Below are positions 1 through 48,890 of a stretch of 48,890 bases of DNA, one piece after another. The number at the start of each line of letters is the position of its first letter. Within the stretch, counting starts at the first letter, position 1. This DNA comes from Chitinophagaceae bacterium (GTDB taxonomy: Bacteria > Bacteroidota > Bacteroidia > Chitinophagales > Chitinophagaceae). The stretch lies in the NCBI GenBank assembly GCA_020847395.1, contig JADLCD010000059.1, positions 1-48,890 of the forward strand, in the 5' to 3' direction. The notes beneath the pieces are model-generated. The model did no database searches. It saw only the letters and a program-made list of their open reading frames with translations, and had not been told where the DNA came from. The translations under genes and the position numbers were made by a program.

Positions 1-27
1 CCAAATTGTCGTTCTATGCACAGCTTT

Positions 28-110
28 CCGGTAGGTGAGACACCGACCGGTAGCGGGTTTTACAGGTGGGTGCCTGCCTGTCCGGTAGGCAGGTCACCAC
101 CCACCTGCGA
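28..110. repeat. Hairpin module, first copy, with nested hairpin
   Basis: Two consecutive GC-rich hairpins. The first (28-50) has arms CCGGTAGGTG and CACCGACCGG around an AGA loop, with one mismatch. The second has outer arms CAGGTGGGTG (63-72) and CACCCACCTG (97-106); its loop carries a further hairpin built on CCTGCC and GGCAGG. The same two-hairpin order recurs at 269-327 and 29625-29685. The window's first bases (1-11, CCAAATTGTCG) are nearly the reverse complement of 328-338, so a left arm of a larger element probably starts before the window. The small reading frames crossing this region are explained by the palindromes. Confidence 0.75.
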
Positions 111-145
111 AAAATCTCATTCTTCAAAGCTTACGAGACTGCTTC

Positions 146-190
146 ACCCGCCGCGATATACATTCAATTCAATAGAACCTACGGGCGGGT
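146..190. repeat. Intervening REP-like inverted repeat
   Basis: ACCCGCC (146-152) pairs with GGCGGGT (184-190) across an A/T-rich spacer. The flanks (GAGACTGCTTC before, TTCGCAGTGACG after) are weakly complementary and resemble the REP-like palindromes common in intergenic regions of many bacterial genomes. It lies between the two hairpin modules and may be a separate repeat that inserted between them. Confidence 0.5.
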
Positions 191-268
191 TCGCAGTGAC
201 GCAAGAGTATTTTGGTTTTATAACCAGCACTAAAGCAATACATCCAACGATCTTTAAATTATTTATTT

Positions 269-376
269 CCGGTCGGTGAGACACCGACCGGTAGGGCGCT
301 CTACAGGTGGGTGCCTCCACCCACCTGCGACAATTTGAAATACACCCATTTATTAGGGTGCATCCCAAATTTTCGC
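269..376. repeat. Hairpin module, second copy, with terminal arms
   Basis: Hairpin one (269-291) has perfect 10-bp arms CCGGTCGGTG and CACCGACCGG. Hairpin two (304-327) has perfect 10-bp arms CAGGTGGGTG and CACCCACCTG. The next 21 bases (327-347) match the right terminal arm of the complete element near 29.7 kb at 16 of 21 positions. They also form an imperfect inverted repeat with 356-376, which matches that element's left arm at 17 of 21 positions. This may be the junction of two element copies. Confidence 0.7.
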
Positions 377-704
377 TCGTTTAGGATTATGAGTTAAGTT
401 GTAGGTTGCGGTAATCTTTACTCATTTTTAATCGTAAACCAGGCATAGACTCCTCCTTGGGTCGGGGTGGCTGTGGGAATTATGCTGAGCGGGTTATGAA
501 TATTTTTTGGTACCAGCTTTATCACAATGTGGATCGTTCCTTGCGTCGCACTTTTCATCAGCATATCATTGGGCAACTATTACCAAAACAAGCCATAGTA
601 CTATTGATTAAGCCCCGAGGAATATTAACTTTCCAATAGCTTTATTGGATATTACGCACCATAGTTTATTTCAGGTATACAAAATTTATTGCAAGATTAA
701 TACA
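377..704. other. Intergenic stretch with no supported gene
   Basis: Short open frames exist here, including one at 457-639, but none shows a recognisable domain or a convincing start. The region lies between the hairpin elements and the katG terminator. I see no tRNA-like cloverleaf. Confidence 0.5.
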
Positions 705-744
705 ACAAAAAGGGCAGTTGGTTAACCCGTCTGCCCCTTTTTGT
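705..744 (-). terminator. Rho-independent terminator of katG
   Basis: AAAAAGGGCAG (707-717) pairs with CTGCCCCTTTTT (731-742), with one bulged C. On the minus strand this is a GC-rich hairpin followed by a T-run, 19 bases past the katG stop codon. The other strand also has a T-run, so it could act in both directions. Confidence 0.8.
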
Positions 745-762
745 TTCCTCATATAATGTACG

Positions 763-3069
<2,307 letters not shown>

Positions 3070-3265
3070 TTAAGTATTATTAATACATCCTAAAAAATTA
3101 CCAAAAATGAGCATGTAATTTATGAGGCTGCCTGCACATTTTCCTGACAAACTTATGACATTCGGTATATAAAATAAATTGATTAAATCTATAAGTGTAT
3201 AGATTAAAACTATAATCGTAGTCTGGCTTTAAAAGAAATATAATAAACATTTCTTCAGCATCATT

Positions 3266-4627
3266 TTATACAAAAGCGCTAAACCCTGTAATAGCTCTAC
3301 CCACAATCAGCGAATTAATTTCTTTTGTTCCTTCATAAGAATATATCGCTTCCGCATCTGCTACAAAACGTGCAACATTATAATCGAGTAATATACCATT
3401 GCCACCCATCACTTCCCTCGCCCTGCTCACAATGTCGCGGGTACGCAATGAACAAAAAACTTTTGCTAATGAGGCATGTTCATCTTTCAGCAATCCTTCA
3501 TCCTGTAATTCAGACAGGCGATATACCATTGACTGCATAGCCGTAAGATTCGACAACATTTCTACCAAATGATTTTGAATAAGCTGAAATGAAGCAATAG
3601 GTTTACCAAATTGTTTGCGTGTGCGTGTATAATCCAAAGCATTTTCATAAGCGCCCCGCGCACAACCTACTGCCATCCATGCAACGCCTGCGCGGGTCAT
3701 CTGCAATATTTTGGCGGTATCCTTAAAAGAGTTAGCACCGGGCAGCCTGTCTTTTTCTTGCACAATACAATCCATAAGCGTTATTAATGCATTCTGTACA
3801 ATACGCAAAGCCATTTTACCTTTTATCTTTTCTACCGTCATGCCGGGTGTATCTTTCCGTACTATAAAACCCTTTACTTCTCCATCATCCACATCTCTTG
3901 CCCATATAATAATTAAATCGGCAAATGTGGCATTGCCTATCCATTTTTTTTGCCCGTTCAATATCCAACCTTTATCAGTTCGTTTAGCCGTAGTAGTTAG
4001 TCCACCCGCTGCGCCTGAGCCTACTTCAGGCTCAGTTAATCCAAAAGCACCAACCTTTTTCAGTTCATGCATAGCAGGCAGCCATTCCTGCTTCTGCTCT
4101 TCGGAGCCACACATATAAATGGAGCCCATTGCCAATCCGCTTTGCACACCAAAAAAGGTAGCGATAGAAGCATCTATCCGTCCCATTTCCATCGCGATAA
4201 TGCCTTCCATCAAAAATGATTTGCCAGGGCATCCATAACCTTTATAGGTAACACCGCATAAACCAAGCTCAGCAAATTTGGGTATCACTTCAAAAGGAAA
4301 TTCATCATGAAGCCAATAATTATTTACGATAGGTTTAATCTCTTTCTCCATAAACTCACGCACATGTAATTGCAGGGCCTTGTCTTCATCACCGAGCCGA
4401 AGATGCAACTCATAAAAATCACCATTTATTTCCGGCAGTTCTTTTTTCTTTCTATCACCACCTTCCATCATCTTTATCAGCATACTTAATTGCTTACCAT
4501 CCAGTTTCGAAAAACCTTCCACTACTTTTTGCAGATCTACTTTTTGCGAAAGCTTAGCCAGTTGGTTAAAATCAATTCTTCGTAAAAGATTAAATGCGGT
4601 TTTGATTTTTGTAAATGTTCCGGGCAT
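3266..4627 (-). CDS. Acyl-CoA dehydrogenase, glutaryl-CoA-dehydrogenase-like
   Basis: FAD-dependent dehydrogenase of 453 residues. The central domain contains FGLTEPEVGSG and a beta-domain WIGNATFADL stretch. The C-terminal helical domain carries RKQFGKPIASFQ, a REVMGGNGI motif and YEGTKEINSLIVGRAITG, in which Glu432 is the expected catalytic base. The YEGT context and the final GRAITG resemble glutaryl-CoA dehydrogenase more than short-chain enzymes, but no glutarate-pathway gene is nearby, so the substrate is uncertain. The first 60-65 residues are a lysine-rich helical extension that the catalytic fold does not need. Transcribed divergently from the esterase gene; the start at MPGTF is the first plausible one. 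Confidence 0.88.
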   Translation of the reverse strand: MPGTFTKIKTAFNLLRRIDFNQLAKLSQKVDLQKVVEGFSKLDGKQLSMLIKMMEGGDRKKKELPEINGDFYELHLRLGDEDKALQLHVREFMEKEIKPIVNNYWLHDEFPFEVIPKFAELGLCGVTYKGYGCPGKSFLMEGIIAMEMGRIDASIATFFGVQSGLAMGSIYMCGSEEQKQEWLPAMHELKKVGAFGLTEPEVGSGAAGGLTTTAKRTDKGWILNGQKKWIGNATFADLIIIWARDVDDGEVKGFIVRKDTPGMTVEKIKGKMALRIVQNALITLMDCIVQEKDRLPGANSFKDTAKILQMTRAGVAWMAVGCARGAYENALDYTRTRKQFGKPIASFQLIQNHLVEMLSNLTAMQSMVYRLSELQDEGLLKDEHASLAKVFCSLRTRDIVSRAREVMGGNGILLDYNVARFVADAEAIYSYEGTKEINSLIVGRAITGFSAFV

Positions 4628-4829
4628 AGCGTATCATTTTCAGTTATGTATTAAAGATAATGCCGGAATCATTCATGCATTAATTTTTTATTACAGAAAA
4701 ATGTGAAGAATACTAAATGTTTGTTGGAAAGTTTTGAGAAGTACTACAACCCTGCAAAGGAGATAATCTCAAAAGAATAATTTAAATTGTAGCCTTAATC
4801 TCAACAGGAGTTATTGTAAAATCAACAGC

Positions 4830-5987
4830 ATGAAAAAAATTAGTTTCGTTCTTTTCTTTTATATAGTAATATCTCATCATGCTAATGCACAGGTGGAATT
4901 ATGCCAGGGTGCATATTTTACCCAAGAACAGGGTAAAGCTTTTTTGGATAATCATATTCCTGCATCCTTAACTGCATGGCAGCAAAGAGCTGCGCAGATA
5001 CGCAATAATATGAGAGAAGGAATGGAGCTTCAAAAAATGCCGGCTAAGCCAACCTCAAAACCAATTATTAATGGCAAAAGAATAATGGATGGCTATTCTA
5101 TAGAAAATGTGGTGTTTGAAAGTTTACCTGGTTTGTATGTAACCGGCAATCTGTATCGCCCATTAAAAAAGCAAAAAAAATATGCAGGTATCTTATGTCC
5201 TCATGGTCATGGCGATAATCCCCAGGGCAGATTTCGTGAACAAACCCAAAAACGTTGTGGTACGCTTGCCCGCATGGGCGCTATTGTATTTGTGTGGGAT
5301 ATGATTGGGCAGGGCGACTCTAAACAATGCGAACATAAAATGGCAAAGGGCGTAAAATTGCAAACCATCAACAGCATCCGGTCGCTTGATTTTTTATTGT
5401 CGCTGCCTGAAGTTGATTCCTCACGGGTAGGGGTAACCGGAGAATCAGGTGGGGGAACTCAAACCTTTATTTTAGCGGCGCTTGACCCAAGGGTTAAAGT
5501 TGCCGTGCCTGTCGTGATGGTATCATCTTATTTTTTCGGCGGTTGTACCTGCGAAAGCGGTATGCCCATTCATAAAAAAGGAGATTTTCAAACTAATAAT
5601 GTAGAAATAGCGGCGCTTACCGCGCCACGGCCAATGCTGCTTATATCTGACGGCGACGACTGGACTAAGCAAAATCCTGAAGTGGAATATCCTTTTATGC
5701 AAAAAATATATCAATTGTATAATAGTAAAGATAATGTGTCGCTGGTGCACCTTGCAGATGAAAAGCACGATTATGGACCTTCAAAACGAAAGGCGATGTA
5801 TGCTTTTATGGCTAAAACACTTGGGCTTAATTTAAAAGCCGTTCAGAACACTGCGGGGAATATTGATGAAACCCACGTAAAGGTGCTGGAGCAGAAGGAT
5901 TTGGAAGTATTTAATGCCAAAAGCCCACGCCCTTCTAATGCGGTAATGGGCGATGAAGCAGTGATTAATCTTCTGAATGCCAATTAG
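4830..5987 (+). CDS. Secreted alpha/beta-hydrolase, acetyl-xylan-esterase-like
   Basis: A 385-residue protein with a signal peptide (cleavage after about residue 20, HHANA). It has an alpha/beta-hydrolase fold. PHGHG at 124-128 probably forms the oxyanion region. Ser206 in GESGGG is the nucleophile, Asp276 or Asp277 in SDGDDW the acid, and His313 in EKHDYG the base. This layout fits the large esterases that Bacteroidota secrete to remove acetyl or other acyl groups from plant polysaccharides. No polysaccharide-utilisation genes are adjacent, so the substrate is unknown. A Cys pair at 239 and 241 may be structural. Divergent from the acyl-CoA dehydrogenase gene. Confidence 0.8.
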   Translation: MKKISFVLFFYIVISHHANAQVELCQGAYFTQEQGKAFLDNHIPASLTAWQQRAAQIRNNMREGMELQKMPAKPTSKPIINGKRIMDGYSIENVVFESLPGLYVTGNLYRPLKKQKKYAGILCPHGHGDNPQGRFREQTQKRCGTLARMGAIVFVWDMIGQGDSKQCEHKMAKGVKLQTINSIRSLDFLLSLPEVDSSRVGVTGESGGGTQTFILAALDPRVKVAVPVVMVSSYFFGGCTCESGMPIHKKGDFQTNNVEIAALTAPRPMLLISDGDDWTKQNPEVEYPFMQKIYQLYNSKDNVSLVHLADEKHDYGPSKRKAMYAFMAKTLGLNLKAVQNTAGNIDETHVKVLEQKDLEVFNAKSPRPSNAVMGDEAVINLLNAN

Positions 5988-6151
5988 GGTTATGCAGAAA
6001 CGGGAAACGACGAATGATAAACGCTAAACGAACTATTCTCACATTTCGTCTCTCTTTTCAAGCCCTGAATAGTTTCACCAAAAATTCCGCACCCTGCGCA
6101 ACCATTTATACTATTGTGCCGTAATATTATACGTAAAGTTTTCAGGCAAAT

Positions 6152-6727
6152 TTGGAACTAACAAATCTTATAGAGGGTTGTGTTGGCAATAACGAAAAGT
6201 GCCAAAAGGTATTTTATGAAAAATACCTCGGGTTTGTATTGAAAACAGTGTACAGGTACGTGAGCAGCTATGAATCGGCAAACGAAGTGAGCAACGACGC
6301 CTTTATAAAAATCTTTAAGTCGTTTGTAAAATTTGATTATAAAAATGCCGTAAATCCTGAAATGCTCCTGATGGCCTGGATGCGTAGAATTATAGTAAAT
6401 ACTGCGATAGATTATTTGCGGGTAAGCCAGGCGCAAAAACGATATCAGCCTCTTGCAGAGCTGAACGAAAATCACACAGAAAAAGTAGTAGTTAGTTCAG
6501 ATGAAAAGGTACTGTATAAGGAGTTGATTGAACTGATTAAAAAGCTGAGCCCTTCTTACAGAGCGGTGTTTAATATGTATGTGATTGATGGGTATACGCA
6601 CCAGGAAATTGCAAAAACTTTGGGTATTTCTGTAGGAACATCAAAATCAAACCTTGCGAGAGCAAGGGCTATACTGCAAAAATACCTGGTAAAAGATAAT
6701 AAGGACAACGTGCTATGTTTGACATGA
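6152..6727 (+). CDS. ECF-type RNA polymerase sigma factor
   Basis: A 191-residue group-4 sigma factor. Region 2 spans roughly residues 20-95 (FYEKYLGFVL to AIDYLRV) and region 4 roughly residues 125-180, with the helix-turn-helix GYTHQEIAKTLGISVGTSKSNLARAR. It should direct RNA polymerase to the genes its partner regulates. The start is TTG at 6152: a TAA in the same frame at 6134-6136 excludes earlier starts and there is no ATG at a sensible place. The stop overlaps the ATG of the next gene (ATGA), which indicates translational coupling to the predicted anti-sigma factor. It heads an apparent operon running to 11093. Confidence 0.93.
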   Translation: MELTNLIEGCVGNNEKCQKVFYEKYLGFVLKTVYRYVSSYESANEVSNDAFIKIFKSFVKFDYKNAVNPEMLLMAWMRRIIVNTAIDYLRVSQAQKRYQPLAELNENHTEKVVVSSDEKVLYKELIELIKKLSPSYRAVFNMYVIDGYTHQEIAKTLGISVGTSKSNLARARAILQKYLVKDNKDNVLCLT

Positions 6728-8316
6728 AGAATGACGATATGGATGAACTTTTCCGCAAAGCCGCGGAGAATGTAGAGATGGATACCGGCAAGGCTTCCAA
6801 TTGGGATGCTGTGAATAAAGCATTGCACAGCTCTGATGATTTTAATGTGGAAGAGGCCGATAAGGAAAAGAAGAAACGCAGGTTTTTCTTCTGGTGGTTT
6901 TTGCTTTTACCGGCCTTGTTACCGGCATATTATGGTTGGAAAAAATTGAGCTCAAACAATACAGCGTATATAGCGGTAAAAACAACACTCACTAAAACTG
7001 CAGGAGAAGCGAATGATAAAGCTGCTGATTCAAAACCTGCTGAAAATGCCGGTAAAGCAACTGCAAATACTGACCAATTATCCGGCAATGCCACTACCAG
7101 TAAAACAGAAAATATAAGTATCCCTTCTTTAAAAGAACCTCCCGGCAATAACAATACTGCCATTGAAAAAGATAATAGTTTGAGCGAAAGAAATGCTATT
7201 TCCAACAAAAAAAATACAGTACAAAACAACCCCGGGGAAAACTTTATCGAACATAAGGGAAGTAAGGAGTATGATGACAGGTTAGCAAATAAGGCTGTAT
7301 TAAATAATAAGGAAAAAAGTATTAGCGGTAAAAACATTGCAGCAAATAATGACAAAAAAAATGTTTCTGTAAATACATACAATAACCGGTTTGAAAAAAA
7401 TAAAAAAAATACTGATAAAAACAACCAACGCAGCACAAGTATCGTAGACAATGATGGAAACTTAAATGATAAGATATCTAAGCAGCATATAGAAAATAAT
7501 AAACCAAATAATGCTGGCGTAAGCATACCTGGGAGATACGCCAACAATATTATTACCGGAAGTTTTCAATATGTATTTATTGATTATGATGGCAAGATGC
7601 TTCCGGTAATATCTTTTGAGAAAAATATTTCCACAATAGCACCAGGTATTGTAGATTTAAAAGCGACCAATAACGATAGTTTATTACAACAAAAGAAAAA
7701 TAAGGTTGACGAAAAGCAGCAACATTATTTTTATATAGCCGCAGTGGTTGCGCCTGATTTAAGCTCAGTTAAGCTTCAGCGCATAGCCGGCACCGGTAGT
7801 AGTGTAGGTTTATTATTAGGTTATCGCATAAATAACCGCTGGCATATTGAAACCGGGGCAATGTGGGAGAAAAAGATTTATTACACAAAAGGTGAGAATT
7901 TTGACAAGAGCAAATTGAATCCTTATTTAAGAAGTGTAGAGCTAATGAATATTGATGGTAATTGTCATATGATTACCATACCATTAAATGTTAGGTATAA
8001 TATATCAACAGGAAAGAAAAGCAATTGGTTTGTGGCAACCGGTATGTCGTCTTACCTGATGAACAAGGAGCATTATGATTTTACCTATCGTCATAGCGCA
8101 GGCGGTCAGCCAATGACAAAAGGATATGACTATAAAACACCTGAAAAAAACTGGATGACTGTTATTAATCTGAACGCCGGATATGAACGAACCTTTTTGA
8201 AAACATTCAATTTTAGAATAGAGCCGTATTTCAGAATTCCTGTTTCCAAAGTTGGTACAGGCAACCTTTCACTAACAAGTGGCGGCATATACATTGGCAT
8301 AGGCAAAAAATTCTAA
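6724..8316 (+). CDS. Predicted dual-membrane-spanning anti-sigma factor with C-terminal outer-membrane barrel
   Basis: From the ATG at 6724 (an in-frame ATG at 6715 is also possible) the protein has 530 residues. Residues 1-53 are a charged, helical cytoplasmic segment suited to binding the sigma factor. Residues 54-72 (FFFWWFLLLPALLPAYYGW) are one inner-membrane helix preceded by KKKRR, which predicts that the rest is periplasmic. Residues 75 to about 330 are low-complexity and rich in Asn, Lys and Ser, long enough to cross the periplasm. Residues 334-530 alternate as a beta-barrel and end in IYIGIGKKF, a C-terminal Phe expected of outer-membrane barrels. The order cytoplasmic tail, one helix, disordered linker, barrel matches what I recall as the Dma class described in Bacteroides thetaiotaomicron. 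The anti-sigma role is inferred from topology and the ATGA overlap; no classical anti-sigma domain was recognised. Confidence 0.8.
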   Translation: MKNDDMDELFRKAAENVEMDTGKASNWDAVNKALHSSDDFNVEEADKEKKKRRFFFWWFLLLPALLPAYYGWKKLSSNNTAYIAVKTTLTKTAGEANDKAADSKPAENAGKATANTDQLSGNATTSKTENISIPSLKEPPGNNNTAIEKDNSLSERNAISNKKNTVQNNPGENFIEHKGSKEYDDRLANKAVLNNKEKSISGKNIAANNDKKNVSVNTYNNRFEKNKKNTDKNNQRSTSIVDNDGNLNDKISKQHIENNKPNNAGVSIPGRYANNIITGSFQYVFIDYDGKMLPVISFEKNISTIAPGIVDLKATNNDSLLQQKKNKVDEKQQHYFYIAAVVAPDLSSVKLQRIAGTGSSVGLLLGYRINNRWHIETGAMWEKKIYYTKGENFDKSKLNPYLRSVELMNIDGNCHMITIPLNVRYNISTGKKSNWFVATGMSSYLMNKEHYDFTYRHSAGGQPMTKGYDYKTPEKNWMTVINLNAGYERTFLKTFNFRIEPYFRIPVSKVGTGNLSLTSGGIYIGIGKKF

Positions 8317-8337
8317 TCAACATTTATTTAAAAACTG

Positions 8338-8748
8338 ATGCAAAAAAAACTAATCATTTTTTTGGCAGGGGTCATCATATGTCTTGGTTTTGCCTGGTAC
8401 TGGTATAATAAACCACGGGAAGGAGTTGCGTCAAAATCAACTGATGCCAGCGTAAGAGCATTACAATTGTATGAGGCATTTAATAACAATGAAGCCGAAG
8501 CAAATAAAATTTATTTAAATAAAGTTATCGAAGTTAAAGGGATGGTAGATGACCTTGCCAATTCAGGGGAAGAAATCATTCTTACACTGGGATTACAACC
8601 AACAGGTGGTGGAATAAGTTGCAGGTTTTCTCCAGGTAAAGAAGTGGTTGAGAAAAATATTACGAAAGGACAGGAGATAACAGTAAAGGGCAGGTGTACA
8701 GGATTTAATATAGATGTTAATCTTACGGATTGTGTAATTGCAAAATAA
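8338..8748 (+). CDS. Membrane-anchored OB-fold (tRNA_anti-like) protein
   Basis: A 136-residue protein with one N-terminal membrane helix (about residues 4-23) facing the periplasm. The remainder resembles the tRNA_anti-like OB-fold family of Bacteroidota: YEAFNNNEAEANKIYLNKVIEVKG, then a beta-rich core, then VKGRCTGFNIDVNLTDCVI. The family name describes the fold; a periplasmic anchored copy is unlikely to bind tRNA. Cys residues at GISCRF, GRCTG and TDC could form a disulfide. It follows the anti-sigma gene by 21 bases and precedes the cytochrome gene by 8, so it belongs to the same operon. Molecular role unknown. Confidence 0.78.
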   Translation: MQKKLIIFLAGVIICLGFAWYWYNKPREGVASKSTDASVRALQLYEAFNNNEAEANKIYLNKVIEVKGMVDDLANSGEEIILTLGLQPTGGGISCRFSPGKEVVEKNITKGQEITVKGRCTGFNIDVNLTDCVIAK

Positions 8749-8756
8749 AATATAGT

Positions 8757-9125
8757 ATGGCAAAAAAGTTATTGTATGCAGGCATTATCGCTACAGCTAT
8801 TGTTTGGATAAGCGCATGTTCCAAAGATTCAGAAGATGAGTTTACAACCAGCCAATGCAATACCGATAACATGAAATACAGCACGGATATATTGCCAATC
8901 ATTCAAACAAATTGCTATGGCTGTCATGGCAATGGTATTGTTACAAATGGTATAGACCTGGATGGATACACGAAGATGAAGGTGCAGGCAGATAATGGAA
9001 ACCTGGTAGGCGTCGTATCTCACGCCAATGGATATCCGCCAATGCCCCAGGATGCAGCAAAACTTTCTGATTGTGATATCAACAAAATAAAATCCTGGGT
9101 GCAAAACGGAGCGCTCAATAATTAA
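8757..9125 (+). CDS. Lipoprotein c-type cytochrome, single haem
   Basis: From the ATG at 8757 the protein has 122 residues. A signal peptide ends in a lipobox (WISAC) with lipidated Cys21. Haem c attaches at C53-x-x-C56-H57 (NCYGCHG), and Met96 in PPMPQ is a likely axial ligand. The ILPII..NCYGCH..L.GY pattern and the C-terminal IKSWVQNGA helix are typical of small Bacteroidota cytochromes. An earlier frame start at 8730 would put extra residues before the signal peptide and is less likely. It should be membrane-anchored in the envelope, transferring single electrons. Extra Cys34 and Cys106 may pair. The next gene lies 67 bases downstream. Confidence 0.9.
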   Translation: MAKKLLYAGIIATAIVWISACSKDSEDEFTTSQCNTDNMKYSTDILPIIQTNCYGCHGNGIVTNGIDLDGYTKMKVQADNGNLVGVVSHANGYPPMPQDAAKLSDCDINKIKSWVQNGALNN

Positions 9126-9192
9126 GTAAGCATAAATTATAAATATTACCATTTGCGTATGCTGCGCCTTTGCGTGAAACAAAAAATTAACA

Positions 9193-9738
9193 ATGAAAAC
9201 AAAGCTATTATTACTGGTATTACTTAGTATAGGTTATTCAAATGCAAATGCCCAGTTATACATCACCAAAACCGGTTTTGCAGGCTTTTATTCAAAAACT
9301 CCGTTGGAAGATATTAAAGCAGAGAACAACCAGGTTGTAGCAATGATTGACACTGATAAAAAACTACTTGCCTTCTCCATGCTGCTCAAAAGTTTCACTT
9401 TCAGGAAAGAGTTGATGCAGGAACATTTTAATGAAAATTATGTGGAAAGCGACAAATACCCCAAGGCTGTTTTTAAAGGGAGTTTTACCGGCGTTATAGA
9501 CCTGCAAAAACAACAAGTATACAACATACAGATAGATGGCACTATTACTTTACATGGTGTAGATAAGAAAATCTCTATACCTGCAACAATTGAAATGCGC
9601 AATGGAGTTTTAACAGGCGTAGCTAAATTTCAACTTGTACCGCAGGATTTCAATATCAGTATACCTTCTTTGGTAAGCGATAAAATAGCAAAGCTGATTG
9701 ATGTAGAAATTAAAGTTGAATGCAATCCTAAAAAATAA
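9193..9738 (+). CDS. YceI-family periplasmic protein
   Basis: A 181-residue protein with a signal peptide (cleavage after SNANA). The body has the YceI signature: FYSKTPLEDIKAEN, an FTFRKELMQEHFNENYVESDKYPKAVFKG block, then GTITLHGVDKKISIPAT and FNISIPSLVSDKIAK. YceI proteins are lipocalin-like barrels; characterised members bind long isoprenoids, including quinone tails. Beside a cytochrome and a Rieske protein, a quinone or isoprenoid ligand is an attractive inference but is not shown by the sequence. The next gene starts 5 bases after the stop, so the two are almost certainly co-transcribed. Confidence 0.92.
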   Translation: MKTKLLLLVLLSIGYSNANAQLYITKTGFAGFYSKTPLEDIKAENNQVVAMIDTDKKLLAFSMLLKSFTFRKELMQEHFNENYVESDKYPKAVFKGSFTGVIDLQKQQVYNIQIDGTITLHGVDKKISIPATIEMRNGVLTGVAKFQLVPQDFNISIPSLVSDKIAKLIDVEIKVECNPKK

Positions 9739-9743
9739 ATTAT

Positions 9744-10640
9744 ATGAAATACCGGATACCAACTACACTACTCTTGTTTTTATTTTCCTGTAATACCATT
9801 TTTTCGCAAGACTCCACGTTGATGAAGATGATGGAAGATTCTTTAATGACCGGTCAAAAAAACATGTATGTAACCGGAACTTTTAAAGGAATACATATCA
9901 TTAATCTTCATTCCATTGAAGCTCCGGCAAAAAAGGAATTGATTTTTATGATTATGCACCGTTTCGGAAAAATAAATGATGGTGAGTATCAATTTTTTGG
10001 ATTAGACAATGCCACTATGCGTATGGGTTTTGATTACGGGCTTACCAACACAGTTGCTATTGGCATCGGCAGAAGCACATTCGAAAAAACTTTTGACGGA
10101 TATATTAAAGCAAAATTGCTAAGGCAAGCAGATGGCTCCAATAAAACACCCATCTCTGCTACCGCATTATTGGGTATTGCACATACAACATTAAAGTATG
10201 CTGATAAGCCCTATATGAATACAAAGTACAGAACACAGTATACCGCACAACTTTTATTGGCAAGAAAAATAAACAGGAACTTATCTATACAACTTTCACC
10301 AACATGGTTGCATTACAATCTGGTGCCTACGGTTGCGGATAAAAATGATTTGTTTGTATTGGGTATGGGCGCGAGAATGAAAATCACCAAAAGGGCAAGC
10401 ATCAATATAGAATACAGTTACCTGCCCGCTGAGCAAATCAAATCTTTTAAAGTATATAACTCATTAAGTGCAGGTTTTGATATAGAAACCGGCGGACACG
10501 TTTTCCAGGTGCATGTAACAAACTCACAAGGCATGGTTGAGCCGCTTTATATGGGCCGCACCACCGGCAGTTGGAGCAAGGGAGATATTTATTTCGGTTT
10601 CAACATTTCCCGCTCATTCAAACTCGGTAAAAAGAAATAA
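9744..10640 (+). CDS. DUF5777-type beta-barrel outer-membrane protein
   Basis: A 298-residue protein with a signal peptide ending near residue 21 (SCNTIFSQ). The body is made of alternating beta-strands separated by short turns, with the conserved FKGIHIINLHSIE, MHRFGKINDGEYQFFGLDNATMRMG and IGIGRSTFEKTFDGYIKAKLL blocks of the DUF5777 family. The C-terminus (GDIYFGFNISRSFKL) looks like the last strands of a barrel. Outer-membrane location is inferred from fold. Function is not established for the family; here it is wedged between YceI and Rieske genes, consistent with a barrel that accommodates or supports an envelope redox complex. Confidence 0.87.
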   Translation: MKYRIPTTLLLFLFSCNTIFSQDSTLMKMMEDSLMTGQKNMYVTGTFKGIHIINLHSIEAPAKKELIFMIMHRFGKINDGEYQFFGLDNATMRMGFDYGLTNTVAIGIGRSTFEKTFDGYIKAKLLRQADGSNKTPISATALLGIAHTTLKYADKPYMNTKYRTQYTAQLLLARKINRNLSIQLSPTWLHYNLVPTVADKNDLFVLGMGARMKITKRASINIEYSYLPAEQIKSFKVYNSLSAGFDIETGGHVFQVHVTNSQGMVEPLYMGRTTGSWSKGDIYFGFNISRSFKLGKKK

Positions 10641-10667
10641 TGCTTAATCATCAATAAAAACTACAAT

Positions 10668-11093
10668 ATGGAACGCAGGAAATTTTTAACTGAAATGGGC
10701 CAGGTAACAGCAGCGGCTTGCTCAATAGGCTTTTTGGCATCCTGTTCCAAATCTGGCGATACTTCAACCACAAACCCAGGAACCGGTGGCAATACTAAAC
10801 TCACAGCTAATCTTTCCACAGAACTTACCTCAGTGGGCAGTTCAAAAATTAATGGAAACGTTATAGTGGTAAGAACGGCTACCGGCAATACGGCATCATC
10901 ATTTTCGGCTTTGAGTTTGGTATGTACGCATCAGCAATGCACCGTTGCATATGATGCATCTGATAATGATTTTAAATGCCCTTGCCATGGAAGCGAGTAT
11001 AGTATTTCAGGAGCAGTTACACAGGGGCCTGCTACTGTAGCACTTACCAAATACACAGTATCTATAAACGACAATACGCTTACCGTAAGTTAA
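10668..11093 (+). CDS. Rieske [2Fe-2S] lipoprotein
   Basis: A 141-residue protein. The N-terminus ERRKFLTEM has the twin-arginine pattern and leads to a lipobox-like FLASC with Cys26, suggesting folded export and lipid anchoring. Cluster ligands are Cys86 and His88 (CTHQQC) and Cys104 and His107 (CPCHGSEY), with Cys91 and Cys106 placed for the usual stabilising disulfide. It is smaller than the bc1 Rieske subunit and resembles free-standing arsenite-oxidase or QcrA-like Rieske domains. No molybdopterin subunit or cytochrome b gene is adjacent, so its partner is probably within this operon. Last gene of the sigma-factor operon, 27 bases after the barrel gene. Confidence 0.93.
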   Translation: MERRKFLTEMGQVTAAACSIGFLASCSKSGDTSTTNPGTGGNTKLTANLSTELTSVGSSKINGNVIVVRTATGNTASSFSALSLVCTHQQCTVAYDASDNDFKCPCHGSEYSISGAVTQGPATVALTKYTVSINDNTLTVS

Positions 11094-11107
11094 TACTAAC
11101 TATGCCT

Positions 11108-11127
11108 GGAAACAAGATCCCTTGTTT
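11108..11127 (+). terminator. Probable terminator of the sigma-redox operon
   Basis: AAACAAG (11110-11116), an ATCC loop and CTTGTTT (11121-11127) form a 7-bp hairpin followed by AATT, 15 bases after the Rieske stop codon. The same arm can pair alternatively with GGGATCT (11161-11167) or ATCTTGTTTC (11179-11188). All of these lie upstream of the proposed proB -7 box. Confidence 0.45.
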
Positions 11128-11195
11128 AATTGATGAAATTCAAAGTAATCAGTATAAACGGGGATCTCCTTTAATCAAATCTTGTTTCTCCTCCG

Positions 11196-11203
11196 TATTT
11201 TTG
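11196..11203 (+). promoter_or_regulatory. Candidate proB promoter, -7 box
   Basis: TATTTTTG exactly fits the Bacteroidota -7 consensus TAnnTTTG and lies 19 bases before the proB ATG, giving a short leader. No good -33 TTTG was found at the usual distance. Confidence 0.45.
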
Positions 11204-11222
11204 CGCTCAATTTTAACGAGGC

Positions 11223-12257
11223 ATGCAAAAAAGGGTTTTGGTTGTTAAGCTTGGAACAGCAGTAATAACCAACAAAGAAGGAAAAATAGACCAGGCAATA
11301 ATAAAAAAGATTGCGGCGCAGATAGCTGCATTGAACAATTCCTATAACGTGGTATTGGTTTCAAGCGGCGCTGTGGGTGCGGGCAAATCATTCTTTCCCG
11401 GGTATAAGGGGCATATTACCGAACGGAAAGCCGCTGCTGCTGTAGGCAACCCCATGCTCATTCAATTATACCACAAGCATTTTTCAAAATACAATATTCC
11501 GGTGGCGCAGGCTTTGTGTGAACGTCATCATTTTTCTAACCGCAAACAATTTTTGCAGTTAAAAGAAACCTTTCATGAATTCTGGCAAAATAATATTCTG
11601 CCGGTTGTAAATGAAAATGACCTGGTGAGTAATATTGAATTGAAGTTTTCTGACAATGATGAACTCGCTACTTTAATTGCCATCAGTTTTGATGCAGATA
11701 CCCTTATTATATGCACTTCTGTTGGCGGGCTGCTTGATTATGATAAAAAAGTAATTCCGCTGGTTGAAAAATTTGATAAATCGGTTTTTAATTATGTAAG
11801 TAAAGAAAAAACCACGCTGGGCCTGGGCGGCATGTTATCAAAACTTACCTCAACAGAACTGGCAGTATCGCTTGGTATAAAAGTAATTATCTGCGGTTTG
11901 TCAGGAGCATCCCCACTTACCAATGCTGTTGACCAAAAAACAGGCACAACATTTTTGCCGCGATCATCAAACCTTAAAGCAAGGCAAAAATGGCTGGCAA
12001 GCGGCTCCATTACTATTGGTAGTATTTATGTTGATAAAGGCGCTTCAAAAGCATTATTGAGCAGGAAAAGCCTGCTGACGGTTGGTATAAAAAAAGTAAA
12101 CGGTAATTTCGTTGCCGGCGAAGTAATTCAGTTGATTGATGAAGATGATGCCATTATTGGCGTTGCCAAAGTTAGAATGAGCAGTACGGAAATTGTGAAA
12201 CAAATAGCACAGAAAAACATTATTGCTGCTCATGCGGATGATATTGTGACTTTTTAA
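11223..12257 (+). CDS. proB: Glutamate 5-kinase
   Basis: Phosphorylates glutamate in the first step of proline synthesis. The 344-residue protein has the amino-acid-kinase fold: VVKLGTAVIT at the N-terminus, the glycine-rich LVSSGAVGAGK, AAAVGNPMLI, VNENDLVSN and the SDNDELATLIA block that binds substrate and metal. A C-terminal PUA-type domain (about 265-344) follows, ending VKQIAQKNIIAAHADDIVTF. It is immediately followed by proA, 10 bases away, as in most bacteria. The ATG is supported by the upstream -7 box and by the family N-terminus. Confidence 0.95.
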   Translation: MQKRVLVVKLGTAVITNKEGKIDQAIIKKIAAQIAALNNSYNVVLVSSGAVGAGKSFFPGYKGHITERKAAAAVGNPMLIQLYHKHFSKYNIPVAQALCERHHFSNRKQFLQLKETFHEFWQNNILPVVNENDLVSNIELKFSDNDELATLIAISFDADTLIICTSVGGLLDYDKKVIPLVEKFDKSVFNYVSKEKTTLGLGGMLSKLTSTELAVSLGIKVIICGLSGASPLTNAVDQKTGTTFLPRSSNLKARQKWLASGSITIGSIYVDKGASKALLSRKSLLTVGIKKVNGNFVAGEVIQLIDEDDAIIGVAKVRMSSTEIVKQIAQKNIIAAHADDIVTF

Positions 12258-12267
12258 AAATGATGAC

Positions 12268-13509
12268 ATGAGTGAAGTATTAAACCTGATAAAGAAAACA
12301 TATAATGCTACTCCTGCCTTGCGTGCAGTGGAAGACAGGCAGTTAAAAAAAATATTGCTGATGCTTGCAGACGAATTGGAAGCGCAGCAAAAAACCATCT
12401 TAAAAGCGAATGAAAAAGATGTAGCAAAACAAAAGCCCGGCGACCCTAAAACAGACAGGCTGAGGCTTGATGAAAAAAGAATAAAAAATATTGCCAACGG
12501 TATACGTAAAGTAAGCAGGCTGCCTAACCCGTCTGAAAAAATTATTGAAAGAAAAAAATTACCCAATGGTTTGCTGCTTGAAAAAAGAACAGTGCCTTTA
12601 GGTGTTGTTGGCGCTATATTCGAATCAAGACCCAATGTAACTTTTGATATTGCCGCACTTTGCCTTCGCAGCGGCAATGCCTGTGTATTGAAAGGCAGTA
12701 TAGAAGCGGAGCAAACCAATCTTGCCGCTATACAATTAATACATAGCGTACTTAAAAAAAATAAGCTGCCTGCGGAAGTTGTTACATTGTTGCCCGCTGC
12801 AAGGGAGTCGGTGAGCGAATTATTTAATGCAGGTAAATATGTTGATGTATTGATTCCAAGAGGTTCTGAAAGCCTGATAAATTTTGTGCGCAAAAACAGC
12901 CAGGTGCCTGTTATTGAAACAGGTGCAGGTGTTTGCCATGTATACGTAGAGCAAAAAGCCGATATTGGCAAAGCGGTAAAGATTGTAACGAATGCTAAGG
13001 TATCAAGACCTTCAGTTTGCAATGCAATGGATACGGTAATTGTTGACAAAGCCATCGCTCCTGAATTTTTACCCGAATGACAGCAGGCGTTAAGCAAGTA
13101 TGATGTAGAAATATTTGCTGATGAGCCTTCCTTTAAATTGTTGAAAGGCTATCCTAAACTGAAAAAGGCAAGTGCTGAAGATTTTGGCAGGGAGTTTTTA
13201 GATTTGAAATGCGCGGTAAAAGTGGTAAAGGGTATTGATGAAGCGCTTACACATATCCGTGAGCATTCCACCAAACATTCTGAAGCTATTGTTACGGAAG
13301 ATAAAAAGAGCGCGGAGTTGTTTTTGAAGGAAGTAGATGCAGCAGCGGTATATCATAATGCTTCCACCCGTTTTACCGATGGTGAGGAATTTGGCCTCGG
13401 CGCAGAAATAGGTATATCAACACAAAAACTGCATGCAAGAGGCCCCTTCGCACTGGAAAAATTAGTTACAGAGAAATGGATACTGAGAGGGAATGGGCAG
13501 GTGAGATAA
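12268..13509 (+). pseudogene. proA: Glutamate-5-semialdehyde dehydrogenase, interrupted by an in-frame TGA
   Basis: Reduces glutamyl phosphate to the semialdehyde in proline synthesis. Residues 1-270 read through the NADPH-binding region and the catalytic Cys251 (RPSVCNAMDT), then meet TGA at 13078-13080. The same frame continues without another stop for 142 codons (13081-13506), giving a conserved C-terminus: [33 protein letters not shown] and [17 protein letters not shown]. The stop removes the oligomerisation region and part of the active site. The lack of any other damage points to a very recent point mutation, a sequencing error or stop-codon readthrough. TTA, CGA or TGG could each become TGA by one change. 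Confidence 0.9.
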
Positions 13510-13524
13510 GAAGAGGTAAGTGGT

Positions 13525-13594
13525 TGTTACAGGTTACTGGTTACAGGTTACTGGTTACAGGTTACTGGTTACTGGTTACAGGTTAGCGGTTGTG
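13525..13594. repeat. Heptamer tandem repeat (GGTTACW)
   Basis: About ten consecutive 7-base units, mostly alternating GGTTACA and GGTTACT, starting with a variant TGTTACA and ending with GGTTAGC and GGTTGTG. The following CCTGCAACCTGAAACTTGC is partly complementary, so the 3' unit could fold back. It lies between proA and the tagaturonate reductase gene. It has no spacers, so it is not a CRISPR array. Confidence 0.9.
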
Positions 13595-13653
13595 CCTGCA
13601 ACCTGAAACTTGCAACCTATACCATCACTTTCATAAAATAAATTCTCCAAATA

Positions 13654-15123
13654 ATGCAATTAAACAAATCAACACTTGCTCAAATTAGTAATGCGGCTAT
13701 ACAAAAACCAGGCAATAATATATTTGATTTGCCGGAAAAGGTTTTGCAGTTTGGCACTGGTGTATTACTCCGCGGATTGCCTGATTACTTTATTGATAAA
13801 GCCAATAAACAGAATGTATTTAACGGAAGAGTAGTTGTGATAAAGTCTACCGACAGCGGTGGCGCTGATGCGTTTGATGAGCAGGATGGATTATATACGA
13901 TATGCGTGCAGGGTTTGGAAAAAGGAAAGCAAACCGAAGAAACCATTATCAATTCGGCTATCAGCAGGGTATTGTCTGCCAAATCTGAGTGGAAAGCGAT
14001 CCTCGATTGCGCACATAATGCGGAAATGAATATCATCATTTCAAACACAACGGAAGTGGGTATAACACTGGTTGAGGAAGATATACATCAAACACCGCCG
14101 GCATCCTTTCCTGCAAAGCTGCTGGCATTTTTGCATAAAAGATATGAAGTATGCGGAGGTGAGGCAGAAGGCGGTTGCGTGATTATACCAACAGAACTGA
14201 TTGTGGGTAATGGCGACAAGCTGAAATCAATTGTATTACAATTGGCTGCTTATAACAAGTTGGAAAAAGGTTTTGTAAAATGGTTGCAATCTGCCAATAC
14301 ATTCTGTAATTCTCTTGTTGATCGTATTGTGCCGGGCAAACCCGCAAGTGATGTTAAAGAAAAGTTCGAAAAAACAATGGGCTATACGGATGATCTGCTG
14401 ATTGTTTGCGAGCCCTATCGTTTATGGGCAATTGAAGGCGATGACAGGATTAGAAAAATGCTATCGTTTGATGAAGTAGATGATGGCGTTGTTATTACTC
14501 CTGATATAGAAAAATACAGGGAGCTTAAACTTCGCCTGCTAAACGGTACGCATACCCTAAGTTGCGGACTGGCATATTTAGCAGGTTTTACTTTTGTGAG
14601 AGAAAGCATGACAGACAAAGCTTTCAGTGGGTTTGTGCGTGATATTATGCTGAAAGAAATTGCGCCGGCTATACCGGCAAATGTAGCAGATGATGAAGCC
14701 GAAAGTTTCGGCAACCAGGTGCTCGACAGGTTTGCTAATCCATTTCTTAATCACCAATGGATCAGCATTACCATGCAATATACATCCAAGATGAAGATGC
14801 GCGTAATTCCCGTGTTGCTGCGTTACTTTGCTATTTACAATACCGTTCCACAAAATATGGCCAAAGGTTTTGCAGCGTATATTCTGTTTATGAAAGCCGT
14901 AAAAAAGAACGGTAATATATACGAAGGTGAACTTAACGGCAATGCCTACCCGATAAATGACGATAAAGCAGGTTATTTATATGAGTTATGGCAAAAACAC
15001 GGTGATGCTAATATTGTAAAAGCTGTATTGAGCGATAAAACATTATGGGATGCCGATCTTTCAACACTTCCAGGTTTTGTAGAAATGGTACAAAAGAATT
15101 TTGTAGAATTAAGAAAAAAATAG
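13654..15123 (+). CDS. uxaB: Tagaturonate reductase (altronate oxidoreductase)
   Basis: NADH-dependent reduction of D-tagaturonate to D-altronate in galacturonate catabolism. The 489-residue length matches UxaB. The N-terminal Rossmann part has VLQFGTGVLLRGLPDYFID and then VVVIKSTDSG; ISNTTEVGITL is the mannitol-dehydrogenase-family signature region; CVIIPTELIVGNGDKL and the central RLLNGTHTLSCGLAYLAGF (Lys/His-type active-site helix) follow. Galacturonate isomerase and altronate dehydratase genes are not in the window, so the rest of the pathway must lie elsewhere. The closely related fructuronate reductase UxuB is the alternative; the overall pattern favours UxaB. Confidence 0.88.
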   Translation: MQLNKSTLAQISNAAIQKPGNNIFDLPEKVLQFGTGVLLRGLPDYFIDKANKQNVFNGRVVVIKSTDSGGADAFDEQDGLYTICVQGLEKGKQTEETIINSAISRVLSAKSEWKAILDCAHNAEMNIIISNTTEVGITLVEEDIHQTPPASFPAKLLAFLHKRYEVCGGEAEGGCVIIPTELIVGNGDKLKSIVLQLAAYNKLEKGFVKWLQSANTFCNSLVDRIVPGKPASDVKEKFEKTMGYTDDLLIVCEPYRLWAIEGDDRIRKMLSFDEVDDGVVITPDIEKYRELKLRLLNGTHTLSCGLAYLAGFTFVRESMTDKAFSGFVRDIMLKEIAPAIPANVADDEAESFGNQVLDRFANPFLNHQWISITMQYTSKMKMRVIPVLLRYFAIYNTVPQNMAKGFAAYILFMKAVKKNGNIYEGELNGNAYPINDDKAGYLYELWQKHGDANIVKAVLSDKTLWDADLSTLPGFVEMVQKNFVELRKK

Positions 15124-15224
15124 ATGAGATTATAAGAGAATGATTTAAAGAAAGAACGCTTTGATAATTAGAAAACTTTAATTGATTATAATGAAAGGCT
15201 CAAACCCTAAGTTCCGGAATTTCT

Positions 15225-15968
15225 TTACAATCCCTCCACCACATGCTCCGGAAGTATAAATCCTTCCTCCAGTTCTATAATCTGCAAATTCCTGAATTCT
15301 ATTCTTGCGCCTTCTGCTTCCAGGCATAAATATCCTTTGCGCTGTGAAGACTGGCGAATACCATTTACAAATTTTCCATTCACAGATAATTTGATAGTGC
15401 CATCTACACATACTATCGTATATACGTTCCATTCTCCCGCGCCCAAACACCTGTTCTCAATTGATTTACTTCTTTCACCTCTCGGATTATCAGGTATAGT
15501 ACGAGTTTGTCCGGCGCCAAACAACTCGCCATGCACATAAGCAATTGGCGGTGTTTCACCATTCTGCTTGTGTTGGTTCACCCAATCCAGTTCCAGCATC
15601 TGCACTTCCACGCCGCTGGGCAGCCTGCTATCTTCTTCCGGTTTTGCATCGCACCAAACAAATATGCCTGAGTTGCCGCCTTTCTCCATATGCCGCCACT
15701 CTACATGCATAATAAAATTCTGGTACATCTTTTCAGAACGTACCACGCCAATTGGCAAGCCTTTTCCTACCAATATACTTCCTTTTGTAAACCAGGTTGT
15801 GTCAGAAGTATTTACATCTACCCAGCGTAATGGCGTTGCTTTATTTTTTCCTTCAATCAGTTGATTAAAGTTTTTACTTACTCCAAATTCAAAGAATGTT
15901 TGTTGTGTAAAGCCAGGCAAAGTATAGCACAGGCATAAAAAGAAAAATACAGGTTTTGACAATTTCAT
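15225..15968 (-). CDS. Secreted DUF1080 (3-keto-disaccharide hydrolase-like) protein
   Basis: A 247-residue protein with a signal peptide (cleavage near TLPGFTQQ). The body is a concanavalin-like jelly roll of the DUF1080 family: [20 protein letters not shown], then [59 protein letters not shown] and [17 protein letters not shown]. Some members hydrolyse 3-keto-glycosides made by Gfo/Idh/MocA oxidoreductases. A secreted oxidoreductase of that family is encoded at 25227 and a TIM-barrel sugar isomerase at 33985, but they are not in one operon here. Function is assigned by family only. Confidence 0.88.
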
Positions 15969-16188
15969 GAGTAACGCAGTTTAGTTATCCAAAATAAAAC
16001 AACTAATGCAAACCGGCATGTTATTTCTTTAGTGAAAAAGCAGCCGCGTAAACCGTGTAGTAAAAAATTCAATGAGCACTTCTTAAACTTAGCCTTTTTT
16101 AGTTTGTTAATCTCCCCGCTTTACTTGTATTTCTAAAGAAGATTAGTTATATTTCATAACATCTTCCACTTCCTTAAATACTTGCTAT

Positions 16189-16632
16189 ATGAGTCTCATT
16201 CAAAATATTGAAAGATGGGGCGAAGCCCATCACCCAAAATGGCTCGACCTGGTAAGAGCTATATTAGGTTTCTTCCTTTTTTTAAAAGGAGTTGATTTCA
16301 TCAACAACATGGAGGTACTTACGGGAATAATGGCCAAAAGCGATTTTCTGGGTTCTTTATCGCTTGGTTTGCTGGCACACTATATTGTGCTTAGTCACCT
16401 TGTGGGTGGCGCAATGATTGCTGCCGGATTGCTCACGCGCCTCGCCTGCCTTGTGCAGATTCCTATATTGCTTGGCGCTGTGTTTCTTATCAATTCAAGT
16501 GCAGGTATACTGGCGCCTTATTCCGCATTATGGATTTCTGTGATAGCGCTTTTACTGCTGATTTATTTTCTTATCAGTGGTAGCGGGCCATTATCTGTAG
16601 ATGAATGGATGCGCAGGCAACCGGATAAATAG
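16189..16632 (+). CDS. DoxX-family membrane protein
   Basis: A 147-residue integral membrane protein with four predicted helices: about 23-38 (VRAILGFFLFLKGVDF), 59-80, 84-105 and 112-132. The LVRAILGFFLFLKG opening and LSHLVGGAMIAAGLLTRLA block fit the DoxX-like family. The precise activity of such proteins is not known; some are linked to thiol and redox homeostasis. Flanked by intergenic gaps of over 200 bases on both sides, so it is probably transcribed alone. Confidence 0.75.
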   Translation: MSLIQNIERWGEAHHPKWLDLVRAILGFFLFLKGVDFINNMEVLTGIMAKSDFLGSLSLGLLAHYIVLSHLVGGAMIAAGLLTRLACLVQIPILLGAVFLINSSAGILAPYSALWISVIALLLLIYFLISGSGPLSVDEWMRRQPDK

Positions 16633-16836
16633 AATAGTTTTCCTGCACATTCTTTTGAAATCTGCAACCATTTGCTGGCAAAAAAATACAGGCAATATTC
16701 CTGTAAATCATAGCCTTGATTATACAATTAGTAATCTGCATCAATTTTCGATTAGCAGGTAAGCATTTCGCTATCTAAATTTTTAAATTATTATTTGAAA
16801 CAATTATCTTAGCTGTCGCCAACCAACGCCAATACT

Positions 16837-17595
16837 ATGTTTCCATTCTATTCTTTTGGGTATTTCTATTATATCATTCCTGTACTTCAAATCATTTGCA
16901 TACTTCATGCACTAAAAACCAACCGCCGCGATTGGATATATATCCTCATCTTTCTTCCTGGCATTGGATGTATTATTTATCTCATCCGGGAAGTATTGCC
17001 CGATATAAGGCATTCAGGCATAAATAGCAGTAGTGTAAAAACTTTGTTTCCCAGTGGAAGAATCAAAGAGCTGGAAAGAAATTTAAAAATAGCAGATACC
17101 GATGCTAACAGGCTACACCTGGCAGAAGAATATGCACGCCAGCAAAATTTTGAAAAAGCAATAAAACTAACCGGCTCCTGTCTTAAAGGTATTTATGCAA
17201 AAAATGTCGACATGATGCTGAACATGGGACGTTATTCATTTGGCGCAGGAAAATATGCAGAAAGCCTCTCCTGGTTAGATAAAGCTTTAGCAGAAAAGAA
17301 AAACAAATTTGAGCGTCCTGAAGATGAATTGCTGTATGCAAAAGCGCTTCATTATTCCGGCAATACAGCCCGTGCAGAGGCTGCGTATAAACAAATCATC
17401 CGCGTACACCATTCTATGGAAGGAAGATATTATTATGGATTATTGCTGAAAGAAACCGAAAGAAATGCGGAGGCAAAAAGCGAATTTAATACCGTGCTGG
17501 AGGAAAAGGATCTGCATCCCAAACACGTACGCCGTATGAATTCGAAATGGGTAAGTGCTTCGAGAAAGGAGTTGAGGGGATTGAAGGCTGTATAA
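16837..17595 (+). CDS. Membrane-anchored tetratricopeptide-repeat protein
   Basis: A 252-residue protein. Two closely spaced hydrophobic segments (about 8-25 and 33-51) form an N-terminal membrane hairpin resembling the PLDc_N-type cap. The soluble remainder contains TPR-like helix pairs: ANRLHLAEEYARQQNFEKAIKL, MLNMGRYSFGAGKYAESLSWLDKAL and LLYAKALHYSGNTARAEAAYKQI. It probably serves as a protein-interaction scaffold on the inner membrane. No partner is suggested by the neighbours. Confidence 0.78.
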   Translation: MFPFYSFGYFYYIIPVLQIICILHALKTNRRDWIYILIFLPGIGCIIYLIREVLPDIRHSGINSSSVKTLFPSGRIKELERNLKIADTDANRLHLAEEYARQQNFEKAIKLTGSCLKGIYAKNVDMMLNMGRYSFGAGKYAESLSWLDKALAEKKNKFERPEDELLYAKALHYSGNTARAEAAYKQIIRVHHSMEGRYYYGLLLKETERNAEAKSEFNTVLEEKDLHPKHVRRMNSKWVSASRKELRGLKAV

Positions 17596-17669
17596 TAATT
17601 CTGTGATTTTACCCGACCTTCAATTGGGAATATCTTTCTTTACTTTGTTTTTTCTTTAAACATACAATT

Positions 17670-18239
17670 ATGCATATCAGAAAAGCGACTAAAGATGATG
17701 CAGTATATATAGCTCCTTTTATTTTGCTGGCTATGGAAGAGATAGCGTATAATTTTATCGGGGAGCATTCAAAGGAAAAGGCAAATGACTTTTTTGTAAA
17801 AATGATAGGCAGAAAAGCCAATCAATATTCATATGAAAATTGTTGGGTAGCAGAGGGCGAAGGAGAAATTATTGCCGCTGCGCTGGTATATGATGGAGCG
17901 CAACTACATGAACTCATAAAACCTGTTGCCGAAGAAATAAGGTTGATGTTCGGTAAAGATTTTAACCCCGGAGATGAAACCCAACCCGGGGAATTCTACA
18001 TTGACTGTATAGCAGTGAACCCAGACCGGCAGGGGAAAGGTATCGGCTTAAAAATGATCAACTTTTTGATTGAAGAATATGTAAAGAATGGAGAACAACC
18101 ATTAGGGTTACTGGTAGATAAAGATAATCCGCAGGCTAAAAAGTTATATTTAAAATCGGGGTTTGAAGTGGTGGGAGAAAAGATATTTGCCGGAAAGCAT
18201 ATGGAACATCTGCAATACTGCAATAAGCATAAAATTTAA
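17670..18239 (+). CDS. GNAT-family N-acetyltransferase
   Basis: A 189-residue protein with the GNAT fold. The N-terminus MHIRKATKDDAVYIAPFI is a typical first strand and helix, and the acetyl-CoA pyrophosphate-binding motif A is VNPDRQGKGIGLKMINFLIE, containing the R/Q-x-x-G-x-G/A pattern. A strand and helix with DKDNPQAKKLYLKSGFEVVG form motif B. The acceptor substrate cannot be deduced. Single gene. Confidence 0.92.
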   Translation: MHIRKATKDDAVYIAPFILLAMEEIAYNFIGEHSKEKANDFFVKMIGRKANQYSYENCWVAEGEGEIIAAALVYDGAQLHELIKPVAEEIRLMFGKDFNPGDETQPGEFYIDCIAVNPDRQGKGIGLKMINFLIEEYVKNGEQPLGLLVDKDNPQAKKLYLKSGFEVVGEKIFAGKHMEHLQYCNKHKI

Positions 18240-18357
18240 AGTAATTATTACATTATTTATATTTATCAATGATGCAGCATCCGCTTATTAAAAGAGCACG
18301 CCTAATTGACAATCAAAAATATTAACCCAAATCATTATTTACAGCACACATCCATCA

Positions 18358-18365
18358 TAGATTTG
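18358..18365 (+). promoter_or_regulatory. Candidate -7 promoter box for the SDR-like gene
   Basis: TAGATTTG exactly fits TAnnTTTG and ends 19 bases before the ATG at 18385. There is no clear -33 box. Confidence 0.4.
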
Positions 18366-18384
18366 TAAAAACAAAATAAAATAT

Positions 18385-19314
18385 ATGCAAACTATTTTAG
18401 GAGCCGGTGGCGATATAGGAAAACTTTTAGCCAAAGAGCTAAAGCAATACACTAATAAAATCAGGTTAGTTGCGCGTAATCCGCAACAGGTAAATGGAGA
18501 CGATGAACTATACACAGCAAACCTGCTTAACGCTGATGAAGTAAATGCGGCGGTAAAGGGGGCTGAAGTAGCTTATCTTGCCGTAGGCTTAACCTATGAT
18601 GTAAGAATATGGCAAAAGCAATGGCCCGTTATTATGCAAAATGTTATTAACGCTTCAATATCCAACAATTGTAAACTTGTATTTTTTGATAATGTATATA
18701 TGTACGACAAAACAGCCATACCAAATATGACAGAAGTGAGTCCTATTAATCCTCCATCAAAAAAAGGAAAGGTAAGAGCTGAATTGGTACACATGATTAA
18801 CGAGGCAGTAGCTAAAAGAGGATTGAAGGCTATTATCGCCCGCAGCGCGGATTTTTATGGACCCGGTGCTAAGAATGGTATTTTAAATATACTCGTTATC
18901 AATAATTACATAAAAAGAAAAACGGCCAACTGGCAATCGTCTGTTCACAAAATTCACAATGTAACTTATACACCTGATGCCGCAAAAGCCACAGCAATAT
19001 TAGGCAATACAGAAAGCGCATATAACCAGGTATGGCATTTACCTACTTCTACAGAACGGCTAACAGGTAAACAGATAATTGAATTAACTGCTCAAATACT
19101 AAATCGAAAACCTTCATATTTTGTATTGAGCCCTTTCCTGATGTCTGTGATCGGGCTTTTTTCAAGACAAATAAAAGAACTGGTAGAAATTCAATATCAA
19201 AATAACCAGGATTATTTCTTTAACAGCGAAAAATTTAATAAAGCATTTCGTTTTACACCCACATCTTTTGAAGAAGGTATACGCCATACAATAGCATTTG
19301 CCGAAAAACAATAA
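18385..19314 (+). CDS. NAD(P)-binding sugar-epimerase-like protein (atypical SDR)
   Basis: A 309-residue protein with an N-terminal Rossmann nucleotide-binding motif GAGGDIGKLLAKEL. The sequence then follows atypical short-chain dehydrogenases of the NAD-dependent epimerase/dehydratase group: YLAVGLTYD, LVFFDNVYMYDK (Tyr-x-x-x-Lys is not cleanly conserved), IIARSADFYGPGAKN and WHLPTS. The substrate is unknown. It converges on the PhnA-like gene, with 5 bases between the two stop codons. Confidence 0.85.
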   Translation: MQTILGAGGDIGKLLAKELKQYTNKIRLVARNPQQVNGDDELYTANLLNADEVNAAVKGAEVAYLAVGLTYDVRIWQKQWPVIMQNVINASISNNCKLVFFDNVYMYDKTAIPNMTEVSPINPPSKKGKVRAELVHMINEAVAKRGLKAIIARSADFYGPGAKNGILNILVINNYIKRKTANWQSSVHKIHNVTYTPDAAKATAILGNTESAYNQVWHLPTSTERLTGKQIIELTAQILNRKPSYFVLSPFLMSVIGLFSRQIKELVEIQYQNNQDYFFNSEKFNKAFRFTPTSFEEGIRHTIAFAEKQ

Positions 19315-19319
19315 AGTAA

Positions 19320-19877
19320 TTACCCTTTCTTTACATATTTGGTAAGTATTACTATTGTTTGATCGTTTATTTTTCCTTCTATCTGCCCGGTGTTATCCTG
19401 CACGAGTCTTATTTTTTTAACAACAGTGCCTTTAGGAGCAGAAAAACTTGTGCCTTTTACATCGAGTGATTGAATAAGAATAACATTATCCCCATTCTCC
19501 AATATATTGCCAAAAGAATCCTTATGCGTATCTGCAACTTCAAATGCACTCATTGCCCACTGAACAGTATTTTCATCCAGTTCAACAGAATTAATAATAT
19601 CATTAGCCCAATCTTCTTCTTTGCAAGATTGTAGTATCCGGTAACTCAGTGCCTGTATTGATGGCTCAGGATTCCATATACTACCTTCAAGAAAACTCCA
19701 GTATGTTCCATTATCTTTTAAATCAATTGCTTTTAAACAGGTATTGCAAAGTGCTACCTGGTTTTCTATAGCACCATTATTCTTTGGGCTCACTGTATAT
19801 TCCGTAGTTGCAGAGGCATTATTACACAATTCACATATTCCCTTGCAGCGCTCAACTAAAGTTTTGCTTATACTCAT
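19320..19877 (-). CDS. PhnA-like zinc-ribbon protein
   Basis: A 185-residue protein. Residues 11-50 form a zinc ribbon with Cys15-x-x-Cys18 and Cys44-x-x-Cys47 (GICELC and LCNTC). Residues about 115-185 are the PhnA/YjdM C-terminal domain, with DSFGNILENGDNVILIQSLDVKG and KGTVVKKIRLV, ending VILTKYVKKG. Despite its name the family is not shown to act in phosphonate use. The middle part (about 60-110) is longer than in the short E. coli protein. It is not adjacent to any phosphonate gene. Confidence 0.85.
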   Translation of the reverse strand: MSISKTLVERCKGICELCNNASATTEYTVSPKNNGAIENQVALCNTCLKAIDLKDNGTYWSFLEGSIWNPEPSIQALSYRILQSCKEEDWANDIINSVELDENTVQWAMSAFEVADTHKDSFGNILENGDNVILIQSLDVKGTSFSAPKGTVVKKIRLVQDNTGQIEGKINDQTIVILTKYVKKG

Positions 19878-20066
19878 ATCATTTTTTTGAAGTGCGCAAA
19901 AGTATGGATATTTTTACACCGGTATTTGTGAGTTTTATCACTATTATAAATGCCATATAGCTGTACAATAAAACCTTTATCCTCGTTTTGGTGAGGCTTA
20001 TTTGTACATCATTAATATTTTAAAAAGGCCTTTTTTGATTTACCTGAAATACAGGACGCTGATTGT

Positions 20067-21008
20067 ATGCTGTTGTTTTGCTTAAAACGAATGTTTTTTT
20101 TATTGCTTATATTGATGTCCTGTAATGCCTATTCACAAGATATAAATTGGATGTCAGGCATATGGAAAGGAACAGGTATAGTGCCCGGAAGCTTGTACTC
20201 TACAGATTATATAAGAACACTTGATGTAGAAAAAGTGGTTAACAACAGGTTTATAGGGAAGCTGATAAGTGAAGTAAATGATGGAAAGGGAACACGCCAG
20301 GATATTGCTTTTTCAGGATTATATGAAAACAGGCATTTAAATTTTACGTATGGATCAATATTATATACAAAGGAACCGCCTTATGGTCAATGGTGGGATT
20401 GCAGAGCCTGCAACACAACATCCCTAATCTTAATTTCCGGAGATACCATACTCCTTACCTTAACTAATATTAATTGCGGACTAACATGCGATGGTGAAAC
20501 AAAATACTATAAACTGTTGTCTGGGTTTGATGTTGCGACCCGGCAAAAAATTATAGCTGTATTTGGCAAACCGGAAACAAAAAAAATTGCTGACATTTCT
20601 ACACAAAAAGATAATTTGCCTCCTGTAAAAAAAATTATTACTGATAGTATTAAAAACCAGCCTGGCAGAGTTAATACAATTATCGCAACATATAAAGTGT
20701 TTTCACCTGAAATAAAAATTATGTTGTATGATAATGGAGAAATAGATAAGGATACAGTATCAGTTTATTACAATGGCAGTAAAATAGTTAATCGAAAACT
20801 AATCAGTACAGATGCAATAACCTATACAGTAACTGCTTCCGCTAATAACAGATTACACGAATTTATTCTTGTGGCTGAAAACCTGGGTGATATTCCACCG
20901 AACACCGCATTTATGCGTATTATTTCAGGCAGCGATCAATACGAATTGTTTGCAAAAACAAACCTTGAAGAAAACGCAGTTATAAGAATTGAATATGCAG
21001 GCAAGTGA
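20067..21008 (+). CDS. Secreted protein of unknown function, two-part beta-rich
   Basis: Not recognised with confidence. The 313-residue protein has a signal peptide (hydrophobic core about 9-18; SCNAYSQ, with Cys19 a weak lipoprotein candidate). Residues 25-150 begin WMSGIWKGTG, reminiscent of a lipocalin-like barrel, and carry Cys112, Cys115, Cys137 and Cys141, placed for two disulfides or a metal site. A linker (165-200) leads to a second beta-rich domain (200-313) with VNTIIATYKVFSPEIKIMLY and IDKDTVSVYYNG, a pattern I associate with hypothetical proteins of Chitinophagaceae. A later start at 20091 is possible, but the first provides the expected lysine and arginine before the hydrophobic core. 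Confidence 0.7.
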   Translation: MLLFCLKRMFFLLLILMSCNAYSQDINWMSGIWKGTGIVPGSLYSTDYIRTLDVEKVVNNRFIGKLISEVNDGKGTRQDIAFSGLYENRHLNFTYGSILYTKEPPYGQWWDCRACNTTSLILISGDTILLTLTNINCGLTCDGETKYYKLLSGFDVATRQKIIAVFGKPETKKIADISTQKDNLPPVKKIITDSIKNQPGRVNTIIATYKVFSPEIKIMLYDNGEIDKDTVSVYYNGSKIVNRKLISTDAITYTVTASANNRLHEFILVAENLGDIPPNTAFMRIISGSDQYELFAKTNLEENAVIRIEYAGK

Positions 21009-21012
21009 AAAA

Positions 21013-21055
21013 GAGGCAGTAGAGATCATAAAATCAATTTGATCCATCCTGCCTC
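21013..21055. terminator. Hairpin between convergent genes
   Basis: GAGGCAG (21013-21019) pairs with CTGCCTC (21049-21055); after a small internal loop GATCA (21024-21028) pairs with TGATC (21040-21044). It lies between the ends of two convergent genes. It lacks a strong T-run, so a terminator role is likely but not certain. Confidence 0.45.
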
Positions 21056-21107
21056 CCTACTATAAAAATGAGTTTTAATTAGCTTTTAAAATGCGGTTCA
21101 ACAAAAT

Positions 21108-21695
21108 TTACTCAACAGCTTTCTTTGCCTTATCTCCTGCCTCTTTTGCCTTCTCCCCTACTTTTTTAGCGCCATTTTTAATTGCTTTACCTGCATCTTC
21201 AGCACCTTCTTTCACCGCATTTCCAGCATCCTTAGCACCTTCTTTCACCGCATTGGCTGCATCTTTTACACCTTCTTTAGTAACATCCCATGCGTTGGAA
21301 ATAGCGTTACCGGCTTTATCAAAAAACTGCCCTGTTTTTTTTATTGATTCACCTTCTTTTATACTGATCATTTTACCATTCTTATTTGTAATATTTCCTT
21401 TTACAGAAATTACAGTACCATCGTTAAGTGTAACATTTTTTTCAGCTACAGCCCAACCTCCGTTTTTATATACCATTAGTTTGCCGTCTTTCCACATTAC
21501 ATCACCTTCTTCTGCAGCATAAGTGGTGGTTGATGTAGTGGTGGTGGTTGTAGTAGTTGTAGAAACTTTTCCTGAATCTGATAATGTTACAAAAGTATCT
21601 TTTGTGGTTACTGTTTCGGTTTCCGTTTCAGTTGCATTATTACCACAGGAAGCAAATACTGCTGCCATAGCAGCAAAAAGCAATGTTTTTTTCAT
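21108..21695 (-). CDS. Lipoprotein with DUF6799-like domain and LEA-like 11-residue repeats
   Basis: The likely start is the ATG at 21695, giving 195 residues; an upstream in-frame ATG would place about 40 non-signal residues before the signal peptide. The signal peptide ends at FASC, making a lipoprotein. A low-complexity Thr run (STTTTTTTTT) follows. Then DVMWKDGKLMVYKNGG and VTLNDGTVISVKGNITNKNGK resemble the DUF6799 domain. The C-terminal 55 residues are five 11-residue units such as KEGAKDAGNAV and KEGAEDAGKAI, an amphipathic repeat like group-3 LEA or apolipoprotein helices. Such helices can fold on membranes or on drying. Surface or periplasmic stress protection is an inference. Confidence 0.82.
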   Translation of the reverse strand: MKKTLLFAAMAAVFASCGNNATETETETVTTKDTFVTLSDSGKVSTTTTTTTTTSTTTYAAEEGDVMWKDGKLMVYKNGGWAVAEKNVTLNDGTVISVKGNITNKNGKMISIKEGESIKKTGQFFDKAGNAISNAWDVTKEGVKDAANAVKEGAKDAGNAVKEGAEDAGKAIKNGAKKVGEKAKEAGDKAKKAVE

Positions 21696-21909
21696 GTTGA
21701 TGACTAATTTAATGTATGGATAAAATCCAAAAGAATGCCAGATTTTAATGGAACGTGAAATTAGTCGTGCTGGGGTGCATTTGGTTTGCTGATGAGTTTG
21801 CTTGTTATTACCCATCCGTTTTCGTCTAATGATAACCCTATTTTTTCGGGCTGGTGACGCAGCACCAGGCTCATAAATTTTTCGATGATTCTATGCAATA
21901 ATACCTTTC

Positions 21910-23415
21910 TCAGGCAACCTTTGTTGTTGCGTTATGTAGTTTTCCGTTTTCATACGTTTCTAATGCTTCGTTTAACCTTTTCCGTATTTCCGCTAACGTA
22001 TATTCTTTTGTAAGTTTTCCGTTCTTGTACACGGTTTGTAATTCACTTTCCTTTTCCTCCTTCCAGCTTACTTTATCAAACAAGGTATATGCGCCGTTTA
22101 TATTTTTTACCTGCAATAAACCTGTAGCTGATTTTTTTGTACCATCATCTGTTACCGGGTCTTTAAAAATATTCCTGCCCTCTCCATCCACTTCTACATA
22201 AGTAGCTTTCATTGCTAAACCAAATGTATCACGCGTATTGTATTGATATGTAAAACTGCCTACACCAAAAACTACCTGGCTGGCAAATCCTTTTTGCTTT
22301 AATCCTTTACAAATAGCATCTGCCCTTTCAAGATTTATACTATCGCCATATATAGCGCCTATATGCGGGTCGAGTAATTTATATCCTGTAGCGGTAATGC
22401 TTCCACCAAAAATGTCCCATAATAATTCCACCACTCCTTTTTGCTCGGCTATTGTTTTTCCTTCGGGATCGCCACAAATAATTTTTACCGGGTCGCCACT
22501 ATCAGGTCGTATCACCACTTTTCCGTTGCGTTGTAATACATCCGTTTTTAATTCAGATAAATATGCCGTACACACCCTCCATAAATCCCAGGTATCACTT
22601 ACTATGCTCACAATGCCTGAAGGATAAACTTCAGTAATCAGTCTTTTAAATGTTTCCAGCTCTCCATCTTTACTGCCACTGCACATTACGCTATGCTCGG
22701 TAGCGGCAACACTTCCACCCACCAATTCTTTTTCAGCGTCTGCATTATAGTATTGTTCAAGCGCGTCAATAGCAGGCACGGTATCTGTACCACTAAAAGA
22801 AGTTAAATGCCCCATACCGCTGATAACGGCGCTTTCAAAACTACTCATTCCCCTGAAACTGAAATCGTGCGCCTGCCATTGTATAAAATCTGCCGGCATA
22901 CCTGTTTCTTCCGCATAGCGTGTTAATAATTTTTTGTATTGAAACGCTATAGTGGCGCTTGTACATGGCTGCCAGGTGATGGCTGATAAAATAGTTTCTA
23001 AAAAATTTGTAAGCCAGTAAAACTCCGGTAGGGTATTCACTACCGTTAGGCATGGTACTCTCATCGGCACAAGACTACCTTCGGGCAATGCTTTTATTTC
23101 TACAGGCAAATAACCAAGGTCGTGCAATTTTTCTATGTGTGAATAATCAGGCAAATCGCCTATAGAAGTACTGATGCGGCGCTTGTATTCACGCATTACT
23201 TTTTCTTTAGGCTGTTCAAAAAAGTTTTCGTTGAAATATTTAATAAGATATTCCTTGATAAAATACTGCAAACCGAAAAACACCATTTCATCAACTCCGG
23301 GCATCCTGCTTTTACGTGGAGTAAGATTGCTGTATACCAATGTGGTGTGAGGAGGATATTGAAATATATGACCCACTTTATAATAATCTGTGAGTAAAAA
23401 AGGATTTGTTTTCAT
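21910..23415 (-). CDS. nadV: Nicotinamide phosphoribosyltransferase
   Basis: Converts nicotinamide and PRPP to nicotinamide mononucleotide, a one-step NAD salvage route. The 501-residue length matches bacterial NadV and animal NAMPT. Active-site residues are conserved: Asp211 in SFSGTDTVPA, the phosphorylated His241 in AATEHSV, and Arg303 in VIRPDSGDP. The N-terminus MKTNPFLLTDYYKVGH is typical. It follows prs by 49 bases on the same strand, so the PRPP-making gene and the PRPP-using gene appear to be one transcript, probably controlled by the NrtR-like gene upstream. Confidence 0.97.
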   Translation of the reverse strand: MKTNPFLLTDYYKVGHIFQYPPHTTLVYSNLTPRKSRMPGVDEMVFFGLQYFIKEYLIKYFNENFFEQPKEKVMREYKRRISTSIGDLPDYSHIEKLHDLGYLPVEIKALPEGSLVPMRVPCLTVVNTLPEFYWLTNFLETILSAITWQPCTSATIAFQYKKLLTRYAEETGMPADFIQWQAHDFSFRGMSSFESAVISGMGHLTSFSGTDTVPAIDALEQYYNADAEKELVGGSVAATEHSVMCSGSKDGELETFKRLITEVYPSGIVSIVSDTWDLWRVCTAYLSELKTDVLQRNGKVVIRPDSGDPVKIICGDPEGKTIAEQKGVVELLWDIFGGSITATGYKLLDPHIGAIYGDSINLERADAICKGLKQKGFASQVVFGVGSFTYQYNTRDTFGLAMKATYVEVDGEGRNIFKDPVTDDGTKKSATGLLQVKNINGAYTLFDKVSWKEEKESELQTVYKNGKLTKEYTLAEIRKRLNEALETYENGKLHNATTKVA

Positions 23416-23464
23416 AATAGTATTTTTTGTTAGTGTGTATTCATTATTGGTTGGTGAATAAAAT

Positions 23465-24262
23465 TTACCCTTTCAAAACTGCAGGAATTATTTTTACAAT
23501 TTTTGATGCATAGGTTTTATTAAAACTATCGCTTACAATAATCTCGTTAAATTTTTGTTCGAGCGTGGCAAAACCTTTTGAAAAAATACCATGACTTACA
23601 ACTAAGGTAAGATGACGGGGTTTTATTTTTTCTGCAATGGAAAGAAAAGTAGCGCCACCATCGCATATATCATCTATTATTACGCAGTTCCTGTTTTCGC
23701 ATTCCTGGGGTTCCAATACTTCAAGGGTAAGTTTACCAGTGGCAAGATCCCTGTTTTTGCTACAGTATACTATATTCTTTAAGTTTTTATTCCACTCAAA
23801 ATATTTTGATACTTTTTTAGCAGCGCCGGCATCAGGACAAATCAATACGCCATCCGGCATATTATACTGCTCAACCATTTGGCGGTTGGTAATATTCACG
23901 GCATTTTTTATCAATAGTGTAGAAACATCAGAGTGAACATCAAACAACAATACTTTTGAAAAACCACAGCTATTGATAAGATCAGCCAACACTTTAACAT
24001 CTATACTGTCGCCATGCTGCATCAGCCTGTCGTAACGTGCGGCCATCAGGTATGGAATTACCAGCAATTTCTTTTTAGCAAAAAGATTGTCGAGAGCGTT
24101 GGCCGTTTCCAGTAACTGCATTACTTTAATACTATCGGTTAGCGAGCAAATTACTTTCACTTCATCATCTTCTTCGATACCCGGGATGTTTACATGGGGC
24201 TGATTGTCGGGAAACAAAGTAATGTTTATTCCCTGTGCTATATTCAAATTGATTATTTTCAT
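23465..24262 (-). CDS. prs: Divergent ribose-phosphate pyrophosphokinase
   Basis: Makes PRPP from ribose 5-phosphate and ATP. I choose the ATG at 24262 (265 residues, MKIINLNIAQG); the frame also opens at a TTG 24 bases upstream, but that lies on the promoter box. The fold is that of PRPP synthases, with VICSLTDS early, YLMAARYDRLMQHGDSID in the ATP-binding loop and CVIIDDICDGGATF at the PRPP-binding site. Compared with housekeeping enzymes it is short and divergent: YLMAARYDR replaces the usual YFGYARQDR and CPDAGAAKK replaces SPDAGGVVR. This divergent type is commonly paired with nadV. Transcribed with nadV to supply PRPP. Confidence 0.9.
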   Translation of the reverse strand: MKIINLNIAQGINITLFPDNQPHVNIPGIEEDDEVKVICSLTDSIKVMQLLETANALDNLFAKKKLLVIPYLMAARYDRLMQHGDSIDVKVLADLINSCGFSKVLLFDVHSDVSTLLIKNAVNITNRQMVEQYNMPDGVLICPDAGAAKKVSKYFEWNKNLKNIVYCSKNRDLATGKLTLEVLEPQECENRNCVIIDDICDGGATFLSIAEKIKPRHLTLVVSHGIFSKGFATLEQKFNEIIVSDSFNKTYASKIVKIIPAVLKG

Positions 24263-24283
24263 ACAATTTGCGTATTTATTAAG

Positions 24284-24315
24284 CAAATATAATAGCCGGT
24301 TTTGACATATACAAA
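24284..24315 (-). promoter_or_regulatory. Promoter of prs-nadV
   Basis: On the minus strand the -7 box TATATTTG (24284-24291) fits TAnnTTTG exactly, and TTTG (24312-24315) lies 20 bases upstream as a -33 box. Both boxes and their spacing fit the Bacteroidota promoter model. The leader before the prs ATG at 24262 is about 15 bases. Confidence 0.7.
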
Positions 24316-24339
24316 TTTTGCTTCAAAATAAAGCAAAAT
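24315..24339. promoter_or_regulatory. Candidate NrtR operator
   Basis: Perfect inverted repeat ATTTTGCTT (24315-24323), 7-base spacer, AAGCAAAAT (24331-24339). It starts at the -33 box of the prs promoter, so a bound repressor would block polymerase. It lies between the Nudix regulator gene and the genes it should control. Confidence 0.65.
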
Positions 24340-24380
24340 AGGTTTGCAATAGTCTGCATTATATAACGTTGAGCGTCGGT

Positions 24381-25073
24381 TTATATTTCAAAATGAAAGC
24401 CTTCTTTTAGTAGTTCTTTATAACGCGCGGGGTTGAACCTGAACATTTTGCCCGGTCTGCCCTTGCCTTCCGTTTTCGACAGCTCCCCGGTTTCTTCCAG
24501 GAAACCAAAGGAGAGAATTTTTTTGCTGAAATTCCGGCGGTTGATGTCTTTATCAAGCAAGGCTATATATAATTTTTCAAGATCGGAAAAGGGGAATTTT
24601 TTATCCAGCAGTTCAAAACCTATAGGCTGGTATTGCACTTTATTGCGCAGCCGTTCAATAGCGGTATTTAATATTTTTTTATGGTCGAATGCAAGTGCAG
24701 GAAGTTTTTTTATACTGAACCATTTCGCATTTTCCGCGTCGGTGCTGGCTTTCAATACCTGGAACTGACTTGCCTTTACCAAACCAAAATAGGCTATGGC
24801 AATAACTCTTTGCCGGGGGTCGCGGTCAGGGTCTCCAAAAGTATATAACTGCTCAAGGTAATTCACTTCTATACCGGTTTCTTCCAGCAGCTCCCGGCGC
24901 ACAGCATCTTCCAGCGATTCGTTCTCCAATACAAAACCACCGGGTATTGCCCATCCGTTTTTGAATGGTTCATACTTACGTTGAATCAACAAAACAGAAA
25001 CACCATCATGTTTTGAATAACCAAATACGACGGCGTCAACGGCAACTTTTATATCAGCGGGTTTATTTTGCAT
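24381..25073 (-). CDS. nrtR: Nudix-related transcriptional regulator of NAD metabolism
   Basis: A 230-residue protein. Residues 9-145 are a Nudix domain whose signature (46-69, Gly46 followed by Glu52 and RELLEETGI) is fully intact, so it could still hydrolyse ADP-ribose-type compounds. Residues 150-230 are the winged-helix DNA-binding domain of NrtR, with FSDLEKLYIALLDKDINRRNFSKKIL and a terminal GRPGKMFRFNPARY. NrtR proteins repress NAD synthesis or salvage genes and release DNA when they bind ADP-ribose or a related metabolite. It lies directly upstream of prs and nadV with a good palindrome between them. A possible -7 box (TATTTTTG, 25132-25139, minus strand) lies about 60 bases before its start. 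Confidence 0.92.
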   Translation of the reverse strand: MQNKPADIKVAVDAVVFGYSKHDGVSVLLIQRKYEPFKNGWAIPGGFVLENESLEDAVRRELLEETGIEVNYLEQLYTFGDPDRDPRQRVIAIAYFGLVKASQFQVLKASTDAENAKWFSIKKLPALAFDHKKILNTAIERLRNKVQYQPIGFELLDKKFPFSDLEKLYIALLDKDINRRNFSKKILSFGFLEETGELSKTEGKGRPGKMFRFNPARYKELLKEGFHFEI

Positions 25074-25226
25074 GTGAATGAAGCATTAAAAATACTTTAC
25101 TTGTTTTAACGAGGGGTGTTAATATTTATTACAAAAATATTCCTGCAATACTATAGAAGTGGCCATACATATGAGGTGAAAGTTCATGCGAGATAACATA
25201 TAAACACTAATAATTTTATTAGTCCG

Positions 25227-26354
25227 TTATTTAAAATATACTGTCTTACCCGTTTGGGCAGATGTTTTAGCGGCTTCCAGAATTTTTACCACCATCATAT
25301 TATTGCTCAATGAATACAGGTCATAGTCTTTTACCGTTATTTTTTTCCTGATCACATCTACAAAATAATCAAACGGATCTTCATACACAGGTATATCCTG
25401 GTTGGTATACGCTCTTAGCTGCTCCGCTTTGTCTTCTTTTCTTTTAACGCGTATGAGACTATTGTTGATGGTATTTACATAGCCCGTAGTACCATAGAGT
25501 TCCATATCTTTTCTGCCAAAAGGCCAATTCCACGATGCCTGTATGATGGCTTCAGCATTAGGATAAGTAACCACAATAACCGCGTCGTCATCTACTTTAG
25601 GATATATGCCCGGCTTATATTGACGCGTAACCGCGGTTACAGATAATGGTTGCTGCCCTTTGGTGAGCCAGGTCATCAGGTTAGCGCCGTAGCAACCAAA
25701 ATCAATAATGGCGCCACCACCATTTTTTTCAGGGTCGGTAAGCCATTCAAAAAACTCTTTACTCACTCCTATTTCCTTCGGCCCTTCATGCCCATGATGA
25801 AACACCGCTTTTCTTAATGGACCGATATAACTGCTGTCATATAATAACTGATAGGCTTTGGCTGTGGCAGGATACCAGGACGTTTCATAATCGGTGAGCA
25901 GAATAATATGATACTTTTTAGCGAGCGAATCCATTTGCAACGCATGCGCTACACTTACGGCTAAAGGTTTTTCTACCATTACATGAATACCTCTTGGCGC
26001 GCAGGCCTGCACCGCGGCCAGGTGATCATAAATAGAACCAAATGCCACCACCGCATCCGGCTTTACTTCATCCAGCATTTTATCCAGGTTATCAAACATT
26101 ATTTTTTCATCGAGCTTGTATTGCCTCGCCGATTGTTGCGCCAGCGCTTTGTTGGGTTCATATATGCCCGCCAGTATAAAATTCTTTTGCGGTTTATGCC
26201 CTAATATCCAGGCAGAGTGCCCATGAGATATACCGGCAACCGCTATGCGAACCGGCGTATTTTGAGCATTCGCTTTAAAGAAAAAAATTAAACAAGCAGT
26301 GGTAATAAATAATCGGATTAGCGGAAATGAAGGCCTGCCATTTCTACTTTTCAT
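25227..26354 (-). CDS. Secreted Gfo/Idh/MocA-family oxidoreductase
   Basis: The start at 26354 is chosen because it begins a signal peptide (MKSRNGRPSF, hydrophobic core, KANAQ); the protein then has 375 residues. An N-terminal Rossmann domain (VRIAVAGISHGHSAWI) carries EKPLAVS, the conserved Glu-Lys-Pro of the family. In the C-terminal domain GGGAIIDFGCYGANLMTWL provides the usual substrate-site Asp. Export of a dinucleotide-dependent enzyme implies a tightly bound cofactor, as in glycoside-oxidising relatives. The sugar substrate is unknown. It may act with DUF1080-type hydrolases such as the one at 15225, but that is only a family association. Confidence 0.88.
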   Translation of the reverse strand: MKSRNGRPSFPLIRLFITTACLIFFFKANAQNTPVRIAVAGISHGHSAWILGHKPQKNFILAGIYEPNKALAQQSARQYKLDEKIMFDNLDKMLDEVKPDAVVAFGSIYDHLAAVQACAPRGIHVMVEKPLAVSVAHALQMDSLAKKYHIILLTDYETSWYPATAKAYQLLYDSSYIGPLRKAVFHHGHEGPKEIGVSKEFFEWLTDPEKNGGGAIIDFGCYGANLMTWLTKGQQPLSVTAVTRQYKPGIYPKVDDDAVIVVTYPNAEAIIQASWNWPFGRKDMELYGTTGYVNTINNSLIRVKRKEDKAEQLRAYTNQDIPVYEDPFDYFVDVIRKKITVKDYDLYSLSNNMMVVKILEAAKTSAQTGKTVYFK

Positions 26355-26478
26355 TATAGCATTTTGAACAAACTGATGATAGTGTAACATTATGTTTAGC
26401 ATTAAAAGAATCAATATAAATGCTTTGCCTCACAAACAATATATTTTTATTGGGAGGTAGCGGGGCTATTCACATATT

Positions 26479-26838
26479 TTATGCAATATTCTGTCCAAAG
26501 GTCAACAAATTATTATCCGGATCAAGCAGTGAAAATTCTTTTTGCCCCCATGGTTTTACTTGCAAAGGCCCATTGGGATGAATAGCCACTTTTTTATCAA
26601 GCAGTGATTGATAAAAGGCATCAATATTATCTACACGTATATACACCTGTCCATAATTTTCTTTAGCATCAAGTGCTGCAAATTCAAAAAAATGAATTTG
26701 TATATTGTCTTTTTGCAGCATAAGATACCCGTCGTAATCAGCGCTTCCATATTCAGTAAAATTCAACTGGTTTAAATAATAGTTTCTTGTAAGCTGCTTA
26801 TTGCGCATAGGCAATTTTGGATGTATAGCTATAAGCAT
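26479..26838 (-). CDS. VOC-family (glyoxalase/bleomycin-resistance-like) protein
   Basis: A 119-residue single-domain protein with the vicinal-oxygen-chelate fold: AIHPKLPMRNKQLTRNYYLNQLNFTEYG opens the first beta-alpha-beta module, and QVYIRVDNIDAFYQSLLDKKV with PWGQKEFSLLDPDNNLLTFGQ forms the second. Metal-ligand candidates are His5 (IHPKLP) and His54 (IHFFE), with a Glu in the KEFSLLDPD strand. Similar proteins sequester drugs or rearrange small metabolites; the ligand cannot be named. Single gene. Confidence 0.85.
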   Translation of the reverse strand: MLIAIHPKLPMRNKQLTRNYYLNQLNFTEYGSADYDGYLMLQKDNIQIHFFEFAALDAKENYGQVYIRVDNIDAFYQSLLDKKVAIHPNGPLQVKPWGQKEFSLLDPDNNLLTFGQNIA

Positions 26839-26939
26839 AATATTGATTGCATTAAATTAATCGTAAAAAGTTTTGCCCAGGGTTTGCAGGTGGGCTAAAA
26901 ATTTTTATTCGTTTACCTGCAAATCTGTAGCTGATATAT

Positions 26940-27683
26940 CTACTTCAATGTTTCTTTTAAAAACATCAGCGTATGCTCCCATGCACGCTTTGCCATTATC
27001 TCATTATAATCCGGTGATTTTGGATCAGTAAACGTATGTTTGGAATATGCATAGGTAATCACCTGCCAGTCTGCCTTACCATCATTCATTTCTTTTACCA
27101 GCCCACTCATTATTTGTGGCGTTACACTTTGATCTTCTGCAGGGTTTTCAATCAATATTTTTACAGGTAATGGCCCGTTTGTTCTTGCGCTATCTTTGCC
27201 TAATCCACCATGAATAGACACTACTCCCTTTACAGGAAAATTTGCCCTTGCTGTTTCCAGTGCACCGGTTCCACCAAAACAATACCCGATAACCGCGAGC
27301 TTATCCGCATCAGCACCGGCTTTTTTTAATTGTTCCAAAGCCAGTTCAATCCTATGCTGGTAAGCCTGGTAATTATTTTTATAATATCCTGCCGTTTTGC
27401 CCGCAGCAGCATTATCTGCCGGAATAGTTCCTTCACCATATATATCCGCTACAAAAACGGTATAGCCCTGCTTTTCCAGAGCGATAGCCGCATCTTTTGC
27501 TTCCTGGTCAATACCTTTCCATGCCGGCAGTATCAATACACCCGGTAATTTTTTTCCTGCATTTTTTGTAACAAGTCCATTGAGTTTTTGCGTGCCATCG
27601 CTATAGGCAACAGGTTTCAAATCCTGCGCGTTTGTAAAAAGTACAGTGCTAATAATTGCCATAATCAAAAATATTTTCTTCAT
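26940..27683 (-). CDS. Secreted dienelactone-hydrolase-family protein
   Basis: From the ATG at 27683 it has 247 residues and a signal peptide (MKKIFLIMAIISTVLFTNAQ). It is an alpha/beta-hydrolase with the family's Cys nucleophile: Cys135 in IGYCFGGTGAL, Asp184 in PAEDQSV and His216 in YSKHTF. VADIYGEG at 78-85 matches the glutamate-bearing loop of dienelactone hydrolase. The natural ester is unknown. Extending the frame upstream would fuse it to an unrelated N-terminal remnant (27726-27791), so the signal-peptide start is preferred. Confidence 0.9.
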   Translation of the reverse strand: MKKIFLIMAIISTVLFTNAQDLKPVAYSDGTQKLNGLVTKNAGKKLPGVLILPAWKGIDQEAKDAAIALEKQGYTVFVADIYGEGTIPADNAAAGKTAGYYKNNYQAYQHRIELALEQLKKAGADADKLAVIGYCFGGTGALETARANFPVKGVVSIHGGLGKDSARTNGPLPVKILIENPAEDQSVTPQIMSGLVKEMNDGKADWQVITYAYSKHTFTDPKSPDYNEIMAKRAWEHTLMFLKETLK

Positions 27684-27725
27684 GTTGTATGGTTTGTGTG
27701 TATAGATGTTTGATATGCGAATGCA

Positions 27726-27791
27726 GTGTGCATAATCATCATACAAATCAAAAACATCCTGTTTGGTATCATCTTTTTTTGGAGTGCTCAT
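27726..27791 (-). pseudogene. N-terminal remnant of a second dienelactone hydrolase
   Basis: A 22-codon segment starting at ATG 27791 reads KQDVFDLYDDYAH. As I recall, this resembles the conserved opening of a longer, Tat-exported dienelactone-hydrolase subfamily of Bacteroidota, which normally continues with N-K-x-D-R-R. Here the match stops abruptly after Tyr-Ala-His and unrelated codons lead into the intact gene. I infer that a paralogue was deleted, leaving only its start. The surrounding 27684-28044 holds no other gene that I can support. Confidence 0.5.
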
Positions 27792-28044
27792 AATACTGTT
27801 TTGAAAATTAAAAATGGTAGTATTTGGTTTCTCTATACAGTAAGCGTTTACAGCAGCGTTTCTCAGTAAAATCAATATGGTAATCTACAAAAAAATTGTA
27901 TTCCTTTCAGTTTTTTCATAAACAATCTGAATGCAGTAAGCGTATTTGGTTGAAAATAACTTATCAAAATAAATTACATTCATCACACAGATAAAACGAC
28001 GCATTAAATATTTCTTTAGCTTAGCATTTGTGTAATAAACTACA

Positions 28045-28821
28045 GTGAGCGAAAAAAAGAATATTGGCATAACACTTTCCGGCGGTGGCTTCAGAGGTAT
28101 AGCTCACCTCGGTATATTAAAATATTTGTTTGAGCAGAACATCAAACCGGACGTAATTTCTGGTGCAAGCGTTGGATCATTAATTGGTGCATTTATAGCA
28201 CACGGATACGCGCCAGATGAAATTCTGCAGTTCAGTAAAAAAGAAAAGCTATTTAGCTATTCTGATTTCTTTACCAGCAGGGGCGGTTTGTTCAGCACAA
28301 TAGTTTTTGAAAAACTGATTAAAAAATACATTCCGCATGATAGTTTTGAAAACCTAAAAATACCACTATACGTTGCCGTTACTGATATTACTCATGCCAA
28401 ATCACTTATATTTAAAGAAGGTTCACTTTCATTTGCGATAAAGTCGTCCTGCTGTTTTCCGTTGGTTTTTCAGCCGGTATTATATAACAAGGATACTTAT
28501 CTCTGCGATGGCGGGCTTTTAAATAATTTTCCCGTAGAACAGCTTCGTTCCATATGCAATAAAGTGATAGGAATAAATGTTGACCCCATCAGTACATTGG
28601 AAGGACCACTTGGCTATAAAACGATGATTGCACGCATTATCAGGATGACTACTGCATTGAAAGCTATTAATTCAAAACAGCTTTGTGATATATACCTGCA
28701 ACCTGATGAGCTTAATAATTACAGTACATTTAAAACAAATAAAACAGATGCTATATTTCAACTGGGGTATGATTATGCAAAAGGATTAAAAAACGATTTT
28801 CTTGCACTGAAAAAAGTGTAA
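28045..28821 (+). CDS. Patatin-like phospholipase
   Basis: A 258-residue cytosolic-type patatin. The glycine-rich oxyanion loop is SGGGFRG (12-18), the nucleophile is Ser42 in GASVG, and the dyad partner is Asp155 in DGGLLNN. Members hydrolyse fatty-acyl esters of phospholipids or lysophospholipids. There is no signal peptide. Translation starts at GTG 28045, since an in-frame TAA at 28036-28038 rules out upstream starts and no ATG fits the conserved N-terminus. Single gene between divergent neighbours. Confidence 0.94.
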   Translation: MSEKKNIGITLSGGGFRGIAHLGILKYLFEQNIKPDVISGASVGSLIGAFIAHGYAPDEILQFSKKEKLFSYSDFFTSRGGLFSTIVFEKLIKKYIPHDSFENLKIPLYVAVTDITHAKSLIFKEGSLSFAIKSSCCFPLVFQPVLYNKDTYLCDGGLLNNFPVEQLRSICNKVIGINVDPISTLEGPLGYKTMIARIIRMTTALKAINSKQLCDIYLQPDELNNYSTFKTNKTDAIFQLGYDYAKGLKNDFLALKKV

Positions 28822-28890
28822 AAGCTAATGATTTTAAATTAGAAAACACCTCATATGCAAGCTGTTTTATTAAGGCCGTTTATTAAAAGA

Positions 28891-29541
28891 TTATTTGCTA
28901 ACATAATAAATAACAACACAGGCAATAATAGCCAGTATGAAGGCTAATAACGGGTAATACTGCTCCCAAAGTTTTCTGTATTTTAATTGCTTCATCTTTT
29001 TTTCAATCATTGCCAGCAAACCGGGTTCATTATTTGCGAGTTGAATAAGCGCATTTTGTATAGGTAAAAGATTTTGCCGGCTTAAAACATTACTTATTTC
29101 CAGCACTCTTTGAAGTATTTCTTTATTCAACGCCGTATCATTGTGAAATAACAGCAGCGCTATGGTATTCTTATCTGTAATCTTATTTAATTCGGCTTGC
29201 ACATGTTGCTTATTTACTCTGAAAGGATCCATATCCCGGATGCCCTGTTGAAGTTTTTTACATTTCAGCAAAATAGCCGCGGGGCTTATTTCTTCTGCAA
29301 CAGATAAATTTGCATTTGGATAATGATTCCGCCAGGTTCTGTCGTAAATAATTCTTTTATCTGTATCACTGAGATTTTCGTATGCTTCCTGTATTTCCCT
29401 GAAACGTATTACGGCAAATTCGCTTTCCGTATTTTTATCCGGATGATACAGCAATGCAAGTTTTCTGAATTTTTTTTTAATATCATCTTGCGAAGCATTG
29501 GGCGCTACACCTAAAACGGCATAATAATTTCTAAACGGCAT
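28891..29541 (-). CDS. DnaJ-domain protein with C-terminal membrane anchor
   Basis: A 216-residue protein. Residues 5-67 are a J domain with the HPD motif at 33-35 (YHPDKN), so it should stimulate an Hsp70 ATPase. The glycine/phenylalanine-rich and zinc-finger domains of true DnaJ are absent. The middle part is helical, and residues about 195-213 ([19 protein letters not shown]) form one membrane helix at the extreme C-terminus. It is a tail-anchored J protein that probably recruits DnaK to the membrane. Client unknown. Confidence 0.9.
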
Positions 29542-29588
29542 ATAAGATTAACGAATTTCCTAAAAATGTATTTAAATGCCGCAGAAAG

Positions 29589-29705
29589 GGGTGCATTTAA
29601 AATTATCGCATTGCCTGGCTTCGTGTGGGCGGTGAAGACACCGCCCACGGCGGGCCGCCCTGGCTGGTGCCCCCCCACCAGCCAGCGATAGTTTTGAATG
29701 CACCC
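29589..29705. repeat. Complete palindromic element with two internal hairpins
   Basis: Terminal arms (29589-29609 and 29685-29705) are inverted repeats matching at 19 of 21 positions; both mismatches still allow G-U pairing. Inside are hairpin one (29625-29648), with arms GTGGGCGGTG and CACCGCCCAC, and hairpin two (29660-29685), with arms CTGGCTGGTG and CACCAGCCAG, both perfect 10-bp stems. A short GGCGG/CCGCC palindrome lies between. The layout is the same as at 28-106 and 269-327, but the outer stem bases differ. It has no coding capacity and resembles a miniature inverted-repeat or REP-type element. Confidence 0.85.
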
Positions 29706-29779
29706 ACAGAAAGCTGAAGGAAATCTTTGTTTATAAAATTTTAAATTGTTTAAAATTTGTAAACTATTATTTTTAGGGC

Positions 29780-31129
29780 ATGAATAATAATTCATTTCAC
29801 AGAACAGAAGGAGACATAAACCTTTCAGAAGCAAGAAAAGAGTGGTATACGGCCATTGCAGATAATAATACCACAGCATATCTTGATGAGGATGCTAAAT
29901 ACTTTCTGCATCAATCTATGTCTACTCCCTGTCTTGATGTGTTAGCATCCTGTGATGGTATATATATAACTGATCTGTCAGGCAAAAGCTACATGGACTT
30001 TCATGGAAACAATGTACACCAGGTGGGATATAGAAATCCCTATGTGATAGAAAAGGTTAAAGCACAAATGGATATTCTGCCGTTTAGCCCCCGCCGTTAT
30101 ACTAACATTGCGTCCATTGAGTTGGCTAAAAAATTAGCCTCATTATTTCCGGGAAATCTTAACAGGGTATTGTTTGCGCCGGGCGGCACTTCTGCTATAG
30201 GCATGGCTCTGAAATTGGCGCGTATAGTTACAGGTAAGCATAAAATTATTTCATTATGGGATTCTTTTCATGGAGCATCTATTGATGCAATAGCGGCAGG
30301 CGGTGAACAGGTTTTCAGAAAAGGTATGGGCCCATTGCTACCTGGTGTTGAGCGCATTCCACCGCCTACTACCTACAGGGGAATTTTTGGAGATGATGAC
30401 AATGATAGTAAATACGCTGAATACCTGGAGTATGTTATAGAAAAAGAAGGCGATATCGGCGCATTTATCGCAGAAACGGTTCGTAATACTGATGTGCAGA
30501 TACCATCAAAAGCTTACTGGAAAAAAGTAGAACAGATATGCAGAAAACACAATGTGCTGTTGATATTGGATGAAATACCAATCGCATTTGGCCGTACAGG
30601 TAAAATGTTCGCATTTGAGCATTATAATATAGAACCAGATATTATTTGTCTCGGAAAAGGATTAGGCGCAGGAGTTATGCCAATTGCGGCTATGGTTACC
30701 CGTGATTCGTTTAATATAGCTGCCGACGTTTCATTGGGGCATTATACGCATGAAAAAAGCCCTTTAGGAAGTGTTGCCGCTAAAGCTATGCTCGATTTTA
30801 TTGAGCAGCATAATATACTGCAAAAAGTGAATGATGACGCAGTTTTTATGCAATCCGCACTTGAAAACCTTAAAAGCAAATACCCTGTTATAGGAGACAT
30901 TCGCGGAATAGGGCTTTTATGGGGGATAGAATTGGTGAAAGACAGGAATACTAAAGAAAAAGCAATAGAAGAATCGGAGTTTGTATTGTATGAATGCCTG
31001 AAAAACGGCTTGAGTTATAAAATATCTCAGGGCAATGTTTTACAGCTTTCTCCACCATTAATAATAACACGCAAACAATTAAGCGAAGCATTAAATATAA
31101 TTGAAGCAGCGTTGGCTAAATTAAGATAA
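29780..31129 (+). CDS. Class-III PLP enzyme, PbfA-like
   Basis: A 449-residue PLP-dependent enzyme of the class-III aminotransferase fold. Lys293 in CLGKGLGAG is the Schiff-base lysine, Asp264 in LILDEI binds the pyridine nitrogen, and GGTSAIGMALKLAR binds the cofactor phosphate. The opening RTEGDINLSEAR, then HQSMSTPCLDVL, FHGNNVHQVGY and LPFSPRRYTN closely resemble the (R)-1-hydroxy-2-aminoethylphosphonate ammonia-lyase group as I remember it. That enzyme channels hydroxylated aminoethylphosphonate toward PhnW/PhnX-type degradation, but neither gene is here, so another amino-substrate remains possible. Class-III PLP enzyme is secure; PbfA function is moderately likely. Confidence 0.8.
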   Translation: MNNNSFHRTEGDINLSEARKEWYTAIADNNTTAYLDEDAKYFLHQSMSTPCLDVLASCDGIYITDLSGKSYMDFHGNNVHQVGYRNPYVIEKVKAQMDILPFSPRRYTNIASIELAKKLASLFPGNLNRVLFAPGGTSAIGMALKLARIVTGKHKIISLWDSFHGASIDAIAAGGEQVFRKGMGPLLPGVERIPPPTTYRGIFGDDDNDSKYAEYLEYVIEKEGDIGAFIAETVRNTDVQIPSKAYWKKVEQICRKHNVLLILDEIPIAFGRTGKMFAFEHYNIEPDIICLGKGLGAGVMPIAAMVTRDSFNIAADVSLGHYTHEKSPLGSVAAKAMLDFIEQHNILQKVNDDAVFMQSALENLKSKYPVIGDIRGIGLLWGIELVKDRNTKEKAIEESEFVLYECLKNGLSYKISQGNVLQLSPPLIITRKQLSEALNIIEAALAKLR

Positions 31130-31199
31130 AAGACCTGGGGCCATAAAGTTTTCGTTACTTCGTTTATAAGTCTGACAAATTGATTTACACATTATTTGC

Positions 31200-32117
31200 A
31201 TGCGTCAAACATTTTATAAGCCACTTTTAGCCGGAATGTTATGTTGCCTTTGCTTTATAGCCAAAGGTCAGCATTTTCTTCCTCCTTCAAACACTTATCA
31301 ACCCCACAGGTTAAAAAAGGTAGTGATAACAGAGGCTGTTATAACAACCGCAGTAAGCGCCGGGCTTTATTTTTTATGGTATAAAAAATTTCCACGTAGT
31401 AAATTTCATTTTTTTAATGACCGCAGGGAGTGGTTGCAGATGGATAAAATGGGGCACGCTACAACGGCGTATAACGTTGGTGTGCTGCAATATGATATGA
31501 TGCGCTGGTGTGGCATAAAAAAAAACGATGCTATTGTTATAGGCGCTGCTACAGCATTAGGCGGCTTAACCATTATAGAAATACTTGACGGGTTTTCAAC
31601 ACACTGGGGTTTTTCAAAAGCTGATATGCTTGCTAATCTTGTAGGTACAGCTATTTTTGCATCGCAACAACGTTGGTGGGATCAACAAAGAATAAGCCTG
31701 AAATTTTCAGCCCATCTTTCACCCTATGCGCAATATTATCCTGCCGAACTTGGCAATAATTTTACATCCCGGTTATTAAAAGATTATAATGGGCAGAGCT
31801 ACTGGCTTTCATTTAACATAAAATCTTTTCTTCCTTTATCATCAAAATTTCCTGCATGGCCTTCTGTTGCAATTGGCTACGGTGCTGATGGTATGATTGG
31901 AGGGCATAATAATCCGGCTATCATAAAAGATAAAGCTATTCCCCATTTTGAACGTACGCGGAGATATATGTTATCTGCAGATGCCGATCTGTTCAGAGTT
32001 CGATCTGTTGCCCCGGTTGATGCAGCTACTTATATACTAAAACCTTTTAAATTTCCTTCTCCAACTGTTGAAATTAATTCAAAAGGAAAATTTAAAGCAT
32101 ATCCCTTATACCATTAA
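31200..32117 (+). CDS. DUF2279-family predicted lipoprotein or membrane protein
   Basis: A 305-residue protein with a signal peptide or first helix (about 8-22), followed by a second hydrophobic segment near 44-60 (ITEAVITTAVSAGLYFLWY). The DUF2279 hallmark is DKMGHATTAYNVG, and a later IEILDGFSTHWGFSKADMLANLVGTAIF block is also typical. The C-terminal half is beta-rich and may form an envelope domain. Function is unknown for the family. It ends just before a strong bidirectional terminator. Confidence 0.83.
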   Translation: MRQTFYKPLLAGMLCCLCFIAKGQHFLPPSNTYQPHRLKKVVITEAVITTAVSAGLYFLWYKKFPRSKFHFFNDRREWLQMDKMGHATTAYNVGVLQYDMMRWCGIKKNDAIVIGAATALGGLTIIEILDGFSTHWGFSKADMLANLVGTAIFASQQRWWDQQRISLKFSAHLSPYAQYYPAELGNNFTSRLLKDYNGQSYWLSFNIKSFLPLSSKFPAWPSVAIGYGADGMIGGHNNPAIIKDKAIPHFERTRRYMLSADADLFRVRSVAPVDAATYILKPFKFPSPTVEINSKGKFKAYPLYH

Positions 32118-32163
32118 TACCCGGCAATAACCTGTATAGCTAACCAACATTGTATTTTAAAAG

Positions 32164-32203
32164 AAAGAGGCTGACTCATACTTTTGAGCCAGCCTCTTTT
32201 TTT
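32164..32203. terminator. Bidirectional rho-independent terminator
   Basis: AGAGGCTG plus ACTCA pairs with TGAG plus CAGCCTCT around a short loop, followed by a T-run on the plus strand and, read the other way, by a run that also ends in T. It separates the convergent DUF2279 and coiled-coil genes. Confidence 0.9.
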
Positions 32204-32220
32204 AAATATTAATAGTATTA

Positions 32221-33195
32221 TTATCCGAATATTCCACCTTTTTTCAAGGTAACACCGCCTTCACCAATTTTAAAACCATTCTGATAAACTTCTACCTTAT
32301 AAGTTCCTGGTTTATATTTATCAGTTTGTTTAAGATCAAAGCTTACACTTTTACGCTTACCTTGTTCATAATCTATAGATACTTTATTAGTGAATTCTTT
32401 ATCACCATCCTCTCTTGTAGTTACAGTTCCAGATCCAAGCCCGTCTTCTTTAACAACTCCACCATCAGGATTAGTAACAACCACATACAATTCTTTTGTT
32501 CCTGTAATTGAAAGCCTGTTTTCCACATCAAAAGAAACACGGAATTTATCTGCTCTTTTTGCTTTAGAAGTTTCAGACTCCTTACCATTTTTCTTTTCAT
32601 TAATTGCAGCAATATGGAAATTAGATGCATTCAATGTAGACCCTACATCAACTTTGCTGGTAAGATCTTTATTTTCTGTAACTTTTTGATTAAGTGTATC
32701 GGTTAACTGAGCTTTTTCAGTTGTTAATTGAACTTTATCAGCAGTTAACTGCTTATTTTCGCCCTGCAGTCTTTCAATTTCTACTACGTACTCTTCAATT
32801 TTGCTGTTTAAGGAATTGATTAACTTACGTGCCTCAGCCAGGTCAGCAGCACTTGCATTTTGTTTGCTGATAAGTGTTTTAATTCTTGAACGCATTGTTG
32901 CAACATCCTTATCGCGGGTTTTAACAAGGCTATCCAATTTTGTATTTTCAGAAGTCATTTTATCAAGCCTGATTTCAGCAGCCTGATAGTCAGTTGACAA
33001 CTGATTTCTTATTGAATCCAAAGAAGCATACTGAACATCTTTTTGCTGAATAACTTCTTTGGTTTTACTTTTATCATAAATGATATAACCCCATGTACCC
33101 AGCAATGCAGCGATTAATACACCGTAAATAATGCCGCGGTTATCTTTTTTAGGGGGTTGAGGTGATGATGCTGATGGATAATTTGATGCGCTCAT
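32221..33195 (-). CDS. Membrane-anchored coiled-coil protein
   Basis: A 324-residue protein. Residues 1-19 are polar with PPKK, residues 22-40 form one membrane helix (IIYGVLIAALLGTWGYIIY), and residues about 48-190 are a long coiled coil with regular heptads such as LTADKVQLTTEKAQLTDTL. The last 110 residues form a beta-rich domain (FRVSFDVENRLSITGTKELYVVV, later YKPGTYKVEVYQNGFKIGEG) similar to immunoglobulin-like folds. It looks like a periplasmic spacer that holds a binding domain away from the inner membrane. Function not known. Confidence 0.8.
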   Translation of the reverse strand: MSASNYPSASSPQPPKKDNRGIIYGVLIAALLGTWGYIIYDKSKTKEVIQQKDVQYASLDSIRNQLSTDYQAAEIRLDKMTSENTKLDSLVKTRDKDVATMRSRIKTLISKQNASAADLAEARKLINSLNSKIEEYVVEIERLQGENKQLTADKVQLTTEKAQLTDTLNQKVTENKDLTSKVDVGSTLNASNFHIAAINEKKNGKESETSKAKRADKFRVSFDVENRLSITGTKELYVVVTNPDGGVVKEDGLGSGTVTTREDGDKEFTNKVSIDYEQGKRKSVSFDLKQTDKYKPGTYKVEVYQNGFKIGEGGVTLKKGGIFG

Positions 33196-33220
33196 TTGTT
33201 TTTATTTTTTAAAGTTTTGA

Positions 33221-33228
33221 CAAATTTA
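33221..33228 (-). promoter_or_regulatory. Candidate -7 promoter box for the coiled-coil gene
   Basis: On the minus strand TAAATTTG fits TAnnTTTG and lies 25 bases before the ATG. It sits in the 50-base gap between two divergent genes. No -33 box was recognised. Confidence 0.4.
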
Positions 33229-33245
33229 TATTAGAAAGTACAATT

Positions 33246-33971
33246 ATGATTTACAATGCTAACCTTAATCATTTACTTATTCTGGATATTGAAACTGTTC
33301 CTCAATATTCTGACTTTTCACAACTACCTGACCACTGGAAAGAACTCTGGTTGCACAAAATGACTAAAACCATGCCAGAAAATTTTTTGCAGGAGGAATG
33401 GTACTCACAACGTGCTGGTATTCAGAGCGAATTTGGCAAAATAATTTGTATTTCAACAGGTCTATTTCACTATGACAGTAACGGAAAATTGGTTTTTAAA
33501 TTGAAGTCGTTATACGGGAATAATGAGGCTGCCCTGTTAAAATCGTTTAACGGGTTACTGCACAGTTTTAAAGAAAAAAGGAGCACAATGCTTATTGCCG
33601 GGCATAATATAAAGGAGTTTGATATACCATTTATTTGCCGCAGAATGATGATAAACCAGATAGTATTACCTGACTATCTTCAATTAAGCAGTAAAAAACC
33701 GTGGGAAACAAACCTGGTAGATACAATGGAATTATGGAAGTTTGGCGACTATAAAAACTATACCTCCCTGCATTTGCTTGCAACAGTGCTTGGCATTGAA
33801 ACTCCAAAAGATGATATTGATGGCAGCATGGTAAAAGATGTGTATTATAAAGAAAATGACTTGCCGCGAATAGTAACTTACTGCCAGAAAGATGTTGTTA
33901 CGGTGGCAAATATTCTGATGCGGTTCAAAAACCTGCCCCTTCTTGAAAAGGAGCAGATTTCTGTTGTATAA
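33246..33971 (+). CDS. 3'-5' exonuclease, RNase H-fold, PolB exo2-like
   Basis: A 241-residue protein of the DEDDy exonuclease type. Motif I is Asp14-Ile-Glu16 (LILDIETVPQ), motif II is GHNIKEFDIPFICRR, and motif III is YCQKDV, with the Tyr and Asp spaced as expected. It matches the predicted PolB-like exonuclease family found as a stand-alone protein. It should remove nucleotides from 3' ends of DNA or RNA in the cytosol. No polymerase domain is attached. Confidence 0.87.
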   Translation: MIYNANLNHLLILDIETVPQYSDFSQLPDHWKELWLHKMTKTMPENFLQEEWYSQRAGIQSEFGKIICISTGLFHYDSNGKLVFKLKSLYGNNEAALLKSFNGLLHSFKEKRSTMLIAGHNIKEFDIPFICRRMMINQIVLPDYLQLSSKKPWETNLVDTMELWKFGDYKNYTSLHLLATVLGIETPKDDIDGSMVKDVYYKENDLPRIVTYCQKDVVTVANILMRFKNLPLLEKEQISVV

Positions 33972-33984
33972 CTTTTAATAACTA

Positions 33985-34875
33985 TTATTTAACAGGCCAG
34001 TATTGTGCCATTTTCTTACGCAAAAATTTTACACTCCTGTCAAGCTGATCCATGCCATCTATTCCATCTTCAATACTTATCCAACTGTCAAATCCTACCC
34101 GCTTTAATTCAGAAAAAATAGCATCATAATCATTAAGTCCCTTGCCTATTTCACCATGACTAAGCCTTTGGGCATAGCCCTCAACGCCTCCCTCCTCTTT
34201 TCTCAAATCTTCAATTGTTCCCTCTTTCAGATAGCGGTCGCTGGCGTGCATGGTAACCACACGGTTTGAAACTCTTTTTAATAATTCAATAGGATCTTCT
34301 CCGGCCAGGTAAGTATTACTGGGATCATAGTTAACACCAAAATTCGGATGATGTATTTTATCAACCAGTTTGCAAAACACATCCATCTTTTGGGCAAATT
34401 CAGGGTATTCCCAAAAATTATCTTTGTAATGATTTTCTATAATGAGTGTGATATTTTTTTCTGCAGCATAAGGCAGGCAAGCCTGTATACAATCTGCGGC
34501 TATTTGAACGCCCTGCTCTATAGAAAGCTCCGGGCGTTTTTGCCCTGAAAGTACACGGCAGTAAGAACCTCCTAAAGCAAAGGTCATATCAATCCATCTT
34601 TTCTGCTTTTCTATTTCCCTATTGCGGAAAGCCTGGTCAGGATGTGTAAAATCTGGTGAGCAGCACATCATTGGAATAACCATTCCTTTATCTTCAACCT
34701 GCTTTCTGAATATCGGCCAGTTTGCTTCATCTTCCATCTCAATAAAACCTGCATACCACTCAAGTCCTTCAATATCTAATTTTGAAGCTAACTCAATCCA
34801 TTCTGATACTTTCATTGTTCCATCTTTACATAAAGCATCCATAAATGCTTTGGGAAAGGCTGCTAATTTAGGCAT
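33985..34875 (-). CDS. Sugar phosphate isomerase/epimerase, TIM barrel
   Basis: The ATG at 34875 gives 296 residues (MPKLAAFPKAF). The protein is of the AP-endonuclease-2/xylose-isomerase-like TIM-barrel family: Glu in LIIENHY, Asp in GVNYDPSN, His in MHASDRY and Glu in SIEDGI are the expected metal ligands. Relatives act as epimerases or isomerases on sugars, keto-sugars or inositols; the substrate cannot be specified. It converges on the exonuclease gene, 13 bases away. Confidence 0.85.
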   Translation of the reverse strand: MPKLAAFPKAFMDALCKDGTMKVSEWIELASKLDIEGLEWYAGFIEMEDEANWPIFRKQVEDKGMVIPMMCCSPDFTHPDQAFRNREIEKQKRWIDMTFALGGSYCRVLSGQKRPELSIEQGVQIAADCIQACLPYAAEKNITLIIENHYKDNFWEYPEFAQKMDVFCKLVDKIHHPNFGVNYDPSNTYLAGEDPIELLKRVSNRVVTMHASDRYLKEGTIEDLRKEEGGVEGYAQRLSHGEIGKGLNDYDAIFSELKRVGFDSWISIEDGIDGMDQLDRSVKFLRKKMAQYWPVK

Positions 34876-35071
34876 AACAATTTTCTTTTTAATACAGATC
34901 AATAAGCAAGAATATACTTTTTCTGCAAATGAAATTTAAAATAATAATGTATAATGATTTTACCCTGCTAATGAAGATGATTTATACATCCTGATACTAT
35001 GTTTTTACCACAAATAAATTGGATTGACTCATAAAAGCAGATTATATCTTTAATTTGCGGCTTTATCAGGT

Positions 35072-36067
35072 ATGAGTACTGAAAAAATAATAGCAGACTG
35101 GAAAAAGAAAGTCTATCACCCCCTATACTGGCTTGAGGGAGAAGAAAGCTTTTATATTGACCAGGTAGTGGAGTATGCCGAGCATTCTATATTATCTGAA
35201 GCAGAAGCATCATTTAATCTTACCATTTTTTATGGTAAAGATGCAAACTGGACTGATATTGTAAATGCATGCAGGCGCTATCCTATGTTTGGAGAACGGC
35301 AGGTTGTAATTATTAAAGAAGCCCAGCAAATGCGGGATGTAGAGAAACTGGAAGCATATATTTCAGCCCCGCTCGTTTCTACCATTTTAGTAGTAGCACA
35401 TAAGGAAAAAAAAGTTGATGGAAGAAGCAGGCTTGCCAAATACCTGAAGCAAAATGCTGTGCACGTAATTACAAAAAAAATGTATGATAGCCAGTTACCG
35501 GAATGGACAAATGAGCTTGTTCAATCCAAAGGCTATACGATTTCTAAAAAAGCATTGGCATTGCTTGTAGATCATATTGGCAACGACATAAGCAGGATAA
35601 ATAATGAAATTGATAAACTGCTGATCAATCTTATTAACAGGAAAAATATTACAGAAGAAGATATTGAGGAATATGTTGGTATAAGTAAAGAGTATAACGT
35701 ATTTGAACTACAGGAGGCGTTGCAAAGAAAAGATGTTGTAAAAGCCATGCACATTATTCAATACTTCGAATCCAATCCTAAAGCTGCACCTATACAATTG
35801 GTTTTGCCCTCGCTGTATAATTTTTTCAGTAAGGTATATATGCTGTTATCTTTAAAGGGAGATGATAAAACAGTAGCATCAACAATAGGAGTAAGCCCTT
35901 TCTTTATGAAGGACTATAAACTTGCTGCCACTACTTATGGATTCAGCGGAGTTGAAAATGTACTTTTATTACTCCATCATTATAATCTCAGGAGTATTGG
36001 GGTAAATGATGCCGGAACGGAAGACGCGTCGCTGCTGAAAGAAATGATTGTAAAGATGACGTTATGA
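35072..36067 (+). CDS. holA: DNA polymerase III subunit delta
   Basis: Clamp-loader subunit of 331 residues. The start has the HolA pattern YWLEGEESFYIDQVVEYAE; NACRRYPMFGERQVVIIKEAQQM matches the region that contacts the clamp; residues about 140-200 give the domain II helices (LVDHIGNDISRINNEIDKLLI); and the C-terminal collar domain carries LRSIGVNDAG. It converges on trxB. A 13-bp inverted repeat overlaps its stop codon. Confidence 0.9.
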   Translation: MSTEKIIADWKKKVYHPLYWLEGEESFYIDQVVEYAEHSILSEAEASFNLTIFYGKDANWTDIVNACRRYPMFGERQVVIIKEAQQMRDVEKLEAYISAPLVSTILVVAHKEKKVDGRSRLAKYLKQNAVHVITKKMYDSQLPEWTNELVQSKGYTISKKALALLVDHIGNDISRINNEIDKLLINLINRKNITEEDIEEYVGISKEYNVFELQEALQRKDVVKAMHIIQYFESNPKAAPIQLVLPSLYNFFSKVYMLLSLKGDDKTVASTIGVSPFFMKDYKLAATTYGFSGVENVLLLLHHYNLRSIGVNDAGTEDASLLKEMIVKMTL

Positions 36068-36083
36068 TAATCATCTTTACAAT
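36047..36083. terminator. 13-bp inverted repeat at convergent holA/trxB ends
   Basis: ATTGTAAAGATGA (36047-36059) and TCATCTTTACAAT (36071-36083) are perfectly complementary across an 11-base loop that contains the holA stop codon. Because it lies at the end of two convergent genes it is likely a transcript-end hairpin, although it is A/T-rich and lacks a clean T-run. Confidence 0.55.
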
Positions 36084-36098
36084 ACAACAATTATATTA

Positions 36099-37046
36099 TT
36101 AGTGTAGTCCTTTTTCTCCGAGATACCGTTCTGCATCAAGCGCAGCCATACAACCACTGCCCGCAGCCGTTACTGCCTGGCGGTATATTTTATCCTGCAC
36201 ATCACCTGCTGCAAAAATGCCTTCAATATTTGTTTTTGAAGAGCCGGGTTGTGTTTTAATATAACCTGCTTCATCCATTGTGAGCCAGCCTTTAAATATG
36301 CCGGAATTAGGCTCATGCCCTATCGCCACAAAAAAACCGCTGATGGGAATAGTTTGTGTATCGCCGGTTTTTATATTCTTAATGCGAACGGCTTCTGTTT
36401 TCTTTTCCCCGATTATTTCCTCTGTTTCTGAGTTCCAGTATACTTTTATGTTTGGCGTACGCTGCACACGCTCCTGCATTACTTTTGAAGCCCTCATTTC
36501 ATCGCGGCGCACAATCATATATACGGTTGTACATATTTTAGAAAGATACAACGCTTCTTCAGCGGCAGTATCTCCGGCACCCACAATCGCCACATCTTTT
36601 CCTTTAAAGAAAAAACCATCACAAACTGCACATGCGCTTACACCAAAACCGTTCAGGCGTTGCTCGCTCTCTAATCCAAGCCATTTTGCTGAAGCTCCGG
36701 TTGCTATAATCACAGCATCAGCTTCAAGCAATTTCTCATCATCTATCCATACCTTATATGGTTGCTGCGAAAAATCAACTTTTGTGGCCAAACCAAAACG
36801 TATATCAGCCCCCATTCTGGCTGCCTGCTTTTCAAAATGAACCATCATATCTGGTCCCTGCACACCATCCGGGTATCCCGGATAGTTTTCAACCTCAGTA
36901 GTTATCGTTAATTGACCACCCGGCTGTATACCCTGGTACAATACAGGTTTCAGGTTTGCCCTGGATGCATAAATGGCCGCAGTATAGCCCGCAGGCCCGG
37001 AGCCTATAATTAAACAGTGAATTTTTTCTGATGCTTTACTATCCAT
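36099..37046 (-). CDS. trxB: Thioredoxin reductase
   Basis: NADPH-dependent flavoprotein that reduces thioredoxin in the cytosol. The 315-residue protein has the FAD motif GSGPAG (15-20), the NADPH motif GAGDTA (156-161) and the redox-active pair Cys139 and Cys142 in ACAVCDG. The C-terminal GIFAAGDV flavin-binding block is present. The -7 box at 37125-37132 implies a leader of about 75 bases. There is no thioredoxin gene nearby. Confidence 0.95.
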   Translation of the reverse strand: MDSKASEKIHCLIIGSGPAGYTAAIYASRANLKPVLYQGIQPGGQLTITTEVENYPGYPDGVQGPDMMVHFEKQAARMGADIRFGLATKVDFSQQPYKVWIDDEKLLEADAVIIATGASAKWLGLESEQRLNGFGVSACAVCDGFFFKGKDVAIVGAGDTAAEEALYLSKICTTVYMIVRRDEMRASKVMQERVQRTPNIKVYWNSETEEIIGEKKTEAVRIKNIKTGDTQTIPISGFFVAIGHEPNSGIFKGWLTMDEAGYIKTQPGSSKTNIEGIFAAGDVQDKIYRQAVTAAGSGCMAALDAERYLGEKGLH

Positions 37047-37124
37047 AACTATTTTTTAAACGCTTCAACTATTTTTTTAATGCTTCCGGTTTTTTGCAAG
37101 AAACCAAACGCAAACAAAATTTTG

Positions 37125-37132
37125 CAAAATTA
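37125..37132 (-). promoter_or_regulatory. Candidate -7 promoter box for trxB
   Basis: TAATTTTG on the minus strand fits TAnnTTTG. The nearest possible -33 TTTG (37149-37152) is 16 bases away, shorter than usual. Confidence 0.35.
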
Positions 37133-37256
37133 ATGCTAAATGATTAACCAAATACAAGACAAAGTTACATTCAGGGAAACTGGATATTATGTGAATATCA
37201 GGAGAAAACATATGAATACTTTACTTATCAGCCATCTAAAGAAGTTAGTGCAACAT

Positions 37257-37292
37257 AAAAATCCCGGTGAAGGCAATAAGCCCTCACCGGGA
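37257..37292 (-). terminator. Rho-independent terminator of rpoD
   Basis: On the minus strand a hairpin built on TTCCCGGTGA and TCACCGGGA, with GGC/GCC nearer the loop, is followed by TTTTTA. It lies 28 bases past the rpoD stop codon. Confidence 0.85.
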
Positions 37293-37319
37293 ATGAGGTT
37301 AAATGTAAGAATGAAAATA

Positions 37320-38177
37320 TTATCCCAGGTATGCTTTTAACGAGCTGCTATAGCGTGCTTTCTGCAAACGCTTGATCGCTCTTTCTTTGATCTGGCGGAT
37401 ACGTTCTTTTGTTAAATCATATTTCTGACCTATCTGTTCAATAGTAACTCCATTCTCACCATCCAAACCAAAATATGCATTAACGATTTCAGCCTCACGG
37501 GGGCTCAATGATTTCAACACCCTGCGTATTTCATTACGAAGTGAATCTTTCATTACATCATCATCAGTTTCATCACCGCCTTCCAGCAAATCGCCCATAG
37601 CAACATCTTCTGCTTCATGAACCGGAGCATCTAATGAAGTATGACGTGTATTACTTTGAAAGATATTATTGATTTCGGTTTCACTCATTTCAAGAAGTTC
37701 TGCCAACTCTTCAGTACTTGGCTCACGTTCGTGCTCCTGCTCAAATGCCATATAGGCTTTATTGGCTTTATTGTAAGTACCAATTTTATTTTGTGGCAAA
37801 CGCACCAAACGACCCTGTTCTGCCAAAGCCTGTAAAATGGATTGACGAATCCACCATACCGCGTAAGAAATAAATTTAAACCCTTTAGTTTCATCAAAAC
37901 GCTGTGCGGCTTTGATTAAACCAAGATTTCCTTCATTAATAAGGTCACTCAATGACAAACCCTGATGCTGATACTGTTTAGCAACAGAAACAACGAACCT
38001 GAGGTTAGCCTGAACCAATTTATCTAAAGCCCTCTGATCAGCCATTTTAATACGCTGCGCAAGCACAGTTTCTTCTTCAGGTGTGATCATCGATATTTTA
38101 GAAATTTCCTGTAAATACTTTTCAACCGCCTGGGAATCACGGTTGGTAATTTGTGTAGCAATTTTAAGTTGTCTCAT
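37320..38177 (-). CDS. rpoD: Primary sigma factor, Bacteroidota type
   Basis: Housekeeping sigma factor of 285 residues, the short form typical of Bacteroidota, which lacks the long N-terminal region of the proteobacterial protein. Region 1.2 is DSQAVEKYLQEISKISMITPEEE. Region 2 contains NLRFVVSVAKQYQ, LSLSDLINEGNLGLIKAAQRFD and KFISYAVWWIRQSI. Region 3 follows, and region 4 ends VTIEQIGQKYDLTKERIRQIKERAIKRL. It should recognise the TTTG/TAnnTTTG promoters seen in this window. A strong terminator follows. Confidence 0.97.
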   Translation of the reverse strand: MRQLKIATQITNRDSQAVEKYLQEISKISMITPEEETVLAQRIKMADQRALDKLVQANLRFVVSVAKQYQHQGLSLSDLINEGNLGLIKAAQRFDETKGFKFISYAVWWIRQSILQALAEQGRLVRLPQNKIGTYNKANKAYMAFEQEHEREPSTEELAELLEMSETEINNIFQSNTRHTSLDAPVHEAEDVAMGDLLEGGDETDDDVMKDSLRNEIRRVLKSLSPREAEIVNAYFGLDGENGVTIEQIGQKYDLTKERIRQIKERAIKRLQKARYSSSLKAYLG

Positions 38178-38515
38178 ATCTTAACAATTGGTCTAAAGAT
38201 TTGAATTAAAACAAAGCCGGATAAAAAGATTATTTATTTTACGCCTGTTAGACAGTAAAGAAGGGCTAAAGTGTTGCAATAGAAATGCAAACATGATGTT
38301 ATTTAATTCCCCAACTGTGCTGAGACGATTGGCAAAATTAATATCCAATCTCCAGATATCATAATGTTTAAGGAAAAAAGTGTCACGCAGACAGCAAAAT
38401 AATCTTAAAATTAAAAGCGCAAACGATTGCAACAGGCAGATAGTAAGGAATTTACTTATTGCAGAGATTAACCTATGTACTATTTTTAAGGCACTGAATT
38501 TAAATCATATAGCCA
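38178..38515. other. Divergent intergenic region, rpoD to ltaE
   Basis: 338 bases between the divergent rpoD and threonine aldolase genes. It must hold both promoters, but I found no exact TAnnTTTG box at a convincing position and no conserved small gene; the 79-codon frame on the minus strand has no recognisable features. Confidence 0.4.
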
Positions 38516-39532
38516 ATGATTATAGATTTTCGCTCTGATACAGTAACCAAACCAACCCCGCATATGCTGGAAGCCATGCAAAGTGCAAAAATTGGGGACG
38601 ATGTTTTTGGTGAAGACCCGACGGTAAATGCCCTTGAGCTTTTTTCAGCACAACTCTTTGAAAAAGAGGCTGCTTTGTTGTGCCCTAGTGGTACCATGAC
38701 GAACCAGATTGCTATTAAATGCCATACCCAGCCGGCAGAAGAAGTAATTTGCGACAGGCAATCGCATATATATCAGTATGAGGGTGGCGGCATTGCTTTT
38801 AACGCCGGATGCCAGGTAAAGCTGATAGAGGGAAACCGCGGAAGAATAAATGCTGACCAGGTAGAGCAGGCTATTAATCCGGATGATATACATAAGGCAA
38901 AAACCACACTTGTGAGCCTTGAAAATACATCCAACCGCGGAGGCGGGAGCTGTTATGATGTTAAAGAAATTCAAAAGATAAAAGCTGTTTGTGAAAAAAA
39001 CAATTTAAAACTACATCTTGATGGTGCAAGGCTGTTTAATGCTTTAGTGGCAAGAAAAGAAAGTGCACCTGGATATGGCAAATTATTCGATAGCATTTCA
39101 ATTTGTCTTAGTAAAAGCCTTGGTGCACCGGTAGGAAGCCTATTGCTCGGCAAGAAAGATTTTATTCAAAAAGCAAGAAGAATACGTAAAATATTTGGTG
39201 GAGGTATGCGCCAGGCAGGGTACCTGGCTGCAGCGGGTTTATATGCGCTCAACAATAATATTAACCGGCTGCAAGAGGATCATAAACATGCAAAATATAT
39301 AGCGGGCCTTTTGCAAAAAGCGGATTTTGTAAATAACATGCTCCCGGTTGAAACCAACATTATTATATTTGAAGTAAAGCCTGATTTAAAAGCAAGAGAT
39401 ATTACAGAGAACCTCAAAGCAAAAAACATTCTTGCCATACCTATTTCGGAACGACAGATAAGATTTGTATTTCACCTGGATATAACGCCGAAAATGGTTG
39501 ACTATACCGGGGAGGTTATTCAGCAGTTATAA
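38516..39532 (+). CDS. ltaE: Low-specificity L-threonine aldolase
   Basis: PLP enzyme that cleaves threonine or allo-threonine to glycine and acetaldehyde. The 338-residue length fits. The N-terminus MIIDFRSDTVTKPT and GDDVFGEDPTVNALE are diagnostic. SGTMTNQIAI binds the PLP phosphate, HLDGARLFNA provides the cofactor Asp, and Lys200 in CLSKSLGAPVGS forms the Schiff base. Beta-elimination of other amino acids is a known side activity of the family. The following gene, pgi, starts 54 bases later with its own -7 box. Confidence 0.95.
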   Translation: MIIDFRSDTVTKPTPHMLEAMQSAKIGDDVFGEDPTVNALELFSAQLFEKEAALLCPSGTMTNQIAIKCHTQPAEEVICDRQSHIYQYEGGGIAFNAGCQVKLIEGNRGRINADQVEQAINPDDIHKAKTTLVSLENTSNRGGGSCYDVKEIQKIKAVCEKNNLKLHLDGARLFNALVARKESAPGYGKLFDSISICLSKSLGAPVGSLLLGKKDFIQKARRIRKIFGGGMRQAGYLAAAGLYALNNNINRLQEDHKHAKYIAGLLQKADFVNNMLPVETNIIIFEVKPDLKARDITENLKAKNILAIPISERQIRFVFHLDITPKMVDYTGEVIQQL

Positions 39533-39560
39533 AAAAAGAAATAAAATTCCTCTACATCCC

Positions 39561-39568
39561 TACCTTTG
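39561..39568 (+). promoter_or_regulatory. Candidate -7 promoter box for pgi
   Basis: TACCTTTG exactly fits TAnnTTTG and ends 18 bases before the ATG at 39587. The upstream in-frame TTG (39566-39568) lies within this box, so it cannot be the start of a transcript made here. Confidence 0.5.
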
Positions 39569-39586
39569 AAAAAATCAGTTTTAATT

Positions 39587-41239
39587 ATGGCATTTCCTGC
39601 AATTAATCCTCAACATACACAGGCCTGGAAAAATTTATCCGAATATTACGATAGCATAAAGGACAAAAAAATAAAAACACTCTTCCGGGAAAATCCTTCA
39701 AGATTCGATCAGTATACTGTTTTATTTGATGATATTCTTTTTGATTATTCAAAAAACCTGGTGGATGATAAAGGAACGGCATTGTTGTTTTCTCTTGCAA
39801 AAGAATGTAAACTGAATGAGGCGATTGAAGCCATGTTTACCGGGGAAAAAATTAACCAGACAGAAAACCGTTCTGTTTTACATACTGCGCTCAGGAATTT
39901 TTCAGGCAACCCGGTATTATCAGGCGGGCAGAATGTTATGCCCGACGTAAAAAGGGTATTGCTGCAAATGAAAACATTTGCTTCAAAAATACACAATGGA
40001 GAATGGAAAGGTTATACAGGTAAGAGGATAAAGTATATTGTAAATATTGGCATTGGCGGAAGTGATCTTGGCCCTGTGATGGTTACAGAAGCTTTAAAAC
40101 CTTACTGGGTTGAAGGTATTAAAGCATACTTTGTGTCGAATGTTGATGGAACGCATATTGCTGAAACACTGAAAGAAGTAAATCCTGAAGAAACACTCTT
40201 CCTCATCGCTTCAAAAACATTCACTACGCAGGAAACCATGACCAATGCGCATACCGCTCGTGACTGGTTTTTGAAAACTGCAAAAGATGAAAAGCAGGTT
40301 GCCAAACACTTTGTGGCATTATCTACCAACGAAAAAGAAGTTGTGGCATTTGGTATTGACAAAGCCAATATGTTTGAGTTTTGGGATTGGGTTGGCGGAA
40401 GATATAGCCTCTGGAGCGCTATAGGGCTTTCGATTGTGCTTACTATTGGTTATGATAATTTTGAGCAACTTTTAAAAGGCGCTTACAGCACCGATAATCA
40501 TTTCAGGAATACAGCTTTTGAGAAAAACATTCCTGTAATCATGGCTTTAATCGGGTTATGGTATACCAACTTTTTCGGTGCAAAAACAGAATGTATTTTA
40601 GCGTACGATCAATATATGCACCGTTTTGCTGCATACTTTCAGCAGGGCAATATGGAAAGTAATGGCAAGTATGTTGACAGAAACGGAGAGAAAACCGAAT
40701 ACACAACAGGCCCTGTAATTTGGGGCGAACCAGGCACTAACGGTCAACATGCTTTTTACCAGTTAATACACCAGGGTACACAAATTATTCCCTGCGACTT
40801 TATTGCTCCTGCCATCAGCCACAATCCTATCGGTGATCATCACCCAAAGTTATTATCTAACTTTTTTGCACAAACGGAAGCTTTAATGAATGGCAAAACA
40901 TTAGAAGAAGTGGAAAAAGAATTAAGTAAACTGAGTGACGAAGAAAAAAAGAAAATAGCGCCTTTTAAAGTGTTTGAAGGTAATAAACCAACTAATTCAT
41001 TTTTGGTGAAAGAAATCACTCCATTCACACTTGGTCAATTAATAGCATTTTATGAGCACAAAATTTTTGTGCAGGGTGTTATCTGGAATATTTTCAGCTT
41101 TGACCAATGGGGCGTAGAATTGGGTAAACAGTTAGCAAGTAAAATATTACCTGAATTACAAAACGAAGATAAAATAAGCTCTCACGATTCATCAACCAAT
41201 GGCTTAATTAATTATTATAAAAAAGTGAGGAAGCAATAA
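39587..41239 (+). CDS. pgi: Glucose-6-phosphate isomerase
   Basis: Interconverts glucose 6-phosphate and fructose 6-phosphate. With the ATG at 39587 it has 550 residues, close to the enterobacterial enzyme. The sugar-phosphate-binding [13 protein letters not shown], the [13 protein letters not shown] loop, the catalytic Glu region in [13 protein letters not shown] and [19 protein letters not shown] match the family, and the C-terminal region has a DQWGVELGK block. The TTG seven codons upstream is unlikely as start because it overlaps the promoter box. It converges on the large FG-GAP gene, 21 bases away. Confidence 0.95.
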
Positions 41240-41260
41240 TATTACCAGTAAGGTATTGTT

Positions 41261-44200
41261 TTATTTGTTTTTTGAAGGTAAATTAAATTGAATAACCATT
41301 GCACTGTCATTATTCCTTGCAAGAATATATGCCTGCTTACCTGCAATATTTATTGAGGCTATCCGTCGTACTTCACCTCTAATTACCAGTCCGTTTAAAC
41401 TTCCGGCAGTTAATTGCCCACTGCTATTGTTTACCAGTAATGTTCCAAAATCTGCATCATATCTGCCGGATGCGATATTATTATAATAGTAATTTGCCCC
41501 GGGTAATATTTCCGGTAAACTATCTTTTCCCCGGTAAATTATCGCGGCATCCCTTATAGAACTTAATTGTGCCTGCCAGGGAAGCTGCTGCAGGGCAAAA
41601 TTATTTTTACCATCATTTATTAGTAAAGCATTAGCAAAATAATCTGCCGTTAATAATGCAGCGCTATCTATCTTACGCGGAGGAAATAAATCGCCCACTT
41701 TAGCGCCTGCAAAATCTTCTGCATACATATATTTTTTCTTTAGTACAGGCATCTGCTTTTGCAACTCATCTTTGCTTGCAAAAGGAATTTCTTTACCGCC
41801 AATATAATATGTAAGCACCTGTTCCTTCTTTCCGTTATCATCAAAATCATTAAAATACATACGCACAGGTTGTTGTTCCGATGCATGCAGGCGACTGTTC
41901 AATCCAAGATTGCCTGCAACAAAATCTATATCTCCATCTTTATCTATATCAACAGGAATAATACAATTCCACCAGCCTTTCCTGTTTGTCAATTGCTTTT
42001 TTGTAAAACTGCCTTTGTCATTAATAAAAGCTGTGATAGTACCCCACTCGCAACTTACCACCAAATCCCCATCACCATCATTATCTATATCACAGTAAAC
42101 TGCACCTGTAACCATTCCAATATTTGAAAGTTCATTTGCTTTCGCTTTGGTCACATCAACAAACTTTCCATTACCATCATTCTGCAATAAATACGAAGTT
42201 GGTATTTCTCCATAATTCCAGGGCATTGCTCTGCCTCCAACAAAAACATCCATAAATCCATCTCCATTAAAATCGCCGGTTACAATGCAGGAAGTTGTAC
42301 TGGTAATTCCGTCAAAAGCATTTTCTGATTTTATAAAATTCGCTTTGCCGTCATTCAAATATAAACGGGGAAGCAAATGTTTATCCAACCCATAAAATTC
42401 GTTACCGCCCGAAGCCACCAGCAGGTCGATATTGCCATCATTATTTACATCAGCAAACCGGGCATCCACATCCTCATACATGCTATCAGCAACCAGGGCA
42501 GGCTGAAGTTTTTTTATGAATTTTCCGCCAGGCTGCTGTAAAAAAACAGCGCCATGAAAAGTTTTTGCCCCACCAATAAATACATCTTCCAATCCATCAT
42601 GATTGATATCTCCTACAGCCAACGCCGGGCCTTCTGCCGAAACCATATGTGGCATTAAAGGCTCACGGGTAAATTCATTAAAAAGATTTTCCTTATGCAG
42701 GAAATTGATTTGAGTTGATGCAGTTATATCATGCGCGGGGTAACTATTGCTTTTATTAAAATTGCTGAAAAATTCATAATCAAAAGAAGGCAGCCCTTTA
42801 GTATAAGCAATTGAAGTAACAGGCTGAGCAGTATCTAATGCTATTTTTTGGAAGCTATTATCCGGCCAAACTAAAAATGCGGAATCAACTTTTACCTGCT
42901 TCAACCCTATATGAAGTGGTGTTTCCATGCTCGACATAAATCCTCTTGCAGCATTTTTTTCATAAGTGCTAAGGTTACCGCCTGAACACAGCAATACCTT
43001 CGCTCCAATTGCATTCCTGTTATCTGGCGGGCCATTTAATTTTATGTTTACTGCACTGTGCTCATTCTTTGCGGAAGTTTTATTCTCATACAAAATCGCA
43101 TAATCATTAATGTTATTCACTACAATATCAAGGTCGCCATCGTTATCAAAATCAGCGTATACCGCTCCATTAGAAAAAGTTGAAGGATTATCGCCCACTG
43201 AATTGCCGATTTCATCAAACTTTAAGTCATTGATGTTCCTGAAAAACCTGTTGGGTGTTTTTATTTCGGGGTATTTTTTTAAAAGATCTATATCATCTTT
43301 TTTAATATGGTTCGTTCTTATTTCGCTATTGTAAATAAAATTTACATAGTCCATATCATTCAACCGCTTGGGAATGCCATTTGAAATAAAGAGGTCTTTC
43401 TTTCCATCATTATCAAAATCCATCCATAATGGTGCCCAGCTCCAGTCGGTTGCATATACACCGGAATATAATCCTGTTTCACTAAACATACCGTTGCGCC
43501 TGTTATATTGCAACATATTTCTTGAATACTGGTAACTATATCCATACCGGATTTTATCCCAAAAAACATCATAATCATCATCTCCCAATGAGCGTTTCAA
43601 AATATAAGGATCATCGGGAAGCATATCAACTGTTATAATCTCCGGGTAGCCGTCATTGTTAGCATCAGCTATATCAACACCCATTGAAAATTTACTGGTA
43701 TGCATTATTCTTTCAGTATTCTCATCTTTAAATGTGCCGTTTTTTTGATTGATATAGAGATAATCGTTCTCATGAAAATCATTGCCGATGTATATATCCG
43801 GCCAACCATCGAGGTTAATATCGGCAACGGCTATACCTAACCCATATCCAATAGCCGAACTGTTAATACCGCAGGATTTTGTAACGTCCGTAAAATGATT
43901 CCCATCATTTCTATACAAGCGGTCTCCGCCTAATGAATCATAAGTGCCGGTAAACCTGCTGCGGGGCGCAAAAGACCCATCCTGGTGAACAGTATGATTC
44001 AGCAGGTACATATCAAGATCGCCATCCATATCATAATCAAGGAAAGCAGCCTGCGTGCTGAAACCAGAAAAACGTAAACCGTATTGCTGAGCTACATCCT
44101 CGTATATGGGGATGCCATTTTTTATTTCTTTGCAAAGCAAAAGCTGGTTGCCGGAATGCAGGTTTTTAAATTGTCCCACTTTGCAAACATATATATCAAG

Positions 44201-44590
44201 CAATCCATCATTATTAACATCAACCACGCTGATTCCGGTTGACCAGCCATGATCCTGTGGTATGTGCGCATCTTTGGTTATATCCTTAAATGTTAATCTC
44301 CCTGTATTAAGATATAATTTATTATCGCCCTGGTTGGATGCAAAGAAGAGGTCAATTAATCCATCATTATTAAAATCACCGGCACCTACTCCACCCCCAT
44401 TATAAAAGTACATGTAGTTAAACATATTCAGGGAATCCGAAGGCGTAAGCGCATTATTAAAATCCAGACCGGTTTTATCATGCTCAAGAGAAATAAAAAT
44501 GGATGAATGTGTTTGCTCATCTCCATTTTTGCATGCAGTAAAGAAGTAACCAACAATGATGAAAAGGAAAAAAACATATTTCAACCGCAT
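41261..44590 (-). CDS. Large FG-GAP/VCBS lipoprotein with ASPIC/UnbV domain
   Basis: A 1109-residue lipoprotein (lipobox FFTAC, Cys20). It is mostly repeats of about 45-60 residues with calcium-binding DxDxDG loops such as DFNNDGLIDL, DVNNDGLLDI and DYDMDGDLDM, which build integrin-like beta-propellers. Around residues 530-600 is an ASPIC/UnbV segment (NAIGAKVLLCSGG, ARGFMSS, VWPDNS). Outer-membrane surface location is likely. Such proteins often accompany SusC/SusD systems, but none are in view. A paralogue of the same layout begins at 45743, separated by an opposed gene. Confidence 0.9.
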   Translation of the reverse strand: MRLKYVFFLFIIVGYFFTACKNGDEQTHSSIFISLEHDKTGLDFNNALTPSDSLNMFNYMYFYNGGGVGAGDFNNDGLIDLFFASNQGDNKLYLNTGRLTFKDITKDAHIPQDHGWSTGISVVDVNNDGLLDIYVCKVGQFKNLHSGNQLLLCKEIKNGIPIYEDVAQQYGLRFSGFSTQAAFLDYDMDGDLDMYLLNHTVHQDGSFAPRSRFTGTYDSLGGDRLYRNDGNHFTDVTKSCGINSSAIGYGLGIAVADINLDGWPDIYIGNDFHENDYLYINQKNGTFKDENTERIMHTSKFSMGVDIADANNDGYPEIITVDMLPDDPYILKRSLGDDDYDVFWDKIRYGYSYQYSRNMLQYNRRNGMFSETGLYSGVYATDWSWAPLWMDFDNDGKKDLFISNGIPKRLNDMDYVNFIYNSEIRTNHIKKDDIDLLKKYPEIKTPNRFFRNINDLKFDEIGNSVGDNPSTFSNGAVYADFDNDGDLDIVVNNINDYAILYENKTSAKNEHSAVNIKLNGPPDNRNAIGAKVLLCSGGNLSTYEKNAARGFMSSMETPLHIGLKQVKVDSAFLVWPDNSFQKIALDTAQPVTSIAYTKGLPSFDYEFFSNFNKSNSYPAHDITASTQINFLHKENLFNEFTREPLMPHMVSAEGPALAVGDINHDGLEDVFIGGAKTFHGAVFLQQPGGKFIKKLQPALVADSMYEDVDARFADVNNDGNIDLLVASGGNEFYGLDKHLLPRLYLNDGKANFIKSENAFDGITSTTSCIVTGDFNGDGFMDVFVGGRAMPWNYGEIPTSYLLQNDGNGKFVDVTKAKANELSNIGMVTGAVYCDIDNDGDGDLVVSCEWGTITAFINDKGSFTKKQLTNRKGWWNCIIPVDIDKDGDIDFVAGNLGLNSRLHASEQQPVRMYFNDFDDNGKKEQVLTYYIGGKEIPFASKDELQKQMPVLKKKYMYAEDFAGAKVGDLFPPRKIDSAALLTADYFANALLINDGKNNFALQQLPWQAQLSSIRDAAIIYRGKDSLPEILPGANYYYNNIASGRYDADFGTLLVNNSSGQLTAGSLNGLVIRGEVRRIASINIAGKQAYILARNNDSAMVIQFNLPSKNK

Positions 44591-44749
44591 CTGAAGGGCC
44601 TTTAACTTGGCGTGGTAAAATATATCAAAGCAATGATATTACAAGGAATTATTTACAGATGATTTTCCTTGTTAAAAATCAATTAACGTGTTTTTTTGAG
44701 ATATCATTATTATTTTGCAGCTGTTGTAAAAACTAATATAGTTGTTAAT

Positions 44750-45691
44750 ATGAAGAAATGGTTTGTTATTGTAATAGTATTGATTGTTGTAGCCATAACC
44801 CTTGTATATGTTATTATTCCTTCTTCCGTTAGCTTTCGCAGCTCTGTTTCAATTAAAACTACCAATTCTGCGTTATCCAGGCTCTTGCAAGACAAAAATT
44901 CAATTTGCAAATGGTGGCCAGGAAGTATTGATAGTTCCGGCATAGAGAAAAAATTTTCCCTAAATAACAGGAACTATAAAATTGTTGTCAACAATATATC
45001 TCTGTTACCTGTAATAATAGAAACTAATGGATCCAAGCTGAACTCAGCATTATATATGATATCCAGTCAACCTGGTAATGTTGTGTTAGAATGGGTAATA
45101 AATACTCCTGCATCTAAGCATATTTTTAGCAGGATAACACAATATTTACAAGCAAAAAATCTAAAGCAGGACATGCAAAAGATACTTGAAAATATACATA
45201 GATATTTCTCCGATGAGAAAAACATCTATGGTTTTAATATTGCTCATCTTGTAATTCTTGACTCTACCTTCATCTTTACTGAAAAGGTTTCCCAATATTA
45301 TCCTTCTACAACTTTTATATACGATATGATAGACGAGTTAAAAGAATACACAAAAAAATATTCGGTTCATGAAACCAACTACCCAATTTTGAATATCAGT
45401 TCCCTCGATTCAGTCAGGTATCTTGTGAAAGTTGCTCTGCCAATTAATAAAGATCTTCCCTCGTTTAAAAATATTGAAAGCAAACGCATGCCTATAAATG
45501 TAAAAATATTAATGGCAGAAGTAAAAGGCGGGTCTCTAACCGCGGCTAATGCTTTTAAACAAATGCAATTATATGTTAGCGATCACCACTTACAAATGCC
45601 GGGATTACCATTTTTTTCTCTTGTAACAAATCGTTCTAAAGAGCCGGATACTACGCAATGGCTAACCAGGATATATTGTCCTGTTAGATAG
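44750..45691 (+). CDS. Membrane-anchored SRPBCC/GyrI-like protein
   Basis: From the ATG at 44750 the protein has 313 residues and one N-terminal membrane helix (about 5-24, VIVIVLIVVAITLVYVII). The first soluble part (SSVSIKTTNSALSRLLQDKNSICKWWPG) resembles the opening of SRPBCC hydrophobic-cavity proteins. The C-terminal part (VRYLVKVALPINKDLPSFKNIE, VKILMAEVKGGSLTAANAFKQMQLYV) resembles the GyrI/AraC effector-binding fold. Both would lie in the periplasm, so a small-ligand sensor or carrier role is possible. It is transcribed against the two FG-GAP genes that flank it. Confidence 0.72.
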   Translation: MKKWFVIVIVLIVVAITLVYVIIPSSVSFRSSVSIKTTNSALSRLLQDKNSICKWWPGSIDSSGIEKKFSLNNRNYKIVVNNISLLPVIIETNGSKLNSALYMISSQPGNVVLEWVINTPASKHIFSRITQYLQAKNLKQDMQKILENIHRYFSDEKNIYGFNIAHLVILDSTFIFTEKVSQYYPSTTFIYDMIDELKEYTKKYSVHETNYPILNISSLDSVRYLVKVALPINKDLPSFKNIESKRMPINVKILMAEVKGGSLTAANAFKQMQLYVSDHHLQMPGLPFFSLVTNRSKEPDTTQWLTRIYCPVR

Positions 45692-45742
45692 CTGCCATTA
45701 AATCTAAAGTTGGGAAATAACAAAAATTATGCTTCCGCTAAA

Positions 45743-48700
45743 TTATTGAACTGAATAAGATTTTAGCCTGAACAATTGTGGATATTCATTATTTTGAAGA
45801 AACAGCAAATAAACTCCTTTACTGTTTACTATTTTAACAATATCCCTCATTTCACCACGTATATTGAAACCGGTTTTCGCTGAAGGTTCCCAGCCAAAGT
45901 TTCCGTTTCCATCATTAATAAGTATATCTCCAAAACTTGCATCAAGTTTTTCAAATTGAGGTAATAGTCCAAATTGATTTCCGCCTGAAACAAGATCAAT
46001 CCTGCCATCATTATTGACATCTATTGGCATTATTGCATTTATGCATGATAATTGCATCATTGTTGGCAGCGGTTTCAGGGTAAACATGCCATTTCCGTTA
46101 TTAATAGCGATGCACGACAGTGAATAAGTAAATTTTTTAACTTCAGCTCCTTTTATTATTTCAGGCGCAAAAAGCTGCTGGATAGATTTGGTAGCATATT
46201 GCTCATGCTTAAGGTTGCTTTTTTTAATTAAAGGTAGCTGTTCCTGCATATCGTGTTTCAGAAAAACCGGCATATCCTTGTCATCTATTGTATAGGTTAT
46301 TATTTTATCGAGGTAACCATTTTTATCGAAATCATTTAACCAAAGTTTTACCGGATGAATTGAATCAGGGCGCAGATAAAAATTTTCTCCCATATTGCCC
46401 AAAATCAAATCCGTTTTGCCATCACCGTTTACATCAGCAGCAGCAATTGTTTGCCACCATCCAAAATAATTATTGATGTTCGTTTTTACTTCGTCAAAAT
46501 GATCTTTGTTAAAGGAAAATATTCTTGGCGCCAGCCACTCTCCCACTATAATCAACTCCTTTTGCTTGTCGCCTGTTACGTCTTCCCATAATGCGCCTGT
46601 AACCATCCCTATTTTTGAAATGTCCTTGTTTTTTTGTTCGGCAATATCCGTGAAATGGCCCTGACCATCATTTACAAATAAATAACTCTGTGGATCTTTG
46701 CCATATTCGCCCGGACAGCTTCTTGCGCCTATAAAAAGGTCGGAGAAACCATCGTTATTAAAATCATTGGCAACCGCTACGGCTATATTCATACTCATAT
46801 TGGGAAAAGCCGAAGACGCTAAACTGAAATTTCCCTTGCCATCATTTTTAAATAGCCTTAATTGCAATTCGCGGCTCAATAGCCCACCGGTGTTTCCGCC
46901 CGGGCATATCAGCAAATCCATATCTCCGTCATTATCATAATCAAAAAATAACACTGCCGTATCTTCAAAGTCCAAGAAGCCTTCAAAAGCCTTCTCTTGC
47001 TTTTTCGTAAATTTTCCGTCGGCCTCCTGTATGTACAATTGCCCCAGAGTACCTGAAGCACCTCCTATGTAAATATCTGAAAGCCCATCACCATTTATAT
47101 CAGCCACAGCAGCTTTAGGGCCTTCCCTAGATAATGCCCTTGGGATAGCCCGTTCAGCATTAAAATCTACATATTCGTTCTCTGTATGCCTATCAAAATA
47201 GGTTGGTTCTTTTACAAAGATTGTCTGTAAAGGTGCTGCAGTATTTGAATATTGAGGCCGCGTTTGGCTTTTGGTTTGCTCAATAATGTGTATCTGGTTT
47301 ATAGATGGGTTATTAATTATTGTTGTAGTATTATCCGGCCAGGTAATTACCATCGAATCAATCTTTGCCTGGTTACCTAAACCAAATATCAGTTTATAGT
47401 CAACTGAAGACTGAAATCCGCGACTCGGGACGAGTTCCCGGGTATATAGCTCCTTACCGGCGAACACCTTTATCTTGCTGCCAATAGCAAAAGTATTTTT
47501 ATCCTTTCCTTTCAGTACAATACCTGTATAATTATTTTTATTTAGTTCCCTGGAATTATTCCGGTAAATACTGGCTAACTGGTTCTCATTATTAATAATA
47601 AGGTCAAGATCTCCATCATTGTCAAGATCTCCGTAAGCAGCGCCATTAGCAAAAGTAGATTGATCCATTCCCCATTGCTTACCTATATCAGTAAACCTGA
47701 GATCATGATCATTTCTATACACTTTATTGGGTATTGAAATCCTTGGGATTTGACGAAGCACTTTATCAATATCATCTTTTTTACCGCTCAAGGCCATTTT
47801 TTGCATTACCTCGTTTGCAAAAAAATCCATAAAGTCAAGATTGGTTACATCCCTGTTTACACCATTACATACTAAAAGATCATTCCACCCGTCATTATCC
47901 ATATCAAACATTAAGGCACCCCAGCTCCAGTCAGTAGCAGCAACGCCGCTGTATCGTGCTATATCAATGAATTTTCCATTTTGATTATTTAATTGCAAAC
48001 AATTTTTTGTATACTGATAATAAAATCCTGATTCCAATTTGCTGTTGAAGAGACTGATATTGTCGAAAGACCCCATTGTTTTAAGTCGATAGTCAGTTTC
48101 AGCCAGCATATCAGTTGAAAATAAATCAGGATACCCGTCATTGTTTATGTCTGCAATATCAGCACCCATAGAAGAAAAGCTGGTATGCTGAAACCATTCC
48201 TCCAGCTCATCTTTAAAAGTTCCATTTTTTTGATTAATGTAGAGATAATCTTTTTCATAAGAGTCATTGGAAACAAACACATCCGGCCAACCGTCATTAT
48301 TTATATCTCCCACAGAAACGCCTAACCCAAAACTGATAAGCCCTCCATGAATACCTGCTTCTTTTGTTACTTCTTTAAATATGCCATTGTCATTTTTGTA
48401 TAAATGATCACCTCCGCCTTTCAAAAAATTTGCAATATTCCATGCGCTGTCAGGCAGATCTCTTTTATTGGCAAAGTTTAATTGATTAATAGGGATAGGG
48501 CTGTTATCGATCATAAAACAGTCGAGGTCTCCATCTTTATCATAATCAAAGAAAGACACCTGGGTTGTATATGCAGATATATCCAATTTATACTTGGAAG
48601 CAGACTCTGTAAAAGTCAGATCATGATTATTTATGTATAGTTTATTTCTTCTGTTGCCATCACGCATGTGCCCGGAGTTACAAACATAAATATCTAACCA

Positions 48701-48890
48701 GCCATCAGCATTAATATCCACCATCGTCACACCTGTGCTCCACATGCTGTCCTGCCGGAAACCGGATTGGGCAGTAATATCTTCAAACTTAAAATTGCCT
48801 TTATTTAAATACAGTTTATTATCATTCATATTGGAGGTGAGTACCACATCACATAAGCCATCATTATTAATGTCTCCGATGGCTACGCCC
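45743..48890 (-). CDS. FG-GAP/VCBS protein with ASPIC/UnbV domain, cut by window end
   Basis: Paralogue of the protein at 41261. The frame stays open to the last base of the window (it reads GVAIGDINNDG at 48889), so the N-terminus and any signal peptide lie outside; GTG at 48847 is internal. More than 1040 residues are visible. The DxDxDG loops (DINADGWLDI, DYDKDGDLDC, DINNDGYPDL) and an ASPIC/UnbV segment (FAIGSKIKVFAG, SRGFQSSVDY, WPDNTTT) occur in the same order as in the neighbour. Probably a surface protein. The two genes look like an old tandem duplication. Confidence 0.9.
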   Translation of the reverse strand, partial: GVAIGDINNDGLCDVVLTSNMNDNKLYLNKGNFKFEDITAQSGFRQDSMWSTGVTMVDINADGWLDIYVCNSGHMRDGNRRNKLYINNHDLTFTESASKYKLDISAYTTQVSFFDYDKDGDLDCFMIDNSPIPINQLNFANKRDLPDSAWNIANFLKGGGDHLYKNDNGIFKEVTKEAGIHGGLISFGLGVSVGDINNDGWPDVFVSNDSYEKDYLYINQKNGTFKDELEEWFQHTSFSSMGADIADINNDGYPDLFSTDMLAETDYRLKTMGSFDNISLFNSKLESGFYYQYTKNCLQLNNQNGKFIDIARYSGVAATDWSWGALMFDMDNDGWNDLLVCNGVNRDVTNLDFMDFFANEVMQKMALSGKKDDIDKVLRQIPRISIPNKVYRNDHDLRFTDIGKQWGMDQSTFANGAAYGDLDNDGDLDLIINNENQLASIYRNNSRELNKNNYTGIVLKGKDKNTFAIGSKIKVFAGKELYTRELVPSRGFQSSVDYKLIFGLGNQAKIDSMVITWPDNTTTIINNPSINQIHIIEQTKSQTRPQYSNTAAPLQTIFVKEPTYFDRHTENEYVDFNAERAIPRALSREGPKAAVADINGDGLSDIYIGGASGTLGQLYIQEADGKFTKKQEKAFEGFLDFEDTAVLFFDYDNDGDMDLLICPGGNTGGLLSRELQLRLFKNDGKGNFSLASSAFPNMSMNIAVAVANDFNNDGFSDLFIGARSCPGEYGKDPQSYLFVNDGQGHFTDIAEQKNKDISKIGMVTGALWEDVTGDKQKELIIVGEWLAPRIFSFNKDHFDEVKTNINNYFGWWQTIAAADVNGDGKTDLILGNMGENFYLRPDSIHPVKLWLNDFDKNGYLDKIITYTIDDKDMPVFLKHDMQEQLPLIKKSNLKHEQYATKSIQQLFAPEIIKGAEVKKFTYSLSCIAINNGNGMFTLKPLPTMMQLSCINAIMPIDVNNDGRIDLVSGGNQFGLLPQFEKLDASFGDILINDGNGNFGWEPSAKTGFNIRGEMRDIVKIVNSKGVYLLFLQNNEYPQLFRLKSYSVQ

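What the first reader, a model, noticed from the sequence alone, without database searches (positions are those of the whole stretch)
6152..8316. ECF sigma factor coupled to a predicted two-membrane-spanning anti-sigma factor
The gene overlapping the sigma factor (ATGA) encodes about 53 cytoplasmic residues, one membrane helix with KKKRR on the cytoplasmic side, about 260 disordered residues and a roughly 197-residue barrel ending in Phe. One polypeptide would link outer membrane to cytoplasm, so a surface or barrel-assembly signal could reach the sigma factor directly. A related class (Dma) has, as I recall, been described in Bacteroides thetaiotaomicron; a Chitinophagaceae version upstream of redox genes would be a new setting.
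Basis: partly seen in the sequence, partly recalled or inferred. Interest (0 to 1): 0.72.

Follow-up and report, generated by a model that had tools for sequence, protein, structure and literature searches.

The report
Two-membrane anti-sigma factor with redox operon
A bacterium related to Terrimonas carries one protein predicted to reach from its outer membrane to its gene-control machinery and to switch on a small set of electron-handling envelope proteins; the arrangement is kept in many relatives, and a single conserved cysteine in the outer barrel hints at what it might sense.

Summary
Window 6152-6727 encodes an ECF sigma factor; the overlapping 6715-8316 gene encodes a 533-residue anti-sigma factor with a short N-terminal helical region, one membrane helix (55-79), a roughly 256-residue disordered tether and a confidently modelled 8-strand barrel (338-532) resembling OmpA, NspA and OmpW. 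This is the published Dma/Reo architecture.

What appears new is its subfamily. In a sigma-factor tree the window falls in an 85-row group spanning several families of its class. Of 80 scorable rows, 52 have an envelope cassette downstream (YceI and DUF5777 barrel, usually cytochrome c and an OB-fold protein, sometimes Rieske), against 0 of 10 other Dma-like pairs. A GCAAC-N15-18-CGT promoter match precedes sigma in 59 of 75 near and 5 of 10 far loci, against 0 of 10 others. It also precedes 5 of 25 unlinked cassettes in Dma-bearing genomes, and 0 of 9 in genomes without Dma. The barrel has one near-invariant cysteine (C417, 84 of 88), predicted to face the lumen.

Best reading: an autoregulated outer-membrane-to-cytoplasm switch for an envelope redox module, possibly sensing through C417. 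Sigma binding, membrane location and signal are untested.

The parts
6098..6123 (+). candidate ECF promoter GCAACC-N16-CGTA, 29 bp before the sigma start
   Evidence: GCAAC-N15-18-CGT before sigma in 59 of 75 near loci (shuffle mean 0.70), 5 of 10 far loci, 0 of 10 other-subfamily loci
6152..6727 (+). ECF sigma factor, TTG start
   Evidence: Pfam, NCBIfam sigma70-ECF over its cut-off
6715..8316 (+). Dma-type anti-sigma factor, 533 aa
6715..6873 (+). residues 1-53: N-terminal, presumably cytoplasmic, anti-sigma-like region; family consensus DDMDELFRKAAE-YPLKT--DWD
   Evidence: two helices in the model at low to moderate confidence; conserved, 36% mean identity to 85 relatives; function inferred
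6877..6951 (+). residues 55-79: membrane helix, KKKRR just before it
   Evidence: net positive charge before the helix in 80 of 86 relatives
6952..7719 (+). residues 80-335: disordered tether
   Evidence: pLDDT mostly under 55; 136-384 residues in 86 relatives, 11% identity
7720..8313 (+). residues 336-533: 8-strand barrel of outer-membrane type
   Evidence: Pfam OMP_b-brl_2 34 bits, cut-off 27
7963..7965 (+). codon of C417, the window protein's only cysteine, on strand 4 with M419; M449, K387 and Y389 on neighbouring strands
   Evidence: C417 84 of 88, Y389 88, K387 85, M449 79, M419 77 of 88; lumen-facing inferred from alternation of hydrophobicity
8338..8748 (+). tRNA_anti-like (OB-fold) protein with a hydrophobic N-terminus
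   Evidence: Pfam PF12869 2.2e-20
8757..9125 (+). small c-type cytochrome-like protein, predicted lipoprotein (ISAC-SKDSEDE), CxxCH site; ORF opens at 8730, ATG at 8757
   Evidence: Pfam Cytochrome_CBB3 21.1-21.3 bits, under the cut-off of 27; CxxCH in 45 of 45 relatives
9193..9738 (+). YceI-like protein, signal peptide by sequence
   Evidence: Pfam PF04264 3.5e-14
9744..10640 (+). DUF5777 membrane beta-barrel protein
   Evidence: Pfam PF19089 5.8e-92; 48-row alignment
10668..11093 (+). Rieske [2Fe-2S] protein, predicted lipoprotein
   Evidence: Pfam PF00355 1.8e-11

Best explanation
The locus encodes a Dma/Reo-type switch. The anti-sigma factor's N-terminal helices hold the ECF sigma factor at the inner membrane, a disordered tether crosses the periplasm, and an 8-strand barrel sits in the outer membrane. 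A change at the outer membrane felt by the barrel releases the sigma factor, by pull, conformational change or proteolysis. Free sigma factor reads a GCAAC-N16-CGTA promoter in front of its own gene and so makes more of itself, its inhibitor and an envelope redox cassette (OB-fold protein, cytochrome c-like lipoprotein, YceI, DUF5777 barrel, Rieske). Computed here: gene order, predicted fold, the recurring cassette, the conserved and subfamily-specific promoter match, the same match before some unlinked cassettes, and the single conserved cysteine. Inferred: sigma binding, outer-membrane insertion, release mechanism, that the cassette carries electrons, and that the C417 site is the sensing site. 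I put about 0.35 on the C417 site being the sensor. The confidence below is for the core (a Dma-type switch that controls itself and the cassette).
For: Topology and barrel. ECF sigma gene directly upstream in 95 of 98 loci with a called Dma. YceI+DUF5777 downstream in 52 of 80 scorable subfamily rows against 0 of 10 other Dma-like pairs (naive Fisher 8e-5). Promoter match before sigma in 59 of 75 (shuffle mean 0.70, maximum 4), 5 of 10 far, 0 of 10 other. Promoter match before unlinked cassettes in 5 of 25 loci of Dma genomes (shuffle mean 0.24, maximum 3 of 300) and 0 of 9 in genomes without Dma. In the genus, Dma and the DUF5777 gene are in the same 8 of 12 genomes. Cassettes not next to Dma often lie by another signalling pair, a Reg_prop/Y_Y_Y kinase with a LytTR regulator: 11 of 34, against 2 of 52 Dma loci with a DUF5777 gene (naive Fisher 5e-4). 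Tether at least 136 residues in 86. C417 pattern. In print: genes near dma2 are among the most upregulated in a dma2 deletion (PMC13088901); ecfO-reo respond to envelope attack (PMC9308784).
Against: No binding, localisation or expression data exist for this protein. 28 of 80 scorable subfamily rows have no YceI+DUF5777 downstream, and 20 of 25 unlinked cassettes in Dma genomes lack the promoter match. The own genome shows no enrichment of the promoter pattern (27 matches, 27 for the reversed-pattern control). In the first set the looser pattern also matched the opposite strand in 5 of 39 upstream regions. C417 is missing in 4 of 88, and one of these (L193) still has the cassette; C417 is present in 26 of 28 rows without the cassette, so it marks the subfamily rather than the cassette. 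M419 is V or I in 6 of 10 far members. The cytochrome call rests on CxxCH and Pfam matches under the cut-off. The N-terminal helices are modelled at low to moderate confidence. Many loci are related, so counts are not independent and the Fisher values are naive.
Confidence: 0.7

Rival explanations
1. On the signalling step: the barrel is a general reporter of outer-membrane assembly. When the assembly machinery or the membrane is damaged the barrel fails to insert, the tether is cut and the sigma factor is freed. It senses no particular molecule, and C417 is structural. (This can be true together with the core of the best explanation.)
For: P. vulgatus ecfO-reo genes are strongly induced by the toxin BcpT, whose response overlaps that to bacteroidetocin A, described there as binding and inhibiting BamA (PMC9308784, passages; PMC13114119, passages). 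The barrel has the ordinary 8-strand fold.
Against: A general reporter need not keep one lone cysteine with Y389 and K387 across families, and no assembly factor or chaperone is among the operon proteins scanned.
Confidence: 0.4
2. On the signalling step: the barrel only fixes the tether, and a periplasmic protease cutting the tether, followed by cleavage in the membrane helix, is the signal-receiving step, as in regulated proteolysis of other anti-sigma factors.
For: Tether sequence drifts freely (11% identity), compatible with cleavage; such proteolysis is known for other anti-sigma factors (abstract start of PMC4183432 in a search listing).
Against: The barrel is as conserved as the anti-sigma region (40% and 36%) and keeps a cluster predicted to face the lumen, more than an anchor needs.
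Confidence: 0.25
3. The redox cassette is only a neighbour: the sigma factor controls itself and unrelated genes elsewhere.
For: 28 of 80 subfamily rows lack the cassette next door; the own-genome pattern search is not enriched; in two loci without the cassette (L053, L065) the match also lies before other genes.
Against: The cassette follows in several families, appears to share the promoter of sigma, and carries the match in some genomes where it is unlinked.
Confidence: 0.07
4. The protein is cut into two pieces soon after synthesis, so no single chain spans both membranes.
For: Nothing tested here excludes it; no cleavage-site search was made (no call).
Against: Tether length has a floor of 136 residues in 86 relatives, which fits a spanning constraint.
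Confidence: 0.1

Closest known systems
Dma1/Das1, Dma2/Das2, Dma3 of Bacteroides thetaiotaomicron (PMC13088901 seen in part; Pardue 2024 PNAS not held, known through it)
   Same: N-terminal anti-sigma domain, membrane helix, long disordered tether, C-terminal barrel; ECF sigma gene adjacent (Dma2); genes near dma2 induced when dma2 is deleted
   Different: Reported outputs are vesicle formation, NigD and polysaccharide loci; here the output is inferred to be an envelope redox cassette. Dma3 carries its sigma factor as a domain. Sequences were not compared directly.
EcfO-Reo of Bacteroides fragilis and Phocaeicola vulgatus (PMC9308784, PMC13114119 passages; Ndamukong 2013 not held)
   Same: An anti-sigma factor spanning from cytoplasm to outer membrane; EcfO protects B. 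fragilis against oxidative stress (title of the cited paper)
   Different: The P. vulgatus passages speak of NigD and O-antigen/glycosyltransferase genes; no cytochrome/YceI/DUF5777/Rieske operon is mentioned in the passages seen
FecIR-type cell-surface signalling (abstract starts in a search listing)
   Same: An outer-membrane event reaches an ECF sigma factor
   Different: Uses a separate TonB-dependent receptor and an anti-sigma factor of another make; neither was found here
Reg_prop/Y_Y_Y histidine kinase plus LytTR regulator next to the same kind of cassette in relatives (L101, Pfam)
   Same: By position, may regulate the same kind of cassette
   Different: A two-component system instead of Dma-ECF; seldom in the same locus as Dma plus DUF5777 (2 of 52 for the kinase, 4 of 52 for the regulator)

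Membership tests
[quoted passage not shown]
   Pfam OMP_b-brl_2 3.8e-8 over its cut-off; model and structure matches; membrane location itself not tested
[quoted passage not shown]
   helix 55-79; positive charge before it in 80 of 86; orientation inferred from charge
[quoted passage not shown]
   residues 80-335 low pLDDT; 136-384 residues in 86 relatives
[quoted passage not shown]
   only conservation and pairing seen
[quoted passage not shown]
   adjacent ECF sigma factor found; no ECF21 group model was used, so the group number is not tested
[quoted passage not shown]
   those sequences were not fetched
FecR-type cell-surface signalling | FecR domain in the anti-sigma factor | tested here: not met
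   Pfam scan of the 533-aa protein listed only two OMP barrel families at E up to 1
FecR-type cell-surface signalling | TonB-dependent receptor in the operon | tested here: not met
   none among the eight proteins scanned at 4830-11093; the rest of the genome was not searched for one

The most novel reading that the evidence does not exclude
A subfamily of dual-membrane anti-sigma factors senses a redox-active agent, metal or heme directly at the outer membrane through a lone lumen-facing cysteine (C417, with M449, K387, Y389 and often M419) in a small barrel, and passes this in one chain to an ECF sigma factor that builds an envelope electron-handling module. It would be a thiol- or metal-based sensor in the outer membrane wired straight to transcription.
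Probability: 0.28. Interest if true: 0.85.

Novelty: new variant of a known kind. Interest (0 to 1): 0.62.

Why it matters
What Dma-type proteins sense is open: PMC13088901 asks that future studies find the substrates sensed by Dma2. This subfamily offers a sharp handle: a narrow predicted output (one cassette), a defined promoter for reporters, and one residue to change (C417). It also ties the widespread YceI-DUF5777-cytochrome cassette, of unknown role, to signalling, and shows it beside two alternative signalling systems.

Tried and rejected
Regulon by pattern: GCAACC-N14-17-CGTA gives 27 matches in the own genome, the same as the reversed control. The best other candidate outside a gene (L071, before a 319-aa protein) was kept in 2 of 15 loci counting its own, so it was rejected as chance.

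Sigma-70 promoter and terminator scans of the operon were at or near shuffle level (20 against 19.0; 6 against 4.2), so no operon end was called.

Surface export of the cytochrome: its start CSKDSEDE resembles the Capnocytophaga export signal, but the optimum stated there is C-X-K-(D/E)2-X (PMC5080379, passages) and the window has K-D-S, so this is only suggestive. My lipobox pattern matched 33 of 45 relatives and is crude.

A copper-site reading of C417/M419/M449 was weakened because M419 is V or I in 6 of the 10 far members. Where C417 is lost (4 of 88) M419 and M449 are lost too, but these four are two pairs of close relatives (tree).

The profile search of solved structures gave weak matches only, to the helix and tether part of the profile (best E 0.015). 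A structure of DUF5777 was sought and not obtained.

Literature: no held paper contains DUF5777 or YceI with Rieske and Bacteroidetes. A search for Chitinophaga, anti-sigma factor, beta-barrel and ECF (three of four) found 60 papers, of which the ten listed are on other topics. The library lacks most subscription papers, so this is weak evidence of absence.

Caveats on counts: loci L031-L070 and L118-L195 overlap in part (same contigs). Six named loci (L157, L173, L181, L186, L192, L194) end too soon to score the cassette; five are the unscored rows of the tree and L194 is not in it. L133 and L162 are cut at contig ends and were dropped from the tether count. The ten other-subfamily pairs are Dma-like by N-terminal region, tether and adjacent sigma gene. 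Of six scanned at full length by Pfam, L228, L231 and L232 show a barrel and L225, L226 and L227 do not; the C-terminal part of L226 alone does, so the full-length scan can miss it; L229, L230, L242 and L244 were not scanned. The first tree run scored all far loci as empty by construction; corrected. The tree is a quick one with several long branches and a midpoint root. The 34 cassettes not next to Dma were picked by hand: 14 among the higher-identity rows without an adjacent Dma, and 20 from Dma genomes; on the 14 alone the kinase count was 8, and adding the 20 lowered the share to 11 of 34. In L276 a promoter match lies before the second cassette gene and was not counted.

Full report
What is there. 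Window 6152-6727 is an ECF sigma gene (TTG start) and 6715-8316 a 533-residue protein that overlaps it by 13 bp. Downstream on the same strand follow an OB-fold (tRNA_anti-like) protein, a small cytochrome c-like protein with a lipoprotein start, a YceI-like protein, a DUF5777 barrel and a Rieske protein. The cytochrome match is under Pfam's cut-off (21.3 bits, cut-off 27) and rests on its CxxCH site, present in 45 of 45 relatives examined. Gaps are 27 bp or less except 67 bp before the YceI gene.

How common. In a sample of 147 genomes of the same family, 76 have a relative at E 1e-5 or better. A profile search of 295 genomes of the class found matches in 96 at 1e-6, many of them to the N-terminal part and tether only. 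The window's own genome has six sigma factors of this type at E below 1e-45, the window's included. Three of the others head Dma-like genes (L225-L227); of these the one on C54 (L226) has a barrel match in its C-terminal part. So the architecture is widespread and the window's copy is one of several.

A distinct subfamily with a redox cassette. Of the 40 loci fetched first, 19 have YceI and DUF5777 genes after the anti-sigma gene. Of 78 named loci, 45 have cytochrome c, YceI and DUF5777 matches within 5 kb downstream, 44 of these also the OB-fold gene and 5 also Rieske; L121 has all but the cytochrome. Named carriers include Terrimonas sp. NS-102 (all cassette genes of the window, 81-86% identity), Chitinophaga filiformis, C. 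pinensis, Filimonas zeae, Pinibacter soli, Segetibacter aerophilus and Puia dinghuensis. In a sigma-factor tree of 95 rows (quick method) the window falls in an 85-row group (SH-aLRT 98). Of its 80 scorable rows 52 have YceI and DUF5777, against 0 of 10 rows outside. The group reaches other families: L236 has Dma, cytochrome c, YceI, DUF5777; L233 and L234 have Dma, YceI, DUF5777, Rieske; L235 and L243 have YceI and DUF5777; L238 has Rieske and YceI; L237, L239, L240 and L241 showed none of the cassette genes. The label changes 12 times on the tree against a shuffled mean of 29. Within the genus, Dma and the DUF5777 gene occur in the same 8 of 12 genomes; as they are linked, one event can remove both.

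Promoter. Upstream of the sigma gene lies GCAACC-N16-CGTA (6098-6123). A GCAAC-N15-18-CGT match lies upstream of sigma in 26 of 39 loci of the first set (shuffle mean 0.29, maximum 4; 5 of 39 on the opposite strand). In the second set it is found in 59 of 75 loci of the window's group (shuffle mean 0.70), 5 of 10 loci of other families in the subfamily, and 0 of 10 loci of other subfamilies. [quoted passage not shown] In the cassette-bearing loci of the first set no match was found between the genes downstream of sigma, which fits one autoregulated transcript. The strongest regulatory evidence is in trans: where the genome has Dma but the cassette lies elsewhere, 5 of 25 cassettes carry the match upstream of their first gene (shuffle mean 0.24, maximum 3 in 300), and 0 of 9 in genomes without Dma. 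Against this, 20 of 25 lack it, and in the own genome the pattern is no more frequent than its reversed control (27 and 27).

Another regulator at the same cassette. Of 34 cassettes not adjacent to Dma, 11 have a large sensor kinase and a response regulator in the same fetched stretch (8 of the first 14, 3 of the next 20). One pair was typed as Reg_prop, Y_Y_Y, His_kinase and LytTR, Response_reg. Of 52 Dma loci with a DUF5777 gene, 2 have such a kinase and 4 such a regulator (naive Fisher for the kinase 5e-4). The same module thus seems to lie under two signalling systems; that the kinase controls it is inferred from position. In a further Dma group (L112-L116) a DUF5777 gene lies near Dma on the other strand, and in L114 the gene after Dma has SprB and cytochrome matches just under Pfam's cut-offs.

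A candidate sensing site. The window protein has exactly one cysteine, C417. It is present in 84 of 88 aligned subfamily members; cysteine is otherwise almost absent from the barrel (0.03% of positions); 80 of 88 have exactly one cysteine beyond residue 100. Y389 (88 of 88), K387 (85), M449 (79) and M419 (77) are also strongly kept. All ten far-family members keep C417, K387 and Y389, nine keep M449, and four keep M419, the rest having V or I. In strand 4 the odd residues after M419 (421 to 429) are polar or small on average and the even ones from 420 mostly hydrophobic, so C417 and M419 probably face the lumen; strand pairing would put M449 beside M419 (inference, no coordinates were available). 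Of the ten pairs of other subfamilies, seven have no cysteine beyond residue 100. This makes a lone thiol, near the outer rim by strand count, a natural candidate for a redox, electrophile or metal sensor. It does not prove it: C417 is as common in rows without the cassette (26 of 28) as in rows with it (51 of 52), and it could be structural.

Mechanism. The protein most likely holds its sigma factor at the inner membrane and lets go when the barrel registers a change; sigma then drives its own operon and the cassette. Support from print: deletion of dma2 strongly induces neighbouring genes (PMC13088901, discussion); loss of the similar anti-sigma factor in P. vulgatus activates a small regulon that is also induced by the toxin BcpT (PMC9308784, passages). 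What the cassette does is unknown. A cytochrome c-like protein, a Rieske protein and YceI (a family known to bind isoprenoid lipids, recalled) point to electron or quinone handling in the envelope, perhaps against oxidative damage.

What is known and what is new. The class is known: Dma1-3 in B. thetaiotaomicron and EcfO-Reo. The PNAS 2024 paper on Dma1 and the 2013 paper on EcfO were not held and are known here only through papers that cite them. I found no description of this subfamily, its cassette, promoter or cysteine in the searches made, which cover only the held library and of which mostly listings were seen. I therefore rate it a new variant of a known kind.

Noticed in passing
window 12268-13509 (+): A gamma-glutamyl-phosphate-reductase-like gene (proA by look and by position after a glutamate-5-kinase-like gene, recalled) is interrupted by an in-frame stop near 13080; it could be a pseudogene or an assembly error.
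   Followed up: no
   Followed up: no
G000 contigs C59, C118, C181, C54, C57: Five further sigma factors of the window's type; those on C181, C54 and C59 head Dma-like genes, and on C57 a barrel match under the cut-off follows.
   Followed up: partly
L112-L116: Another Dma group beside a DUF5777 gene on the other strand; in L114 the gene after Dma has SprB and cytochrome matches just under Pfam's cut-offs.
   Followed up: partly
L101, L102, L105, L106, L108-L111, L277-L279: The same YceI-DUF5777-cytochrome kind of cassette with a kinase and LytTR-type regulator like the Pfam-typed L101 pair in the stretch, instead of an adjacent Dma.
   Followed up: yes
L142 (same locus as L037), L133, L039: A Rieske gene follows the anti-sigma gene without the rest of the cassette.
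   Followed up: no
DUF5777, window 9744-10640: Very strongly conserved motifs (HRFG; ETGGHVF; invariant H72 and H252 in 48 rows) in a barrel family of unknown function.
   Followed up: partly
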